Source: Opitutales bacterium
Lineage (GTDB): Bacteria > Verrucomicrobiota > Verrucomicrobiia > Opitutales > Seribacteraceae
DNA length: 64,000 nt
Direction: 5' to 3'
NCBI GenBank assembly: GCA_028045305.1
Contig: JAOFTV010000004.1
Location: forward strand, 62,001-126,000
Position 1 is the first letter of the stretch. Each line of letters starts with the position of its first letter. The position numbers and the translations under genes were made by a program. This document shows, one piece after another, positions 1 through 64,000 of this stretch. Below the pieces are notes generated by a model. That model was not told where the DNA came from. It searched no databases and worked only from the letters and a program-made list of their open reading frames with translations.

Positions 1-166
1 CATGATGAAACGGGCGAAATTTTCGATTGGACACTCATTACTGTCACTTTCACCGTTGGGAAATGCTCTTCGATAGAACTTAAGTACCAATCCCCTCCTT
101 CTGTTTTAGTAGATCCTGGGTTTTGAGAGCCTCTAGGTTGGCAGTAACAACCTAAATGCTGGAAGA

Positions 167-775
167 TTACCGTGGAAGTCTGATAATTGAAATACCGTTG
201 CTCTTGGAGTCGAAGGAAATTGGCCTACCCGAGGCATCTTTAATGGAAAGTAAGTTTCCGGAAGAACAAGTAACAATCAGGGCATTTTTATCGTAGATAT
301 ATGAAGTCTCCCCATTTTTCATTTTTAACCAATCTAATTCATTTCCGTCTTTATCCTGGACTAAGGCCCAAAGTTCACCGTTAGCGTGCAAGGTAAACCT
401 GGAGGTGCTAGCGGAGGTATGCTTTGGGGTAATTGGTCGAAGAGATTGATTTTGAGTTGATGAAAATGGTGGTTGGGATTTAGGGGGAATATAATCAAAT
501 GCTTCAACTTGCTCATAGGTTTTTGGTTGGGAGGCAATTTGATTTGGTGCAAGAGAATTTGTTTGAACAGGAGTTGGGTGAATTTGCTGGTTCTGTCCAT
601 TGTATTGAGCATTTCCCTCAGGCTTTTCTAATGTTGTTGGAAAACTGGGGTAAGGAGGAGGAGCATCTGGGATAACAGTTGGTCCCCGAGATATGCAACA
701 CGAGAATCCAAACGTCAGAATTAATGTAAAAAGAGCTCTGGTTATTCGAAGTGTTCTTGAATAAGAATGGGTCAC
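167..775 (-). CDS. Pro/Gln-rich putative lipoprotein with a small C-terminal beta domain
   Basis: 202-aa ORF; N-terminal hydrophobic segment followed by CC (lipobox-like GFSCC), Pro-rich linker, C-terminal RFTLHANGELWALVQDKDGNELDWLKMKNGE domain. Confidence 0.65.
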   Translation of the reverse strand: MTHSYSRTLRITRALFTLILTFGFSCCISRGPTVIPDAPPPYPSFPTTLEKPEGNAQYNGQNQQIHPTPVQTNSLAPNQIASQPKTYEQVEAFDYIPPKSQPPFSSTQNQSLRPITPKHTSASTSRFTLHANGELWALVQDKDGNELDWLKMKNGETSYIYDKNALIVTCSSGNLLSIKDASGRPISFDSKSNGISIIRLPR

Positions 776-987
776 AGACTATTTGTTTTACTAGAAGAAT
801 AGGTCTGAGCAATCGAAATCTTTTTATTTTAGATTTCTCAGTAATCAATTTTTTAGAAATGGAAATTAATAGTGCCATAAATTGTAAATTAATATGCAGT
901 TTAATGTACAAAAGTAAGAATTTAGTTTTTTTTCTTGTAGTAAAAGATACACAAGCAATGAACTATTATCGTGCAAATGCACATTTT

Positions 988-1026
988 AACTCTTCCAGTT
1001 TGGGCAAAACTGGAGGAGTTTTTTTT
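988..1026 (+). terminator. Rho-independent terminator-like hairpin
   Basis: aactcttccagttt-gggca-aaactggaggagtt (14-bp stem with one G:U position) followed by a T run. Confidence 0.75.
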
Positions 1027-1079
1027 GTAGATCATTTAGTCTGCTTGCTAGTTTTGTTTGTACCAAGTAGAAATTTGGA

Positions 1080-1415
1080 ATGAAATATTTTACATTGCTA
1101 CTAATGCTTGGCGTTTTTGTTACAAGTCAATCTGATCTTTATGTTTTGTTCGGACAGTCATCCAGAAAGCAACTTAGCCCTCCTCCTCAGTTACCTGTGA
1201 ACATACCTCCACCGCCAAACTTTGGCAATGTGTCTTCCAAAAATGGTAGGTATCAGTTAATAAGTGCCGAGTATTACTCTCAGGATGCTAAGCCTTTTCT
1301 GTATAAAAGGTTGGTCAAAGTGGATACGGTAACTGGAAAGAGCTGGGTGCTTCAATCCGTTGGCGGTCCGGGAAAAGAGGTGAGAAGTTGGGTGCCGCTT
1401 GTAGGAGATAACTAA
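1080..1415 (+). CDS. small secreted hypothetical protein
   Basis: 111 aa, N-terminal hydrophobic signal-like segment, Pro-rich region. Confidence 0.55.
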   Translation: MKYFTLLLMLGVFVTSQSDLYVLFGQSSRKQLSPPPQLPVNIPPPPNFGNVSSKNGRYQLISAEYYSQDAKPFLYKRLVKVDTVTGKSWVLQSVGGPGKEVRSWVPLVGDN

Positions 1416-1467
1416 GTTTTTCTACTGAGAGATTGTTTTACAAAATTGATATACAAATTTAACGCTC

Positions 1468-3168
1468 TTACTTCTTTTGTGTCGTGATTTGTTTAATCTT
1501 GGTTTCCAATCCACTAATTCTTCTAGAAAGTTTTTCATTTCTTAAGGAAAAATGACTAATTAGTAGAAGGATTCCAATGATTACAAGCAAAGCTTTGCCT
1601 ATTGGATATTCTTTCCAAGATTGATTCCAAACTAAGTGTAAAGCACTTGACCCGATAAAAAGAAAGGATGCTAATGTTCCCACATTTAACAATCCCCCTG
1701 CTATTCCCCGAGGGCGTTCCCTGCCCATAATATCGGAGTTATTAAGGAGCAGGAAGAAGGAAAGTAAGGCAAAGGGAAGGATCGCCAAACTTACAAAATA
1801 GGTTGGATCACTAATCCAGTTATTTTGACCAGACCATACGAACGGACCGATGGAGGCAAGTGCAAGTAGAAGGGATCCAGATTGAAAAGCTGCCCCTTTG
1901 TGAGGTTTCCCGAGAATTTCGCATAGGAGGTGACCATTAATAATCATCAGCACAACAATAGTCGAAAGGGATATCACAAATACCATGCAACCAAGCAGAT
2001 ACATTAGACTGTCACCTCCAACTTGAGTCAAGGAATGTATCCACTGATTAAAACTTCTGCCTACGACTAAGGTAGCAAGTTGTTTTTCCTCAGCAGTTAG
2101 AGACTGAATTTTTTCCCCTTGCTGAAAGGGGGCCAAGGCTTGGAAGTTCTCAAGACCGATATCTGAGGCTATTCGTCGGTTTAAGAGGTCCTGGACGTCT
2201 GAATTGTTGTGAATTTCATCATAAGTCCCAGCAGCATATTCTTGTTGAAATGCAATAACGGATAAAAGTGACAGGCAAGTCGTTGTTATCGCGAAGGGAA
2301 TAAATGCAGTGGTGAATAAATTAAATTTGGCAAAACCGACATGAACTCTTCTCCAGTTGCGGTTTAGTAAAAGTAAAGGAAGTGCAAACAGTAGATTTAC
2401 TCCAAGTGTTGAGGAGAAGCATACGAGTACCAATTCTCTTTGCTTATTCATGATTTCATTTACCCAGAAAGGTCCCATGTTGCCCATTTTTTCAAGTAAG
2501 GGAATAAAGCAAGGAGCGGGTTCAGATAGAACCGAATAACTTGGCACAAGTCCGCTAAATAGCTCGTTGTAACTAACTTTAGCTTGGGAAATTAGAAGGA
2601 TAACTGAAGCAAGGGATGATATTACAACGAAAAGAACTAAAAGTTTTAAGATCCAGTAAAAGACTGCGGATCGTGGACCCTGTTTTTCATAAAGTAGGGA
2701 TAGACCAATGGTGATGCTAAGTAGAATGAATGCTGTAAGAGCTTTTCCACCTTTATTATCTAATGCAGGGATTAAGGTGGAAACAGTAATCTCCACGCCA
2801 AATCTAAACTGTGGCATGCACCATGTAAAACTTGTGATCATTGCCGAGATTGCAAGCCACATGGCCAAGGATTTATTCCAATCATTTTTTAGAATGGCAA
2901 ATAAACTTTGCTGGCAATTAAGGGTGATGTGCGAAACAGCAAAGAGGGAGAATAGACCGAGTAGCATGGCAGCAGCCTGTATCCAGAGAGCGTCAGGCCC
3001 AAGTCTTAAGCCTAAGCCTATTGAACCCATTAAAGTTCCTGCACTTAGGCTCGCACCCGAAATCCACCAACCTGGGCCGTCCATTTTAGCATAAGCAAAA
3101 AATGATTTAGCCATTCCACCCTTCCTGGAGCTTTCGATAATATCAGCTTCTTGGGTGGCAGTAGGCAT
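1468..3168 (-). CDS. polytopic membrane transporter, divergent Nramp-like family
   Basis: 566 aa, about 11-12 hydrophobic segments; N-terminal GPGWWISGASLSAGTLMGSIGLG resembles the Nramp TM1 region. Confidence 0.55.
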   Translation of the reverse strand: MPTATQEADIIESSRKGGMAKSFFAYAKMDGPGWWISGASLSAGTLMGSIGLGLRLGPDALWIQAAAMLLGLFSLFAVSHITLNCQQSLFAILKNDWNKSLAMWLAISAMITSFTWCMPQFRFGVEITVSTLIPALDNKGGKALTAFILLSITIGLSLLYEKQGPRSAVFYWILKLLVLFVVISSLASVILLISQAKVSYNELFSGLVPSYSVLSEPAPCFIPLLEKMGNMGPFWVNEIMNKQRELVLVCFSSTLGVNLLFALPLLLLNRNWRRVHVGFAKFNLFTTAFIPFAITTTCLSLLSVIAFQQEYAAGTYDEIHNNSDVQDLLNRRIASDIGLENFQALAPFQQGEKIQSLTAEEKQLATLVVGRSFNQWIHSLTQVGGDSLMYLLGCMVFVISLSTIVVLMIINGHLLCEILGKPHKGAAFQSGSLLLALASIGPFVWSGQNNWISDPTYFVSLAILPFALLSFFLLLNNSDIMGRERPRGIAGGLLNVGTLASFLFIGSSALHLVWNQSWKEYPIGKALLVIIGILLLISHFSLRNEKLSRRISGLETKIKQITTQKK

Positions 3169-3203
3169 AATCTTTTAAAAAAGTAGATGAAATATGAAGC
3201 CTT

Positions 3204-3662
3204 CTATTTGACGATCATCTTGCCTCGCATCATGGCAAAATGACCAGGAAAAGTGCAGACATATTCATATTCCCCGCTTTGATTTGGGGTGTTAAAAGTG
3301 ATAGATTCGGATTCACCCGGACCGAGTAAATTAGTGTGAGCAATGATGTCGCCGAGGAGAGACTTGGGTAGTGGATTACTTGCACTGCCACCAGAGGCTA
3401 ATACTTTTTGTCCAAAAGATAGTGCGTGGACATCTTTCTTTAGAACGACCAAGTTGTGACCCATTGCGATTTTAGGCAAAGAACCAATGTTTTTAAAAGT
3501 TAAACGAATGGTTTCGCCGGGTTTTGCCTCGAACTTTTTAAGGTCAAATTGCATCGCATCATTACCTGTAATCAGAATTTCCCTTATTTGAGTATTCTCT
3601 TCCCCTGTCAAAGGGGTAAACAAAGATAAAAAAACAACTGTGGATGAGAGTAATTTGTTCAT
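3204..3662 (-). CDS. azurin-type blue copper protein
   Basis: Signal peptide; motifs MGHNLVV and YVCTFPGHFAMMRGKMIV match azurin copper ligands His/Cys/His/Met. Confidence 0.9.
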   Translation of the reverse strand: MNKLLSSTVVFLSLFTPLTGEENTQIREILITGNDAMQFDLKKFEAKPGETIRLTFKNIGSLPKIAMGHNLVVLKKDVHALSFGQKVLASGGSASNPLPKSLLGDIIAHTNLLGPGESESITFNTPNQSGEYEYVCTFPGHFAMMRGKMIVK

Positions 3663-3700
3663 GGCGTTTTCAAGGTTAGATATACTTGCAGGAGTGAAGA

Positions 3701-5323
3701 TCAGACTTTACTCATTGGAGCATACCTGTAGTAAACCTCCAGCATTAATACTGTAAGGGCGTGTCGAAAAATTGCAGATTCACCATGAAAATGTAGACCT
3801 AGTTGCCATCGACCGTTTTCCTGTTGGCCTGCTGCCACCACTTCCTGGAAGTTTTGGTTCCATTCTCGCCAAAAAACCCCACTCAATGCACCTGTAGATT
3901 GAAAGCAAGCCTGGGCATGGTAATACCACTCGTAAGCATCTACTTTCTTCCAGGAGTCAACAAGCCTGTTTTGTACAATAAACTCTAAGCCTTTTTTAGC
4001 TTCTTGAGATTTTGCTTCTTTCCACACTTGGAGGCACAATACACCTGCACCAGTAATAGAACCTCGTCCAGGGCCACCATATCGAGCAGCTTCATTCCCT
4101 TGAGGAGTATACATGAATTTGCCAGAACCTTTTTCTTGGCATTTTTTGACATATCCAATGGCATTATCCATAGCCCCATCGAGGCCATCAAGTTGAATGC
4201 CAGTTAACGCAGCGGCTTTGAGTGCCTGCACGCACCAACTGGAAAGAGACAAATCAACGGAGGCTGCAACTCCACGACCATATCCGTAACCCCAACCACC
4301 ATTTGGGTTTTGCCCTTCAATAATAAGATTTACCGCCCGAATTGTGTATTCCTTAATTTTGGGAATTTTTGTCATAGTGTAAGCCTCGCAAAGTGCGTAC
4401 GTTCTGATGGCGTGTGAATATGCAGCGTACTGCATACCATGTGTGCCGTTGCCCTTTAAACCAAGGAATGATCCGCTCTCATCCCGATTCGCCAATTTAT
4501 CTGGGGCTGTGGACATGATGAAGTCGATTGCTTTTTGTACAGTAGGACCGAAGTTCGGAGAATCTTGGAGCTCGCAATGACCGAGAAAAGCGAGCAAGGA
4601 AAGGGCAGTCATGCCGTCGCGGTGCAAAGGGTTATTTCTATCCCTGTAAGGTTTTTCTTGAGAGTTCATATCTTGTCGCCCCCAGCCCCCATCTTCGTCT
4701 TGGACCTCTTTTAGCCATGCAAGGCCTTTTAAAATAGCTTCTTCAGTAGATGGTTTTCCTCCTCCTGAACGCAGGCGTTCCATTCTTTTTTTCGGGTCGC
4801 AACGCTGTTGCATTACCTTAGGGAGACTCAAACTTACTCCTTTAAGAGCACTTTTCATCTTTTGATTATTCATGGTTGCCGATTGGGACATCGGCGGTGC
4901 AGTGGCTTCAATGACAGGCGCAAGGTCCTTAACATCCAACTCATTGAAGTCGGGTAAGGAAATATCTGAAACTGCGGTTGTCTTGAAGGTCTGCTGGCTC
5001 GAGGGTTGAGCTTTTTTTTGCCTTTGCATGAGCTTAACAACTTTTTGTTTTTCCTGTTGTTGCTGTTGGGCTGGTGCACCGGCATCTCCAAAATCAGAAC
5101 CGCTTTCTTCACCAACATTTACGACAATAGTCCACGCAAGCATAAATCCGATAATACCCACAATTGTTCCTAGAGCGATGAGGAGGCTGTTGAGCAAACG
5201 ATACTCCCTCATGTACTTGCCAAATGCTCCCTCTGAAGGAGGTGCCTCAGTAAATTGGGGCTCAACTTCCTCGATTATTTCTTCGGGGTCTTGAATTTGT
5301 TCGATTTCGGATTCTTCGTCCAT
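3701..5323 (-). CDS. membrane-anchored prenyltransferase/squalene-oxidase-repeat (alpha/alpha toroid) protein
   Basis: 540 aa; acidic N-terminus, one TM, Gln/Pro-rich linker, then repeated GLAWL..Q..DGGWG / NPNGGWGYG motifs. Confidence 0.8.
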   Translation of the reverse strand: MDEESEIEQIQDPEEIIEEVEPQFTEAPPSEGAFGKYMREYRLLNSLLIALGTIVGIIGFMLAWTIVVNVGEESGSDFGDAGAPAQQQQQEKQKVVKLMQRQKKAQPSSQQTFKTTAVSDISLPDFNELDVKDLAPVIEATAPPMSQSATMNNQKMKSALKGVSLSLPKVMQQRCDPKKRMERLRSGGGKPSTEEAILKGLAWLKEVQDEDGGWGRQDMNSQEKPYRDRNNPLHRDGMTALSLLAFLGHCELQDSPNFGPTVQKAIDFIMSTAPDKLANRDESGSFLGLKGNGTHGMQYAAYSHAIRTYALCEAYTMTKIPKIKEYTIRAVNLIIEGQNPNGGWGYGYGRGVAASVDLSLSSWCVQALKAAALTGIQLDGLDGAMDNAIGYVKKCQEKGSGKFMYTPQGNEAARYGGPGRGSITGAGVLCLQVWKEAKSQEAKKGLEFIVQNRLVDSWKKVDAYEWYYHAQACFQSTGALSGVFWREWNQNFQEVVAAGQQENGRWQLGLHFHGESAIFRHALTVLMLEVYYRYAPMSKV

Positions 5324-5439
5324 GGCTGTATGGGATTGTTATTTGAGAGTTTAAAGTTATCGATAGAGGGGCATAAAGGTCAAGCAAGCACGGAACGGAA
5401 AATAATTTGGATTAAAAAAAATATTTTTAATTGATCGTA

Positions 5440-5468
5440 TTGACTTCGATTAAAAAGCAATTTGCAAT
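5440..5468 (+). promoter_or_regulatory. sigma70-like promoter immediately upstream of ATG 5477
   Basis: TTGACT-17 bp-TGCAAT, -10 hexamer ends 8 nt before the ATG. Confidence 0.35.
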
Positions 5469-5476
5469 AAGTTGTT

Positions 5477-6190
5477 ATGCCTCAAAAAACTCTGTATTCA
5501 GGCCTGGTTAAAGCAATAATTTTTCTGATCCCATATATCATCACTCTTGGTCAGGCAGATAGCAATGCCAGCGAATTTCCGAAAGCAGTCGATCTAGGCA
5601 ATGGCCTTTATGACTTCGGAGGCGTTTTAATCAATCGAAGGGATACATCTCTTTCTTTTGATGCAATTTGTAACCAAACTAGTGGTTTGGTGGAATATGC
5701 ATTGGTTCATGAAAATGGAAAATTACACGAGTCCCTCTTTAGGACAAGTATTTCGCCACGTTGGATACACGCTTGCCTTTTGTTGCTTAAGGCTAAGCCA
5801 CTCGCTTCTATGTTTACTTCGGAAAAAAACGCTAAGGATTTGCAATCTTCCAACCTTTCAAATCATAAAGTTTTAGCAAATGTGTCTTGGGGAAAAAATG
5901 GCGAAGTGGTTTCCCGAGCAATTTCATCAATGGTTTACAATCAGCTATCCGATCGAACTCTAGACACCCGTCCGTTTGTATTTACAGGTTCACGAACAAT
6001 CGATGGAAACTATTTGGCAGATTCAGAGGGATCAATTATTGCAGTTTATCATGACATAAATGCTGTTATTAATTGCTTGGACCCCGATAGCAATTCAGAC
6101 GATTCTTGGGTTGCTTTTCATGAATCTATGCCTCCTTTAGATTATAAAGTTAGGTTTCATCTGCAAGTTCTTGCCCAACTATCCAATTAG
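5477..6190 (+). CDS. YdjY-domain-like secreted protein
   Basis: 237 aa, signal peptide; VEYALVHENGKLHESLFRTSISPRWIHACLLLLKAKP resembles the YdjY domain. Confidence 0.6.
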   Translation: MPQKTLYSGLVKAIIFLIPYIITLGQADSNASEFPKAVDLGNGLYDFGGVLINRRDTSLSFDAICNQTSGLVEYALVHENGKLHESLFRTSISPRWIHACLLLLKAKPLASMFTSEKNAKDLQSSNLSNHKVLANVSWGKNGEVVSRAISSMVYNQLSDRTLDTRPFVFTGSRTIDGNYLADSEGSIIAVYHDINAVINCLDPDSNSDDSWVAFHESMPPLDYKVRFHLQVLAQLSN

Positions 6191-6201
6191 CCTATTGTAG
6201 G

Positions 6202-7350
6202 ATGATAATTAATACACATTATACATTATTTTCACTGATTGTTTTTTTCATCGGGCTTGTTAATTGTTTTTCTGCCCCAAATATTTCTTTAAAACTTGAA
6301 ATTGAGAGGTCTCTTGACAGGGGGACTTCATGGTTGCTGGAAAACCAAGATATGAAAGATGGAAACTGGGGCAGTCCAGATTATCCCGCACTTACAGCTC
6401 TCGCTTTGAGGACAATCTTAGGGCATCAATCTATAAAGGAGCAAATAAAACATAACCGCCAAGTAGAGAAAGGATTTTCCTTTCTAAGAAGGAAAGTACA
6501 GTCTGATGGTGGTATTTATGGTAAAGGATTAGCGTCTTATAATACTTCAATTAGTTTGTTGGCTTTTCTTCAATACAAGAAGCCGGAAGATGAAAAAATC
6601 ATTGAGGATGCACGGAGTTTTTTAATCAACCAACAATCTGATTTTGATCGGAAAGGAGAACCGGATAATATCTTCGATGGTGGGATCGGATATGGCTCGA
6701 CTTGGGCACATTCCGATATGTCTAACACTCATTTGGCTATGGAAGCTCTTTATTACGCGAAGAAAACAATAAAATCAAAAGAAGGTGGCATGCTCGATTT
6801 GGACTGGGATTCCGCCATCCAGTTTGTTTCCAGGTGTCAGAATCTTCCTGAATCAAACGATCAAGCGTGGGTCAGCAGTTATTCGGATGATCGTGGTGGC
6901 TTCGTTTATTTTCCTGGAAATAGTATGGCTGGTGAACGGCTAGATTCAAGGGGGCGAACATCACTGCGCTCGTATGGAAGTATGAGCTATGCCGGACTCC
7001 TCAGTTTTATATACGCTGAAATGAGCCCGTCAGATAAACGTTTGGTCGAGGTAAGGAAGTGGTTAAGTAAAAACTACACCATCGAGGAGAATCCAGGAAT
7101 GGGAATGCAAGGTCTCTATTACTACTATCATACCATGGCGAAAGCACTTTCTTTGTCTGGGGTGGATGAGGTTCTCGATGGAGATGGGAACCCAGTAGAT
7201 TGGCGAGAGGAATTGTCTATTCGTCTATTCGATCAACAAAAAGAAAACGGCTTTTGGATAAATCAATCTGGTAGATGGTGGGAGAAGGACCCAATTTTAG
7301 TAAGTTGCTACGCGATGCTTGCACTTGAGCGTATATATCATGCACTGTAA
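6202..7350 (+). CDS. secreted prenyltransferase/squalene-oxidase-repeat protein
   Basis: 382 aa, signal peptide, toroid-like repeats (SWLLENQDMKDGNWGSPDYPALTALAL etc.). Confidence 0.75.
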   Translation: MIINTHYTLFSLIVFFIGLVNCFSAPNISLKLEIERSLDRGTSWLLENQDMKDGNWGSPDYPALTALALRTILGHQSIKEQIKHNRQVEKGFSFLRRKVQSDGGIYGKGLASYNTSISLLAFLQYKKPEDEKIIEDARSFLINQQSDFDRKGEPDNIFDGGIGYGSTWAHSDMSNTHLAMEALYYAKKTIKSKEGGMLDLDWDSAIQFVSRCQNLPESNDQAWVSSYSDDRGGFVYFPGNSMAGERLDSRGRTSLRSYGSMSYAGLLSFIYAEMSPSDKRLVEVRKWLSKNYTIEENPGMGMQGLYYYYHTMAKALSLSGVDEVLDGDGNPVDWREELSIRLFDQQKENGFWINQSGRWWEKDPILVSCYAMLALERIYHAL

Positions 7351-7933
7351 GAAAGTCCTAATATTTTCCCTTTATTTTCTGCTTTATTCTCAAATTTTGC
7401 AGGCCGGAAAAAATAATTTTCCTGAATCTCCTGATCTTCCGTTAATTGAACAAGGTTTTTTATTTGCTCAATTAAAACAGGGCGACAATCGGGAAGGCAC
7501 TATCATAAGTTTACAAAAAGCTGGATATTTGGGGTATCGTGAATTGAGCTCTAATTTAATAAAATCTCCAGTTCGTTGGGATGGACATGCTTATGAATTA
7601 ACTTGCAAGTACGATGAAAAGGAAGGGTTGGAGCTATGCTTGATCCAAGGGGAGGCAGGCTGGCAGGATTTTTTTTATGAAGATGTTATGCGCCCCCAGT
7701 GGGAATCATTGCGTAAGCGAGTTTCCCGTAAATATGGCTTGCCTGCTAGCAGTAGAGAGTTTCCAGAATATTACGAAGTTCCCTTAAATGATAAAGGCGG
7801 TGTAGTCACTGATCAGTGGGTTTTGGATGACCGTACAATTTTGTTAAGTGTTCTATCATACAGCCAGCAGGATTGTTGCACGAGACAGGTGCTCGACTTT
7901 TCTTGCTGTATTTTACTCATTCAACCAAAGTAG
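7319..7933 (+). CDS. hypothetical secreted protein
   Basis: 204 aa ORF overlapping the 3' end of the previous CDS; hydrophobic N-terminus. Confidence 0.55.
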   Translation: MHLSVYIMHCKKVLIFSLYFLLYSQILQAGKNNFPESPDLPLIEQGFLFAQLKQGDNREGTIISLQKAGYLGYRELSSNLIKSPVRWDGHAYELTCKYDEKEGLELCLIQGEAGWQDFFYEDVMRPQWESLRKRVSRKYGLPASSREFPEYYEVPLNDKGGVVTDQWVLDDRTILLSVLSYSQQDCCTRQVLDFSCCILLIQPK

Positions 7934-7980
7934 GATTTTATTATGTCAATCGGTGTAAGCATCGGTCCTGCGTAACCACA

Positions 7981-8916
7981 ATGGGAATTTTTTCAAAATT
8001 TAAAACAGGCCTTAAGAGAGGCTCAGCTGTTCTACAAAGTGCTTTCGATCGCGTTGCAGGTCGAACTGCTTTGACGGGAGAAGATTTAATAGCAATCGAG
8101 GAAGCCTTCTATGCTTGTGACTTTGGGCCTGATACCACCGAAGATGTGCTGAAAGAAGTAAAGTTGGCTTCGAGTCGCCCAAATCATCTAGAGGAAGGTG
8201 GGGTCGTCAATGTTGCCCGTTCTGTACTGGGAGAGATCCTGTCTGGGTCCGAAGGAACACTCGAGAGTAAGAAGGGTGAATCGCCCCAGGTTATATGTTT
8301 GATCGGAGTGAATGGTTCGGGCAAGACAACAACCTGCGCAAAACTTGGCCATTTGATTACCCAAGCAGGCAATTCCGTAATGATTGGGGCCTGTGATACC
8401 TTTCGAGCCGCGGCCACCGAACAGTTGAAGCACTGGGCAAATCGTTTGAACTTAGAGGTTGTTTCTGGACACCATGGTTCTGATGCGGCGGCAGTTGCCT
8501 TTGATGCCTATTCCTCGGCATTGGCAAAGAAGAGTGACTACCTTTTGCTTGATACAGCAGGCCGTTTGCATGTTAAGGACAATTTGATGGACGAGTTGGC
8601 CAAGCTCAAGCGCGTGCTCCAAAAAAAAGAGCCTCTTGCCCCTCAGCACTCTTGGCTGGTGGTCGATGGATCCACTGGTACGAATGGATTGTCTCAAGCA
8701 AAAGTATTTCATGAAAAGTTTGGTCTCAACGGTCTGGTCGTAACCAAACTGGATGGCACCTCAAAAGGAGGGGCACTGGTATCGATTTATCGGGAATTAG
8801 GTATTCCCATTTTTTATCTTGGACTCGGAGAACAGCCTGATGACCTTCAACCTTTTTCTGTTCAGTCTTATCTTGACAGCCTTTTCCCTAAGCCCTTGGA
8901 GGCCATTAATGCTTAA
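7981..8916 (+). CDS. ftsY: signal recognition particle receptor FtsY
   Basis: GVNGSGKTTTCAKLG, DTFRAAATEQL, DTAGR, TKLDGTSKGG motifs; start trimmed from 7873 to MGIFSKFKTGLKRG at 7981. Confidence 0.95.
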   Translation: MGIFSKFKTGLKRGSAVLQSAFDRVAGRTALTGEDLIAIEEAFYACDFGPDTTEDVLKEVKLASSRPNHLEEGGVVNVARSVLGEILSGSEGTLESKKGESPQVICLIGVNGSGKTTTCAKLGHLITQAGNSVMIGACDTFRAAATEQLKHWANRLNLEVVSGHHGSDAAAVAFDAYSSALAKKSDYLLLDTAGRLHVKDNLMDELAKLKRVLQKKEPLAPQHSWLVVDGSTGTNGLSQAKVFHEKFGLNGLVVTKLDGTSKGGALVSIYRELGIPIFYLGLGEQPDDLQPFSVQSYLDSLFPKPLEAINA

Positions 8917-8949
8917 GTTTAGAGTAAGCCAAAAACTGCGTAAATTCAT

Positions 8950-10056
8950 ATGACTCAAGCAATGGAAACTTTTTGGGTGGAACTTGAAGATCGCCGCTAC
9001 CCCATAACAATTGGGCGGGGTATTGTTGATGAACTTGTAAAAATCCGTGAGGACGCTCTGAGCAAAGGTAAGAAAGGTGCAGTGATCATTGATGAGGGAC
9101 TACTTGAAGCATGTCCGGCATTTTGTGAAAAAGTGACCGACTCCCTTGTGCATCTTATTTTGCCCTCAGGAGAGGCCACGAAATCCGCTCACTACTTAGC
9201 AGAAATCTGGGATTTTCTGGCAAAATCAAAAATTGACCGAAGCGGTTTCCTGTTCGCTTTAGGCGGGGGTGTAATTGGTGATTTGACGGGTTTTGCTGCC
9301 GCTACATATTTGCGAGGAATATCTTTTTATCAGGTTCCCAGTACTCTTTTGGCGATGGTAGACAGTTCGGTTGGGGGAAAGACAGGAATCAATTTGAGCA
9401 GTGGTAAAAATTTAGTTGGGTCCTTTCATCAACCCAGTGCTGTCTGGGCTGACTTGGACTTACTCGATACCTTGCCAGAAAGGGAGTTTTCAGCTGGAAT
9501 GGCGGAGGTTGTTAAGTATGGATTACTGGGTGACCTAGGGTTATTTGAACAATTACTTTCAGAGAAAGAAAAAATTAACTCGAATAGCCTAGGCTTAGGA
9601 AAACTGATTAAACAATGCTGTGTAAATAAAGCTGCTATCGTAGAGCAAGACGAAAGGGAGGTAAGTAATAATAATGGAGGTAGAGCTTTGCTTAACCTTG
9701 GTCATACTTTTGCACATGCAATTGAGTCAGTTGCTGGGTACGGTAACTATCTTCATGGTGAAGCAGTAGCCATAGGTATGGTTTGTGCCTGGAGGCTCTC
9801 GGTTGCACTCGGACATTTTACAGAATCCAATGAAGATGCATTCATCGGTTTTCTGCATCGCTATGAATTACCCTCGACATTGAAGGAGCCACTTCAGCTT
9901 GAAAAATTGATGATTGCCATGTGCTCTGATAAAAAAGTGAGTCATGGCAATCTACGCTTTATCCTTTTGAAGGATGTGGGTTCGGCCTTTCAGGCAGAAT
10001 TATCATCCGTTACTGAAGTGAGGGAGGTTTGGCAATCGGTTGGTGCGGTGTCTTAG
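8950..10056 (+). CDS. aroB: 3-dehydroquinate synthase
   Basis: GGGVIGDLTGFAAATYLRGI, VDSSVGGKTGIN, NLGHTFAHAIE motifs. Confidence 0.95.
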   Translation: MTQAMETFWVELEDRRYPITIGRGIVDELVKIREDALSKGKKGAVIIDEGLLEACPAFCEKVTDSLVHLILPSGEATKSAHYLAEIWDFLAKSKIDRSGFLFALGGGVIGDLTGFAAATYLRGISFYQVPSTLLAMVDSSVGGKTGINLSSGKNLVGSFHQPSAVWADLDLLDTLPEREFSAGMAEVVKYGLLGDLGLFEQLLSEKEKINSNSLGLGKLIKQCCVNKAAIVEQDEREVSNNNGGRALLNLGHTFAHAIESVAGYGNYLHGEAVAIGMVCAWRLSVALGHFTESNEDAFIGFLHRYELPSTLKEPLQLEKLMIAMCSDKKVSHGNLRFILLKDVGSAFQAELSSVTEVREVWQSVGAVS

Positions 10057-10078
10057 GCGAACGATTTTACATGTCGTT

Positions 10079-10690
10079 ATGGTTGAACAAGAATTGGTGG
10101 AAGCATATTTTGAAAGCAATGGCTTTCTTGTTCGACAGGCCGGTGGGTCCAGCGTTGGGGATGCAAGGCGCAAACTTGATCCATTGCCAGTTCTTGCCGT
10201 AATGAACCCTCGTGCTGACCAAAATAACCTGCATTCTGAAACACGTTTGTTCTCTGCTGATTTAAATAGAATTCGAGCCGCCGTGGTCGGTGTGCTTGGG
10301 TGGTCGAACAGCCCCTTTTCTCCCGCTGTTATGTCTAGCGATAGCCGGCAACTTAAATTTCTTAAGCAACAATTGGATAAGGAAAGGGTAGAGGATTGCT
10401 TAAATCCCGGCCCTCAACTTGCAGAGAGTGGAATGGGGTCTTTTCTCCGCTTGTTGGTTGTTCCCGCACTTCCCTTGCAAGGGGAAAAGATGAAGGAAGC
10501 AATAGCACTTATTGAATCTCTCGGAGTGGATGGAGTTCTTACCCTGCGTTCAATTTTGGAAAACTTACTTCGCCAAGCCTTGCCGGGGCAAGGAAGGGAA
10601 GGTCGATGGATGTTTCAAATATTGAGGCTAATTAAAGCGTACGGTTTGGCCCGTGATCCACAAATCGAAATTTTTAATACATCAGATTGA
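10079..10690 (+). CDS. hypothetical protein
   Basis: ORF lies between aroB and lpxA in the same direction; start trimmed to MVEQELVEAYFESNG. Confidence 0.6.
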   Translation: MVEQELVEAYFESNGFLVRQAGGSSVGDARRKLDPLPVLAVMNPRADQNNLHSETRLFSADLNRIRAAVVGVLGWSNSPFSPAVMSSDSRQLKFLKQQLDKERVEDCLNPGPQLAESGMGSFLRLLVVPALPLQGEKMKEAIALIESLGVDGVLTLRSILENLLRQALPGQGREGRWMFQILRLIKAYGLARDPQIEIFNTSD

Positions 10691-10703
10691 TATTTGATTA
10701 ACC

Positions 10704-11516
10704 ATGAAAGGAAACGAAAAGATTCATTCCACTGCGGTTATTGAAGAGGGTGTGTCTCTTGGACAAGGCTGCGAAATTGGTCCTTTTGCTTATTTGCAAA
10801 GCGGGTCAGTTTTAGGAGATTATTGCCATGTGGATTCTCACGCTGTCATAAAAGGGTATGCTCGGCTAGGTCGAGAAGTTTGCGTGGGTAATTTCTGCGT
10901 AATTGGGGGGGACCCTCAGTACCTTGGCTTTAATAAATCGGTTTATTCCGAGGTGTATATTGGGGACTCCACACGGTTAGGGGAAGGAGTGACAATTCAC
11001 CGATCGATTGATCCTGGAGGGGTTACTCAAGTGGGAAAAAACAGTTTTCTTATGGGATATTCTCATGTTGCGCATGATTGCTTGCTCGGGGAGGGGGTGG
11101 TTATGGCAAACGGATCTTTGCTTGGTGGGCATGTTGAACTCGGCAAAGAAGTTTTTGTTGGTGGTGGAGCTGCGGTTCATCAATTTGTACGAATAGGGTG
11201 GGGAGCTATGATTGGAGGATTGGCTGAGGTTTCTTTGGATGTCGGCCCACATCTCTTAGTAACCGGCAGAAATACAGTGCCAGGTTTGAATTTAGTTGGA
11301 CTACGCAGAAGAAAGTTGCCCTCTGACGAGCTCGTTAAACTCAAGCGTGCTTATCGTGCCATTATGAAGAAGGGAAACTTGTCCAGCCATGCGGAAGGTT
11401 TTCTTGCAGAAAACAAGAGCATTTTGTGCCCACTTGTTGAGGATTTTGCATGCTTTTTCACTGGTGGATCCAGAGGGTTCGCTCGCCCGCTTTCAGGTAG
11501 GGCCAAAAATATTTAA
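10704..11516 (+). CDS. lpxA: acyl-ACP--UDP-N-acetylglucosamine O-acyltransferase
   Basis: Left-handed beta-helix hexapeptide repeats; IGGDPQYLGF; HVAHDC; NLVGLRRR motifs. Confidence 0.92.
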   Translation: MKGNEKIHSTAVIEEGVSLGQGCEIGPFAYLQSGSVLGDYCHVDSHAVIKGYARLGREVCVGNFCVIGGDPQYLGFNKSVYSEVYIGDSTRLGEGVTIHRSIDPGGVTQVGKNSFLMGYSHVAHDCLLGEGVVMANGSLLGGHVELGKEVFVGGGAAVHQFVRIGWGAMIGGLAEVSLDVGPHLLVTGRNTVPGLNLVGLRRRKLPSDELVKLKRAYRAIMKKGNLSSHAEGFLAENKSILCPLVEDFACFFTGGSRGFARPLSGRAKNI

Positions 11517-11554
11517 AATTTTTCTTCAATTTTCAATTATCATTCTTATTAAAA

Positions 11555-11926
11555 ATGAAACTTTCTAATCCGTTGCCAGATGGCTTACTTGAAGCCAATG
11601 AAAAATTGGTTCGCCTTACTCCCGCGGCTGCCAAAAAGATTTCTCAATTAATTGACCGCGAAAAAGAAGGTGATTATTTGCGGATCAAAATAACAGGAGG
11701 GGGGTGCAATGGGTTGTCCTACAAAATAAAATTTGCCCCAATTTATAAACCAGGAGATCTTTTTGTGCGATCTGAAGAAATAAAATTGTTGGTAGATTCA
11801 AAAACGGCCTTGTATTTGAGGGGGACAACTTTGGACTATTCTGACAAGTTGGTGGCAGGCGGTTTTAAGTTTGCGAATCCTAATGCAAAAGCGAGTTGCA
11901 GTTGTGGTGAAAGTTTTAATTTGTAA
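11555..11926 (+). CDS. HesB/IscA-family iron-sulfur cluster protein (ErpA-like)
   Basis: ITGGGCNGLSYK and C-terminal ASCSCGESF cysteines. Confidence 0.88.
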   Translation: MKLSNPLPDGLLEANEKLVRLTPAAAKKISQLIDREKEGDYLRIKITGGGCNGLSYKIKFAPIYKPGDLFVRSEEIKLLVDSKTALYLRGTTLDYSDKLVAGGFKFANPNAKASCSCGESFNL

Positions 11927-12030
11927 TTTTTATTTACCAAATAAGTTCTTGCAAACAAGCCCGAGAATGAGAATAAAAGAACTTCAAATTTCCTCGAAAT
12001 CATTAAATATGTTTAAATTCAGCTAACCAC

Positions 12031-12705
12031 ATGGCACCGTCTCCACGTGGTAAAAATAACAAGCGGTTCAACAAAAATCGCAATTATATAAGGAAAAACG
12101 ATAAGATTCGTGCCCGCGAGGTACGAGTGATTGGCCCAGATGGAGATATGCTCGGTCTAATGCCGCCAGAGGAAGCATTGAAAATTGCAAAATCTCATGG
12201 ACTTGACCTTGTTGAAGTTGCCTCAAATGCACAACCCCCTGTTTGTCGAATTTTAGAATTCGGAAAATACAAGTACGAATTGAGCAAAAACAAAAAGAAT
12301 AAGGAGAAGACGGCAAAGAGAGTAAAAGAAGCGAAGTTTAGACCAAGAATTGAGGCGCATGATTACATGACCAAAATACGCCGTTCCGAAAAATTTTTGC
12401 ATCAGGGAAACAAGCTTAAGATCACACTTATGTTTCGTGGTCGCGAAATGGAGCATATTGATGTTGGTATGAAAGTGGTTCGTCGGGCTATTGATGATTT
12501 GTCAGCGGTTGGTCGACCGGATGACGAACCCAAACTCAGCGGTCGCTTTATTATGGTTAATCTTTCTCCTCTACCTGAGACTCAACGAGTTTTAAAGTAT
12601 AACACTGCGGAGGAGGCAGAGGTTGAAGAAGTCGATGAGGAAGTGGAAGATGATGAGACCGCCGGAGAGGAAGTGTCGGCTCAAGAGGAAACGATTGGTT
12701 CCTGA
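12031..12705 (+). CDS. infC: translation initiation factor IF-3 with acidic C-terminal extension
   Basis: IRAREVRVIGPDGDMLG, PPVCRILEFGKYKYE, KEAKFRPRIEAHDY motifs; tail EEAEVEEVDEEVEDDETAGEE. Confidence 0.95.
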   Translation: MAPSPRGKNNKRFNKNRNYIRKNDKIRAREVRVIGPDGDMLGLMPPEEALKIAKSHGLDLVEVASNAQPPVCRILEFGKYKYELSKNKKNKEKTAKRVKEAKFRPRIEAHDYMTKIRRSEKFLHQGNKLKITLMFRGREMEHIDVGMKVVRRAIDDLSAVGRPDDEPKLSGRFIMVNLSPLPETQRVLKYNTAEEAEVEEVDEEVEDDETAGEEVSAQEETIGS

Positions 12706-12729
12706 CTGCTTTTCCAGTTTGAACTCAGG

Positions 12730-13104
12730 TTGGAAGAAATGAAATTCTTCCTTTTGGTAGGTTTGGGGGGTGGCATTGGATCAATTGCACGTGCCGGTTT
12801 AAGTTTACTACTTTCAGGAACAGGTTGGGCTACCGTTACCGTTAACCTAGTTGGTGCATTTGTAATTGGTTTTTTTGCAAAGTATGCCGAAACTTTTTCC
12901 GATCCTTCCTCAGTTAAGGCTTTTTGGATGATTGGAATCTGTGGCGGATTTACCACCTTCTCTGCGTTTGGTATAGAGCTTTTTCAGTCATTAGAAAATG
13001 GCAAGTGGGGCCTGGGGGTTTGCTATGCTGCGGTTAACCTCTTTGGCACATTGCTATTTATTTTTGCCGGCTTTCGAGTCGGTGCTTGGAGTGCAACGGG
13101 GTAA
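12730..13104 (+). CDS. crcB: fluoride channel CrcB/Fluc
   Basis: GLGGGIGSIAR, GTGWATVTVNLVGAFVIGFF, GICGGFTTFSAFGIE motifs. Confidence 0.9.
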   Translation: MEEMKFFLLVGLGGGIGSIARAGLSLLLSGTGWATVTVNLVGAFVIGFFAKYAETFSDPSSVKAFWMIGICGGFTTFSAFGIELFQSLENGKWGLGVCYAAVNLFGTLLFIFAGFRVGAWSATG

Positions 13105-13205
13105 CTAAACCGGTCTTAACTCTTTAAATTTTCTTCCCAAGCCTACTGGCCTGTGATTTTTCCTTGAACCTTGCTTAAAGGATTAAAATTTGTGATATTT
13201 TAGAT

Positions 13206-14069
13206 GTGCCAAAGTTAATGTTTGTCATTTCTTTTCTCCTTCTTTTTACCTCTTTTTTGGTTGGAAGCGTGGCTCCCAATCCCTTTTTGCGACCTGGTTC
13301 AAGAAAACCACCACCTCCTTCGCCTCCTCCACAACCACCAAAGCCACAGGTGAACCCTGAAATCTTTAAAGAGGTAGAATTCAGAGGATTTTTTCTCCTC
13401 AATGGTGTGCCTCACTTTTGTATTTTTAATAAAAAGGCCAACCTTGGAGAATGGATCAGGTTGTCCGAAAAGACTTATGAAGCATTTGAGGCGGAGTCCT
13501 TTGATTTGAAAACCGAAACCCTCACTTTGGCATATAATGGCCAAAAGTATACTTTTTCTTTAGAAGAGTCCAAGGGGGGGAGTTCTGGCAAGACTTCTGC
13601 ACAGCAATCTTCCATTCCAAAGCTTCCAAAGCCAACGGGTGGAAATACATCAAGTAGAACAAAAGTTATGCCCCCCAAGCCACTTTCAACGCCCAAGCTC
13701 CCAGATTGGCTGGTTCAACGCTCGAAACAATCAAGCCTTGGATCTTCAACAAATCCCGGAAGGCCTTCATTTATTAATTCTTCCTCTAGCAATCGGGCTG
13801 TACTACCTGGTATGATCCCAACTAGGAATGCTCCTAAATCGGGAATTGCCTCAGCAGTCGGAGGAGATGTGCCTACCGTTCGTTCAACCGTACCATCGAG
13901 CCCGAGTGGGATTTCCAGTTCATTCCCTTCCTCCCCTTCCCCAACTAACAACTCTTTCTCGAACAGTTCCGGAAATTCTTCACCCGGGTCTGAATTGAAT
14001 TCTCAGGCAGCCGATCAGGATGGTGAGATTGATCTTAGTTCTCTTCCTCCCCCCCCCACCTCCTCCTAA
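13206..14069 (+). CDS. Pro/Ser-rich secreted protein; ORF ends just after a C9 tract
   Basis: 287 aa; likely start at ATG 13218 (MFVISFLLLFTSFLVGS); Pro/Ser-rich; ends LSSLPPPPTSS. Confidence 0.65.
   Translation: MPKLMFVISFLLLFTSFLVGSVAPNPFLRPGSRKPPPPSPPPQPPKPQVNPEIFKEVEFRGFFLLNGVPHFCIFNKKANLGEWIRLSEKTYEAFEAESFDLKTETLTLAYNGQKYTFSLEESKGGSSGKTSAQQSSIPKLPKPTGGNTSSRTKVMPPKPLSTPKLPDWLVQRSKQSSLGSSTNPGRPSFINSSSSNRAVLPGMIPTRNAPKSGIASAVGGDVPTVRSTVPSSPSGISSSFPSSPSPTNNSFSNSSGNSSPGSELNSQAADQDGEIDLSSLPPPPTSS
14049..14057 (+). repeat. poly-C homopolymer (C9)
   Basis: cctccccccccca: nine consecutive C near the 3' end of the Pro-rich ORF. Confidence 0.95.
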
Positions 14070-14113
14070 TATTTTACCCCCCAGTGGCCCACCAAATATT
14101 GTACCATCAAGGG

Positions 14114-15391
14114 ATGAGTAGATGTATATTATTTACCTTCCTTGGACTATTCGTCTTAAATCTAAGTCATTTTGGTGAAAGGAGAATAGGCAAACTTTAT
14201 CATGAGAGTTGGGAATCTTATTTTGCTTTGGGGGCCAATGATTATCCTCACTCTCCATCCGAATCGACTCCTGATTTTTCCCCCGTTGGGGTATTGCTTT
14301 CTCGTTCTGGAACCGTGGGTAGTGGAACTTTAATTGCTCCAAATGTTTTGGTTACAGCTGCACATGTTCTACGCAATTCTTTTGCCGATGAAGTAAATCC
14401 AGCCGATTGGGAATTTTTGCTCGGTTCGAATGAAGATTGGACTACTTCGGAGGGAAAAAATAAAGTAAAACATATCCTTCTTCACCCAGGATGGACTGCT
14501 CGTCAAAATCGATACAACCGATTTGGGGATGGGGACGAATTGGGTGTTGATGTGGCTCTAGTTTTTTTGGATCAACCCATAGACGGGGTTTTCCCCGCTA
14601 GAATCCCTGAAAGTAACGATGATCCACTTGGGGAAAGAGCGGTACTTGCTGGATATGGCACATTGGTTGAGGGCATTAATGGAAAGCGTTTAGAGTCCAA
14701 TCAAAGAAGAGTAGGGGGAGAAAACATTTTTGATCGTTCAGTTCCCAAAGTTGTTAAAGAAGGAGTTCCGGATTCTTATCTTGGAGGATTATTAGCAATT
14801 GATTTTGATTCTTCTTCCAGTGTTCACAATACATTAGGAGAGGGCAAAAAGGGGTTGGAGCTATTGGGAGAAGGCCAAAGCGATTTAGCTCCTTTGCCCT
14901 TGGAGGCAACCACTGCATATGGAGATAGCGGAGGTCCTGCCTTTGCCCGTACTCAAAATGAATGGCGAGTTCATGGTGTGGTTTCATACGGGACAAAAAA
15001 TTCCCGCTATGGAGATGTTACTGTATTTACACGGTTGTCATCACATTACGATTGGATCATGGAGAACTCTCCTTCATGGCCAAGCGCCCGTACAATTGGT
15101 TACGAGGATTGGCGCGAAAGTTCATGGTGGGGTATTTTTTTGCCTAAGATAAATGATTGGTACTATCATATCTCTCTTGGGTGGGTTTTTATACCAGATC
15201 CATCGGGCGATTCTTTTTGGGCCTGGCACATTTCTCTTGGATGGATATGGTTTTCCTCACAAGTACACCCTTTTTTGTATGAGCAAAAAACTTCGAATTG
15301 GTATTACTTGAGCACTGAACAGTCCGTCGGGGGTAGAATTCTTCTTTATAATTACGCCTTAGAGGTGTGGGAATATGTGCACGCCAATTGA
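14114..15391 (+). CDS. trypsin-like serine protease with Trp/Tyr-rich C-terminal repeats
   Basis: LVTAAHVL (His), GDSGGPAF (Ser); signal peptide MSRCILFTFLGLFVLNLS at 14114 (track start 14084); C-terminus WYYHISLGWVF..FWAWHISLGWIW. Confidence 0.85.
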   Translation: MSRCILFTFLGLFVLNLSHFGERRIGKLYHESWESYFALGANDYPHSPSESTPDFSPVGVLLSRSGTVGSGTLIAPNVLVTAAHVLRNSFADEVNPADWEFLLGSNEDWTTSEGKNKVKHILLHPGWTARQNRYNRFGDGDELGVDVALVFLDQPIDGVFPARIPESNDDPLGERAVLAGYGTLVEGINGKRLESNQRRVGGENIFDRSVPKVVKEGVPDSYLGGLLAIDFDSSSSVHNTLGEGKKGLELLGEGQSDLAPLPLEATTAYGDSGGPAFARTQNEWRVHGVVSYGTKNSRYGDVTVFTRLSSHYDWIMENSPSWPSARTIGYEDWRESSWWGIFLPKINDWYYHISLGWVFIPDPSGDSFWAWHISLGWIWFSSQVHPFLYEQKTSNWYYLSTEQSVGGRILLYNYALEVWEYVHAN

Positions 15392-15400
15392 GGCACAAAT

Positions 15401-16231
15401 GTGCAAATAACCAAACATGGTTACATGGAAATAATTTTTACTCTTTTAGGGAGGCGTGATCTATTCTGGCAATTCCTTTCCCGTAACCTTAAAACTCGCC
15501 ATCGTGGAAGTTGGTTGGGTTCATTTTGGCTATTAGCGAATCCTTTGCTCATGCTCAGCCTTTATGTTTTTGCATTTGGTATAGTTTTTGGTGGACGATT
15601 TACCGATTCACCCGATGAGTCCACATTGGATTATGCATTGGGTGTCTTTATTGGACTTAATGTTTTGGGCTTAGTTTCCGGAGTTATTGGGACTTCTCCG
15701 GGGATTATTATTTCCCACCCAAATTTTGTCAGGAAAGTTGTATTTCCTTTGGAAATTTTACCGGCAGCTTTAACAGGGGCTTTGGCCTATGATCTTTTAA
15801 TAGGTTTTGGGCTTAGTTTATTGGGGATCGCTATTTGGGGACCAGGTCTTGGAATCAGTTGCCTATTCGCACCTATTTTAATTGCCCCCGTTTTGATAAT
15901 AGGTTTTGGGCTTTCACTAATCTTTTCTGCCTTGGGTGTGTTTATACGTGACCTGGGAATGCTCGGATCGTTCTTCGGACTATCTCTACTATATGCGAGC
16001 GGAGTTTTTTATTCAGCAGAAAAGGCAAAAGAAATGGCTCCACAAATTTGGACTTTTTTACAATGGAATCCATTGCTTCAAATCATTGATGGTTTGAGAC
16101 AGATTGTCTTGTGGGGAGGGCAACCAGATTGGTGGACGGTAGGGTATGCATGGTTGTTTGCGATAGGTATTCTTTTATTAGGTTGCTATTCCTTCCAGAG
16201 ACTACGCCCTGCTTTTGGGGATGTTATCTAA
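15401..16231 (+). CDS. ABC-2 type polysaccharide export permease (Wzm-like)
   Basis: About 6 TM; RNLKTRHRGSWLGSFWLLANPLLMLSLYVFAFG; start possibly ATG 15425. Confidence 0.85.
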   Translation: MQITKHGYMEIIFTLLGRRDLFWQFLSRNLKTRHRGSWLGSFWLLANPLLMLSLYVFAFGIVFGGRFTDSPDESTLDYALGVFIGLNVLGLVSGVIGTSPGIIISHPNFVRKVVFPLEILPAALTGALAYDLLIGFGLSLLGIAIWGPGLGISCLFAPILIAPVLIIGFGLSLIFSALGVFIRDLGMLGSFFGLSLLYASGVFYSAEKAKEMAPQIWTFLQWNPLLQIIDGLRQIVLWGGQPDWWTVGYAWLFAIGILLLGCYSFQRLRPAFGDVI

Positions 16232-16266
16232 GTATTCTTAAGCATGCGGATTGCCACTGCAATTAG

Positions 16267-17385
16267 TCAGAGGTTCGCATACAGCTTTTGTGCTATGTTT
16301 GTCCAGGAATGCCGGTTTGCCCATTCCTTTCCTTTTTTACCCATTATTTTTCTCAATTCATAATCGTTAATCAAAGAATCAATTTTATCTGTAAGTTCAG
16401 ATGGATTATTTGGGTCGGTTAGGAAACCGGTTACTTTATCCTTTACCGCATCCTCAACTCCACCAGTTCGATGAGCAACAATAGGTAAACCATGAGCAGA
16501 AGCTTCCAAATAAACAAAACCGAATCCTTCAATGCTTTTAGGGTGGGGGATAGAGGTTAGGGCAAAGATATCTGCATTTGCATAGGAGATTTTTAATTCC
16601 TCGTCTTCTTGATCGCCTAAAAATTCCACTGGGCAATCTAAAAGAGCTGCCGCTCTTTTAAGTTTTTTGTAGTAAGAGTGGTGGACGGTTGGCCCAACCA
16701 TTCGGCAAACTAGCTTTTTTTGGGAACGACTATTAAGTTTACCAATTGCTTGAATAAGTTCCAACTGTCCTTTTCGAGGATGAACTCTGCCCACACAAAG
16801 CAACACAAGGCGACTAAAGTTGGCAGAATTTTCTTTACCATTTAAATTTTCTTTTTCAGGAATCACTCTCCTTGCAGGGGCTCCCGGGATTCTAAGGATT
16901 CGCTTTTCTAGTTTTGGGCAAAGTGTCTTTAGGTTTTTTTCATTATGCAATGAAAGTACATGTATTTTTTTTGCTTCCGATAAAAGTTTCTGGAAAAGAA
17001 ACTTTTCCCAGACATTCTTAGTGAAACGTAAGAGTTCTGAACCATGAATGGTGACCAAAAAAGGTGGTTTTTCCTTAAGAAGCCAGCCAAACCTTATCAT
17101 TGCTCTGAGCACACCTGGGTCTGCTAGATGCAAGTATTTGTATTGCGAGAGATTTTTTTTCACATGCCTTATAAGTTTCCAACTGCATATCCAACTTTGG
17201 GATCCTTTATGGGACATTTTACGCACCTTTATAGAATTTTCTGTTAAGGCATTTGATGGTGCCAAAACTTCAACATTAATATCAGATTGCATGGAGGCAT
17301 GAGCAAGCTCTTCGCAATATACACCAGCTCCACCCCTTGTCGGAGGGTATTCATGTGTAATCAAGGCAATTAGGTTTCTTTGCAT
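16267..17385 (-). CDS. GT4-family (GT-B fold) glycosyltransferase
   Basis: HEYPPTRGGAGVYCEELA, VGRVHPRKGQ, EGFGFVYLEASAHGLPIVAHRTGGVEDAV; start trimmed to MQRNLIALITHEYPP. Confidence 0.88.
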   Translation of the reverse strand: MQRNLIALITHEYPPTRGGAGVYCEELAHASMQSDINVEVLAPSNALTENSIKVRKMSHKGSQSWICSWKLIRHVKKNLSQYKYLHLADPGVLRAMIRFGWLLKEKPPFLVTIHGSELLRFTKNVWEKFLFQKLLSEAKKIHVLSLHNEKNLKTLCPKLEKRILRIPGAPARRVIPEKENLNGKENSANFSRLVLLCVGRVHPRKGQLELIQAIGKLNSRSQKKLVCRMVGPTVHHSYYKKLKRAAALLDCPVEFLGDQEDEELKISYANADIFALTSIPHPKSIEGFGFVYLEASAHGLPIVAHRTGGVEDAVKDKVTGFLTDPNNPSELTDKIDSLINDYELRKIMGKKGKEWANRHSWTNIAQKLYANL

Positions 17386-17453
17386 TAAGTTTTTTGTATC
17401 TTTTAAAAACTTTTGCTTCTCGGCAAAGACCAATTTTCATAAGGTGGTATGCA

Positions 17454-18275
17454 ATGATTGCTCCCACTGCTTTAATAACTGGAGGATCCAGTGGGATCGG
17501 ATTAGCGATTTCGGAACAATTAATTGCTAAAGGCTACCAAATTTTTTCGGTTTCACGTAACCCCGGTCGTGGTCCCAAAACGCCCAATTTTGTTCCCCTT
17601 GAATTTGATCTTTTTGATCTGGATAAGATCGCTGAATTTTCTGAGGACTTTATGAAGCAGCATGGAGTTCCAGAAATACTAATTAACAATGCAGGATATG
17701 GAGCATTTTACGACTGGGCATCTTTCCCAGAGGAGCAAATCGTTAAACAGTCGAATTTATTATTCACCAGCCCTGTGTTATTGTGCCGATATTTTGCACC
17801 GGCAATGCAACAAAGGGGTTCGGGGACGATCTTGAATTTATCGTCTCTTGCTACCTTATATCCCTTGCCTTTCATGCCCTTGTACAATGCGGGAAAGTCT
17901 GCACTTTCTTCCTTTACTGAATCTATGATGCTGGAATATTTTGATTGTCCAAAGTTTATTGATTTTCGGATGGGAGATGTCAGGACAAAATTTAATCAAT
18001 CAGCACGGGTACAGGCAAGGTGGGAGCAATCGTCCAGTATGAAAAAAGCATGGGACAGGATTGAGTGGCAGTTAGAAAGATCACCCAGTGCCAAAACTGC
18101 TGCAGACCAAATTCTAAAGACTATTGAGTATGGGAAAAGTGGTAGGTTTTATGGTGGAGGTTTTTTTCATCGAGTATTTTTGCCTTTAATTCGACCAATC
18201 TTCTTCAGAAATATTAATAATTTTATTCTAAGACGATATTATGAGGTAAAAAATCGAGAGATTGAAAATTTCTAA
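17454..18275 (+). CDS. SDR-family oxidoreductase
   Basis: TGGSSGIGLAIS, NNAGYG, YNAGKSAL motifs; start trimmed from 17394. Confidence 0.85.
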   Translation: MIAPTALITGGSSGIGLAISEQLIAKGYQIFSVSRNPGRGPKTPNFVPLEFDLFDLDKIAEFSEDFMKQHGVPEILINNAGYGAFYDWASFPEEQIVKQSNLLFTSPVLLCRYFAPAMQQRGSGTILNLSSLATLYPLPFMPLYNAGKSALSSFTESMMLEYFDCPKFIDFRMGDVRTKFNQSARVQARWEQSSSMKKAWDRIEWQLERSPSAKTAADQILKTIEYGKSGRFYGGGFFHRVFLPLIRPIFFRNINNFILRRYYEVKNREIENF

Positions 18276-18320
18276 TGTGCTTGATTCATATACCAGATGT
18301 AATGTACCTTATATTTTGGT

Positions 18321-18326
18321 TATAAT
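18321..18326 (+). promoter_or_regulatory. consensus -10 element TATAAT upstream of ATG 18336
   Basis: TATAAT ending 9 nt before the ATG; no clear -35. Confidence 0.3.
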
Positions 18327-18335
18327 TTCTCTGAT

Positions 18336-19562
18336 ATGCCTTATAAAATAGCTTCAATTTCCATTTTTATCTTTCTTTTATCGTTACCGATATCAGGAAG
18401 GATCATCAACTGGGCGACTGATGCGGATCTTAACTACGCCATCGGTGATATAATAATTTTTAATAGTGCAAATTATGTTGCATCAGCAATTGGTAGTCAG
18501 TCTCCATCAGAAAACCCTAGTAATTTTGTAAATATCGAGGAAGAACTTACTCAAGTCAGTCAAAGCCTTCCGCCCGATCCACCTAGTTGGACGGCAGAAG
18601 AATTGGCAGCCGTGCAAACACAAGCAGCGCAACTTGCCGCCCCTGACAGCAATGCATCAGATTCTACAGGTTTGGTGAGTTTGAGCGTTCGTGGTCGAGT
18701 CGGGACTGGAGATAATATTCGCATCATGGGATTTGTCCTTGCTGGTACTGGAAGTGGAAAAATCTTAATGAGAGGGCTCGGTCCTGTACTTGCTGATTGG
18801 GGTTTGTCCTCCAGTAGCCTGTTGCCCAATCCGAAAATCAGGCTTTTTAAATACAAGAGTGCTTCGAACATTCAAACAGGTGGTTCTGATGAGGAATCGA
18901 GCGGGAAGAATTTCGACTACACAGACAATACTTCCCCGCAATTAACTTCTATAAATTCCGCTAGAGCATCGGTTCTGCCATTAGTAAATTTAAACGATAA
19001 TCAAGCTATCTCTTTACCCTCCTTGAGTTCTGGGTTTTATACGATGTGGATGGAAGATGAGAATGATCTCACCGGAATAGGGAATGCTGCGGTCGATCTC
19101 TACGATTCACCGAGTCATTCATTTACTCATGCTTCTTCCAGAGGATTGGTTTATGTTGATGAAGCTATGTTTGGAAGTTTCAAAATTTCTGGCACTGGGA
19201 CGAGAAAAATTTACATTCGTGGACGCGGTCCAACTTTATCTAAGTACAACGTGGACAATGTAATGTCCGATCCTGAAATTGTTCTGTTCAAGTATATTAA
19301 TGACCCTAGTGATGATCTAGAAACTCCTCCTGTTGAACCAACTGAAATTGCGTCAAATGATGATTATGAATCGAACGCCTCCACTAGTGATACTATCAAG
19401 GCATACTCAACTTCTCTGCATGGATGGCCAGAAATTGATGCGAAAGAACCAGCCTTGTTAATTGATCTTGAACCAGGCTATTATTCTGCCCATTTAAAAT
19501 CAAAATCAAACCTTGACGATGGGAAAAACGGTTGGATTGGCATCGATGATGTCACGGACTAG
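18336..19562 (+). CDS. secreted protein with CBM5/12-like N-terminus and duplicated RGxGP domain
   Basis: Signal peptide; YAIGDIIIFNSANYVASAIGSQSPSENP; two copies of a GSGKILMRGLGPVL / GTRKIYIRGRGPTL module. Confidence 0.65.
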   Translation: MPYKIASISIFIFLLSLPISGRIINWATDADLNYAIGDIIIFNSANYVASAIGSQSPSENPSNFVNIEEELTQVSQSLPPDPPSWTAEELAAVQTQAAQLAAPDSNASDSTGLVSLSVRGRVGTGDNIRIMGFVLAGTGSGKILMRGLGPVLADWGLSSSSLLPNPKIRLFKYKSASNIQTGGSDEESSGKNFDYTDNTSPQLTSINSARASVLPLVNLNDNQAISLPSLSSGFYTMWMEDENDLTGIGNAAVDLYDSPSHSFTHASSRGLVYVDEAMFGSFKISGTGTRKIYIRGRGPTLSKYNVDNVMSDPEIVLFKYINDPSDDLETPPVEPTEIASNDDYESNASTSDTIKAYSTSLHGWPEIDAKEPALLIDLEPGYYSAHLKSKSNLDDGKNGWIGIDDVTD

Positions 19563-19639
19563 TAAGGATTATTCAATTTAGAGATCTTGGCTTTTCGTGA
19601 GGAGAAGCATTTTCATATTTATCTCCTGTTCTTCCTCAA

Positions 19640-22312
19640 ATGTTATTTGACGAAGCTCTGCCAAGTACTGGGTTTAATCCGGTTTATTTATCCAATGTTC
19701 CAAGCTGGCATAGGCATCTCCCTTTTGCTTATGATTTAGTTGCTCATCTTAAACCTAAGCAATTTGTAGAACTTGGGGTACATTATGGTGATTCTTACTT
19801 CACCTTTTGTCAGTCTGTTAAGGATCATGGCATTGAATGTAATTGCCATGGTATAGATACTTGGAAAGGAGATCATCATGCCGGTCTTTATGGTGAAGAG
19901 GTATGGGAGATGGTCAAACATCACAATGATTCAAATTTTAAAGAATTTTCTACTTTAGCCAGGGAATCTTTTTTAAAGGCTGCTTCTCGTTTTAAAGACC
20001 AATCAATCGATTTACTTCATATTGATGGTTTACATACCTATGAAGCAGTCCGAGAAGATTTTACTACTTGGATAGGCAAAGTTACCAATGGTGGGATCGT
20101 TCTTTTTCACGATGTTGAAGAAAAACAAAATGATTTCGGAGTTTGGAAATTTTGGAAAGAACTACAAGAGGAATTTCCCACTGTAAACTTTGAGCATGGC
20201 CATGGTTTGGGAGTATTATTTAACCAACCCATAGGTGAGCCAGTTTCTTGGTATTTAGATTCTTATGATCCAAAAAAACTTGGAAACCTTTATTATCGGG
20301 TAAAAGGGGAAAATGTAAGTTTAAGGAAGCAATATTTTGAATTAGAAAATTCCCAAATTGAGAATGAGTCATCGAGTAAAGAGCTTACCAATGAATTGAA
20401 TGAGTTTGATTTTAAATGTTCAGAACTCGAAAAGGCGTTTCATGAGTCAATGAGGCAGAATTTGATTCTTCGTGATAAGGTGAAAAGAATTCAAAATTCA
20501 TTTTCCTGGAATATTACTTATCCCCTTCGATTTCTTCGAAGGGCACTATTGGACCCTCTTTTGAGAAGTTTTATAGGAAATCGTAAAGCCAAAAGGCAGA
20601 GCATTTCTTTCAATGAATGGGTGGAGGAATATGACACCATCGATGAAAACAGATTGAAATTATATTTATTTGAATGTGAGCAGCTTACGATTAACCCCCT
20701 TATTTCCATTGTGGTTCCGATCCACAAAGTAAGTGTAAAAATACTGGAAGAGACGATCGAGTCTGTGAAGGAACAAGTCTATCAAAATTGGGAATTAATT
20801 CTCATTGATGATTGTTCTCATGATTTCGACCTGAAGCAAAAAATATTATTATTTCAAGCGAGCGATTATCGAATTAAAGCCTTTTTTCGAGATGTTCGTG
20901 GTAACATAGCACAAGCTTCCAATGAAGGAATAAATCGTTCTGCTGGTTCTTATATACTTTTTCTGGATCATGATGATCTTTTAAGAAATCATTCTCTGCT
21001 TCGCATTGTACAAGCAATCGAATCCAATTCTTCCTTGAAATTAATTTATTCAGATGAAGATAAAATCAACATTTTAGGAAGACGAACTTCACCAAACTTT
21101 AAGCCTAGTTGGAATCCCGACCTTTTACTTAGCCAAAACTATATCTGTCATCTATTGTGCGTTGAAGCTAATGTACTTAAGCAAGTTTCTGGTTTTAGAG
21201 AAGGGTATGAAGGCTGCCAAGACTGGGATTTAGTGCTACGGATTACCGAACGATTGAACTCTCAAGAAATTCATCATATTCCGGAGATTCTTTATCATTG
21301 GCGTAAGAGCGGAACCTCTACAGCTACTTCCTTGATGGCCAAACCCTATGTTGCAAAAAATAGCCTTAAAGTGATTGAGTCTGCGCTACAGCGTAGGGGT
21401 GTGAGTGCTCAGGTACATTTAACCTCAGAAATAAATAATTATATTAAAATCGAGTATGAGATTAGGGAGACTCATCCCATAGTTTCCATCATAATTCCAA
21501 CTAGAGATCAGTTAAGTCATCTCCAGAAATGCATAGATGGAGTTTTGAAAAATACTAATTACCCAGATTTAGAGATTCTAGTGTGTGATAATGATTCTGA
21601 AGAAATTTCTACTTTAGAATTTCTTAATTCCTTGGATGGGAATCCCAAAATTCGCGTTTTAAGAATACCGGGTCCATTTAATTATTCCCGTATTAATAAC
21701 CAAGCAGTTTCGATGTCGAAAGGAGACATGATTTTGTTTCTCAATAATGATGTGGAAGCGATTAACGAAGATTGGCTTAAGGAAATGTTATCTCATGCCC
21801 TTCGTCCTGAAATAGGATGTGTTGGGGCTAAATTACTTTATCCCAATAATACCATCCAGCATGCCGGAGTGGTTCTTGGAATAGGGGGTGTTGCGGGTCA
21901 TGCGTTTCGAGCTTTCCCTCACAATCATTCTGGCTACATGGGTCGTTTAAATCTTGTACAAAATTATTCTGCCGTTACCGCTGCGTGTATGATGGTTAGA
22001 AAATCTATCTTTTTACAGTCTGGAGGGTTTGACGAGGAGAATCTTAAAGTTGCTTTTAATGATGTTGATCTTTGTTTGAAGATCAAGGAGTTGGGTTATC
22101 GCAACCTATGGACACCTTATGCTCAGTTATTCCATCATGAGTCTGCTTCCAGGGGTAATGATTTATCTCCAGCGAATTTAAAAAGATACACACAAGAATC
22201 AGATTACTTAAAAAGTAAGTGGTCCGAATACATGAACGATGATCCTAGTTATAACCCAAACCTTACTTATGATAGGGAAGATTTTGCTCTCGGGTACAAA
22301 TCTGGTGAGTGA
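19640..22312 (+). CDS. class I methyltransferase fused to two GT2-family glycosyltransferase domains
   Basis: FVELGVHYGDSYFTFCQ + LLHIDGLHTYEAVREDF (methyltransferase); ISIVVPIHKVS..FLDHDD; VSIIIPTRDQLSHLQKC..FLNNDVEAIN..GVGAKLLYPNNTIQHAGVVLG. Confidence 0.88.
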   Translation: MLFDEALPSTGFNPVYLSNVPSWHRHLPFAYDLVAHLKPKQFVELGVHYGDSYFTFCQSVKDHGIECNCHGIDTWKGDHHAGLYGEEVWEMVKHHNDSNFKEFSTLARESFLKAASRFKDQSIDLLHIDGLHTYEAVREDFTTWIGKVTNGGIVLFHDVEEKQNDFGVWKFWKELQEEFPTVNFEHGHGLGVLFNQPIGEPVSWYLDSYDPKKLGNLYYRVKGENVSLRKQYFELENSQIENESSSKELTNELNEFDFKCSELEKAFHESMRQNLILRDKVKRIQNSFSWNITYPLRFLRRALLDPLLRSFIGNRKAKRQSISFNEWVEEYDTIDENRLKLYLFECEQLTINPLISIVVPIHKVSVKILEETIESVKEQVYQNWELILIDDCSHDFDLKQKILLFQASDYRIKAFFRDVRGNIAQASNEGINRSAGSYILFLDHDDLLRNHSLLRIVQAIESNSSLKLIYSDEDKINILGRRTSPNFKPSWNPDLLLSQNYICHLLCVEANVLKQVSGFREGYEGCQDWDLVLRITERLNSQEIHHIPEILYHWRKSGTSTATSLMAKPYVAKNSLKVIESALQRRGVSAQVHLTSEINNYIKIEYEIRETHPIVSIIIPTRDQLSHLQKCIDGVLKNTNYPDLEILVCDNDSEEISTLEFLNSLDGNPKIRVLRIPGPFNYSRINNQAVSMSKGDMILFLNNDVEAINEDWLKEMLSHALRPEIGCVGAKLLYPNNTIQHAGVVLGIGGVAGHAFRAFPHNHSGYMGRLNLVQNYSAVTAACMMVRKSIFLQSGGFDEENLKVAFNDVDLCLKIKELGYRNLWTPYAQLFHHESASRGNDLSPANLKRYTQESDYLKSKWSEYMNDDPSYNPNLTYDREDFALGYKSGE

Positions 22313-23073
22313 AACGACATATAAGAATTCATTTACAAATGAATGAAAAGCAAAGTTATTTTTATGAGTTGTATGAACTGATGTTAAAAAAGAATCCCGC
22401 TACTTTTGCGAGCATCATGAAAAATGAGTTGTCCTATCTTTCCAGAGATTATGCGGATAAAAAAGTTTTCATTTCTAATAAAGCTGAAATTTCATGCGAG
22501 AGTTCGAGTAGAGGGGGAGTTTTTGCTTTTTTACACTTTGGAAATTTTTTTCTTTCTGGGGCGGCTTTATGCCAAAAATTAAAAATTAATTATACTGCAG
22601 TTGCATCCTTGGTAAATATGCAGTTCATGAAGGATGAAGAGATTTCCTTTTGGAGAGATGTTCATGAAAAGGCAGGCAATTGCTATTCAGAGAAACTCTT
22701 TTTCACCTCAAATTATCCGAAGAAGATGATCAACTGGTTATTGGCTGGAAATTATTTGGGAGTTGCAATGGATGTAGCCGAAGAAGGGAAAAATAACAAA
22801 CGAACGGAATTTGAGTTTTTGGGAAAAAAGGTTTTTCTACAAACAAGTCCGGCGAGGTTGGCCCGAATCACCAAAAAGCCATTGTTTCCTATGAATATTC
22901 TTTATTGTCCGCTTTCAAGAAAGCATAAGCTTTTTCTGGGCAAACCAGTTATCGTTCATGATGAAGTAGACGCTTCTAAAGCAATAGTCGAAGAAATTGA
23001 GAAAGAGATCAAGGGACGAGAGTATCAATTTTTTCATGATATTCACAAGACCTTTCATGAACCTTCTAGGTAG
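22309..23073 (+). CDS. LpxL/HtrB-like lipid acyltransferase family protein
   Basis: VFAFLHFGNFFLSG (H-x4-N-like), FLGKKVFLQTSPARLARITKKPLFPM. Confidence 0.7.
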   Translation: MKRHIRIHLQMNEKQSYFYELYELMLKKNPATFASIMKNELSYLSRDYADKKVFISNKAEISCESSSRGGVFAFLHFGNFFLSGAALCQKLKINYTAVASLVNMQFMKDEEISFWRDVHEKAGNCYSEKLFFTSNYPKKMINWLLAGNYLGVAMDVAEEGKNNKRTEFEFLGKKVFLQTSPARLARITKKPLFPMNILYCPLSRKHKLFLGKPVIVHDEVDASKAIVEEIEKEIKGREYQFFHDIHKTFHEPSR

Positions 23074-23084
23074 CCACCTTGAAG

Positions 23085-24281
23085 TCAAGATTTAGGCAGA
23101 GTTTCCCATTTGTGATGCAGATGAGCAATTCCCTGCTCCAAATCATCCTGAATCACTTTTAAATGAAATATTCTTGTAACGGAGTCCAATGTTTGCAACC
23201 CATGTTCGCAGAACAAACTTAAATCCATGGAGTAATTGCCCATTAATAAAGGTATTTTCTTAAAAACAATTTCAAAACAGTGTTCCTCTTCATTTAAGGA
23301 AAAAGGTAAGGCTTTGTCATTTAAGGAGCCCGCTGATGCAATGATTTCCCCATTTGGCTTTCTTATGGACAATGCCAAGGTTGGTTTCCTGAGTGCTGGA
23401 TTGAAAAATGCTTTTATTCTAAAATCATCCACCCTAGATTTGAAGACTGCTTCCTTTGTTACAAATTCTTCATTTTTGAAAAATTCAATTTTTCTCAGGT
23501 GTACTCTTGGAACGCTGCCTTTCTCCTTGTTTACAATGGGGTGAGGGTGATTAGTGTAAGGATTTTCGGTTATCTGCATTTCGTTGTAAGCCATGGTAAC
23601 TTCCTTTGTTTTGCCAATCCTCTTGATTTGACCCTGGTCTAACCAGATCGCTCTATCACAAAGGGCTTCAATTTGATATGTTGAGTGTGAGCAAAAAAGG
23701 ATGGTTGTGCCTTTATCTTTGAGTTCCAATATTCTATTTAAGCATTTATGAGCGAATTGCTGGTCTCCAACCGATAAGACTTCATCAATTACAAGTACCT
23801 CGGGACCAACGCAAGTAGCGATAGAAAAGGCTAAGCGCATCATCATGCCAGATGAGTATGTTTTTACAGGTTTCTCTACAAATTCATGGATGTCGGCAAA
23901 ATCTACTATATTGTTGAGAGCAAGATCGAGTTGTTTTTTCTTTAAACCCATGGTCGCTCCGCTCAAATAAATATTTTCAATTCCAGTGAATTCTGGATGA
24001 AAACCAGCACCTAATTCCAACAATGCACCAATTTTTCCATCGACTGTTATTGTGCCCTTTGTCGGCTTGATGGTGCCACAGATTAATTGCAGCAAAGTTG
24101 ACTTGCCGGCTCCATTTCGACCAATAATACCTACAACCTCTCCTTTTTTAATTTCAAAGCTCACGCTGGTAAGAGCTTGAAATGGATGAGTTTCTTTTTT
24201 TGTAAACAGGAAACTCTTAAGGAGAAAAAGCGTATCAGGTTGAGGAAAAAATTCTTTGGTAATGGATTGAACGCTTATCAT
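23085..24281 (-). CDS. polysaccharide ABC transporter ATP-binding protein with C-terminal domain (Wzt-like)
   Basis: GRNGAGKSTLLQLICG, YSSGMMMRLAFSIA, VLVIDEVLSVGD, plus about 150-aa C-terminal beta-rich domain. Confidence 0.9.
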   Translation of the reverse strand: MISVQSITKEFFPQPDTLFLLKSFLFTKKETHPFQALTSVSFEIKKGEVVGIIGRNGAGKSTLLQLICGTIKPTKGTITVDGKIGALLELGAGFHPEFTGIENIYLSGATMGLKKKQLDLALNNIVDFADIHEFVEKPVKTYSSGMMMRLAFSIATCVGPEVLVIDEVLSVGDQQFAHKCLNRILELKDKGTTILFCSHSTYQIEALCDRAIWLDQGQIKRIGKTKEVTMAYNEMQITENPYTNHPHPIVNKEKGSVPRVHLRKIEFFKNEEFVTKEAVFKSRVDDFRIKAFFNPALRKPTLALSIRKPNGEIIASAGSLNDKALPFSLNEEEHCFEIVFKKIPLLMGNYSMDLSLFCEHGLQTLDSVTRIFHLKVIQDDLEQGIAHLHHKWETLPKS

Positions 24282-24387
24282 TTAGAAGATACAAATATGA
24301 TATCATCTAACTCTCCAGACTTTGAAAGTACAACTCCAATTAAATCATATAACCTCCAGGTTGTCTTTACCTTGAAAACACTGTCGA

Positions 24388-25257
24388 ATGATTGTTTTGT
24401 TAGGAAAAACTGGCTACATTGCCTCCCGAATCGCTCAATTGGGTGGTTCTAAAGTCTTGGGTGTTTCCCTTTCCGATACAGATTACTTTAAAGCCAGCGT
24501 ATTATCTGACTTATTAAAAGATGTCAAAGCGGAGTTTGTGGTGAATGCTGCTGGTTACACCGGCAAGCCCAATGTAGATGCTTGTGAATTAGCGAAGTAT
24601 GAATGCCTCCAAGGTAATGCAGTTTTACCTGGGATTATTCGTGAGGTCTGTGAGGATTTGAAAGTTCCATGGGGACATATTTCCAGTGGTTGTATTTACT
24701 CTGGGATAAGACCTGACGGAAATGGGTGGAGTGAGGAAGATAATCCTAATTTTTCCTTCCGTTGTCCTCCCTGCAGTTTTTATGGCGGCACAAAGGCATT
24801 GGGTGAGGAAGTTTTGGAGGGGGCGGAAAACTGCTTCGTTTGGAGGTTACGTATTCCTTTCAACCATGAACAAAGTCCCAGGAATTATCTCCAGAAAATT
24901 TTAAACTACAAAAATCTTTTGGAAGCGGAAAACTCAGTTTCCCATTTAGATGAGTTCGCCCAAAAATGCCTGGAATGTATAACCAAAGATGTTGAACCGG
25001 GTATTTACAATATGACTAATTCTGGATCTATTACCACTCGTCAAGTAACCGAGTGGATGCAGGAGCAGGGTCTGTCCGATAAGCAGTTTTCATTTTTCCA
25101 ATCGGAAGATGAATTTATGAACCTTGCTGCAAAAACTCCCCGGTCAAACTGTGTATTGGATACCAGTAAAGCTGAAAAGGCAGGCATTGCGATGCGACCT
25201 GTAGAGGAAGCGATGATTGACTCGATGCAAAAGATGAGACTAGAGCTTAGTGTATGA
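24388..25257 (+). CDS. NAD-dependent epimerase/reductase resembling plant UER1/NRS-ER (bifunctional dTDP-4-keto-6-deoxyglucose 3,5-epimerase/4-reductase)
   Basis: LLGKTGYIASRI, VVNAAGYTGKPNVDACELAKYE, SSGCIYSG, CSFYGGTKALGEEVL, WRLRIPFNHEQSPRNYLQKILNYKNLLEAENSVSHLDEF, GIYNMTNSGSITTRQV. Confidence 0.7.
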   Translation: MIVLLGKTGYIASRIAQLGGSKVLGVSLSDTDYFKASVLSDLLKDVKAEFVVNAAGYTGKPNVDACELAKYECLQGNAVLPGIIREVCEDLKVPWGHISSGCIYSGIRPDGNGWSEEDNPNFSFRCPPCSFYGGTKALGEEVLEGAENCFVWRLRIPFNHEQSPRNYLQKILNYKNLLEAENSVSHLDEFAQKCLECITKDVEPGIYNMTNSGSITTRQVTEWMQEQGLSDKQFSFFQSEDEFMNLAAKTPRSNCVLDTSKAEKAGIAMRPVEEAMIDSMQKMRLELSV

Positions 25258-26309
25258 AATCCTTACTTGTAACTGGCGGGCTTGGCTTTATTGGCTCGAA
25301 CTTCATTCGGATGTTGTTAGTGCAAACAGGCTGCGAGGTTGTCATCAATTTAGACAAACAAACTTACGCAGGTAACCCAGAGAACCTCGCAAACTTTGAA
25401 TCGGACCCTCGTTATGTTTTTTCTTTGGGAGATATTTGTGATGCTAATCTTGTTTCTGATCTTTTGGAGAAGTATCAACCAGATGCACTTGTCAATTTTG
25501 CTGCTGAAAGTCATGTCGATCGCTCGATTGATGGTCCAGAACCTTTTGTCCAAACCAATGTGGTGGGGACTTTAAAGCTTCTTGAATCTTTTAAACATTA
25601 TTACACCGCCCAATCTGAAGACCGTAAGAAAAGTTTACGTTTTTTACATGTTTCGACGGATGAAGTTTATGGATCCTTAGGTTCTAAAGATCCCGCATTT
25701 TCAGAAACTACACCCTATGCACCCAATAGTCCGTACTCTGCTTCAAAAGCCGGAGCTGATCATTTAGTTCGTGCATATTTCCATACCTTTGGATTGCCCG
25801 TGCTGACTACGAATTGTTCAAACAACTATGGTCCATATCAATTTCCTGAGAAATTAATTCCTTTGGTTATTCTGAATGCAAAGGAGGGCAAAAACTTACC
25901 TATATATGGGGACGGTTCAAATGTGCGTGACTGGTTGCATGTTGAGGATCATTGCTCTGCAATTTTGGAAGTACTTAAGCGGGGTAGGGTTGGAGATACT
26001 TACTGTATTGGAGGTAGTTCCGAACGTACGAATTTGCAAGTGATCGATGCCATTTGTGGACAATTGGACAAAGCCCATCCTGAGGGTGCTCCTCACGAGA
26101 ACCTCAAAACTTTTGTGAAGGATCGTCCTGGTCACGATCGCCGATATGCAATTGATTGTACTAAGATTGAAAAGGAATTGGGCTGGACCCCCCAATATGG
26201 GTTTAAAGAGGGGATGGCAAAAACGGTTGATTGGTACCTTTCAAACTTACCATGGTGCGAGAATGTAACCTCTGGTAAATATCAGCGTGAAAGGTTGGGT
26301 GCCTCGTGA
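25254..26309 (+). CDS. rfbB: dTDP-glucose 4,6-dehydratase
   Basis: [77 protein letters not shown]. Confidence 0.95.
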
Positions 26310-27193
26310 AGCAAAGAAAAGGAATTGTACTCGCAGGAGGTTCTGGGACTCGTCTGTACCCTCTAACCATGGCAGTAAGTAAGCAACTAATGCCTGTTTA
26401 CGACAAACCAATGGTCTATTACCCGATTTCAATTCTTATGCTTGCTGGCATTCGCGAAATCTTGATTATCTCCACTCCCCGTGATCTTCCTATGTTCAAG
26501 GAATTACTTGGTGATGGTTCGAGGTTTGGTTTAACTTTGAGTTATGTTGAGCAACCTAGTCCGGATGGCCTTGCCCAGGCTTTAATTTTAGCAGAAGACT
26601 TTTTAAATGGTTCTCCATCGACCTTAATTCTGGGAGACAATATTTTTTACAGTAACGAACTGGAACAAATTCTCGCTGAGGCAGATAGCCGTCCTTCGGG
26701 TGCCACTATTTTTGGCTATCATGTGTCTGATCCTACGAGTTATGGTGTAGTGGAATTTGACTCTGGGGGCCGGGTGGTTTCGTTAGAAGAAAAACCTAAA
26801 GCCCCAAAGTCCAACTATGCTGTGCCTGGTTTATATTTTTATGACGAACTGGCTAGCGGTCGTGCCAAGGCGTTAAAACCTTCACCCCGTGGCGAGTTGG
26901 AAATTACCGATTTGAACCGGGTGTATATGGAAGCCGGAGAGCTTTCTGTCGAGGTGATGGGCAGGGGAACTGCATGGCTGGACACTGGTAGTCACGATAG
27001 TTTGGCTTCGGCAACTGATTTTGTAAAAGTGATCGAAAGAAGGCAGGGCTTGAAAATTGCCTGCTTGGAGGAAATTGGTCTGTATAAGGGTTGGTTAACC
27101 CTGGGGGAATTAGAGCAAACAGCTAAGGAACACGGTTCTTCAACCTACGGAAAATACCTCACTGAACTGCATTTTCGTAAGAGTAAAAAATAA
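26306..27193 (+). CDS. rfbA: glucose-1-phosphate thymidylyltransferase
   Basis: [56 protein letters not shown] start. Confidence 0.96.
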
Positions 27194-27200
27194 AAAAACG

Positions 27201-27226
27201 CATCAACGCATCATGATGCGTTGATG
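27201..27226. repeat. perfect 26-bp palindrome upstream of metK
   Basis: catcaacgcatcatgatgcgttgatg equals its own reverse complement; A7 tract on the 5' side. Confidence 0.95.
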
Positions 27227-27268
27227 AATAAACTTGCATGCATGAGGTGTTTTTGTTGAAATTAAATC

Positions 27269-28438
27269 ATGTCAAAGTCATTTATTTTTTCTTCCGAATC
27301 CGTTGGTGAAGGCCATCCTGACAAAGTTTCTGATTCTATTTCAGACAGCATTCTCGATGCTTGCCTAGAGCAAGATCGGCAAAGCCGCGTAGCTTGCGAG
27401 ACTTTAGTCAAAAGCAATTGCGTGACCATTGCCGGTGAAATCACCACCGATGCGAAATTCGATTATGAAGATGTAGTACGCGAGGCGATTCGTAAGATTG
27501 GTTATATAAATGATGATGATGTCTTTCATGCTGATCAAGTTTTCATTACCAACCAGCTCACAGCACAATCGCGCGACATCGGGCAAGGCGTTGATGCATC
27601 CGCGGCCGATGGTAAGGCTACCGCCGAACAAGGAGCTGGAGATCAAGGCATCATGTTTGGATATGCATGCAATGAGACGGATGAACTCATGCCAGCCCCA
27701 GTTATGTTTGCTCATCGAATTTTACGCCGTATGGCTGACCTTCGACACGCGGGAGAAAAAGCACCTTGGTTGCGACCAGATTGTAAATCCCAAGTGGCAT
27801 TGCAGTATGAAGGCGGAAAAATGGTAGGTATAAAAAATGTGGTCGTGTCTACCCAGCATGCCGCTGATGTTACAAATGAAACCATTCGTGATTTTATAAG
27901 CGAAGAAGTTATCAAACCTTCCCTACCACAAGATTTACTTTCATCAGATACAGAATTTTTGATCAACCCAACAGGTCGTTTTGTGATTGGTGGTCCACAA
28001 GGAGATTCCGGACTCACTGGCCGAAAAATCATTGTCGATACTTATGGCGGATGGGGACGGCACGGAGGAGGAGCTTTTTCTGGGAAAGATCCCAGTAAGG
28101 TCGATCGCTCAGCTGCTTACATGTGCCGATGGGTGGCTAAGAATGTAGTTGCCGCCGGTCTTGCCGAGCGTGTGGAAATCCAGCTAGCTTATGCAATTGG
28201 ATATCCTGAGCCCACGAGTATCACCCTGGATTGTTTTGGTACTGAGAAAGTGGAAGAAGGAAAAATTGAACAAGCTGTTCGGGAAGTATTTTCTTTCAAG
28301 CCTGCAGAAATTGTATCTCAGTTAAATCTACTCCGACCTATCTACCGTGAAACCACTCATTACGGCCATTTTGGTAAGACTGATCTGCCTTGGGAAGAAA
28401 CAACTCGGGCCGATTCGCTTCGTAATGCGATTAGCTAA
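27269..28438 (+). CDS. metK: S-adenosylmethionine synthase
   Basis: [50 protein letters not shown]. Confidence 0.97.
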
Positions 28439-28492
28439 TTAAAAAAACAAATTTAAGTCATCCAAACAACAACTTCATTCGATTTATAACTT

Positions 28493-29944
28493 ATGACAAC
28501 TACTACAGATACCCTCGCCCCTGCATCGCTTGACTATAAAGTTGCCGATATGACCTTGGCTGAATTTGGTCGTAAGGAAATCTCAATTGCAGAGCACGAG
28601 ATGCCTGGCCTCATGGCCACTCGTGCTAAATATGGCCCGTCAAAACCTCTTGCGGGTGTAAAAATCATGGGTTCTTTGCACATGACTATTCAAACAGCTG
28701 TTTTGATTGAAACATTAATCGAATTGGGAGCTGATGTGCGTTGGTGTTCATGCAACATTTTCTCTACTCAAGATCATGCAGCCGCTGCTATTGCAGCAGC
28801 AGGAGTTCCAGTGTTTGCATGGAAGGGTGAAACTTTGGACGAATATTGGGAATGTACATGGAATGCTCTTACATGGCCTGACGGCTCTGGTCCCGACCAA
28901 ATTGTTGATGACGGTGGAGATGCGACCCTGCTCATCCATAAAGGGCTCGAGTTAGAAAATGGCTCGGATTGGGTAAATACACCAGCTGACAGTGAAGAGG
29001 AAGCAGTTATTAAAAAGCTTCTCATTAAGACTCTTGCCGAAAAACCCGGCCATTGGGCACAAGTTGCAGATGGTGTGGTTGGCGTATCTGAAGAAACTAC
29101 TACGGGTGTCCATCGTCTGATCGAAATGGAAGAGCAAGGAAAACTTCTTTTTCAAGCAATCAATGTTAATGACTCAGTAACCAAGTCAAAATTTGATAAC
29201 AACTACGGATGCCGACACTCTCTAGTAGACGGTATTAAGCGTGCTATGGATGTTATGATCTCTGGTAAAGTTGCCATGATTTGTGGGTTTGGTGATGTAG
29301 GCAAAGGTTCTGCTGATTCTCTTTTCAACGAGAAAGCCCGTGTTATGGTATCTGAAGTCGACCCGATTTGTGCTCTTCAGGCTTGCATGGCTGGATTTCA
29401 AGTTACCACCATTGAAGACGCTCTCGAGTCTGCTGATATTTTTGTGACCACAACCGGAAACAAAGATATCATCACTGCCGAGCACATGAGCAAAATGAAA
29501 GACCAAGCAATCGTTTGTAACATCGGTCACTTTGACAATGAGATACAAGTTGCTGAATTGGAAAATATGGCCGGCGTAAAAAAGGAAATCATTAAAGAAG
29601 ATCATATACCTGGTGGCCCTGTTAGTCGCTTTACCTTTCCTGATGGTCGTAGCATCTACCTACTTGCTGAAGGTCGCTTGATTAACCTTGGTTGTGCTAC
29701 CGGTCACCCAAGTTTTGTAATGTCGAATAGTTTTACTAATCAAACAATTGCTCAGATTGACATTCGTAATAACCCTGACCGCAAGATTGGCGTAACACGC
29801 TTAAGTAAGGAACTTGATGAGGAAGTGGCCCGTTTGCACTTAGATAAACTTGGTGCAAAACTTACCCTTTTATCAAATGAACAGGCAGATTATATTGGTG
29901 TTCCTGTAGATGGACCGTACAAACCTGAGCATTACAGATACTAA
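28493..29944 (+). CDS. ahcY: adenosylhomocysteinase
   Basis: [57 protein letters not shown]-terminal YKPEHYRY. Confidence 0.97.
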
Positions 29945-29990
29945 ACATTAATTCCAAGTACTCTACATCTTTTAGAGTAAGTTAATTTTA

Positions 29991-30024
29991 GAAAGCCCGC
30001 ACTTATGCGGGCTTTCTTGTTTTT
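29991..30024 (+). terminator. Rho-independent terminator after ahcY
   Basis: gaaagcccgc-acttat-gcgggctttc followed by ttgttttt. Confidence 0.9.
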
Positions 30025-30093
30025 GTACGATTGTCTATTTCAGGGTATTTCGTTAATAGTTATATCTTTCCTTTTTTTACCACCGATAAAATT

Positions 30094-31083
30094 ATGTTTT
30101 TCGACGAAACCAAAGTTATCTTAATAGCTGGAAATGGAGGGGACGGTTGTATGTCCTTTCTCCGCCAAAAATATATGCCTAAAGGCGGTCCTAATGGTGG
30201 AAACGGAGGTAAAGGTGGTGAGGTGATCTTGCAAGCGGATGAGAATGTTTCCGATTTAAGAACTTTTCATTTTAAAAAACAATGGAAGGCCAAAAATGGC
30301 GAACCAGGTAGGGGAAGTAGTCAAAATGGAAGGGGAGGGGAACCCTGTAGGCTTAAAGTGCCTTTGGGTACGGAAGTCCGTGATTTGGAAACCGGTCAAA
30401 TTATTTGCGAATTAATGGAGCATGAACAAGAAATTCTTTTGTTGGAGGGAGGAAAGGGAGGTAGGGGAAATGCGACCTTCAAATCTTCTACCAACCAGAC
30501 ACCTCGCCAATTTACAGAAGGTAAACCTGGAATGGTAGGTGAATTTGTTTTTACTTTAAAGACCATTGCTGATGTTGGACTAGTTGGTTTTCCCAACGCT
30601 GGAAAGTCTACCTTGCTTAATATACTTTCAAATGCCTCCCCTAAAGTGGACGCGTATCCTTTTACCACACTTGTTCCAACGGTTGGTGTTATTGATTATC
30701 CGGATGTGTTTAAGAGTATAACTATGGCAGATGTCCCAGGATTGATTGAAGGTGCGGCTGAGAATCGTGGCCTTGGCCATCGTTTCCTAAGACATGTAGA
30801 GAGATGTCACCTCATTCTTTTCCTACTCGACTTAGCGGCTACGGATGGCCGCTCCCCCATTGATGACTTCTCTCATTTGCAAAAAGAGCTTGGTGAGTAC
30901 GATCCCAAGTTGCTTGAAAAGAAATCTTTGGTTGTGGGAAATAAGATTGATGAGCAAGTTGGTCAAAATAACCTCGAAATTTTTAGGAAACATTTTCCAA
31001 AGGTCGAAATTTTGCCAATATCTGCAATTTTAGAAGATGGATTATCAGAATTGAAAAATCATCTGTTGGTTCAATTTTCCTAA
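30094..31083 (+). CDS. obg: GTPase Obg/CgtA
   Basis: Gly-rich Obg fold (PKGGPNGGNGGKGGEVIL), VGFPNAGKSTLLN, DVPGLIEGAAENRGLGHRFLRHVERC; start trimmed to 30094. Confidence 0.95.
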   Translation: MFFDETKVILIAGNGGDGCMSFLRQKYMPKGGPNGGNGGKGGEVILQADENVSDLRTFHFKKQWKAKNGEPGRGSSQNGRGGEPCRLKVPLGTEVRDLETGQIICELMEHEQEILLLEGGKGGRGNATFKSSTNQTPRQFTEGKPGMVGEFVFTLKTIADVGLVGFPNAGKSTLLNILSNASPKVDAYPFTTLVPTVGVIDYPDVFKSITMADVPGLIEGAAENRGLGHRFLRHVERCHLILFLLDLAATDGRSPIDDFSHLQKELGEYDPKLLEKKSLVVGNKIDEQVGQNNLEIFRKHFPKVEILPISAILEDGLSELKNHLLVQFS

Positions 31084-31120
31084 AAAAAACTTCGTGAATA
31101 ACTTTTTATTTTTGCGGTTG

Positions 31121-31144
31121 TTTTGCACAAGCGTTTGTGCAAAA
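31121..31144. repeat. inverted repeat/hairpin between obg and a small ORF
   Basis: ttttgcacaa-gcgt-ttgtgcaaaa, 10-bp perfect stem, 4-nt loop. Confidence 0.85.
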
Positions 31145-31154
31145 AGAAAGAAAC

Positions 31155-31358
31155 ATGGAAATTAATGAGGAAAGTTGGAAAAATCAGTTTGGTTCGATGG
31201 AACTAAAAAATCGAAATGATGATGAACGAGGGCTTTTTATTCCAATGATTAAAAATGAAACCCCGGAAGATCGAGCAATCCGGATACTCGCTATGATGGA
31301 AGAATCGAATAATCGATTAAACCGAATGCTCGAAATCTTCAATCGCATTGATCACTAA
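31155..31358 (+). CDS. small hypothetical protein
   Basis: 67-aa ORF (MEINEESWKNQFGSMELKNRNDDERG), same strand as obg. Confidence 0.5.
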   Translation: MEINEESWKNQFGSMELKNRNDDERGLFIPMIKNETPEDRAIRILAMMEESNNRLNRMLEIFNRIDH

Positions 31359-31360
31359 AA

Positions 31361-31549
31361 ATGGTCAACAAAGCTAAAGATCGAATCAATCAAGCTGCTG
31401 CTCAGATGGGGAGTCGGGGAGGGAAGTCTGGAAATGGACAGAGCAAGAGGCGTGGGAATATCTCCTACTACAGAGATATGCAAAGAAAATCAGTTGCATC
31501 TCGTCTAAGTAAAGCCGCAATTACAAGCGGCACGAAGCCTAAAAGCTAG
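31361..31549 (+). CDS. small basic hypothetical protein
   Basis: 62-aa Lys/Arg-rich ORF immediately downstream of the previous small ORF. Confidence 0.45.
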   Translation: MVNKAKDRINQAAAQMGSRGGKSGNGQSKRRGNISYYRDMQRKSVASRLSKAAITSGTKPKS

Positions 31550-31550
31550 G

Positions 31551-32339
31551 TCATGCTGCTTCTCGCTGCTTTTCTGATCTTGTAAAAACGGGAGATTCCA
31601 AAGTGGATTCATCTTCGGAGTAGACATACCCGTTTGCCGCAAATCTTTTCAAGCCTTCGGGCTTTTTTATTTGCTTGGAAATTAAAAAGTTGGCCATAAG
31701 ACCGCGGGCTCTTTTCGCATAAAAACTAATTATTTTAAACTTTCCATTTTTCTCATCCTTGAAGACGGGAGAAATGATTTGGGCATCTACCTTGTTTAAT
31801 TGAGCGGCCTTTGAATATTCCAGGGACGCCAGATTAATCACTGCATTACTTCCAGACTGATGGAGGTCTTTACGAATGCTATCGGCTAAACGATCGCCCC
31901 AAAAAGCGTAAAGATCTCTGCCTGCAGGGTTTGAGTAGACCGTGCCCATTTCGAGCCGATAGGGTTGAATAAGGTCGAGTGGTTTGAGGAGACCATAAAG
32001 ACCGGAAAGTATCCGCAGTTTTGACTGAGCATATTTAAAATCTTCCTGACTGAAGTCCCAGGCCTTTAATCCTTCATATACGTCTCCCTTAAAGGCAAGT
32101 AGGGCTTGTTTTGAGTTTTCAACCTGATGCTCTTTGGTCCAACTCTGAAATCTTTCATAATTGAGCTGGGCAAGTTTTGAGCTTAATCCCATCAAAGAAC
32201 TAATTTCTTCAGTTGATAATTTGGAAAGTCCGCCAATCAAAGCATTTGAAAAATTAAGAAAATCCGGTTTCGTGCAGATCTCGCAGATAGAAGGGCTATC
32301 AAAATCCAAGGTTTTAGCGGGTGATAAGAGGATAATCAT
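31551..32339 (-). CDS. yaaA: YaaA family (DUF328) peroxide stress protein
   Basis: MIILLSPAKTLDF, LSGLYGLLKPLDLIQPYRLEMGT, ISFYAKRARGLMANF. Confidence 0.93.
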   Translation of the reverse strand: MIILLSPAKTLDFDSPSICEICTKPDFLNFSNALIGGLSKLSTEEISSLMGLSSKLAQLNYERFQSWTKEHQVENSKQALLAFKGDVYEGLKAWDFSQEDFKYAQSKLRILSGLYGLLKPLDLIQPYRLEMGTVYSNPAGRDLYAFWGDRLADSIRKDLHQSGSNAVINLASLEYSKAAQLNKVDAQIISPVFKDEKNGKFKIISFYAKRARGLMANFLISKQIKKPEGLKRFAANGYVYSEDESTLESPVFTRSEKQREAA

Positions 32340-32508
32340 TTAAAACAATCTAGTTGTACTTAAAACAGAATCAAGTAGAGAAAGCATTGATTATTTTAAT
32401 TTTCTTTTACGGTTTAGTTAAATATCGATTAATAAAATTTCGATCTAGGTTGCCCCAATTTTAAAATATCTTTTTTTAGTTAGATTTGAACTAATTAGTA
32501 AATTTCTC

Positions 32509-33024
32509 GTGTATCCCATTGTTGTCTTCTTTCTGCTCCTTTCAAACTGGATTGTATTTTCCGGGAAGTTTGATGCGTTTCATTTGGGACTTGGAGTTGT
32601 AAGCAGTTTATTCATTACTTGGATTTCTCAGGATTTTCTTTTTCATGACCGTTCAAAAACCTGGGAAGAACGGATGCGTGAAGCAGGTGCATTTTTACAA
32701 TACATCCCCTGGTTAATTGTAGAAATAATCAAAGCCAACCTGCATGTTTTTAAATTGGCTATGAGCCGTACTGGCTATGAGGAAGTGGCTCCGCGTATTG
32801 TAACTATTAAGACTTATTTAAAAACGGATTTTGCTAAATTTGTTTTTGCCAATTCCATAACTTTGACTCCAGGCACAATTACGATGTTGATTCGAGGCGA
32901 TGTGTTTCATGTTCATACCATGAGTCAATTTCTCGAGGACGACCTTTTGGAGGGGGCGATTGAGCGCAAAGTGGCGGAGGTTTTCGAACCCGATGTGCTA
33001 AAAAGAAAGAAAAGAAAACGATGA
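32509..33024 (+). CDS. mrpE: Mrp-type Na+/H+ antiporter subunit E (MnhE)
   Basis: FHLGLGVVSSLF..YIPWLIVEIIKANLHVFKLAM..FANSITLTPGTIT. Confidence 0.9.
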   Translation: MYPIVVFFLLLSNWIVFSGKFDAFHLGLGVVSSLFITWISQDFLFHDRSKTWEERMREAGAFLQYIPWLIVEIIKANLHVFKLAMSRTGYEEVAPRIVTIKTYLKTDFAKFVFANSITLTPGTITMLIRGDVFHVHTMSQFLEDDLLEGAIERKVAEVFEPDVLKRKKRKR

Positions 33025-33338
33025 AGGAATGGTTTGCCATTATTATGGGGGCATCCTTGCTCGTCTTGATGATTCCTATTCTTTACCGAATTATTGTGGG
33101 ACCAACTGGATTTGACCGTATTTTGTGTGCTAATGTAATTGGAACAAAAACCGCAATTATTCTGGTGATCATTGGTACTTTATTTGATCGGGTGGATATG
33201 TTTGTCGATTTTGCAATCGCCTATGCCTTGCTCAATTTTGTGGGGGCGATTGTGGTATCTCGTTATTTTAATCGTACCGTTCCTTTACAAGAGATGGAAA
33301 AAGCCAAGGCCAAACCAAGAAGGAGGGCAAAGGCATGA
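33021..33338 (+). CDS. mrpF: Mrp-type antiporter subunit F
   Basis: RIIVGPTGFDRILCANVIGTKTAIILVIIG..DFAIAYALLNFVG. Confidence 0.9.
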   Translation: MKEWFAIIMGASLLVLMIPILYRIIVGPTGFDRILCANVIGTKTAIILVIIGTLFDRVDMFVDFAIAYALLNFVGAIVVSRYFNRTVPLQEMEKAKAKPRRRAKA

Positions 33339-33754
33339 TCGATACACTCGCATCTGCAGTGCTTACGGAATCTGCAAACAGTCCGGGTTGGTTCCTTGTG
33401 CATGCGATTGGAGTGAGTATGGGAATTGTCGGGCTTATCTTTTTTCTTGGTACTGCAGTTGGGGTGGTACGCTTTCCTGACTTTTATACCCGTATGCATG
33501 CAGCTGGAAAAGGGGATACCTTATCCACCATGCTTATGTTGACTGGTTTTGGCTTGGTAATGATGGAAGATTTTTCAGCAAACAGTTGGTTATTACTTTT
33601 AAAGATACTTGGTATTGTTCTATTTATATTCATTACTACTCCCACCAGTTCGCATGCATTGATGCGGGCAGCATTTGAGGATGATGAAATGCCCCTTGGT
33701 GAAGAGGATTTAAATAAATTGAGAAAACGCAGGGCTAAACCCAAAAGCAAATAA
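33335..33754 (+). CDS. mrpG: Mrp-type antiporter subunit G
   Basis: GTAVGVVRFPDFYTRMHAAGKGDTLST; FITTPTSSHALMRAA. Confidence 0.92.
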   Translation: MIDTLASAVLTESANSPGWFLVHAIGVSMGIVGLIFFLGTAVGVVRFPDFYTRMHAAGKGDTLSTMLMLTGFGLVMMEDFSANSWLLLLKILGIVLFIFITTPTSSHALMRAAFEDDEMPLGEEDLNKLRKRRAKPKSK

Positions 33755-33757
33755 TCA

Positions 33758-34006
33758 ATGGGCCTCGAATTATTTAATACCTTGATTCTTTGCTTACTCG
33801 TAGTGGTTGCTGTTCTTAGTTTATGGGTTCGTGACTTGGTTGTATCTGCCGTCGTCTTTGCCATCTACAGTTTTTTGATGTGCTTATTGTGGGCAGAAAT
33901 GGGAGCGGTTGATGTCGCCTTTACCGAGGCAACCGTTGGTGCAGGTGTAAGTACAGTGGTCTTGATTGCGACGGTCTTTAATCTTAAACGCAAGGCGAAG
34001 GATTAA
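33758..34006 (+). CDS. DUF4040 / MbhD-like subunit (corresponds to part of the MrpA C-terminal region)
   Basis: 82 aa; DLVVSAVVFAIYSFLMCLLWAEMGAVDVAFTEATVGAGVST. Confidence 0.85.
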   Translation: MGLELFNTLILCLLVVVAVLSLWVRDLVVSAVVFAIYSFLMCLLWAEMGAVDVAFTEATVGAGVSTVVLIATVFNLKRKAKD

Positions 34007-34007
34007 T

Positions 34008-34757
34008 ATGAAGAAAGCTGCTTTCATTCTTATCCTTTGTATCGGATTATTGCTCGCCTGGGCGGCTAAGGATTTTCCCTCCTGGGGGGACCCACAATCT
34101 CCTGCATCCTCCTCTCCGGTAGCCTCTCATTTTATTGCTAATACGGGAGTGGATACAGAAGTTCCCAACATGGTTACTGCGGTCTTGGCTGATTACCGGG
34201 GATTTGACACAATGTTTGAAACTGTGGTGGTCTTCATTGCTGGCTTGGCCGTCTTTTCAATTCTCCGTGGAGGTCCAAAAAATAGAACGCGGGATCGTGA
34301 ATTTGTAGTTGATTTCGAGCCTGATTTAATTGTTACCAATACCGTACGCCTGATCGTACCAGTTATTCAAATTTTCGCTCTCTATGTTTTAGCTCATGGG
34401 CATGTCAGCCCGGGTGGTGGATTTCAGGGCGGAGTGGCAATGGGGGCGAGTTTTATCCTTATTGCCCTGTCTTGGGATTTAAAAACTGCCCTTGCCCGAT
34501 TTCCAATCGAACGTTGTTTTACCGTAGCTGCTCTTGGAATTGTAATTTATGCAGGCATTGGTCTGTTATCGCTATTTCTTGGGGGAGAATTCTTGGATTA
34601 CGCCCATTTAGCCAAGATTTTTCCAGTTAGTCCGGAAATGGCTCGTTATCATGCCATGCTTGGTGTCGAAATCGGTGTAGGTTTTACGGTAACTGCGATT
34701 ATGTTTGCCCTTTATGCAAGTCTATCGACCGATGGACGGATGCGGGATGGTCTGTGA
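34008..34757 (+). CDS. MnhB/MrpB-domain antiporter subunit (fused MbhE/F-like)
   Basis: FETVVVFIAGLAVFSILRG; YVLAHGHVSPGGGFQGGVAMGAS; start trimmed to 34008. Confidence 0.88.
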   Translation: MKKAAFILILCIGLLLAWAAKDFPSWGDPQSPASSSPVASHFIANTGVDTEVPNMVTAVLADYRGFDTMFETVVVFIAGLAVFSILRGGPKNRTRDREFVVDFEPDLIVTNTVRLIVPVIQIFALYVLAHGHVSPGGGFQGGVAMGASFILIALSWDLKTALARFPIERCFTVAALGIVIYAGIGLLSLFLGGEFLDYAHLAKIFPVSPEMARYHAMLGVEIGVGFTVTAIMFALYASLSTDGRMRDGL

Positions 34758-34776
34758 GCCCAAAAAATAATAGATT

Positions 34777-35520
34777 TTGATGTTCGAAGACGGTTCCATA
34801 TTCAATCAATTGCTGGTCGAGCGGTTAAATTATTTTATCTATGTTGTTCTATTATTGATTGGATTATGGGCGATGATCGCCAAGAATAATTTGATCAAAA
34901 AATTGATTGGAATGTCGATTTTTCAAACTGCGATTATTTTGTTTTATGTTTCGATTGGGGTAAAGGAAGGAGCAACCATTCCGATTTATTTGCCGGAGCA
35001 TGATCCGCACGGTTCGCATGCACAGCTCGATTCTAACCAAACGGATTTGCTTTCTCACGGTGCTAAGGTGTTGGAGGCTTCAGCTGTGCCGAACTACACC
35101 AACCCCTTACCCCATGTATTAATGCTCACCGCAATTGTGGTGGGGGTGGCCACACTCGGTCTTGCGCTTTCTGTATGTTTACGAATTTACCGTGGATACG
35201 GCACGGTAGAGGAGGATGAATTGTTGGAAAAACTTGAGCGGGAAGATTCTCGCAAAGCAGGAGGTTCGAACAAACGTAGACCCAGGAGACGAACCCCGGC
35301 CAACAAAGGAGGAACTGCAGGGCAGTCCAAACGAGGCCAAACGACCGAGAAAACAAAATCCGATAAGCCTACTCCCCGCCGTCGACAGGCATCGAAAAGC
35401 AGAACAAAAACAAATGGCCCTGCTAAAGAACAGCCAAAATCCTCGAATAAGGAAAACGATAAGACCAAACCTGTTAAGAGAAGACGACCAGCAAAAAAGC
35501 CAAAGGAGGATGAATCCTGA
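34777..35520 (+). CDS. mrpC: MrpC/NuoK-like subunit with long Lys/Arg-rich C-terminal tail
   Basis: IGLWAMIAKNNLIKKLIGMSIFQTAIILFYVSIG; then about 95 residues of K/R/P/T-rich sequence. Confidence 0.88.
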   Translation: MMFEDGSIFNQLLVERLNYFIYVVLLLIGLWAMIAKNNLIKKLIGMSIFQTAIILFYVSIGVKEGATIPIYLPEHDPHGSHAQLDSNQTDLLSHGAKVLEASAVPNYTNPLPHVLMLTAIVVGVATLGLALSVCLRIYRGYGTVEEDELLEKLEREDSRKAGGSNKRRPRRRTPANKGGTAGQSKRGQTTEKTKSDKPTPRRRQASKSRTKTNGPAKEQPKSSNKENDKTKPVKRRRPAKKPKEDES

Positions 35521-37079
35521 TGAGTGATTCTATTGTTTGGATTGTTTTATTTCCACTTTTTGGAGCAGTTGCCTGTTCCTTAGGGGGTGCAATGTCCAAG
35601 AAGATTTGTTATCCAGTATCCGTACTCTCGATGCTGGCAACGGTTTGGGTATCGGTAGATACTTTATTTCAAGCCATTGAGTCTCCGGTTCATGAAGTTT
35701 CATACATTCTTGGCGGTTGGTCACTCGATTTGTTCCCCAGAGGAGTCGGCATTGAATTTCGAGCCGATTTACTCGGTGCTTTGATTGCCCTGGTTGTAAC
35801 CGGTGTTGGTTTAATTGTGGCCCTCTATTCAAAGGTTCCTGTGCAACGGGAAACACCCGGTAAGGAACCGATGTATTACGGACTTTTTCTTTTACAGATT
35901 TCTGGACTAGCTGGAATTGCTCTTACTGGAGATGCTTTTAATCTTTATGTCCTAATTGAGGTGGCAGCCTTAACGGGTTACGGGCTTATTGCCCTTGGAA
36001 CAAACCGGGCAGCGGCAGCCACTTTTAATTATATCATTCTGGGAACGATCGGTGCTTCATTTTATCTTCTAGGAGTCGGATATCTTTACCTAAAAACTGG
36101 CACGCTTAATATGGTGGGTATACGGGAAGTCATTGAGGCGCATGGCTTGTTCGATTCTCCGGCAATGCAAGTCGCCTTTGTTTTGGTCCTGCTGGGCATT
36201 CTTATTAAAATGGCCTTTTTCCCCTTTCATGCCTGGCTACCCAATGCCTATTGCCATGCACCCACGACTACATCCTGTCTGCTTGCCCCGCTTGTCACCA
36301 AGGTAATGATCTATGTGATGATCCGTATGGTGCTTACCGTTTTCGGGGTGGAATTTTCTTTTGAATCAACCTGGTGGACGGAGTTTCTTCCCTGGTTAGT
36401 GGTGGTCGCCATCGTCTGTGCGGCAGTCATGGCACTTGCCCAGCGTGAGATCAAGCGCATGCTTGCCTACTTGATCGTGGCTGAGGTCGGATACATGGTT
36501 GGCGGTGTATGGATTTATAATTACTACGGACTGATTGGTTCGGTGTTTCATATTATAAGTGATGCCTGCATGACGCTTTGTCTCTTCCTTGGTGCGGGTA
36601 TCATATTGGAAAAGTGCAAGACCACACACTTCAATGGCCTTCGTGGTTTATTTGCCAAGATGCCTTTGACTATGATTGGTTTCTTTATCGGTGGATTTTC
36701 TATTATCGGACTACCTCCAACCTGTGGCTTTTTTAGTAAGTGGTATTTAATTACCGGGGGGATGGTTTCTGAACGCTGGGAATATATGATTACCCTTATG
36801 TTTTCCACCATTGTCATGGTTGTTCTCTTTTTCCGATTGATTGAACGTATACACCTCGCGGTAGACGAGAGCGGTAATAACCTTGGCAAGGGACATGGCG
36901 ACCTTGGATTAACCAAGCAGCAAACCCGCTTTGATGAGGCCCCCCTGAGCATGTTGATTCCCCTTTTACTGGCGGCATCCGTTGTTTTGCTTGTGGGCGT
37001 GTACAACCAGGAAGTGGTCAATCAAATCGAAGTGTTCCTTCAACCCTTTAATCTTCCAACCGGAGTAAAGTACGAATGA
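35520..37079 (+). CDS. mrpD: Mrp-type antiporter subunit D (ND2/4/5-like), copy 1
   Basis: GDAFNLYVLIEVAALTGYGLIALG; GILIKMAFFPFHAWLPNAYCHAPTTTSCLLAPLVTKV. Confidence 0.88.
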   Translation: MSDSIVWIVLFPLFGAVACSLGGAMSKKICYPVSVLSMLATVWVSVDTLFQAIESPVHEVSYILGGWSLDLFPRGVGIEFRADLLGALIALVVTGVGLIVALYSKVPVQRETPGKEPMYYGLFLLQISGLAGIALTGDAFNLYVLIEVAALTGYGLIALGTNRAAAATFNYIILGTIGASFYLLGVGYLYLKTGTLNMVGIREVIEAHGLFDSPAMQVAFVLVLLGILIKMAFFPFHAWLPNAYCHAPTTTSCLLAPLVTKVMIYVMIRMVLTVFGVEFSFESTWWTEFLPWLVVVAIVCAAVMALAQREIKRMLAYLIVAEVGYMVGGVWIYNYYGLIGSVFHIISDACMTLCLFLGAGIILEKCKTTHFNGLRGLFAKMPLTMIGFFIGGFSIIGLPPTCGFFSKWYLITGGMVSERWEYMITLMFSTIVMVVLFFRLIERIHLAVDESGNNLGKGHGDLGLTKQQTRFDEAPLSMLIPLLLAASVVLLVGVYNQEVVNQIEVFLQPFNLPTGVKYE

Positions 37080-38560
37080 ACGATCCCGTGATAGTCGAAG
37101 ATATTCGTCCGCTCATCGCATTGCTTGCCCCATGGGCGGGTATGATCGGTATTATTTGGGCGGGAGAAAAACGAGCTAATTTACGGGAAATGTTCACCTT
37201 CATTGCCGCGTCTGTTCAGGCAGCAGTCGTCCTTTCCCTCGTGCCGATTATTTTGAGCGGAGCGGTCGTAGAGTTTCACATTTGGCAGATCTTTTCCCAT
37301 GTTCCCATGCTCTTACGGGTAGACGGCCCTGGTCTACTCTTTGCCTGTGTTGCTTCTGTGCTTTGGATTGCTACGACCCTCTATGCAGTGGGCTACATGC
37401 GAGGCTTGCACGAACATGCCCAAACCCGATTTTATTCGTTCTTTGCCCTCTCTTTATCCGCCACCATGGGGGTTGCTTTTTCGGCCAATCTTTTGACCAT
37501 TTATTTCTTTTACGAAATGCTCTCGGTATCGACCTTCCCCTTGGTTACCCATATGCAGGATAAGCAGGCACGGACAGGCGGACGAACTTACCTGGGATAC
37601 CTTCTTTTTACTTCCCTTTGCCTTCTTCTACCCGCCCTAAGTTGGTGCTATGTCTGGTTGGATGGGGGGAACATGACGATGGATTTTATGGCTGATGTTG
37701 GCAAGGTTGGCCACTTTGGGGAAACCACCCAAATCGTTCTTCTATTTCTTTTCACATTTGGTTTTGCCAAGGCCGGGTTAATGCCCGCACATTCCTGGTT
37801 ACCTGGTGCAATGGTTGCACCAACTCCGGTCTCTGCCTTGCTTCATGCCGTCGCTGTTGTAAAGGTCGGTGTATTTTGTGTGTACCGTGTATATGCAGAT
37901 GTATTTGGTCCCGAAGTTCTTGCCAAAATGGGCGGGGAGGAATGGGCCATGGTTATTGCTTCTGCCACCATCATTATTTCCTCTCTGATTGCTTTATCTC
38001 AAGACAATTTAAAGCGCCGTTTGGCATTTTCCACCATAGGACAACTCGGATACATCGTACTTGGAGCAGCCATTGCCACAGACCGTGGACAGGGTGGGGC
38101 AGTCCTGCACATTGCTATGCATGCCTGTGGGAAAATCACTCTGTTCTTTTGTGCGGGTGCAATCTTTGTGGCCTCCGGTAAAAAATATGTAAGTGAATTA
38201 CGTGGTATCGGACGCAAGATGCCCCTGACTATGGGTGCATTTATGATTGGTTCACTTAGTGTAATCGGTCTACCTCCTCTTGGTGGCTTTATCAGCAAAT
38301 GGTATCTGGCACTAGGAGCACTCGACCGCGATGCCATGTGGGTGGTAGTTGTTTTGTTGATCAGTTCACTTCTCAATGTTTTTTATCTGCTTCCAGTTGC
38401 GGTAACTGCCTTTTTTCGAACACCGGAAACGGAAAAAGATTCATCTATAAAGGAAGCTCCATGGCCTTGTGTAGTTCCCTTACTTCTAACTGCATTCGGT
38501 TGTTTTCTGCTCTTTTTCTGGTCCGATACTCTTCTGCAAATGGTCGGTCTGCAACCATGA
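37076..38560 (+). CDS. proton-conducting ND2/4/5-like membrane subunit, copy 2
   Basis: FGFAKAGLMPAHSWLPGAMVAPTPVSALLHAVAVVKVGVFCVYRV. Confidence 0.88.
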   Translation: MNDPVIVEDIRPLIALLAPWAGMIGIIWAGEKRANLREMFTFIAASVQAAVVLSLVPIILSGAVVEFHIWQIFSHVPMLLRVDGPGLLFACVASVLWIATTLYAVGYMRGLHEHAQTRFYSFFALSLSATMGVAFSANLLTIYFFYEMLSVSTFPLVTHMQDKQARTGGRTYLGYLLFTSLCLLLPALSWCYVWLDGGNMTMDFMADVGKVGHFGETTQIVLLFLFTFGFAKAGLMPAHSWLPGAMVAPTPVSALLHAVAVVKVGVFCVYRVYADVFGPEVLAKMGGEEWAMVIASATIIISSLIALSQDNLKRRLAFSTIGQLGYIVLGAAIATDRGQGGAVLHIAMHACGKITLFFCAGAIFVASGKKYVSELRGIGRKMPLTMGAFMIGSLSVIGLPPLGGFISKWYLALGALDRDAMWVVVVLLISSLLNVFYLLPVAVTAFFRTPETEKDSSIKEAPWPCVVPLLLTAFGCFLLFFWSDTLLQMVGLQP

Positions 38561-38578
38561 AGCAATTAATGATTTCAA

Positions 38579-38902
38579 TTGATGAATGCTAATTCTAAAA
38601 CCCGTAAGCCTAAGGAAGATCCCCGTTGGTTGGACCATCCGGGAAATGTCCGCAAAATCATTCGTTGGTTTTATGGATTATGCGGATTAGTCATTCTGGT
38701 CGATGTGGTTTTTAGCCTGGGTTGGCATAAGCATGCTGCTTTCTCGGAAGAGGTTGAAATCCACACAATCGAGACGCTTCCTGGCTTCTATGGATTATAC
38801 GGGTTTCTGGCCTGCGTAGGATTGGTTTATGTCTCTAAACTTATGCGGGATTGGAAGGGTAAGAAATTATTAATGCGGGAGGAAGACTACTGGGAGAAGT
38901 AA
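38579..38902 (+). CDS. small two-TM accessory protein in the Mrp-like operon
   Basis: 107 aa; KIIRWFYGLCGLVILVDVVF and GFYGLYGFLACVGLVYVSKLM hydrophobic segments; tightly packed between two ND-like genes. Confidence 0.75.
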   Translation: MMNANSKTRKPKEDPRWLDHPGNVRKIIRWFYGLCGLVILVDVVFSLGWHKHAAFSEEVEIHTIETLPGFYGLYGFLACVGLVYVSKLMRDWKGKKLLMREEDYWEK

Positions 38903-38903
38903 G

Positions 38904-40721
38904 ATGATGACACTCTCATCCACTCTTGAAATCGGCATTCATCCTGCCACCGCCTTGTTGATTGGAGGATTGGCCGCGGCTGTTCTTCGTGGGCGTTATG
39001 CCTCTCTTGCCTTGGTCATCGCGCCGTTATTTGGACTTGGTTATGTTGCAACTTTGGAGGTTGGAGCTGCCTCCACTCTTCATTTGTTCGGCTATGAAAT
39101 TCTCGGGGTGGTGGTCGATCAACAGGCAAAACTCTTTGGGTATCTCTTTCATATTGCCGCCCTGATTGCTGGGATTTATTCCTTTCATCTGCGGGATCCC
39201 TGGCAGGTTTCGATGTCTTTACTCTATGCCGCAACTGCGGTGGGCGTAGCTTTTGCCGGAGATATGCTTTCCCTGTTTTTATGGTGGGAGGGATTAGCCA
39301 TAACCTCGGTCTTTCAAATCTGGGGAAAGAGGACCAAACAGGCAGAAGAAGCTGGTTTCCGCTATTTATTCTTTCATGTATCTTCCGGGCTCTTACTCTT
39401 AGCGGGTATCCTCCTGCGGTACCATGGAGAGGGCCCTGAGGCTCTTAGCCTTGCTCCCTTAACGAATGCTTTGGAGGCAGGAGATACCGGTGCCTTACTT
39501 ATCCTCTTAGCCATTGGAATTAAGGCGGCATTTCCCGGCTTGCATGTTTGGTTGAAGGATGGATATGCGGAGGCCACCCATACTGGTCCGGTCTGGCTAT
39601 GTGCTTTTACTACTAAATGTGCGGTTTGCATGCTTGCCCGACTATTTCCCGGAGCTGAAGTATTGATAACCATTGGTGGAGTCATGGCCATGTTTCCTAT
39701 CTTTTACGCGGTGATTGAGAACGATCTTCGACGGGTGTTGTGCTACAGTAAAATCAATCAGATTGGATTTATGGTTGTTGGGATCGGTATTGGTACCGAT
39801 TTGGCTATTGATGGAGCAATTGCCCATGCTTTCACTCATGTGATTTATAAAGGCTTATTATTCATGAGTATGGGTGCTGTCCTGTTCCGAACCGGCGAAA
39901 TTCGTGGGTCGCACCTAGGAGGTCTTTACAAGACCATGCCCTGGACAACCGGGTTTTGTATCGTTGGTGCAGCATCGATTTCCGCCTTTCCTTTATTTAG
40001 CGGCTTTGTCAGTAAATCGATTATCATTACGGAAGCAGCCCGTAATGGACACCTCTTGATTTGGATGTGTCTTCTCTTTGCATCTGCAGGAGTTTTTCAT
40101 CATGCGGGTATAAAGATTCCCTTCTTTGCCTTCTTTGCACATGATTCTGGACTTCGCCCTAAAGAAGCCCCAACTAATATGCTAATTGCGATGGGGATTT
40201 CCTCCTTTCTTTGCATCTTTTTGGGATGTAACCCTCAATGGCTTTATGATTTGTTACCCAATGGAGCAGCTGGCTATCATCCCTATGATGCCACCCATGT
40301 TATTACGCAGATAGAAATCCTTCTCTTTTCTGCCCTTGCATTTACCTTGTTGAATTTGTGGGGTAAATACCCTCCGGAATTACCCTCAGTCAATTTGGAT
40401 GCCGATTGGATCTATCGAAAAGCTGGTCGTGGGTTTCTTGCTTTTGGCGAGGGGTTTTGGAACGGATTGAATGAACGGGCTCATGCTTTTTTTGTCGTGG
40501 GGATTACGGGAAGTGTTTGTTCATTTCTTAAACGCGGACAGGTACACGCGATGCAAACCCTTTACCAACCTTTTGTAAAAATCGGTCTGATCGAAGAAAA
40601 TGGATCAAAAGGCAGGGACCATTTGGGAAGGCGATCCGCGTTGGGTGTACACCCAGTTGGCTGGACCGCTTTATTCTGCATGCTTTTCTTTCTTGGTTTT
40701 TTATTGCTCATATTCAAGTAA
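38904..40721 (+). CDS. ND2/4/5-like antiporter subunit, copy 3
   Basis: FAGDMLSLFLWWEGLAITSVFQIW; IGIKAAFPGLHVWLKDGYAEATHTGPVWLCAFTTKCAV. Confidence 0.87.
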   Translation: MMTLSSTLEIGIHPATALLIGGLAAAVLRGRYASLALVIAPLFGLGYVATLEVGAASTLHLFGYEILGVVVDQQAKLFGYLFHIAALIAGIYSFHLRDPWQVSMSLLYAATAVGVAFAGDMLSLFLWWEGLAITSVFQIWGKRTKQAEEAGFRYLFFHVSSGLLLLAGILLRYHGEGPEALSLAPLTNALEAGDTGALLILLAIGIKAAFPGLHVWLKDGYAEATHTGPVWLCAFTTKCAVCMLARLFPGAEVLITIGGVMAMFPIFYAVIENDLRRVLCYSKINQIGFMVVGIGIGTDLAIDGAIAHAFTHVIYKGLLFMSMGAVLFRTGEIRGSHLGGLYKTMPWTTGFCIVGAASISAFPLFSGFVSKSIIITEAARNGHLLIWMCLLFASAGVFHHAGIKIPFFAFFAHDSGLRPKEAPTNMLIAMGISSFLCIFLGCNPQWLYDLLPNGAAGYHPYDATHVITQIEILLFSALAFTLLNLWGKYPPELPSVNLDADWIYRKAGRGFLAFGEGFWNGLNERAHAFFVVGITGSVCSFLKRGQVHAMQTLYQPFVKIGLIEENGSKGRDHLGRRSALGVHPVGWTALFCMLFFLGFLLLIFK

Positions 40722-40773
40722 ACCTCAGGAATCTTACTTGCCCCCTTGGTTCTCAGGTGCTTGATTGAATCAT

Positions 40774-41301
40774 ATGAAATGGGTGGTCGGTAAACGGGGT
40801 ATTAGCCTTCTTTTAGCATTTTCAATATGCATGCTGGGCGGTTGCAAATATTTCGATCCTGACGCCAATTATATCGATGAAAAAGTAGTCTGGAAGAAGA
40901 TCAAAAAGGAAGCTCCTGAACTTGGATTAGATCCTAGCTTTGTCTATGCAATTTGCCATGCTGAGAGCAGCCTTAATGCGAATGCTGAAAGCTCGATTGC
41001 TAAGGGCATAATGCAATTGACTGAGCCGGCATGGTCAGATGTTACCAAGTTGCACTACCGAACCGCATTTCAATGGGAAACCAATATTGAGGTGGGTATG
41101 CTTTATCTCAAACGCCTCAAGGGCATGCTGGAAAGCGTTGATCTTTTTACCTACCCCCGATTGGCCGCAAGTTATCGATATGGATACGGTGCACTTAGGC
41201 AGGAGCAATTTATGGTCAGTCGAATGAAGACACCGATCAATCGAATCTATCGTAAACTCTTTGCCGGTCAATTGTCTCCGGTTACCCCTCCCGAAGAATA
41301 A
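40774..41301 (+). CDS. lytic transglycosylase (SLT) domain lipoprotein
   Basis: Lipobox LGGC; AICHAESSLNANAESSIAKGIMQLTEPAW. Confidence 0.85.
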   Translation: MKWVVGKRGISLLLAFSICMLGGCKYFDPDANYIDEKVVWKKIKKEAPELGLDPSFVYAICHAESSLNANAESSIAKGIMQLTEPAWSDVTKLHYRTAFQWETNIEVGMLYLKRLKGMLESVDLFTYPRLAASYRYGYGALRQEQFMVSRMKTPINRIYRKLFAGQLSPVTPPEE

Positions 41302-41309
41302 TTTTTAAA

Positions 41310-42284
41310 GTGGGGGCAAAAACCGAGGTAAAGGGGAGAAAGCGGGGAGATTCTCCCCTTGAGCCACCCTCTGGATATGAGTTGGAAATTAGTCACTTTC
41401 TCGCCTGGGTACAGTTAGAACGCGGGCTTTCAAAAAATACGATTGAGTCTTATGAATCCGACCTCATTCAGTGTGCAACCTTTTTTAAAGAAAAAGGGGC
41501 AGGTAATTGGCAGGCGGTTTCTTTGGATCAGGTATCAACCTGGATATCCTCGCTGACCTTAGATGGATACGCAGTTGCCAGCCTTGCTCGAAAGTTATCC
41601 GCTTTGCGCATGCTTGCCCGCTACTTGGTGAGCGAAGGGAATTTACAAAGTGATTTCACTGAACTTTTGAGCAATCCAAAGAAGGGACGTTTTCTTCCCC
41701 ATGCCTTGAGCATCGAAGAAATGGAAAAATTTCTTAACGCCCCCGACCTAAATACCGTACAGGGAAAGAGAGACCGTGCGATTTTCGAATTGATGTACGG
41801 AAGTGGCCTGCGGGTTTCGGAGGTCTCTTCTGTTCTTGTAAATGCGATCGATCTGGACGATGGTTTCGCCCGAATCTTTGGCAAGGGGGCAAAAGAACGA
41901 ATCGTACCTGTTGGTGGACAGGCGGTCTTGGCCATTCGTAATTATTTACACGGAGGACGACCCCAATTGGTAAAGGAAAAATCAGGTGGGGAATTATTTC
42001 TTAGCAAGCGAGGAACCCCCATTTCACGAAAAATGATCTGGGTACTTGTCAAAGATTATGCCCGTCGTGCAGGAATTGAAAAAAACCTTACGCCTCATGG
42101 ATTACGCCATTCTTTTGCCACACACTTGCTCATGGGTGGAGCAGATGTCCGGGCAGTCCAGGAAATGCTTGGACATGCAGATATTGGCACAACTCAAATT
42201 TATACCCATGTGGAATCTCAGCGCTTGCAGGAGGAGCATGCCAATTTTCATCCCCTTGCTCAAAATCAGGAAAACGGGAATTAA
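41310..42284 (+). CDS. xerD: XerC/XerD-type tyrosine recombinase
   Basis: YGSGLRVSEVSSV, TPHGLRHSFATHLLMGGADVRAVQEMLGHADIGTTQIYTHV. Confidence 0.9.
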   Translation: MGAKTEVKGRKRGDSPLEPPSGYELEISHFLAWVQLERGLSKNTIESYESDLIQCATFFKEKGAGNWQAVSLDQVSTWISSLTLDGYAVASLARKLSALRMLARYLVSEGNLQSDFTELLSNPKKGRFLPHALSIEEMEKFLNAPDLNTVQGKRDRAIFELMYGSGLRVSEVSSVLVNAIDLDDGFARIFGKGAKERIVPVGGQAVLAIRNYLHGGRPQLVKEKSGGELFLSKRGTPISRKMIWVLVKDYARRAGIEKNLTPHGLRHSFATHLLMGGADVRAVQEMLGHADIGTTQIYTHVESQRLQEEHANFHPLAQNQENGN

Positions 42285-42346
42285 TTTTCTCACGTGCGCA
42301 ACTAAGGATTGTAAGAAGGGCGTATTCTCTGTGTTTAAGATAAGGC

Positions 42347-42592
42347 GTGAAGGTTACAGTATTTGTTTCCCCCAAGACTACAGTTTTGGATCCTCAGGGC
42401 GCGGCAGTTGAGCAAGCGATTAAAAGCTTGGGCCATCATTCCATAGAGGGAGTGCGTGTTGGTAAGACCGTGACCTTTCAGATGGAGGGTTCGGACACTC
42501 CGGAAATTCGCGATGAGATCGATCGTTTATGCGATGGATTGCTCAGCAATCCGGTAATCGAGGATTATCGCTACGAGATTACCAGCGAGTGA
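42347..42592 (+). CDS. purS: phosphoribosylformylglycinamidine synthase subunit PurS
   Basis: 81 aa; VFVSPKTTVLDPQGAAVEQAIKSLGHHSIEGVRVGKTVTFQ; overlaps the next CDS, followed by purQ and purL. Confidence 0.9.
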   Translation: MKVTVFVSPKTTVLDPQGAAVEQAIKSLGHHSIEGVRVGKTVTFQMEGSDTPEIRDEIDRLCDGLLSNPVIEDYRYEITSE

Positions 42593-43428
42593 AAATCTTC
42601 CGCCATCTCGACAAAGCCGGCAATATGGGCTTTGGTCGATTCGATGAGGAGGGAAGAACCTTTTTAATCGTTCAAAAACCAGATGGTGGGTTTGAGAGCA
42701 CCAATCAGGCGATTACTCCTTTTCAACTGTTAACCCCGATCGACTTTCGATGTATTTACGCAGTCGGGCATAACTACCGGGCACATGCCGAGGAGACAGG
42801 GGCGGAGCTACCCAAGCATCCGATGATTTTTATGAAAGCACCCACCACGGTGCAAAACCCGGGAGATCCCATTGTCATTCCCCGCTTTCTGCGAAGTGAT
42901 AAAGTCGACTATGAGGGGGAACTTGGTGTGGTTATTGGCCGCCCTTGCAAGAATGTATCCCCGGAGGAAGCAATGTCCTATGTGCTTGGATTTGTCTGTG
43001 CCAATGATGTGAGTGCACGGGATTGGCAAAAGGAAAAAGGGGGTGGCCAGTTCTGCCGTGGTAAGAGTTTTGATACCTTCTGTCCGGTCGGCCCATGCTT
43101 GGTAACGATTGATGAATTGACCGATCCGTCCAACCTTACTTTGCGTACCTATGTAAATGAGGAAAAAATGCAGGATGCTTCGACCTCAGATATGATTTTT
43201 AATGTGCCCACCTTAATTTCCTTTCTTAGCGGAAGTACTACCTTGCTCCCAGGCACGCTTATTCTAACAGGTACTCCCAGTGGAGTGGGAGAAGCTCGTG
43301 ACCCTCGAAGATTTCTTGTTCCTGGGGACGAGGTTACGGTGGAGATCGAGGGAATTGGACTGCTTACCAATCCCGTGGTCGAAGAAATTTTTGAGGAAGA
43401 ATCATCCAAGGAGGAAAAAATATCGTGA
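42589..43428 (+). CDS. fumarylacetoacetate hydrolase (FAH) family protein
   Basis: GHNYRAHAEE, DYEGELGVVIGRPCKNV, ANDVSARDWQ, GTPSGVGEARDP; start trimmed to GTG 42589 overlapping the purS stop. Confidence 0.9.
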   Translation: MKIFRHLDKAGNMGFGRFDEEGRTFLIVQKPDGGFESTNQAITPFQLLTPIDFRCIYAVGHNYRAHAEETGAELPKHPMIFMKAPTTVQNPGDPIVIPRFLRSDKVDYEGELGVVIGRPCKNVSPEEAMSYVLGFVCANDVSARDWQKEKGGGQFCRGKSFDTFCPVGPCLVTIDELTDPSNLTLRTYVNEEKMQDASTSDMIFNVPTLISFLSGSTTLLPGTLILTGTPSGVGEARDPRRFLVPGDEVTVEIEGIGLLTNPVVEEIFEEESSKEEKIS

Positions 43429-44111
43429 AGGTTGCTATTATTCAATTTCCGGGGTCCAATTGCGATTGGGATGCCGAACACTCGGTTCAAAATGTTATCG
43501 GACTGCCCGCTGGTCGCGTCTGGCACAAGGATCCTTTACCCGAGGGGGTAGAGGCAGTCATTGTCCCAGGTGGTTTTTCCTTCGGGGATTATTTGCGCTG
43601 CGGAGCGATTGCTCGGTTTTCTCCGATCATGTCCGACCTTCAGAGCTTTGCGGATCAGGGTGGACAGGTGTTGGGCATCTGTAATGGTTTTCAAATTCTT
43701 TGCGAATCTGGATTGTTACCAGGTGCCTTGGTTCGAAATGATTGCATGGAGTTTCGTTGCTTAAATCAATCGCTCAAGGTCGAAGATTCTAATGAACGCT
43801 TTAACAGCGAAGCCTTAGCTGCTCAATTAACTTTACCTATTGCCCATGGTGAAGGGAATTACCGGGCGGATACAGAGGTGCTTACTGATTTGGAAGCCAA
43901 TAATCAGGTTCTTTTACGCTATGCACCCAATCCCAATGGTTCCATCAATGACATTGCTGGTATACGAAACCAGGCGGGTAATGTTTATGGCATGATGCCT
44001 CACCCAGAACGGGCAGTGGAAAGTCACCATCCTTGCCTTGATGGCCTTCCTGTTTTACATGCTTTTCTGCAACCCCTCCTTCAAACATCCCCCGTCCAAC
44101 TTTCCGCCTGA
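43425..44111 (+). CDS. purQ: phosphoribosylformylglycinamidine synthase subunit PurQ
   Basis: IIQFPGSNCDWDAEHS, VPGGFSFGDYLRCGAIA, GICNGFQILCE, MMPHPERAVE. Confidence 0.95.
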   Translation: MKVAIIQFPGSNCDWDAEHSVQNVIGLPAGRVWHKDPLPEGVEAVIVPGGFSFGDYLRCGAIARFSPIMSDLQSFADQGGQVLGICNGFQILCESGLLPGALVRNDCMEFRCLNQSLKVEDSNERFNSEALAAQLTLPIAHGEGNYRADTEVLTDLEANNQVLLRYAPNPNGSINDIAGIRNQAGNVYGMMPHPERAVESHHPCLDGLPVLHAFLQPLLQTSPVQLSA

Positions 44112-44114
44112 ATC

Positions 44115-46427
44115 ATGGAAACCACAGCTGCGCCCCTTCCTCCAAACCCAGATCCTTGCTTAAATGTTGAGATCACCCCCGAGTTGGTCGCTCAACACGG
44201 TCTCCTACCCGAAGAGTACGAGCGTATACTAGGGATACTTGGTCGCACGCCCAACCTTACAGAACTGGGGATTTTTTCGGTTATGTGGTCTGAGCATTGT
44301 GCCTACAAAAATACGCGCAAGCTGCTTAAATTATTTCCCACCGAAAAAAAGGACAAAGACGCAATTGGACAGGTACTTGTCAAAGCGGGAGATGAAAATG
44401 CCGGGGTAATTGATGTCGGTGAAGGGTGGGGCGTTGCCTTTAAGATTGAATCTCATAACCATCCAAGTGCTATCGAACCTTTTGAGGGTGCTGCCACTGG
44501 TGTGGGGGGAATCGTGCGGGATATTTTTACCATGGGTGCACGCCCAGTCCTGTTGACGAATTCCTTACGCTTTGGATCATTAGAATCCAGCCAGGTAAAG
44601 CGTTTGTTCAGGGGAGTGGTAAGTGGAATTTCCCACTATGGAAACTGCCTAGGTATTCCCAATATGGGAGGAGATGTTTATTTTGATGATTGTTACGAGG
44701 GAAACCCCTTGGTCAATGCCTTGTGTGCCGGGATTCTGCGCCATGAAGAAATTCAAAAGGGGGCAGCCACCGGGGTGGGTAATCCTGTTTATTATGTGGG
44801 TCCAGGAACTGGGCGTGATGGTTTGGGTGGGGCAAGTTTTGCCTCCAGGGAATTGACCGAAGAAAGCGCTGAGGATCGTCCAGCCGTGCAAAAGGGGGAT
44901 CCTTTTATGGAAAAACTCCTCCTCGAAGCTTGTTTGGAAATGATGTCCATTCCGGGACTTGTAGTGGGCATCCAGGATATGGGTGCCGCCGGCTTGACCT
45001 GCTCAACCTGTGAGACTGCATCCCGTGGGGATTCTGGGATTGAAATTGATTTGGATCTGGTCCCGCAAAGGGAAACGGGAATGAATTCCTATGAAATTAT
45101 GCTATCTGAGAGTCAGGAGCGCATGTTGGTCATCGTGGCAAAAGGTCGTGAACGTGAGCTCGAAGAAGTGTTTGAGAAGTGGGACTTGCATGCAGCCCAC
45201 ATTGGAGAGGTTAAGGAAGGAAATCGGATGGTTGTTCGCCAAAAGGGTGTGGTGGTGGCGGACCTCCCGGCTAAATCCTTAACCGATGAGGCTCCAATCT
45301 ATGATCAACCAGCAACTGAGCCTGCTCATTTGGCTATGGCTCGGGAATGGAAAGTGGATTCTATTCCCGAGCTCGGTCAGGAAGCGGTAGAGGGTGCCCT
45401 ACTTGGCTTACTTACGCATCCAACCATTGCTTCCAAACGATGGATTTGGAAACAGTACGATCATATGGTTATGTCCGGATGTACCGTGGAACCAGGCAGC
45501 GATGCCGGAGTGGTAAAACTTAGCATTGCTGGGATTAATAAATACTTAGCCATCGCCAATGATTGTAATAATCGATTCTGCTACCTGGACCCCTACACAG
45601 GTGCCCAGATTGCCTTTGTAGAGTGCATGCGTAACCTAGCTTGCTCGGGTGCAAGGGCTTTGGCAGTGACTGATAATTTAAACTTTGGAAATCCCAACAA
45701 GCCAGAAGCTTATCATATGCTTAAGGAATGTGTGAAAGGATTGGCTGATGCTTGTGCTCACTTTGATGTTCCCGTCGTGGGTGGAAATGTTAGTTTGTAC
45801 AACGAACACGGTGAAGGCGCTATCGATCCAACCCCGGTTGTTTCGATGGTCGGATTGATTGATCATCCGGACCGGGTAACTCGCAGTGGGGTAAAAGATA
45901 GCGGACTTGACCTTATTCTCCTAGGAGGATTGCCTGATGAACTGGGCGGGAGTTATTACTTACAATCTGCCTTTAACAAAAAAGAGGGAACCTGCCCTAA
46001 GGTCGATTTAGATGCAGAAATGAATTTGCAGAATTTATTGATCGGACAAATTGAGGAAGGAAGAATCTGTGCGGCACATGATTTATCCGAGGGTGGATTG
46101 CTGGTTTGCTTGGCGGAAATGCTTTTTGATGCCCATGGGATTGGAGCTTCAGTTTCATTACCCGACCTTGGATCGTCTGGTCGGTTGGATACTCTTTTAT
46201 TTGGAGAAAGCCAGGCCCGGGCGATTATCGCAGTAAAGCCAGAGAAATGTGATGCCGTCATCCAGGCAGCCAAAAACCTGGGAGTATCCGCTCATGCAAT
46301 GGGCAAAACGGATGATTCCTCCCAGTTGAAAGTTGAGGTTGCGGGAACTTCGGTAATCAATTCGGATGTTTCCGGCTTGAAGAATGCATGGGAAAGCGCG
46401 ATTCCTAAGCACATGGAAATTGCCTAG
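44115..46427 (+). CDS. purL: phosphoribosylformylglycinamidine synthase subunit PurL
   Basis: [55 protein letters not shown]; 770-aa small form. Confidence 0.96.
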
Positions 46428-46451
46428 CCCCAACCATTTTATTTTCAACAA

Positions 46452-48371
46452 ATGAGTGACGAAATTGGACACCATTGTGGGATCGCTATGATCCGCATAA
46501 AAAAGTCACTTTCTTATTTTAACGAGAAATACGGCAGTCCCCTCTGGGCTTTTAATCAATTGTTTCTATTAATGGAGAAACAGCACAATCGTGGACAGGA
46601 TGGAGCCGGGATTGGATCGATGAAATTAAACATGCCGGTGGGCGAGTCCTTCATGTTCCGTGAAAGAAGTACCAGTTCCAAAGCCCTGGCAAAAATCTTT
46701 GGTGCTCAGCACAAAGCCCTCGGTAAAATGATCAAGAAGGGACGGGCGTTTTATGAATTCCCTGAAACGATCAAGCAAAACTTTGATTATGGAGGTGAGG
46801 TGCTTCTGGGGCATTTGCGCTATGGTACTTCGGGTGAGTATGGATCAAATACTTGCCACCCTTATTTTCGTAAGAGTAATTGGCCGAGCAAGAACCTGAT
46901 GATTGCGGGAAATTTTAACCTTACCAATGTCGAGGAATTGAACCATCGATTGGTCGAGCGTGGACAACATCCAGTATTTGATACCGATACCCAGGCAATT
47001 CTTGAGGAGTCCGGATACTACCTGGACTCAGCAGTCGATGAATTGGCCAGGCAAGCTTCGGAAGAAGGTGTGGTCGGGGAGGACCATACTCGCTGGATTT
47101 CAGAAAGAATTAATCCCGTGGAGGTCTTTCAACAAGCATCGAAGAAATGGGACGGTGGCTACGCCTTGGCGGGTATTCTTGGAACTGGTGATTGCTTTGC
47201 AATGCGTGACCCAGATGGTATTCGTCCGGGTTTTTACTTTGAAGACGACGAGGTATTTGCAGTGGCTTCAGAAAGAGCCCCCCTCATGACAGTCTTTAAC
47301 AAAGGAATGGACGAAATTTCCGAAATCGAACCGGGCGGAATTCTGGTGGTTCGACCGGATGGTTCATTGATAAGTGAAAAATTTTGTGACCCGCCCGCCA
47401 AGAGTTCGGGATGCTCATTTGAACGAATCTATTTTTCCAGGGGAAATGACCCTGATATATATGCAGAAAGAAAAACCCTTGGTGCCTTACTTGTTCCCCA
47501 GGTCGTTGAGTCTGTGGGTAATGATTTTTCAAAGAGTGTATTTAGCTATGTTCCCAATACTGCAGAGAGTGCGTATTATGGATTTATGGAACAATTGCGT
47601 TTGGTTCGGCGAGCTGAGGTTAAACAACGGTTGATTGATGCGAGGCAATCGGGAGAACTTACTGATTCTTTAATCGATGATTTGGTCATGGATAATTGGC
47701 CAAAGGGAGAAAAAATTGCCAATAAGGATATAAAACTTCGCACTTTTATAAGCCAGGAATCTGGGCGTGCTCAATTGGTTTCGCATGTTTATGATATCAC
47801 TTACGGTGTGGTTCGTGAAGAGCAAGATGCATTGGTCTGTATAGACGATTCTATTGTACGTGGAACCACCCTAAAAAAGAGCATTCTTAAGATTTTGGGT
47901 CGTTCGAAGCCTCGGAAGTTAGTCATTGCTTCGACCGCCCCGCAGATCCGTTTTCCGGACTGTTACGGAATAGACATGTCAGAACTTGGAAAGTTTATCG
48001 CTTTTCAGGCAGCAATTTCTTTAATTCAGGACCATGGATACCGAGGGTTGTTAAAAGAGGTTGCTGAGCAATGCCGAGAAGCTCTTAAGACTCCCCAGTC
48101 CAAACCTGTCAATTATGTGAAACGGGTATACGAGAATTTTACCGTCGATCAAATTTCGCAAAAAGTTGCTGAATTGGTTGCCCCGGAAGCATTGAAGGAG
48201 GTAACCAAGGTGGAAATTCTTTACCAAAGTGTTGAAAATTTACACGAAGCTTTGCCTGACCATCCCGGGGACTGGTATTTTACCGGAAATTATCCGACCC
48301 CTGGTGGCTACAGAGTGGCCCATAAAGCATTTCTGAACTTTTATGAAAATAAGGATGGCCGAAGTTATTGA
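46452..48371 (+). CDS. purF: amidophosphoribosyltransferase
   Basis: HHCGIAM (propeptide plus catalytic Cys), QHNRGQDGAGIG, LGHLRYGTSGEYG, VCIDDSIVRGTTLKKS. Confidence 0.92.
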   Translation: MSDEIGHHCGIAMIRIKKSLSYFNEKYGSPLWAFNQLFLLMEKQHNRGQDGAGIGSMKLNMPVGESFMFRERSTSSKALAKIFGAQHKALGKMIKKGRAFYEFPETIKQNFDYGGEVLLGHLRYGTSGEYGSNTCHPYFRKSNWPSKNLMIAGNFNLTNVEELNHRLVERGQHPVFDTDTQAILEESGYYLDSAVDELARQASEEGVVGEDHTRWISERINPVEVFQQASKKWDGGYALAGILGTGDCFAMRDPDGIRPGFYFEDDEVFAVASERAPLMTVFNKGMDEISEIEPGGILVVRPDGSLISEKFCDPPAKSSGCSFERIYFSRGNDPDIYAERKTLGALLVPQVVESVGNDFSKSVFSYVPNTAESAYYGFMEQLRLVRRAEVKQRLIDARQSGELTDSLIDDLVMDNWPKGEKIANKDIKLRTFISQESGRAQLVSHVYDITYGVVREEQDALVCIDDSIVRGTTLKKSILKILGRSKPRKLVIASTAPQIRFPDCYGIDMSELGKFIAFQAAISLIQDHGYRGLLKEVAEQCREALKTPQSKPVNYVKRVYENFTVDQISQKVAELVAPEALKEVTKVEILYQSVENLHEALPDHPGDWYFTGNYPTPGGYRVAHKAFLNFYENKDGRSY

Positions 48372-48375
48372 TGGT

Positions 48376-48394
48376 TTGCTCAACTGTTGAGCAA
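48376..48394. repeat. inverted repeat downstream of purF
   Basis: ttgctcaa-ctg-ttgagcaa, 8-bp perfect stem; no adjacent T tract. Confidence 0.8.
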
Positions 48395-48422
48395 CTGAGA
48401 CATAAAAAGAGCAAAAAAATCT

Positions 48423-48452
48423 TTGACGTACCCAGTCCTTCGCCCGTTATAT
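48423..48452 (+). promoter_or_regulatory. sigma70-like promoter for the HNH gene
   Basis: TTGACG-18 bp-TTATAT, -10 ends about 10 nt before ATG 48463. Confidence 0.45.
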
Positions 48453-48462
48453 TCAACGACGG

Positions 48463-49053
48463 ATGGACACAGGTTATCAAACCCTTGTACTAAACCGCCT
48501 TTGGCAACCGGTTAATGTCGTTGGTATAGAACGGGCATTCAGCTTGCTCTCTTTGGATCATGCCCAGGTTATTTTTGCTGAGGACGAAAGCTTTCGGGTA
48601 TTTAGTTCTTCTTCATGGTTTGAATTTTGTCGGGATGTAAATTCAGTCAAAGGGGCACGGATTGTACATACGGTGAATCAATCTGTTATTGTTCCCAGTG
48701 TACTTCTCCTTCGAGGATACGACCGAATCCTACTTCAGGAAATGAAGTTTAATCGGCAAAACCTTTTAGAGCGGGATGATTTTCGCTGTCAATATTGTGG
48801 AAAAACTTTTTCCCCCAAGGAGTTAAATATGGATCATGTATTGCCCAGAGACCGTGGGGGAGGAACAAGCTGGGAAAATGTGGTTACCTCCTGTATCCGT
48901 TGTAACAGTCGGAAAAGCAATCGATTGCCGAGAGAGGCGGGTATGCGCTTATTAAAAGAACCGAAGCGGCCAGCCCGTCGGCCTTTTGTAAGTTCTCTTT
49001 ATGGAAAACCGGTTGAAAAAACCTGGGAGCATTTTCTTCAAGCTATGCGTTAG
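48463..49053 (+). CDS. HNH endonuclease family protein
   Basis: CQYCGKTFSPKELNMDHVLPRDRGGGTSWENVVTSCIRCNSRK. Confidence 0.9.
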   Translation: MDTGYQTLVLNRLWQPVNVVGIERAFSLLSLDHAQVIFAEDESFRVFSSSSWFEFCRDVNSVKGARIVHTVNQSVIVPSVLLLRGYDRILLQEMKFNRQNLLERDDFRCQYCGKTFSPKELNMDHVLPRDRGGGTSWENVVTSCIRCNSRKSNRLPREAGMRLLKEPKRPARRPFVSSLYGKPVEKTWEHFLQAMR

Positions 49054-49180
49054 TCCTTGTAGTCCAATCTCTCGGTTGGAGCTTTTTGTTCAGTCCAGCC
49101 TCTTTAAGGTGTTGAATATAGGAGAACTTCATTAACTTTCCTACCTCGCATAAATTCAAGAAATATTCTAATTAAAATTC

Positions 49181-50890
49181 GTGCAGGAAAACACCATTAG
49201 TAAACGGCAAGAGGGTGGGGCAATTGATGCTCTTTACCGAATTAGTACCCTGTCAGGAAAACGACTGAATTCCGTCCGTGCACTCGAGAAAATTTTAGAT
49301 GAAGTCATGCAGGTATTTTCTGCAAACTCTGTTTCCATCTCCCTGCTCAATGCAAGTTCTGATACTTTATTCATTGAGGTACAATGTGGATTGCCCGAGA
49401 AGACCCGTGGGTTCGAGCTCCCTTTGGGTGTGGGGATAACAGGCTGGGTGGCCGCACACGGTGAACCTCTATTGTGTCAGGATGTTGAACAGGAAGAGAA
49501 ATACTTTCAATTAGATGAGAGGGTGAGTGCAGAAATGGCGGCTCCATTGACCGAGGGTGGACGAACCGTGGGTGCTCTTAATGTAGATTCCTGCGAGGTA
49601 GGAGCTTTTGATGAGGAAGATTTGCGCCTGCTCGTCCTTATCGCAAATGAAGCAAGCCGGGTATTGGAAAATATGTGGATGATCCAACAGTTGCGCAAAA
49701 AGGCAGACCAGTTACAAAGTCTGGTTTTACTCAGTCAGGATATTTCCGGGACCCGTAAATTTGATGAAGTTTTGCACACCATATCTCGTGAAGGTTTACT
49801 TCTTTTAAGTTGCCGGTTGTCCGCTTTCTTTCTCTACGATGAAAAACAAGACCTTTTACATTTGCAGTGTTTACACGACGAAAAGGGCCTTAGGAATTAT
49901 GAGGAAACCTTAAAGCCTGGGGACAGTTTACTTGGTACTGCTCTGCGGGGGCATCGGCAGGTACAGACGCGTGATCTTTTGCGCACCGAGGAACATCACT
50001 TCATGGATTTAATCCGTTCCGAAAACCTTACCTCCATGCTAGTAACCCCCGTAATCTTTGAAGATGCTCCTATTGGCTTGTTAGTGCATTACATCGATTC
50101 TCCGCACCGGTTTCATGATGACGAACAGATGATTGCCAGAGCCTTAGCCGATTTGGGGGCGATTGCGATCGAGAATGCCCGCCTATACGGTCGAGTCTTT
50201 GATTCCGAGGAAAGTATGCGCAAGAGCGAACGCCTAACCACATTGGGCACCTTAGCCGCTGAGATTGCTCATGAAATTCGCAATCCCTTGATGGTGGTCC
50301 GTTTACTTTTTGATTCCTTGAAACTTGAGGAACAGGAAGATGAACATAAAGGAAAAGACCTCTTGGTCATTCGTGAAAAGTTAAACCATCTGGAACAAAT
50401 TGCCGGGCGTATTCTCGAATTTGGAAAAAGCCGGGAATCCTTTCGAAAAAATGTCAGGGTTCGGGAAATTTTGGAAGATGCTGCAGTTTTAGTCCGTTTA
50501 AAGTTGGAACAATCCCAAGTTTCTCTCCAATGGGGGAATCTCCTTAATACTGAGGAGGTCTTTGTGGATAAGGGACAAATCCAACAGGTTTTATTAAACC
50601 TTATGCTCAATGCAATTGAGGTGATGCCAAGCGGGGGAGAACTTTTTATCGATAGTGAAATAAAGGATGGCCGGGCAAATATTTATCTTCGGGATCAAGG
50701 CACGGGTATACCCGAAGATTTAAGAGAACGAATATTTGAATCTTTTCTTACTGGTAAAACGGGTGGTACTGGGCTCGGCCTTACTATTTCCAAACGAATT
50801 ATGCGGGCTCACGATGGCGATTTGGAATTAATTGAGTCCGGGCCCCAAGGCACGACGTTTAGAATTAGTCTGCCTTTAAATACGGGATAA
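49181..50890 (+). CDS. GAF-domain sensor histidine kinase
   Basis: Two GAF-like regions; H-box EIAHEIRNPLMVV, N/G boxes LNLMLNAIEVMP, DQGTGIPEDLRERIFESFLTGKTGGTGLGLTISK; GTG start. Confidence 0.9.
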   Translation: MQENTISKRQEGGAIDALYRISTLSGKRLNSVRALEKILDEVMQVFSANSVSISLLNASSDTLFIEVQCGLPEKTRGFELPLGVGITGWVAAHGEPLLCQDVEQEEKYFQLDERVSAEMAAPLTEGGRTVGALNVDSCEVGAFDEEDLRLLVLIANEASRVLENMWMIQQLRKKADQLQSLVLLSQDISGTRKFDEVLHTISREGLLLLSCRLSAFFLYDEKQDLLHLQCLHDEKGLRNYEETLKPGDSLLGTALRGHRQVQTRDLLRTEEHHFMDLIRSENLTSMLVTPVIFEDAPIGLLVHYIDSPHRFHDDEQMIARALADLGAIAIENARLYGRVFDSEESMRKSERLTTLGTLAAEIAHEIRNPLMVVRLLFDSLKLEEQEDEHKGKDLLVIREKLNHLEQIAGRILEFGKSRESFRKNVRVREILEDAAVLVRLKLEQSQVSLQWGNLLNTEEVFVDKGQIQQVLLNLMLNAIEVMPSGGELFIDSEIKDGRANIYLRDQGTGIPEDLRERIFESFLTGKTGGTGLGLTISKRIMRAHDGDLELIESGPQGTTFRISLPLNTG

Positions 50891-50918
50891 TCTTAGAGCC
50901 TAGCCCCAGGCAACCCTT

Positions 50919-53711
50919 TTAAACTTCGTGGTAGTACTTGCCTTCGTGCAGGGCCTGGCCGAGGTTTTCTCTAAGATCTAAGAATGTGCTTGGAGATGGA
51001 ACGGTTCCTTTTTCGATCGGTTCAATATTAAATACATCTGTGGCAATACCCTGCTCTGTGGCGATACGGGCAAAAAGTATACTGAACCCGCCATCTGCAA
51101 TATGTTTGGATAATAAATGAAGCAGGCCGATACGGTCAGCTGCCCGAACTTCAACGATGGTACGTCCGAGAGAAATATCCCGGTATACATCAACTTCTGG
51201 AGGTATGGTCGCCCCAAATTTATCGGTTGTGGAAAAAGTCTTGGATTTTTCCTTCTTTTTGCGGTGAGCGGAGATTTTTTCGTCCGGACAATCTTTTCCA
51301 GATAGGAAACTTTCCAATGTGCTCTCAAAAAAGCTTCGTATGGCAGGGTCTTCAACAATCCCTCCGGATTCTCCTTCGACATAAAATACATCGATGGCCA
51401 ACTGGTCTTTGCGGGTAACGGCTCTAGATCCTAAAATATTTAATCCCGCAACTGCGAGGGCACCGGTTATTTTTTCAAATAAGCCGGGTTGATCGGTGAT
51501 AACCACATCGACCACAGTAAGGGTACGCCTTAGATCATTTCGCCAGCTTACAACTGGAAGTTCGGGCTTTCGGCCTTTATTTGCGTATTGATCCACCATT
51601 GAGATGTGCAAGGCGACTTCTTCCCTACCAGTATGGGAAAAATAACGTACTGGTACTTGATCGAGATGTTCGAGGGTCGATTCCTTGGATACTCCTTCCA
51701 CTTCCAAGTCTTTAAAGGAGTCGCGCAATTCACTGGGATCTTTACGCGCCCTCTTTCCATCCAAAACTTTTAGGGTATTGGAATATAAATGGGTATGTAG
51801 TTCTTCCTTATGGGAATTCCAGAGGTCAGGAGCGGTTCCATTGGCGTCACAATAAGTATGAACATATAAAAAGCGTAACCGTTGTTCGCCTTCGGCAAAG
51901 GAGGCAAAGGAGTCGATGACTTCAGGGTCGTCGAGATCGAACTTGTTAGCAAAGCGAACCATTTCTAAATGATTTCGAACCACAAAGAGTACACGGTCGT
52001 GCATCTCTTGTGGAATTCCTAGCCTGTCCATCAGAGTTTTGCCAATTTCCACTCCGCGTTCGCAATGTCCTTTAGGGCCCTTATCTTTTCCCATATCATG
52101 GATAAATAGAATAAGGTAAAGGAGTCCAGGAAGTTCATTTTTTCGCAAGGCATCCAAATAAGGTTGGCTCCCTGGTCTGGTTCCCTGAAAGACTTGATCG
52201 AGGATTTCAATGCATCTTAAAACATGAACATCTGCAGTAAATCGGTGGTAAAGATCGTGCTGTACTTTACAGGTTAATCGTCCAAATTCAGGTACGAACC
52301 GTCCCAGAACCCCTAGGTCATGCATTTCAAAAAGAGATGGAGCAACATTTCCAACCTCCTGTAAAATTGACCGGAAAGTAACATTCGCAGATGCAGAATT
52401 GATCAGTTCGGCATCAATCAAAGATAATCGATTACGAACCAATGAGCGTAAACTTGGAGAAAGTTTGGCTGATAAGCGCTGGGAATGCCGAAATAAACGC
52501 AGTAGACGTTCCGGGTCTTCATCAAAAATATTTTTATTTTCTGAATGAAGTTCGCCATTATGCAGATCAAAACCATCCACTTTTTCACTTGGAGATGAAC
52601 GGTAAGCATGTAGGACAGATCGAAAACTAAGGGATGCAGTGTTACCACTGTTTGATCTTACTAAGCGTTGTTCAAGCAGGTTGCTTAGTTGATGAATGGT
52701 TGTTACCCGGGCATAGAAATCACCCATAAATTTTTCTACTCTTGGAAAGATGTCTTCGTCCAGGTAGCCCAAACCAAGGGCAACTTCTGGTTGTTTTTCG
52801 AGGTGTAAAACATCCACTGGTCGTTTGCTCCGAAAGTGCAATTCGTTACGCACACGGAGTAAAAAAGAATAGGCTTCCTTGAAGGACTTTGCCTCATGTT
52901 CGTTTAAATACCCCCTTTTGATCAGGGATTTTATCGCGTCATCCTCAAATTTCACCTTAGCCATCCATAAAACGCCTTGGTAATCACGTAAGCCGCCCAT
53001 ACCGTTTTTTATATCCGGGGCTTGTAAAAAGACGGTATTTCCTTTTTCTTTTCTCCTTACTTGTTGATGCTCGAGTAATTCATCGAGGTAGTCTCCCGGC
53101 TTTCGTTTTCGACAATAACTCATGAACTTGGAGATAAACTTCTTAGCAACCTTGCGATCCCCACAGATAAAGCGGGCGTCTAGCATCGAATTTTTATTAC
53201 GAATGTCACGCTGGGCTTCAACTAATGCTTCTTTCATTTCCCGGGACGCATGCCCAACCTTCATGCCCGTGTCCCACAAAGGATAGAGGATTTCCTTGGT
53301 CATGGTTTCCTTAAGAAGATCGAGGGATTTCCCCATTGAACTTCTTGGATAGAGGAACATCAGATCAATATCGCTGTGCGGACTTAGTTCACCCCGGCCG
53401 TATCCGCCGGTTGCGAGGACGCACATCGGTTTGATTTTAAAGAGGCTTTCTTCGGCCACCCGAAGGGCGTAAGAGAAAAGATTTTGGATTAATACATCGA
53501 TAATAATCGCCCGGGCACAGGTTAGACGAATTCCGGAATCTCCTTTTAGATGGTAGCGGTGGAGCATCTCTTTTTCGAGGCGTACAAACTCCTTGATTAA
53601 TTCCAGTCTGCTTGAATCGCTCTGTCCAGAATGAAAGACCAATCGCTTCTCAGCGTGTTGTCGGGTTCTGCGAAATAATGGATCGTCTTCCATGGAGTAT
53701 AGCTTCTGCAT
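50919..53711 (-). CDS. glnD: [protein-PII] uridylyltransferase / UTase-UR enzyme
   Basis: ATGGYGRGELSPHSDIDLMFL, HD motif LILFIHDMGKDKGPKGHCERG, two C-terminal ACT domains; possible start at MEDDPLF (53693). Confidence 0.93.
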   Translation of the reverse strand: MQKLYSMEDDPLFRRTRQHAEKRLVFHSGQSDSSRLELIKEFVRLEKEMLHRYHLKGDSGIRLTCARAIIIDVLIQNLFSYALRVAEESLFKIKPMCVLATGGYGRGELSPHSDIDLMFLYPRSSMGKSLDLLKETMTKEILYPLWDTGMKVGHASREMKEALVEAQRDIRNKNSMLDARFICGDRKVAKKFISKFMSYCRKRKPGDYLDELLEHQQVRRKEKGNTVFLQAPDIKNGMGGLRDYQGVLWMAKVKFEDDAIKSLIKRGYLNEHEAKSFKEAYSFLLRVRNELHFRSKRPVDVLHLEKQPEVALGLGYLDEDIFPRVEKFMGDFYARVTTIHQLSNLLEQRLVRSNSGNTASLSFRSVLHAYRSSPSEKVDGFDLHNGELHSENKNIFDEDPERLLRLFRHSQRLSAKLSPSLRSLVRNRLSLIDAELINSASANVTFRSILQEVGNVAPSLFEMHDLGVLGRFVPEFGRLTCKVQHDLYHRFTADVHVLRCIEILDQVFQGTRPGSQPYLDALRKNELPGLLYLILFIHDMGKDKGPKGHCERGVEIGKTLMDRLGIPQEMHDRVLFVVRNHLEMVRFANKFDLDDPEVIDSFASFAEGEQRLRFLYVHTYCDANGTAPDLWNSHKEELHTHLYSNTLKVLDGKRARKDPSELRDSFKDLEVEGVSKESTLEHLDQVPVRYFSHTGREEVALHISMVDQYANKGRKPELPVVSWRNDLRRTLTVVDVVITDQPGLFEKITGALAVAGLNILGSRAVTRKDQLAIDVFYVEGESGGIVEDPAIRSFFESTLESFLSGKDCPDEKISAHRKKKEKSKTFSTTDKFGATIPPEVDVYRDISLGRTIVEVRAADRIGLLHLLSKHIADGGFSILFARIATEQGIATDVFNIEPIEKGTVPSPSTFLDLRENLGQALHEGKYYHEV

Positions 53712-53793
53712 TAGGAGATTACGAAAAAGGGTGCGAGCCTAATCCTTTCCAGTTGCTCGATTCTCTTCATTTTGCATCATACAGACTTTCAAT

Positions 53794-55278
53794 ATGCGCT
53801 TATTTGTAACATTACTTGTCGGTTCTCTGTCCCCCCTTTCAATCTTTGCAGAACCCTACCTGTCTCCCAACGATCCTTTTCTTCGTCACGAGATTCGCCT
53901 GCTTGGGGATAAGGGTGAATTGACATGTTTACAAAACACTTGGCCTCTTGACCTTGGTGGACTGTACGGTATGCGTACAGAAAAAACTTCAAACTTACCT
54001 CATCATCTATTGGACGATCGAATTTCAGCAGAGTCAGAATCTGGATGGTCTCCTTTTTCAACTACTATTGGCATCAGCGATGATCGGGTCACCGCGCGCG
54101 GTTTTGGCCCAGAACCGCGTTCAAGTTTTACTACCAATGCATCTGTTTCCTGGATGAATGATCGTTTCGCTGCCAAACTATCCCTCAATGCATTATATGG
54201 TATGCAAAAAGACTGGAAGGGTAGGCAAGATGAGGGATTGGCCTTAGATGGTTCATACATTGCTGCACGCTTGGGTAATTGGTCGGCAAGTTTCGGACAG
54301 GTCGAGCGTTGGTGGGGGCCCGGTTGGGATGGCAGTTTGATTCTTTCTACCAATGCCCGTCCCATTCCTGCGATATCTATCGACCGGCGTGTATCGGAAC
54401 CTTTCGAAAACAAATGGTTATCCTGGGTCGGTCCGTGGAGCGTGCATTCCTTTATTGGGCGAATGGAAAAGGAAAGAACAGTTCCTAGCCCCTATCTATG
54501 GGGAATGAGAGGGGAGGTAGCCCCAACTTTCGTTGAAGGATTAGAAGTCGGTTTTTTCCGTATGATTCAACTAGGTGGGCAGGATCGACCGGAGGGATTC
54601 AGCACATGGGCAGATGCTTTTTTGAGCCAGGACAACTATGGAGCCAATACCGGTAACAACGATCGATCTCAAGAGCCTGGCAATCAATTGGCTGGAATTG
54701 ATCTAAGATGGAGATTGTTGGACGCTCCAATCGCAGTGTATGGTCAAGTAGTTGGGGAGGATGAAGATAAGTTCCTGCCAAATTGTTTAATGTTTCAGTA
54801 CGGAGTGGAGACATGGAGGGAATCGGAATCAGCGAGCATTCGTTTCTTTGTTGAATATGTTGATCTGACATCCCATTGGTGGACCGATCGTGATTACAGC
54901 GATAATTCTCCTTACAATATCAATTATGGTCATCATATTTACCATGACGGATATCGTTACCGCGGACGCCCTATTGGGCACTGGGCAGATCAGGACTCTA
55001 GGATTATAAGTTTTGGAGGTATGCATCTTCAGAATAGTGGAGTGGGTTGGGGGTTCACTGCTCGTCTGGGTGATTTAAATGAGGATGGTACTGGTTCGAG
55101 TTCAGTTTCAAATGGTTTTACTACTCGTTATTCATCAATCGAAGTGACTAACTCCCGCCATTACTCAAATTATGATTTATCAGTAGAAACTTTGATCGGG
55201 TGGGAGTCACTCGATCCAGAGGGCTCTGCAAAAGATGATGGCTTGTGTGCATCGTTATCCATTACCCGTACCTTTTAA
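53794..55278 (+). CDS. capsule assembly Wzi-family outer membrane protein
   Basis: Signal peptide; YLSPNDPFLRHEIRLLGD; ASFGQVERWWGPGWDGSLILSTNARPIPAISIDR. Confidence 0.85.
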   Translation: MRLFVTLLVGSLSPLSIFAEPYLSPNDPFLRHEIRLLGDKGELTCLQNTWPLDLGGLYGMRTEKTSNLPHHLLDDRISAESESGWSPFSTTIGISDDRVTARGFGPEPRSSFTTNASVSWMNDRFAAKLSLNALYGMQKDWKGRQDEGLALDGSYIAARLGNWSASFGQVERWWGPGWDGSLILSTNARPIPAISIDRRVSEPFENKWLSWVGPWSVHSFIGRMEKERTVPSPYLWGMRGEVAPTFVEGLEVGFFRMIQLGGQDRPEGFSTWADAFLSQDNYGANTGNNDRSQEPGNQLAGIDLRWRLLDAPIAVYGQVVGEDEDKFLPNCLMFQYGVETWRESESASIRFFVEYVDLTSHWWTDRDYSDNSPYNINYGHHIYHDGYRYRGRPIGHWADQDSRIISFGGMHLQNSGVGWGFTARLGDLNEDGTGSSSVSNGFTTRYSSIEVTNSRHYSNYDLSVETLIGWESLDPEGSAKDDGLCASLSITRTF

Positions 55279-55294
55279 CAGTATTAATACATAA

Positions 55295-57955
55295 ATGAAC
55301 AAATCTACGCTTAGATCACTTATCCTTTTGTTTTTAAATGCTCCCTTACTTTGGGGGCAGATAGACCCTCGCATTGCTTCAGTTCTTGGGAATTTATCTC
55401 CGCAGCAAAAGCAAATGCTTGCCTCAAGTGTGGGCATGCTAAATCAGAGAACTCAGTCCCCTGTAGAGGCCGCCAATAAAACAGAAACATCTGGCTTGTC
55501 AGATGAAGAAGGAGAAGGACTTGGCGAACAAGACATTGAAGAGGCAGAGGAAGAAAAGGTAGATGTTTTGCAGCAACTTATCTTTCTTGAGCAACTCCTA
55601 CTCAATGATTTGGAAGTGCTTGAAACCGATCAACTTGATGAAGAAAAAATAAGCAAATTGACTGCGAATGATCATCTAAGATTGATTGAGTCCTTGGAGC
55701 AAACCAAGCGATTGATTTTTGAAATTAAACAAAAACAAAGAGATGAAATCGAAAAACAGTCAAACAACCTCTTGGATTTCGAAAAAAAAGAACTCAAGCC
55801 GTTTGGGCATGAATTCTTCACCGATCGTTCGACTTATGAATTGGACCAGGCCAGTTTTGTTCCTACCGATTATCAGGTTGGACCTGGTGATATTTTGGAG
55901 GTCTTATTATTTGGTCAAAAAAATGATGCTTACAATTTACTGATCAACCGTGATGGAATCATTCAGTTCCCCAATATCGGTCCGATCAATGTTTTTGAAC
56001 AAGGTAGGGAGTTTATTAGCCTAAAGAATGCAATCAACCGTAAGATTAAGGAACATTTGGGCGAAGGGGTGCAGTCATCCATTTCACTGGGTGCATTACG
56101 ATCCATTCCAATTTTTGTGCTCGGGCAGGTTGAAAGTCCAGGTAATCTGCTTCTTCCACCCCATGCATCCATTACCTTAGCGCTTCGTGCAGCAGGTGGA
56201 ATAACCGCAAAGGGGAGCATGCGTAAGGTAGCCCTCAAGAGAGGCGGAGAATTGAAAGCAAATCTTGATCTATATGATTTGCTCCTTAGTGGAGATAGCT
56301 CTAACGATTTTACTTTGGAGGCTGGAGATGTTGTTTTTGTGCCCGTTGTTGGGCCCCAAGTAAGTTTAGTAGGTGAAGTTCAGGTGGAAGCGGTTTATGA
56401 ATTGTACCAAGAAACAAACTTAGGAGAGTTGCTTCAAATGGCTGGAGGGATTAGCCAGGGTGGATATTCAAAGTTGATTACTTTGAAGCGAAGAAATGAT
56501 TATGGTCGTTTTGATTTGCGCACGGTTGATCTAAGTACGGATGAAAAATTCTTGATGGAGGGTGGCGATATTGTAGATATATCGAAGGCAGAAGACAGAT
56601 TTGTCGAGGCTGTGGAAGTGTTTGGGCCAGTCGAACGCCCAGGTCCTTATCAATGGCAAAAAGGTATGGGATTAAGTGATCTTTTTTCTGAATTTGGTTT
56701 ATTTCTCGAATCTGCAGATCTACGATTTGGTTATGTAATCCGACGAAATGATGTCCGAGAATTATCCGTTTTTCATTTCTATCCCAGAAAAATCATCAAA
56801 GGCCAACAAACGCTTGAGTTGCAGCGCGACGATCGCGTTTATGTACTTTCCATGGAATCGGGCAGCGAACGTCTAAAAAACATTCGCCGTATAATTTTAG
56901 AGCTTAAGAAACATACTCCCAATGGTTCTCTCTCACAATTTGTTTCAATCTTTGGAGAAGTGCATTTTCCCGGAGAATATCCACTCTCGCAGTCTATGAC
57001 AACTCGTGATCTTGTTCTTGCGAGTGGTGGATTAACCGATGCATCCTTTTCTCTGGGTGCCGAACTTACTCGCTTAGGTTTAGATAAACAAAAATTTGCA
57101 ACCGTTGAGCATATTCGTGTGGAGTCGAAATCTTTGAGAGATAGCCAGGACTCTGAACCTTTCTTTTTAAATTCATACGATTCATTATCGATCAAACCGA
57201 TTCCTTCTTGGCGGGCTGGGGAATCTATCGAAATTGCCGGCGAAGTTAATTTTCCCGGTACCTATGTTATACGTCCTGGAGAGCGCTTAAATGAAGTAAT
57301 TAAGCGGGCAGGGGGGTTGACCAACCGGGCTTTTCCAAAGGGTGCAATATTTACAAGGAAATCATTGGCGGATAAAGAGTCTGAGCAACGAGAACGATTG
57401 GTCGCCAGATTGGAGGCGGATCTTGCAGATGCTGCACTTCAGGCAATTAATTCACAGGAGGCTGCTCGATCGGAAACCGCTGCTGATTCCATGTTGAAAA
57501 GGCTGCAAAATACAAAATCTGTTGGGAGGTTGGTCATTGATCTTTCTGATCTGCTCGAAAATCCGGATAATAAATTTACTGTGAAGGATGGTGATAAACT
57601 TTCCATTCCCGATCAGCCTTCTTCGGTTAGTGTCGCGGGAGAGGTCCAATTCCCCACTTCCCATTTATTCGATGAAAAACTGGAATTAGAGGATTACCTG
57701 AAAAGGAGCGGTGGCTTTACATCAAACGCAGACAAGGACCGAACTTTCGTTGTCAAAGCGAATGGATCCGTTCAAGCAAAATCAGGCAATAAATGGTTTG
57801 CATCCAACAAAGGTGTGCCTACGCAGATCGATTCTGGCGATGTCATTGTTGTGCCGATAGATGTCAAGCAATCTCGGGTACTTGAACAACTTAGTTATAC
57901 TTCGCAAATAATTTACCAAATGGCAGTTGCAGCGGCTGCGGTAAATTCTTTCTAG
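55295..57955 (+). CDS. polysaccharide biosynthesis/export protein (Wza-like) with six SLBB-type repeats
   Basis: DYQVGPGDILEVLLFGQ then six GEV/GQV..PG..L...GG modules. Confidence 0.9.
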   Translation: MNKSTLRSLILLFLNAPLLWGQIDPRIASVLGNLSPQQKQMLASSVGMLNQRTQSPVEAANKTETSGLSDEEGEGLGEQDIEEAEEEKVDVLQQLIFLEQLLLNDLEVLETDQLDEEKISKLTANDHLRLIESLEQTKRLIFEIKQKQRDEIEKQSNNLLDFEKKELKPFGHEFFTDRSTYELDQASFVPTDYQVGPGDILEVLLFGQKNDAYNLLINRDGIIQFPNIGPINVFEQGREFISLKNAINRKIKEHLGEGVQSSISLGALRSIPIFVLGQVESPGNLLLPPHASITLALRAAGGITAKGSMRKVALKRGGELKANLDLYDLLLSGDSSNDFTLEAGDVVFVPVVGPQVSLVGEVQVEAVYELYQETNLGELLQMAGGISQGGYSKLITLKRRNDYGRFDLRTVDLSTDEKFLMEGGDIVDISKAEDRFVEAVEVFGPVERPGPYQWQKGMGLSDLFSEFGLFLESADLRFGYVIRRNDVRELSVFHFYPRKIIKGQQTLELQRDDRVYVLSMESGSERLKNIRRIILELKKHTPNGSLSQFVSIFGEVHFPGEYPLSQSMTTRDLVLASGGLTDASFSLGAELTRLGLDKQKFATVEHIRVESKSLRDSQDSEPFFLNSYDSLSIKPIPSWRAGESIEIAGEVNFPGTYVIRPGERLNEVIKRAGGLTNRAFPKGAIFTRKSLADKESEQRERLVARLEADLADAALQAINSQEAARSETAADSMLKRLQNTKSVGRLVIDLSDLLENPDNKFTVKDGDKLSIPDQPSSVSVAGEVQFPTSHLFDEKLELEDYLKRSGGFTSNADKDRTFVVKANGSVQAKSGNKWFASNKGVPTQIDSGDVIVVPIDVKQSRVLEQLSYTSQIIYQMAVAAAAVNSF

Positions 57956-58026
57956 AATTTATTTTTATTATCGAATTTTAAAATATTTCCCTTTTGGTTC
58001 TCGATGTTCATGTAGTTCAAAAAAAC

Positions 58027-58055
58027 TTGAACACTGTCATTATTCTGTTTACATA
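58027..58055 (+). promoter_or_regulatory. sigma70-like promoter upstream of ATG 58065
   Basis: TTGAAC-17 bp-TACATA, -10 ends 9 nt before the ATG. Confidence 0.45.
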
Positions 58056-58064
58056 GACATTTGA

Positions 58065-58616
58065 ATGCCCGCTTTAACGCTTACATCAAAAGACTCCTCA
58101 AAACAGGTGCTTATCCTGGATGAGTGGGAACTTGGAGTGATCGATTTATTTCTCAATGCGGCCAATTCAATTGGTCTTCCTCGGTCATATGGGCAAATAT
58201 ATGGTTTGCTTTTTTGTCGGGATCAATCCCTTTCCATGGACGAGGTTATTAAACTTCTCGGCATCAGCAAGGGTTCAGCCAGTCAAGGCTTGCGGTCTTT
58301 GCGCCAATTGGGCGCCATTTCTTCTGTTTTTGAACCGGGCGACCGGAAAGAAAGGTTTGTCGCAGAAATTCGCCTCCGAAAATTAGTGGGTGGTTTTTTA
58401 CGCGAACAGGCAGACCCACATTTGGATAAAGGGGTAGGTCGTCTTCAGCAAATTGAAGCTTTATTAGCAAAAGTGGATGATAAGGATTCTCACAAAAGGG
58501 GAGTTCGCAGGCACGAGATTTTATCGGGTTGGCACCGGCAAATGAGCCGTTTGCTCCCATGGGTTAAGATGATTGTTGGAAAGAGCGATCGTCTGCCCCA
58601 AAAAAGTTCTGATTAA
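58065..58616 (+). CDS. GbsR/MarR-like winged-helix transcriptional regulator
   Basis: IGLPRSYGQIYGLLFCRDQSLSMDEVIKLLGISKGSASQGLRSLRQLGAI. Confidence 0.85.
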   Translation: MPALTLTSKDSSKQVLILDEWELGVIDLFLNAANSIGLPRSYGQIYGLLFCRDQSLSMDEVIKLLGISKGSASQGLRSLRQLGAISSVFEPGDRKERFVAEIRLRKLVGGFLREQADPHLDKGVGRLQQIEALLAKVDDKDSHKRGVRRHEILSGWHRQMSRLLPWVKMIVGKSDRLPQKSSD

Positions 58617-58694
58617 ACAAAAAGTAATGGTTTCCTCCGATTGGCTTTGCTTGTCGCAAACGGCCAAGGGCGGTAGCGTATTAAGATAACTTCT

Positions 58695-59624
58695 ATGAGC
58701 GAAGATCCCAAATCATCCACTAAATATGTCATGGTCGAGTCTGGACCCTCATCCGATGAGGACGAAATCGACCTTCTCGAACTAATCCGCACCCTTCTGC
58801 AGGCATGGAAAACCATCGTGGGTATCACCATCCTTTGCACCGGCTTGGCCGTTGTCTATGCTCTTTATTCCCCGGAGGTCTTCAAGGCGGAAACCTTATT
58901 GACACCCGCTCAGGAAGAAAAGTCAGGTGCATCCTCTGTCCTCAGTCAGTTCGGTGGTCTTGCCGCCATGGCGGGGGTCACTATTCCCGCAGATTCAAAT
59001 ATTGAGAGGGTATTGGCTACGCTTGAGACCAGAGTTTTTCTTAAAAAGTTTATTGAGGAAAAAAACCTCCTCCCAATTATTTTTGAAGATTTTTGGGATG
59101 CTGCATCCAACTCATGGAAATTACAACTCGGGCAGAAGGCTTTTATAGCGGAAGATGGAATTTCATCTATTCGAGGGGCCATTGAAGTTGATCAAGATAA
59201 ATCCAATCTCATCACCCTCTCCATTTCCTGGAAAGATCCGGAAGTGGCTGCCCAATGGGCCAATGATTTGGTCAAGCAGTTGAATGAACAACTCCGAGCA
59301 CAGGCAATTGCCGATTCCAAAAAACGGGTAGGGTATCTTGAGCAGGAATTAGCCAAGACCACTTTGCAGGATATGCGTGCCATTCTTTACAACCTGCTCG
59401 AATCCGAGAAGCAAAAAGCCATGCTGGCCAATGTAAACGAAGACTTTGCCTTGGAGGTAATCGATCCTGCCGTCGCCCCGGAAACCCGCGAGAAGCCAAA
59501 GCGCAAACTTATTGTCGCTTTGGGCGGAGTATGTGGGGGCTTCCTCGGCATCTTTGCCGTCTTTTTTGGTCAGTTCCTGCAAAAACTAAAATCGCCAAAT
59601 TCTGAAGTATCCACCCATTCATGA
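58695..59624 (+). CDS. Wzz-type chain length determinant protein
   Basis: EIDLLELIRTLLQAWKTIVGITILCTGLAVVYAL N-terminal TM and C-terminal TM; central coiled coil. Confidence 0.88.
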   Translation: MSEDPKSSTKYVMVESGPSSDEDEIDLLELIRTLLQAWKTIVGITILCTGLAVVYALYSPEVFKAETLLTPAQEEKSGASSVLSQFGGLAAMAGVTIPADSNIERVLATLETRVFLKKFIEEKNLLPIIFEDFWDAASNSWKLQLGQKAFIAEDGISSIRGAIEVDQDKSNLITLSISWKDPEVAAQWANDLVKQLNEQLRAQAIADSKKRVGYLEQELAKTTLQDMRAILYNLLESEKQKAMLANVNEDFALEVIDPAVAPETREKPKRKLIVALGGVCGGFLGIFAVFFGQFLQKLKSPNSEVSTHS

Positions 59625-60901
59625 GTAAGCAATTTTCTAAAATATCGATCGTAGGACTAGGTTATGTCGGCCTTCCCCTGTCCTTACAGTTCGCCCGATC
59701 TGGGGTTTCAGTTCTTGGTTTCGATCTCGATCAGAAAAAGGTCGATTCGATCAATGCAGGTAAGACTTATCTGAAGCATTTCCCCTTTGAAAGCATCGCC
59801 GAGCAGGTCAATGCCAACCGTTTGGAAGCCACCACCGATCCCTCCCGATTGTCCGAAGTGGAAGCGATTCTTATTTGCGTACCCACTCCTCTAGATGATC
59901 ATCGCGAGCCCGATCTCTCCTTCGTTTTGGATACCGCAAGAACGATTGCTCCTCATCTCACAAAAGGGGTGTTGGTTACCTTGGAATCGACGACCTATCC
60001 CGGCACCACAGAGGACGAACTTCGCATCGTCTTGGAGGAAGGTTCCGGAATGAAGGCAGGTATGGACTTCCACTTGGCTTATTCCCCTGAACGGGAAGAT
60101 CCGGGTCGCGATGATGCCTCAGTCAAAACCATACCCAAGGTGGTCGGTGGATACACCGCAAAATGTGCGGAATTGGCCGAATCATTATACGTGCAGGCAT
60201 TAGATAAAATCCATCGGGTTTCTTCCTGTCGGGCAGCGGAGGCCACGAAACTTTTGGAAAATATTTTTCGCAGTGTAAACATCGCCTTGGTTAATGAACT
60301 CAAAGTGGTCTACGAAGCCATGGGCATTGATGTGCATGAGGTGATCGATGCCGCAGCCACCAAACCCTTCGGCTTTATGGCATTCCGTCCCGGCCCGGGT
60401 TTGGGTGGGCATTGCATCCCGATTGACCCCTTTTACTTAACCTGGAAAGCAAGAGAGTTTGGCAAGCATACCCGCTTTATTGAACTGGCAGGGGAGATCA
60501 ATACCGCGATGCCAGATTATGTAATATCAAAAGTTGCGGATACTCTGAACGAAGAGGGTAAAGCAATCAAAGGGTCTAGGATTTTACTTCTTGGTTTGGC
60601 TTACAAGGCCAATGTCGATGACTGCCGGGAATCCCCCAGTTTTGTATTGATGGAGAAATTGGAAGCTAAGGGTGCCACAGTAGAGTATAATGATTCTTTT
60701 GTGCCCACCGTACCACCAACTCGAGAACATGCCCATTTTACTGGGAAAAAATCCGTGGAAATTGAAGATGCATACGATCTCATTTTGGTGTCCACCGATC
60801 ATACCGAATACAAAACTTTTGATTTCAGTAGTTATTCCTGCCCTCTTGTGGATTCTCGAAACTGCATCACTAAAAAGCCCCTAAAATATTATCACGCTTG
60901 A
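59621..60901 (+). CDS. nucleotide sugar dehydrogenase (UDP-GlcNAc 6-dehydrogenase, WbpA-like)
   Basis: VGLGYVGLPLSLQFA, SPEREDPGR, FMAFRPGPGLGGHCIPIDPFYLTWKA. Confidence 0.9.
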   Translation: MSKQFSKISIVGLGYVGLPLSLQFARSGVSVLGFDLDQKKVDSINAGKTYLKHFPFESIAEQVNANRLEATTDPSRLSEVEAILICVPTPLDDHREPDLSFVLDTARTIAPHLTKGVLVTLESTTYPGTTEDELRIVLEEGSGMKAGMDFHLAYSPEREDPGRDDASVKTIPKVVGGYTAKCAELAESLYVQALDKIHRVSSCRAAEATKLLENIFRSVNIALVNELKVVYEAMGIDVHEVIDAAATKPFGFMAFRPGPGLGGHCIPIDPFYLTWKAREFGKHTRFIELAGEINTAMPDYVISKVADTLNEEGKAIKGSRILLLGLAYKANVDDCRESPSFVLMEKLEAKGATVEYNDSFVPTVPPTREHAHFTGKKSVEIEDAYDLILVSTDHTEYKTFDFSSYSCPLVDSRNCITKKPLKYYHA

Positions 60902-61884
60902 GTAAAAAATATTTAGTTACTGGTGCCGCGGGGTTTATTGCCTCCCAAGTCAGTAAGCAATTGCTTAATCAAGGTAACCGAGTCGTAGGCGTGGATAATC
61001 TAAATGATTATTACGATGTACGGCTCAAGAACTGGCGACTCGAGCAACTAAAATCTCACCCCAATGCAGAGAACCTTTCCTTTTCTTTTTTGGATATCGA
61101 AGATCAAGCCAAGCTAAGGGATCTTTTTAAGGTAGAGGGCCCATTTGATGCCGTGCTTAACTTGGCTGCCCGAGCAGGTGTTCGTTACAGCATGGAAAAC
61201 CCTCATGTGTATCTTTCCACGAATGCCGAAGGTACCCTCAACCTACTCGAGTGCATGCGGGCTCATGGGTGCAAAAAACTCGTACTTGCTTCCACATCCT
61301 CCCTCTATGCCGGTCAAAAATTGCCATTTACCGAGGACTTGGCTGTGAATGAGCCTCTATCTCCTTATGCTGCCTCCAAGAAAGCGGGCGAACTGATGGC
61401 TTACAGTTATCATAAGCTTTACCAGATTGATGTATCCGTGGTGCGCTATTTTACGGTTTTTGGACCCGCCGGTCGTCCAGATATGTCCCCTTATCGATTC
61501 ATTAAATGGATCGCCGAGGAAAAAACTATCCAAATGTTTGGAGACGGTTCTCAATCCCGTGATTTTACTTATGTGGATGATATAGCTCGGGGAACCATTT
61601 CCGCTACTCAAGATGTGGGATTTGAAATCATCAATCTTGGTGGAGGCAGAAATCCCGTTTCCCTAAACACCATCATTTCCAAGTTGGAAGAGTTATTGGG
61701 TAAGAAAGCAAAGATTGATCACAAGCCCTTCCATGTGGCCGACCTGATGGAGACTTGGGCAGATATTTCCAAGGCTAAAAATTTATTGGGTTGGGAACCC
61801 CAGGTTTCACTCGATGATGGGCTCGAGGAATCAGTTCAATGGTATATGGATAACCAACATTGGCTCAAGGAGGTACAGGTCTGA
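60898..61884 (+). CDS. NAD-dependent epimerase (UDP-glucuronate/UDP-GlcNAcA 4-epimerase-like)
   Basis: TGAAGFIASQVSKQLL, NLNDYYDVRLKNWRL, AARAGVRYSMENP, YAASKKAGELMAYSYHKLY; TTG start overlapping upstream stop. Confidence 0.87.
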   Translation: MSKKYLVTGAAGFIASQVSKQLLNQGNRVVGVDNLNDYYDVRLKNWRLEQLKSHPNAENLSFSFLDIEDQAKLRDLFKVEGPFDAVLNLAARAGVRYSMENPHVYLSTNAEGTLNLLECMRAHGCKKLVLASTSSLYAGQKLPFTEDLAVNEPLSPYAASKKAGELMAYSYHKLYQIDVSVVRYFTVFGPAGRPDMSPYRFIKWIAEEKTIQMFGDGSQSRDFTYVDDIARGTISATQDVGFEIINLGGGRNPVSLNTIISKLEELLGKKAKIDHKPFHVADLMETWADISKAKNLLGWEPQVSLDDGLEESVQWYMDNQHWLKEVQV

Positions 61885-62855
61885 GTGCTATACCAGAGAT
61901 TGCCCTGGTAGGTTGCGGGTACTGGGGTAAAAACCTCTGCCGCAACTTTCATGCTTTAGGTGCACTTGCCGCTGTGGTCGATGCCACGGAGAACGGGCAA
62001 GCAACTGCCCGAACCATTGCTCCTGACATCCAAATAACCGATAGCTTGGATGATGTGCTGAGGAATGATCAAATAAATGGGGTTGCTCTGGCAACACCTG
62101 CAGAGACCCATTCCGAATTAGCGATCCAAGCTATGCAGGCAGAAAAAGATGTATTTGTCGAAAAACCCATGGCCTTGACCTTGGAAGATGCTGAAAAGAT
62201 GAAAAAGGTAGCGGAGGAAACAGGACGCATTCTTATGGTTGGTCATCTTCTTGAATACCACCCTGCGGTTCTCAAACTTCGAAAAATGATCGCTTCAGGA
62301 GAGTTGGGCAAAATCAATTATATTTACTCCAACCGTTTGAACTTTGGGAAGGTGCGGACCGAGGAAAATGCCCTTTGGAGTTTCGCACCCCATGATGTGG
62401 CGGTCATTCTTCGTTTGATGGGAAAGGCACCGGTAGAGGTTTCCGCTTGTGGTGGATCTTACCTTACCAGTGGAATTGCAGATACTACTCTGTCCAACCT
62501 GAGGTTCGAAAACGAATCCCGGGCTCATATTTTTGTCAGTTGGTTACACCCTTTCAAGGAGCAACGTCTCGTCGTTGTAGGAGATAAAAAGATGGCGATC
62601 TTCAATGATGTTGCTCCCTTTGGGGAAAAACTTCAACTATACCCGCAAAATGTTGAGTTCGATGGGCCAATGCCCATTCTCAAAAAGGAAGATGCAGAAT
62701 TTGTAGAGCATGCAAACACCGAGCCATTGCGTGAGGAATGCAACCATTTCCTGGAATGCATCCAATCCAGAAAGCAACCCCTAACCAATGCCCAATCTGG
62801 TATTGATGTATTACAAGTTCTGCACGCCTGCCAGAAGAGCATTGAACAAAATTGA
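61860..62855 (+). CDS. Gfo/Idh/MocA-family oxidoreductase (WbpB/WlbA-like)
   Basis: ALVGCGYWGKNLCRNFHALG, VFVEKPMALTLEDAEKM, MVGHLLEYHPAV; start uncertain. Confidence 0.85.
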   Translation: MAQGGTGLSAIPEIALVGCGYWGKNLCRNFHALGALAAVVDATENGQATARTIAPDIQITDSLDDVLRNDQINGVALATPAETHSELAIQAMQAEKDVFVEKPMALTLEDAEKMKKVAEETGRILMVGHLLEYHPAVLKLRKMIASGELGKINYIYSNRLNFGKVRTEENALWSFAPHDVAVILRLMGKAPVEVSACGGSYLTSGIADTTLSNLRFENESRAHIFVSWLHPFKEQRLVVVGDKKMAIFNDVAPFGEKLQLYPQNVEFDGPMPILKKEDAEFVEHANTEPLREECNHFLECIQSRKQPLTNAQSGIDVLQVLHACQKSIEQN

Positions 62856-62869
62856 GCACCAGTTTCATT

Positions 62870-63523
62870 ATGAGTAATTCTAGTCCATTAAAAATTCATC
62901 CATCTGCAGTCGTGGATGAGGGGGCAGTAATTGGTGAAGGTACAGCCATTTGGCATTTTTCTCATATTTGTGCGGGTGCAGTTATTGGAAATAGTTGTTC
63001 GCTTGGTCAAAATGTATTGGTAGCAGACAACGCCTGCCTCGGAAACAATGTGAAGGTACAAAACAATGTAGCAATTTACGGAGGTATAACCGTAGAGGAC
63101 GATGTCTTCCTCGGACCTTCCTGCGTGCTCTCCAATGTGACCAATCCCCGTTCGCAAGTGAGTCGAAAATCACTTTACGAAAAAACCCTGATCAAGCGAG
63201 GAGCAACGATAGGAGCCAATGCCACCATAGTCTGTGGAATTACACTCGGTCGCTACTGCTTTATTGGTGCTGGTGCCGTCATCACAAAAGATATTCCATG
63301 TTATGGGTTGGTATTAGGCAACCCCGGTAAATTGTCAGGTTACATGAGCCGCCATGGGCACAAGCTTACTTTTAACGAGTCGGGTAGGGCAACCTGTCCA
63401 GAATCAAAGTTTGTGTATGAAAAAGTAGATCAGCAAGTCAGATGCTTGGATTTGAATGAAGATGAACCTTTGCCCACCGACCTTTCTATTGGGTCACAGG
63501 GTTACGATTCTTTTAAAAGCTAA
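62870..63523 (+). CDS. hexapeptide-repeat N-acetyltransferase (WbpD/WlbB-like)
   Basis: IHPSAVVDEGAVIGEGTAIWHFSHI; CVLSNVTNPRSQVSRKSLYEKTLIKRGATIGANATIVCG; ATG start 62870. Confidence 0.88.
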   Translation: MSNSSPLKIHPSAVVDEGAVIGEGTAIWHFSHICAGAVIGNSCSLGQNVLVADNACLGNNVKVQNNVAIYGGITVEDDVFLGPSCVLSNVTNPRSQVSRKSLYEKTLIKRGATIGANATIVCGITLGRYCFIGAGAVITKDIPCYGLVLGNPGKLSGYMSRHGHKLTFNESGRATCPESKFVYEKVDQQVRCLDLNEDEPLPTDLSIGSQGYDSFKS

Positions 63524-63670
63524 GTGACTCACCAAAATAAAGACAAAAAAATCAAGAAATGCTATTCGCTTACTTGAAAGTATGGAGTCGTTGAAAGAAG
63601 GAAAAATTATCGAGACTAGCCTTTCTGAACTACCTCATAAGTAACCACTTTTTTCTATTAACATTCTAAC

Positions 63671-64000
63671 ATGCCTGTAGCCCTTATCACCGGAATTACC
63701 GGGCAAGACGGTTCTTATCTTACGGAATTGCTTTTGGAAAAAGGATACTCTGTGCATGGTGTTGTTCGGCGGTCCAGTTCGATGAACCGTTGGCGGATCG
63801 ACCATTTGGTCCAAGATGAAAATATTTATGGTAAGTCGCTGTATTTACATTATGCCGATTTGTCCGATGATGCATCCCTTCGCCGAATTTTATCCAAAGT
63901 AAATCCAGATGAAGTCTATCACTTGGCAGGCCAAAGCCATGTGGCCTTGAGCTTTGAGATACCTGAGCTTACTACGCATGAAATCGCCAATGCGACCCTC
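63671..64000 (+). CDS. gmd: GDP-mannose 4,6-dehydratase, truncated by the window end
   Basis: Manual translation [66 protein letters not shown]; not in the ORF track because it runs off the edge. Confidence 0.93.

Follow-up and report, generated by a model that had tools for sequence, protein, structure and literature searches.

In long-read assemblies, the residual error met most often is a homopolymer that is off by one base (PMC8442456), and poly-G/C tracts within genes of Campylobacter are described as phase-variable switches (PMC4965091). In Blochmannia, housekeeping genes carry homopolymer frame errors for which rescue by slippage has been proposed (PMC3017870), and a run of eleven A (A11) in tssM of Citrobacter is dealt with in the same way (PMC4256274). 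Here we consider a C run in a window of 64,000 nt from an Opitutales bacterium (assembly GCA_028045305.1, contig JAOFTV010000004.1, positions 62,001 to 126,000 of the forward strand), where the count of one base decides how a secreted protein ends and how it meets the gene downstream.

The run consists of nine C (C9, 14049-14057, + strand) and lies in an ORF for a Pro/Ser-rich secreted protein (13218..14069, +; 283 aa from the ATG at 13218, with a GTG at 13206 also possible as the start). As assembled, the frame reads into DLSSLPPPPTSS, with the final residues LSSLPPPPTSS and a stop at 14069. With one C removed, the frame reads LPPPPPPPNILPPSGPPNIVPSRDE to a stop at 14121, giving the C-terminus DLSSLPPPPPPPNILPPSGPPNIVPSRDE and the stop codon TAG at 14119-14121, and with ten C's the ORF would join the frame of the downstream protease, so that the three frames at the run lead to three distinct outcomes. 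A C9 run is not unusual in this genome, which holds 17 C/G runs of nine or more. A preliminary description of the locus gave its sequence facts, namely the run and the two alternative endings, correctly and proposed three possible causes for the apparent slip: a phase-variable homopolymer, programmed or transcriptional slippage, or a sequencing or assembly indel.

The proline-rich tail in the shifted frame

The gene was found in 41 of the 57 genomes searched, some of which have only a shorter paralogue. Those relatives that have a name are Opitutia, Opitutales and Verrucomicrobia MAGs, among them one of a Caspian set and another of the TMED set, and we take them to be marine or brackish, judging from isolate names. 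In the genus and the family, the protein carries L-P7-[ND]I.PP[STG][PA]PP[NDE]I.P at its C-terminus, capped by a short charged stretch, a pattern present in all 20 of the uninterrupted copies, i.e. those not broken by a contig end, an N run or a frame error. Each of these 20 copies has exactly seven prolines, a number that the window gene reaches only with C8, and comparison with the homologues indicates that C8 is what the family frame requires at 14049..14057. The shifted frame over 14058..14121 (+) completes the P7 and then continues as NILPPSGPPNIVPSRDE to its stop, which is the ending of the 20 homologues. The suggestion in the preliminary description that the shifted frame restores the C-terminus is therefore borne out by the homologues, none of whose 20 uninterrupted copies is without the tail.

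The pattern of divergence within the tail agrees with this. Between the window and 23 homologues, the differences fall 74, 46 and 201 times at codon positions 1, 2 and 3 of the shifted frame, and the codon differences comprise 153 synonymous and 74 non-synonymous changes; since they are mostly synonymous and at third positions, the shifted frame appears to be under selection as protein. The length of the C run at this site ranges from 2 to 9 in the relatives, where it is usually interrupted by CCA, CCG or CCT, and therefore the family has no conserved slippery site. In the relatives, the zero frame itself encodes the tail. Among them we found neither a conserved slippery run with its frame arrangement, which is the mark of programmed slippage, nor a homopolymer kept at the same site in the orthologues, which is the mark of phase variation. 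Judged from this comparison of homologues, the tail is real and the true end of a conserved protein.

In one further genome (G023, locus L009, about 2300-2380), the same gene has a proline run of C6 where C5 fits, i.e. one C extra. Two other loci were considered as further breaks of the gene and set aside, L003 since its genome (G007) is frameshifted throughout, and L025 (G013) since it holds an N run. N runs cover the proline run in L012 and lie inside the Ser/Pro-rich linker in L025, which suggests that this region is hard to assemble.

A putative PilP/GspC-like protein and its neighbouring protease

The tail gene and the protease gene adjoin each other in the relatives as well as in the window. 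The protease (14114..15391, +) is a secreted trypsin-like serine protease of the S1 type with a C-terminal Trp-rich domain, and its Pfam Trypsin match scores 68.7 bits against a cut-off of 20.6 (E 8.7e-19). Its ATG at 14114 opens MSRCILFTFLGLF and overlaps the tail stop by 8 nt (ATGAGTAG, 14114..14121, +), confirming the overlap reported in the preliminary description. Among the 15 loci in which the protease was recognisable by an R[RK]IGK-type motif, an ATG or GTG lies exactly 8 nt before the end of the tail stop in ten and 11 nt before it in three, so that 13 of 15 share one of the two spacings, and each of these starts is followed by a signal-peptide-like stretch. The occurrence of the P7 tail in every uninterrupted copy, together with the 8- or 11-nt overlap in these 13 loci, argues that both the tail and the coupling are real and not a product of chance; as stop/start pairs that overlap usually behave in this way, the two genes are probably translationally coupled. 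The Trp-rich domain occupies the last ~100 aa of the protease (15059-15388) and contains LGW... repeats. It had no match in Pfam, and it recurs at many loci, both here and in related genomes, where the open frames reach about 4,700 aa; perhaps it is a shared surface or sorting domain.

In the AlphaFold2 model of the tail gene product, residues 53-114 (13374..13559, +) form the sole confident domain, a small six-stranded beta domain of PilP/GspC-HR-like appearance with a pLDDT of about 90, in a chain that is otherwise of low confidence (mean pLDDT of the chain 60.5). The best Foldseek matches in the PDB are PilP structures (3jc8_Pa, 2ivw, 2lc4 and 4av2_M), with probabilities of 0.90-1.00 and E values of only 0.008-0.5. 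No Pfam or NCBIfam family, including the PilP and T2SSC models, matched the protein, and the matches to the poly-Pro segment of huntingtin that came up in a sequence search of the PDB (E 0.01-0.5) were discarded as compositional. The shorter paralogue, which lacks the tail, is present across the order. In the congener G005 it lies between the genes for the secretin (GspD) and T2SSE/T2SSF, and in G120 it adjoins a secretin gene. A GspC-like component would be expected in just such a place, and thus the window gene is best read as a PilP/GspC-like duplicate. Unlike the short paralogue, the window gene does not lie in a secretion operon; it sits beside the protease, between crcB and an ABC exporter-like permease. 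Apparently, then, it is a diverged duplicate of the PilP/GspC-like component of a type II secretion operon, and its product may have a role in the export or control of the protease. The beta-domain gene was also seen in a relative from another family (G085, L252, 788-1819), where the C-terminus is again long and Pro-rich but ends differently.

Long G/C runs and the origin of the ninth C

The 17 G/C runs of nine or more were examined along with about 855 kb of sequence, the frame state being judged by open-frame tests, since a codon-usage scan gave too few scorable sites. Thirteen of the 17 lie in genes, and the frame is broken at nine of these 13. The nine genes are the window gene itself (C9, 14049..14057; C34:76049-76057), a porin-like gene (L031), a gene for a SIS-domain, KdsD-like isomerase (L032, C9, C2:45600), a large secreted protein (L033), monomeric isocitrate dehydrogenase (L034, G9, C8:21276), the ribonucleotide reductase large subunit (L037, G9, C11:15975), a ThuA-like gene (L039, G10), a sulfatase-GDSL gene (L043) and a glycosyltransferase-like gene (L044); for KdsD, ThuA and glycosyltransferase, the name is our own reading of the sequence. 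Every broken run is off by +1, and in all nine the frame is restored, with a sensible joint, once a single base is taken out. The isocitrate dehydrogenase is present in a single copy in the assembly and is split exactly at its G9 (profile positions 1-323 and 321-733), and the only large subunit of ribonucleotide reductase that we found is broken at a G9 between its two ATP cones. The in-gene runs that remain in frame are at L038, L041, L042 and L046, and the run at L045, which is intergenic and precedes a lipoyl-synthase-like gene, was not counted as a break. The longest run in the list for this genome, a C12 (L040, 1323-2093; G000:C22:6774-6785), lies right where a CMP-sugar synthetase-like gene ends. 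At a length of eight, all three C/G runs and 36 of 37 A/T runs are in frame.

In the congeners, all 26 clear in-gene runs of nine or more are in frame, in a list that is not exhaustive and leaves out a few ambiguous runs, and the contrast with nine broken of 13 here is significant (Fisher p 3.4e-6). The ThuA-like gene makes the same point in one pair of sequences, being intact with G9 in the congener G007 and broken with G10 here. Candidate frameshifts amount to 2.5 per 100 kb here, 0.9-1.3 in G005 and G006, 7.2 in G023 and 19.6 in G007. In the last of these, the apparent frameshifts (~20 per 100 kb over L003 and L067-L076) are mostly at short runs, and they include a protease split in three. 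General sloppiness of sequencing was rejected as the explanation for the present assembly: over 281 kb covered by homologues, the C9 site is the only one backed by more than one homologue, and the genes around the window's other candidate frameshift positions (38.6-41.3 kb) are intact.

The interpretation that best accounts for these findings, and which we consider very probably correct, is that C9 is a one-base overcall and that the real gene has C8 and encodes a coupled PilP/GspC-like protein with the conserved tail. The gene with C8 would produce a secreted protein with the beta domain, a disordered Pro/Ser-rich linker and the tail L-P7-NI.PP.PPPNI.PSR[DE], whose stop overlaps the start of the protease, so that the pair would probably be translated in a coupled manner. 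The ninth C would be an overcall of run length in a metagenome-assembled genome, and the same overcall would strike G/C runs of about 8-10 throughout the assembly. An artefact is the most likely origin because the same +1 excess splits unrelated housekeeping genes at long G/C runs; a switch or slippage at one gene does not predict the breaks in isocitrate dehydrogenase and ribonucleotide reductase, whereas a length overcall predicts all of them. We infer that the excess base was introduced during sequencing or assembly and has no counterpart in the cell. Two observations count against this reading: the assembly is clean outside long G/C runs, so that a narrow error mode must be accepted, and G023 also has its extra C, though in an assembly whose general frameshift rate is higher (7.2 per 100 kb). 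Of the three causes proposed in the preliminary description, the sequencing or assembly indel is thus well supported by the +1 breaks in housekeeping genes and the intact runs of congeners, and the other two gained no positive support.

Under phase variation, the C run would mutate at a very high rate within the living population, with C8 switching the tail and translation of the protease on, C9 switching them off and C10 fusing the ORF to the protease frame. The length of C9 is within the range of the Campylobacter switches (PMC4965091), the three frames do give distinct outcomes, and G023 offers another genome with a one-base discrepancy at this very place. Nevertheless, we regard such a switch as very unlikely, as the C run is not maintained in the relatives, the long runs of the congeners are in frame, and the defect, always +1, is shared by housekeeping genes, none of the other affected genes being of the contingency type.

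Slippage, transcriptional or ribosomal, on a true C9 would yield both a short and a tailed protein, with poly-G/C frameshifts being tolerated generally, as in Blochmannia. The precedents in Blochmannia and Citrobacter give this proposal its appeal, but the known cases involve A/T runs, for Blochmannia in AT-biased genomes, while here the relatives encode the tail without any conserved slippery run and the runs of eight or fewer, A/T runs included, are in frame. We consider it extremely unlikely. Hardly more can be said for the broader version, to which we give equally little credence, in which about two thirds of the organism's long coding G/C runs, some in essential genes, truly have one base too many and full-length proteins are made through transcriptional slippage, the coupled tail modulating protease output; if true, it would parallel for poly-G/C what ant endosymbionts show for poly-A. 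That a real one-base insertion was recently fixed in this strain and truncated the protein takes the assembled sequence at face value, and the downstream protease is intact, but this is highly improbable, given the codon-level constraint kept in the tail and the identical +1 excess in eight more of the long G/C runs, essential genes included, which would need eight further fixed lesions.

Most likely, then, the one-base slip at C9 is not a real feature and not a genetic switch, and claims of phase variation or slippage at any G/C run in this assembly are unsafe. Once the run is read as C8, a conserved but unnamed protein of Opitutales-type marine bacteria regains what would be its true end, and the fixed P7 tail and the protease overlap point to a secretion-linked pair of protein and protease that apparently goes back to a type II secretion component.

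Comparison with described systems

The tail gene product resembles PilP and the GspC HR domain of type IV pili and type II secretion in being secreted, in its small six-stranded domain and in having PilP as its best matches. It differs from them in having no Pfam match and no fold match in the PDB with E below 0.001, and in its long Pro/Ser linker, P7 tail and protease neighbour. With the phase-variable poly-G/C genes of Campylobacter jejuni, the locus shares a coding G/C run of nine; the difference is that here the run is not conserved, housekeeping genes are equally hit and the offsets are all +1 (PMC4965091). Blochmannia (PMC3017870) and Citrobacter tssM (PMC4256274) offer a parallel in the homopolymer frame errors of otherwise conserved genes, although theirs are A/T runs and those here are G/C. 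The reading that we favour, an overcall, finds its likeness in the homopolymer indel errors discussed in the Trycycler paper (PMC8442456), where one-base errors likewise truncate predicted proteins, the present assembly being distinct in that the probable errors affect only G/C runs from about 8 upwards and always add one base.
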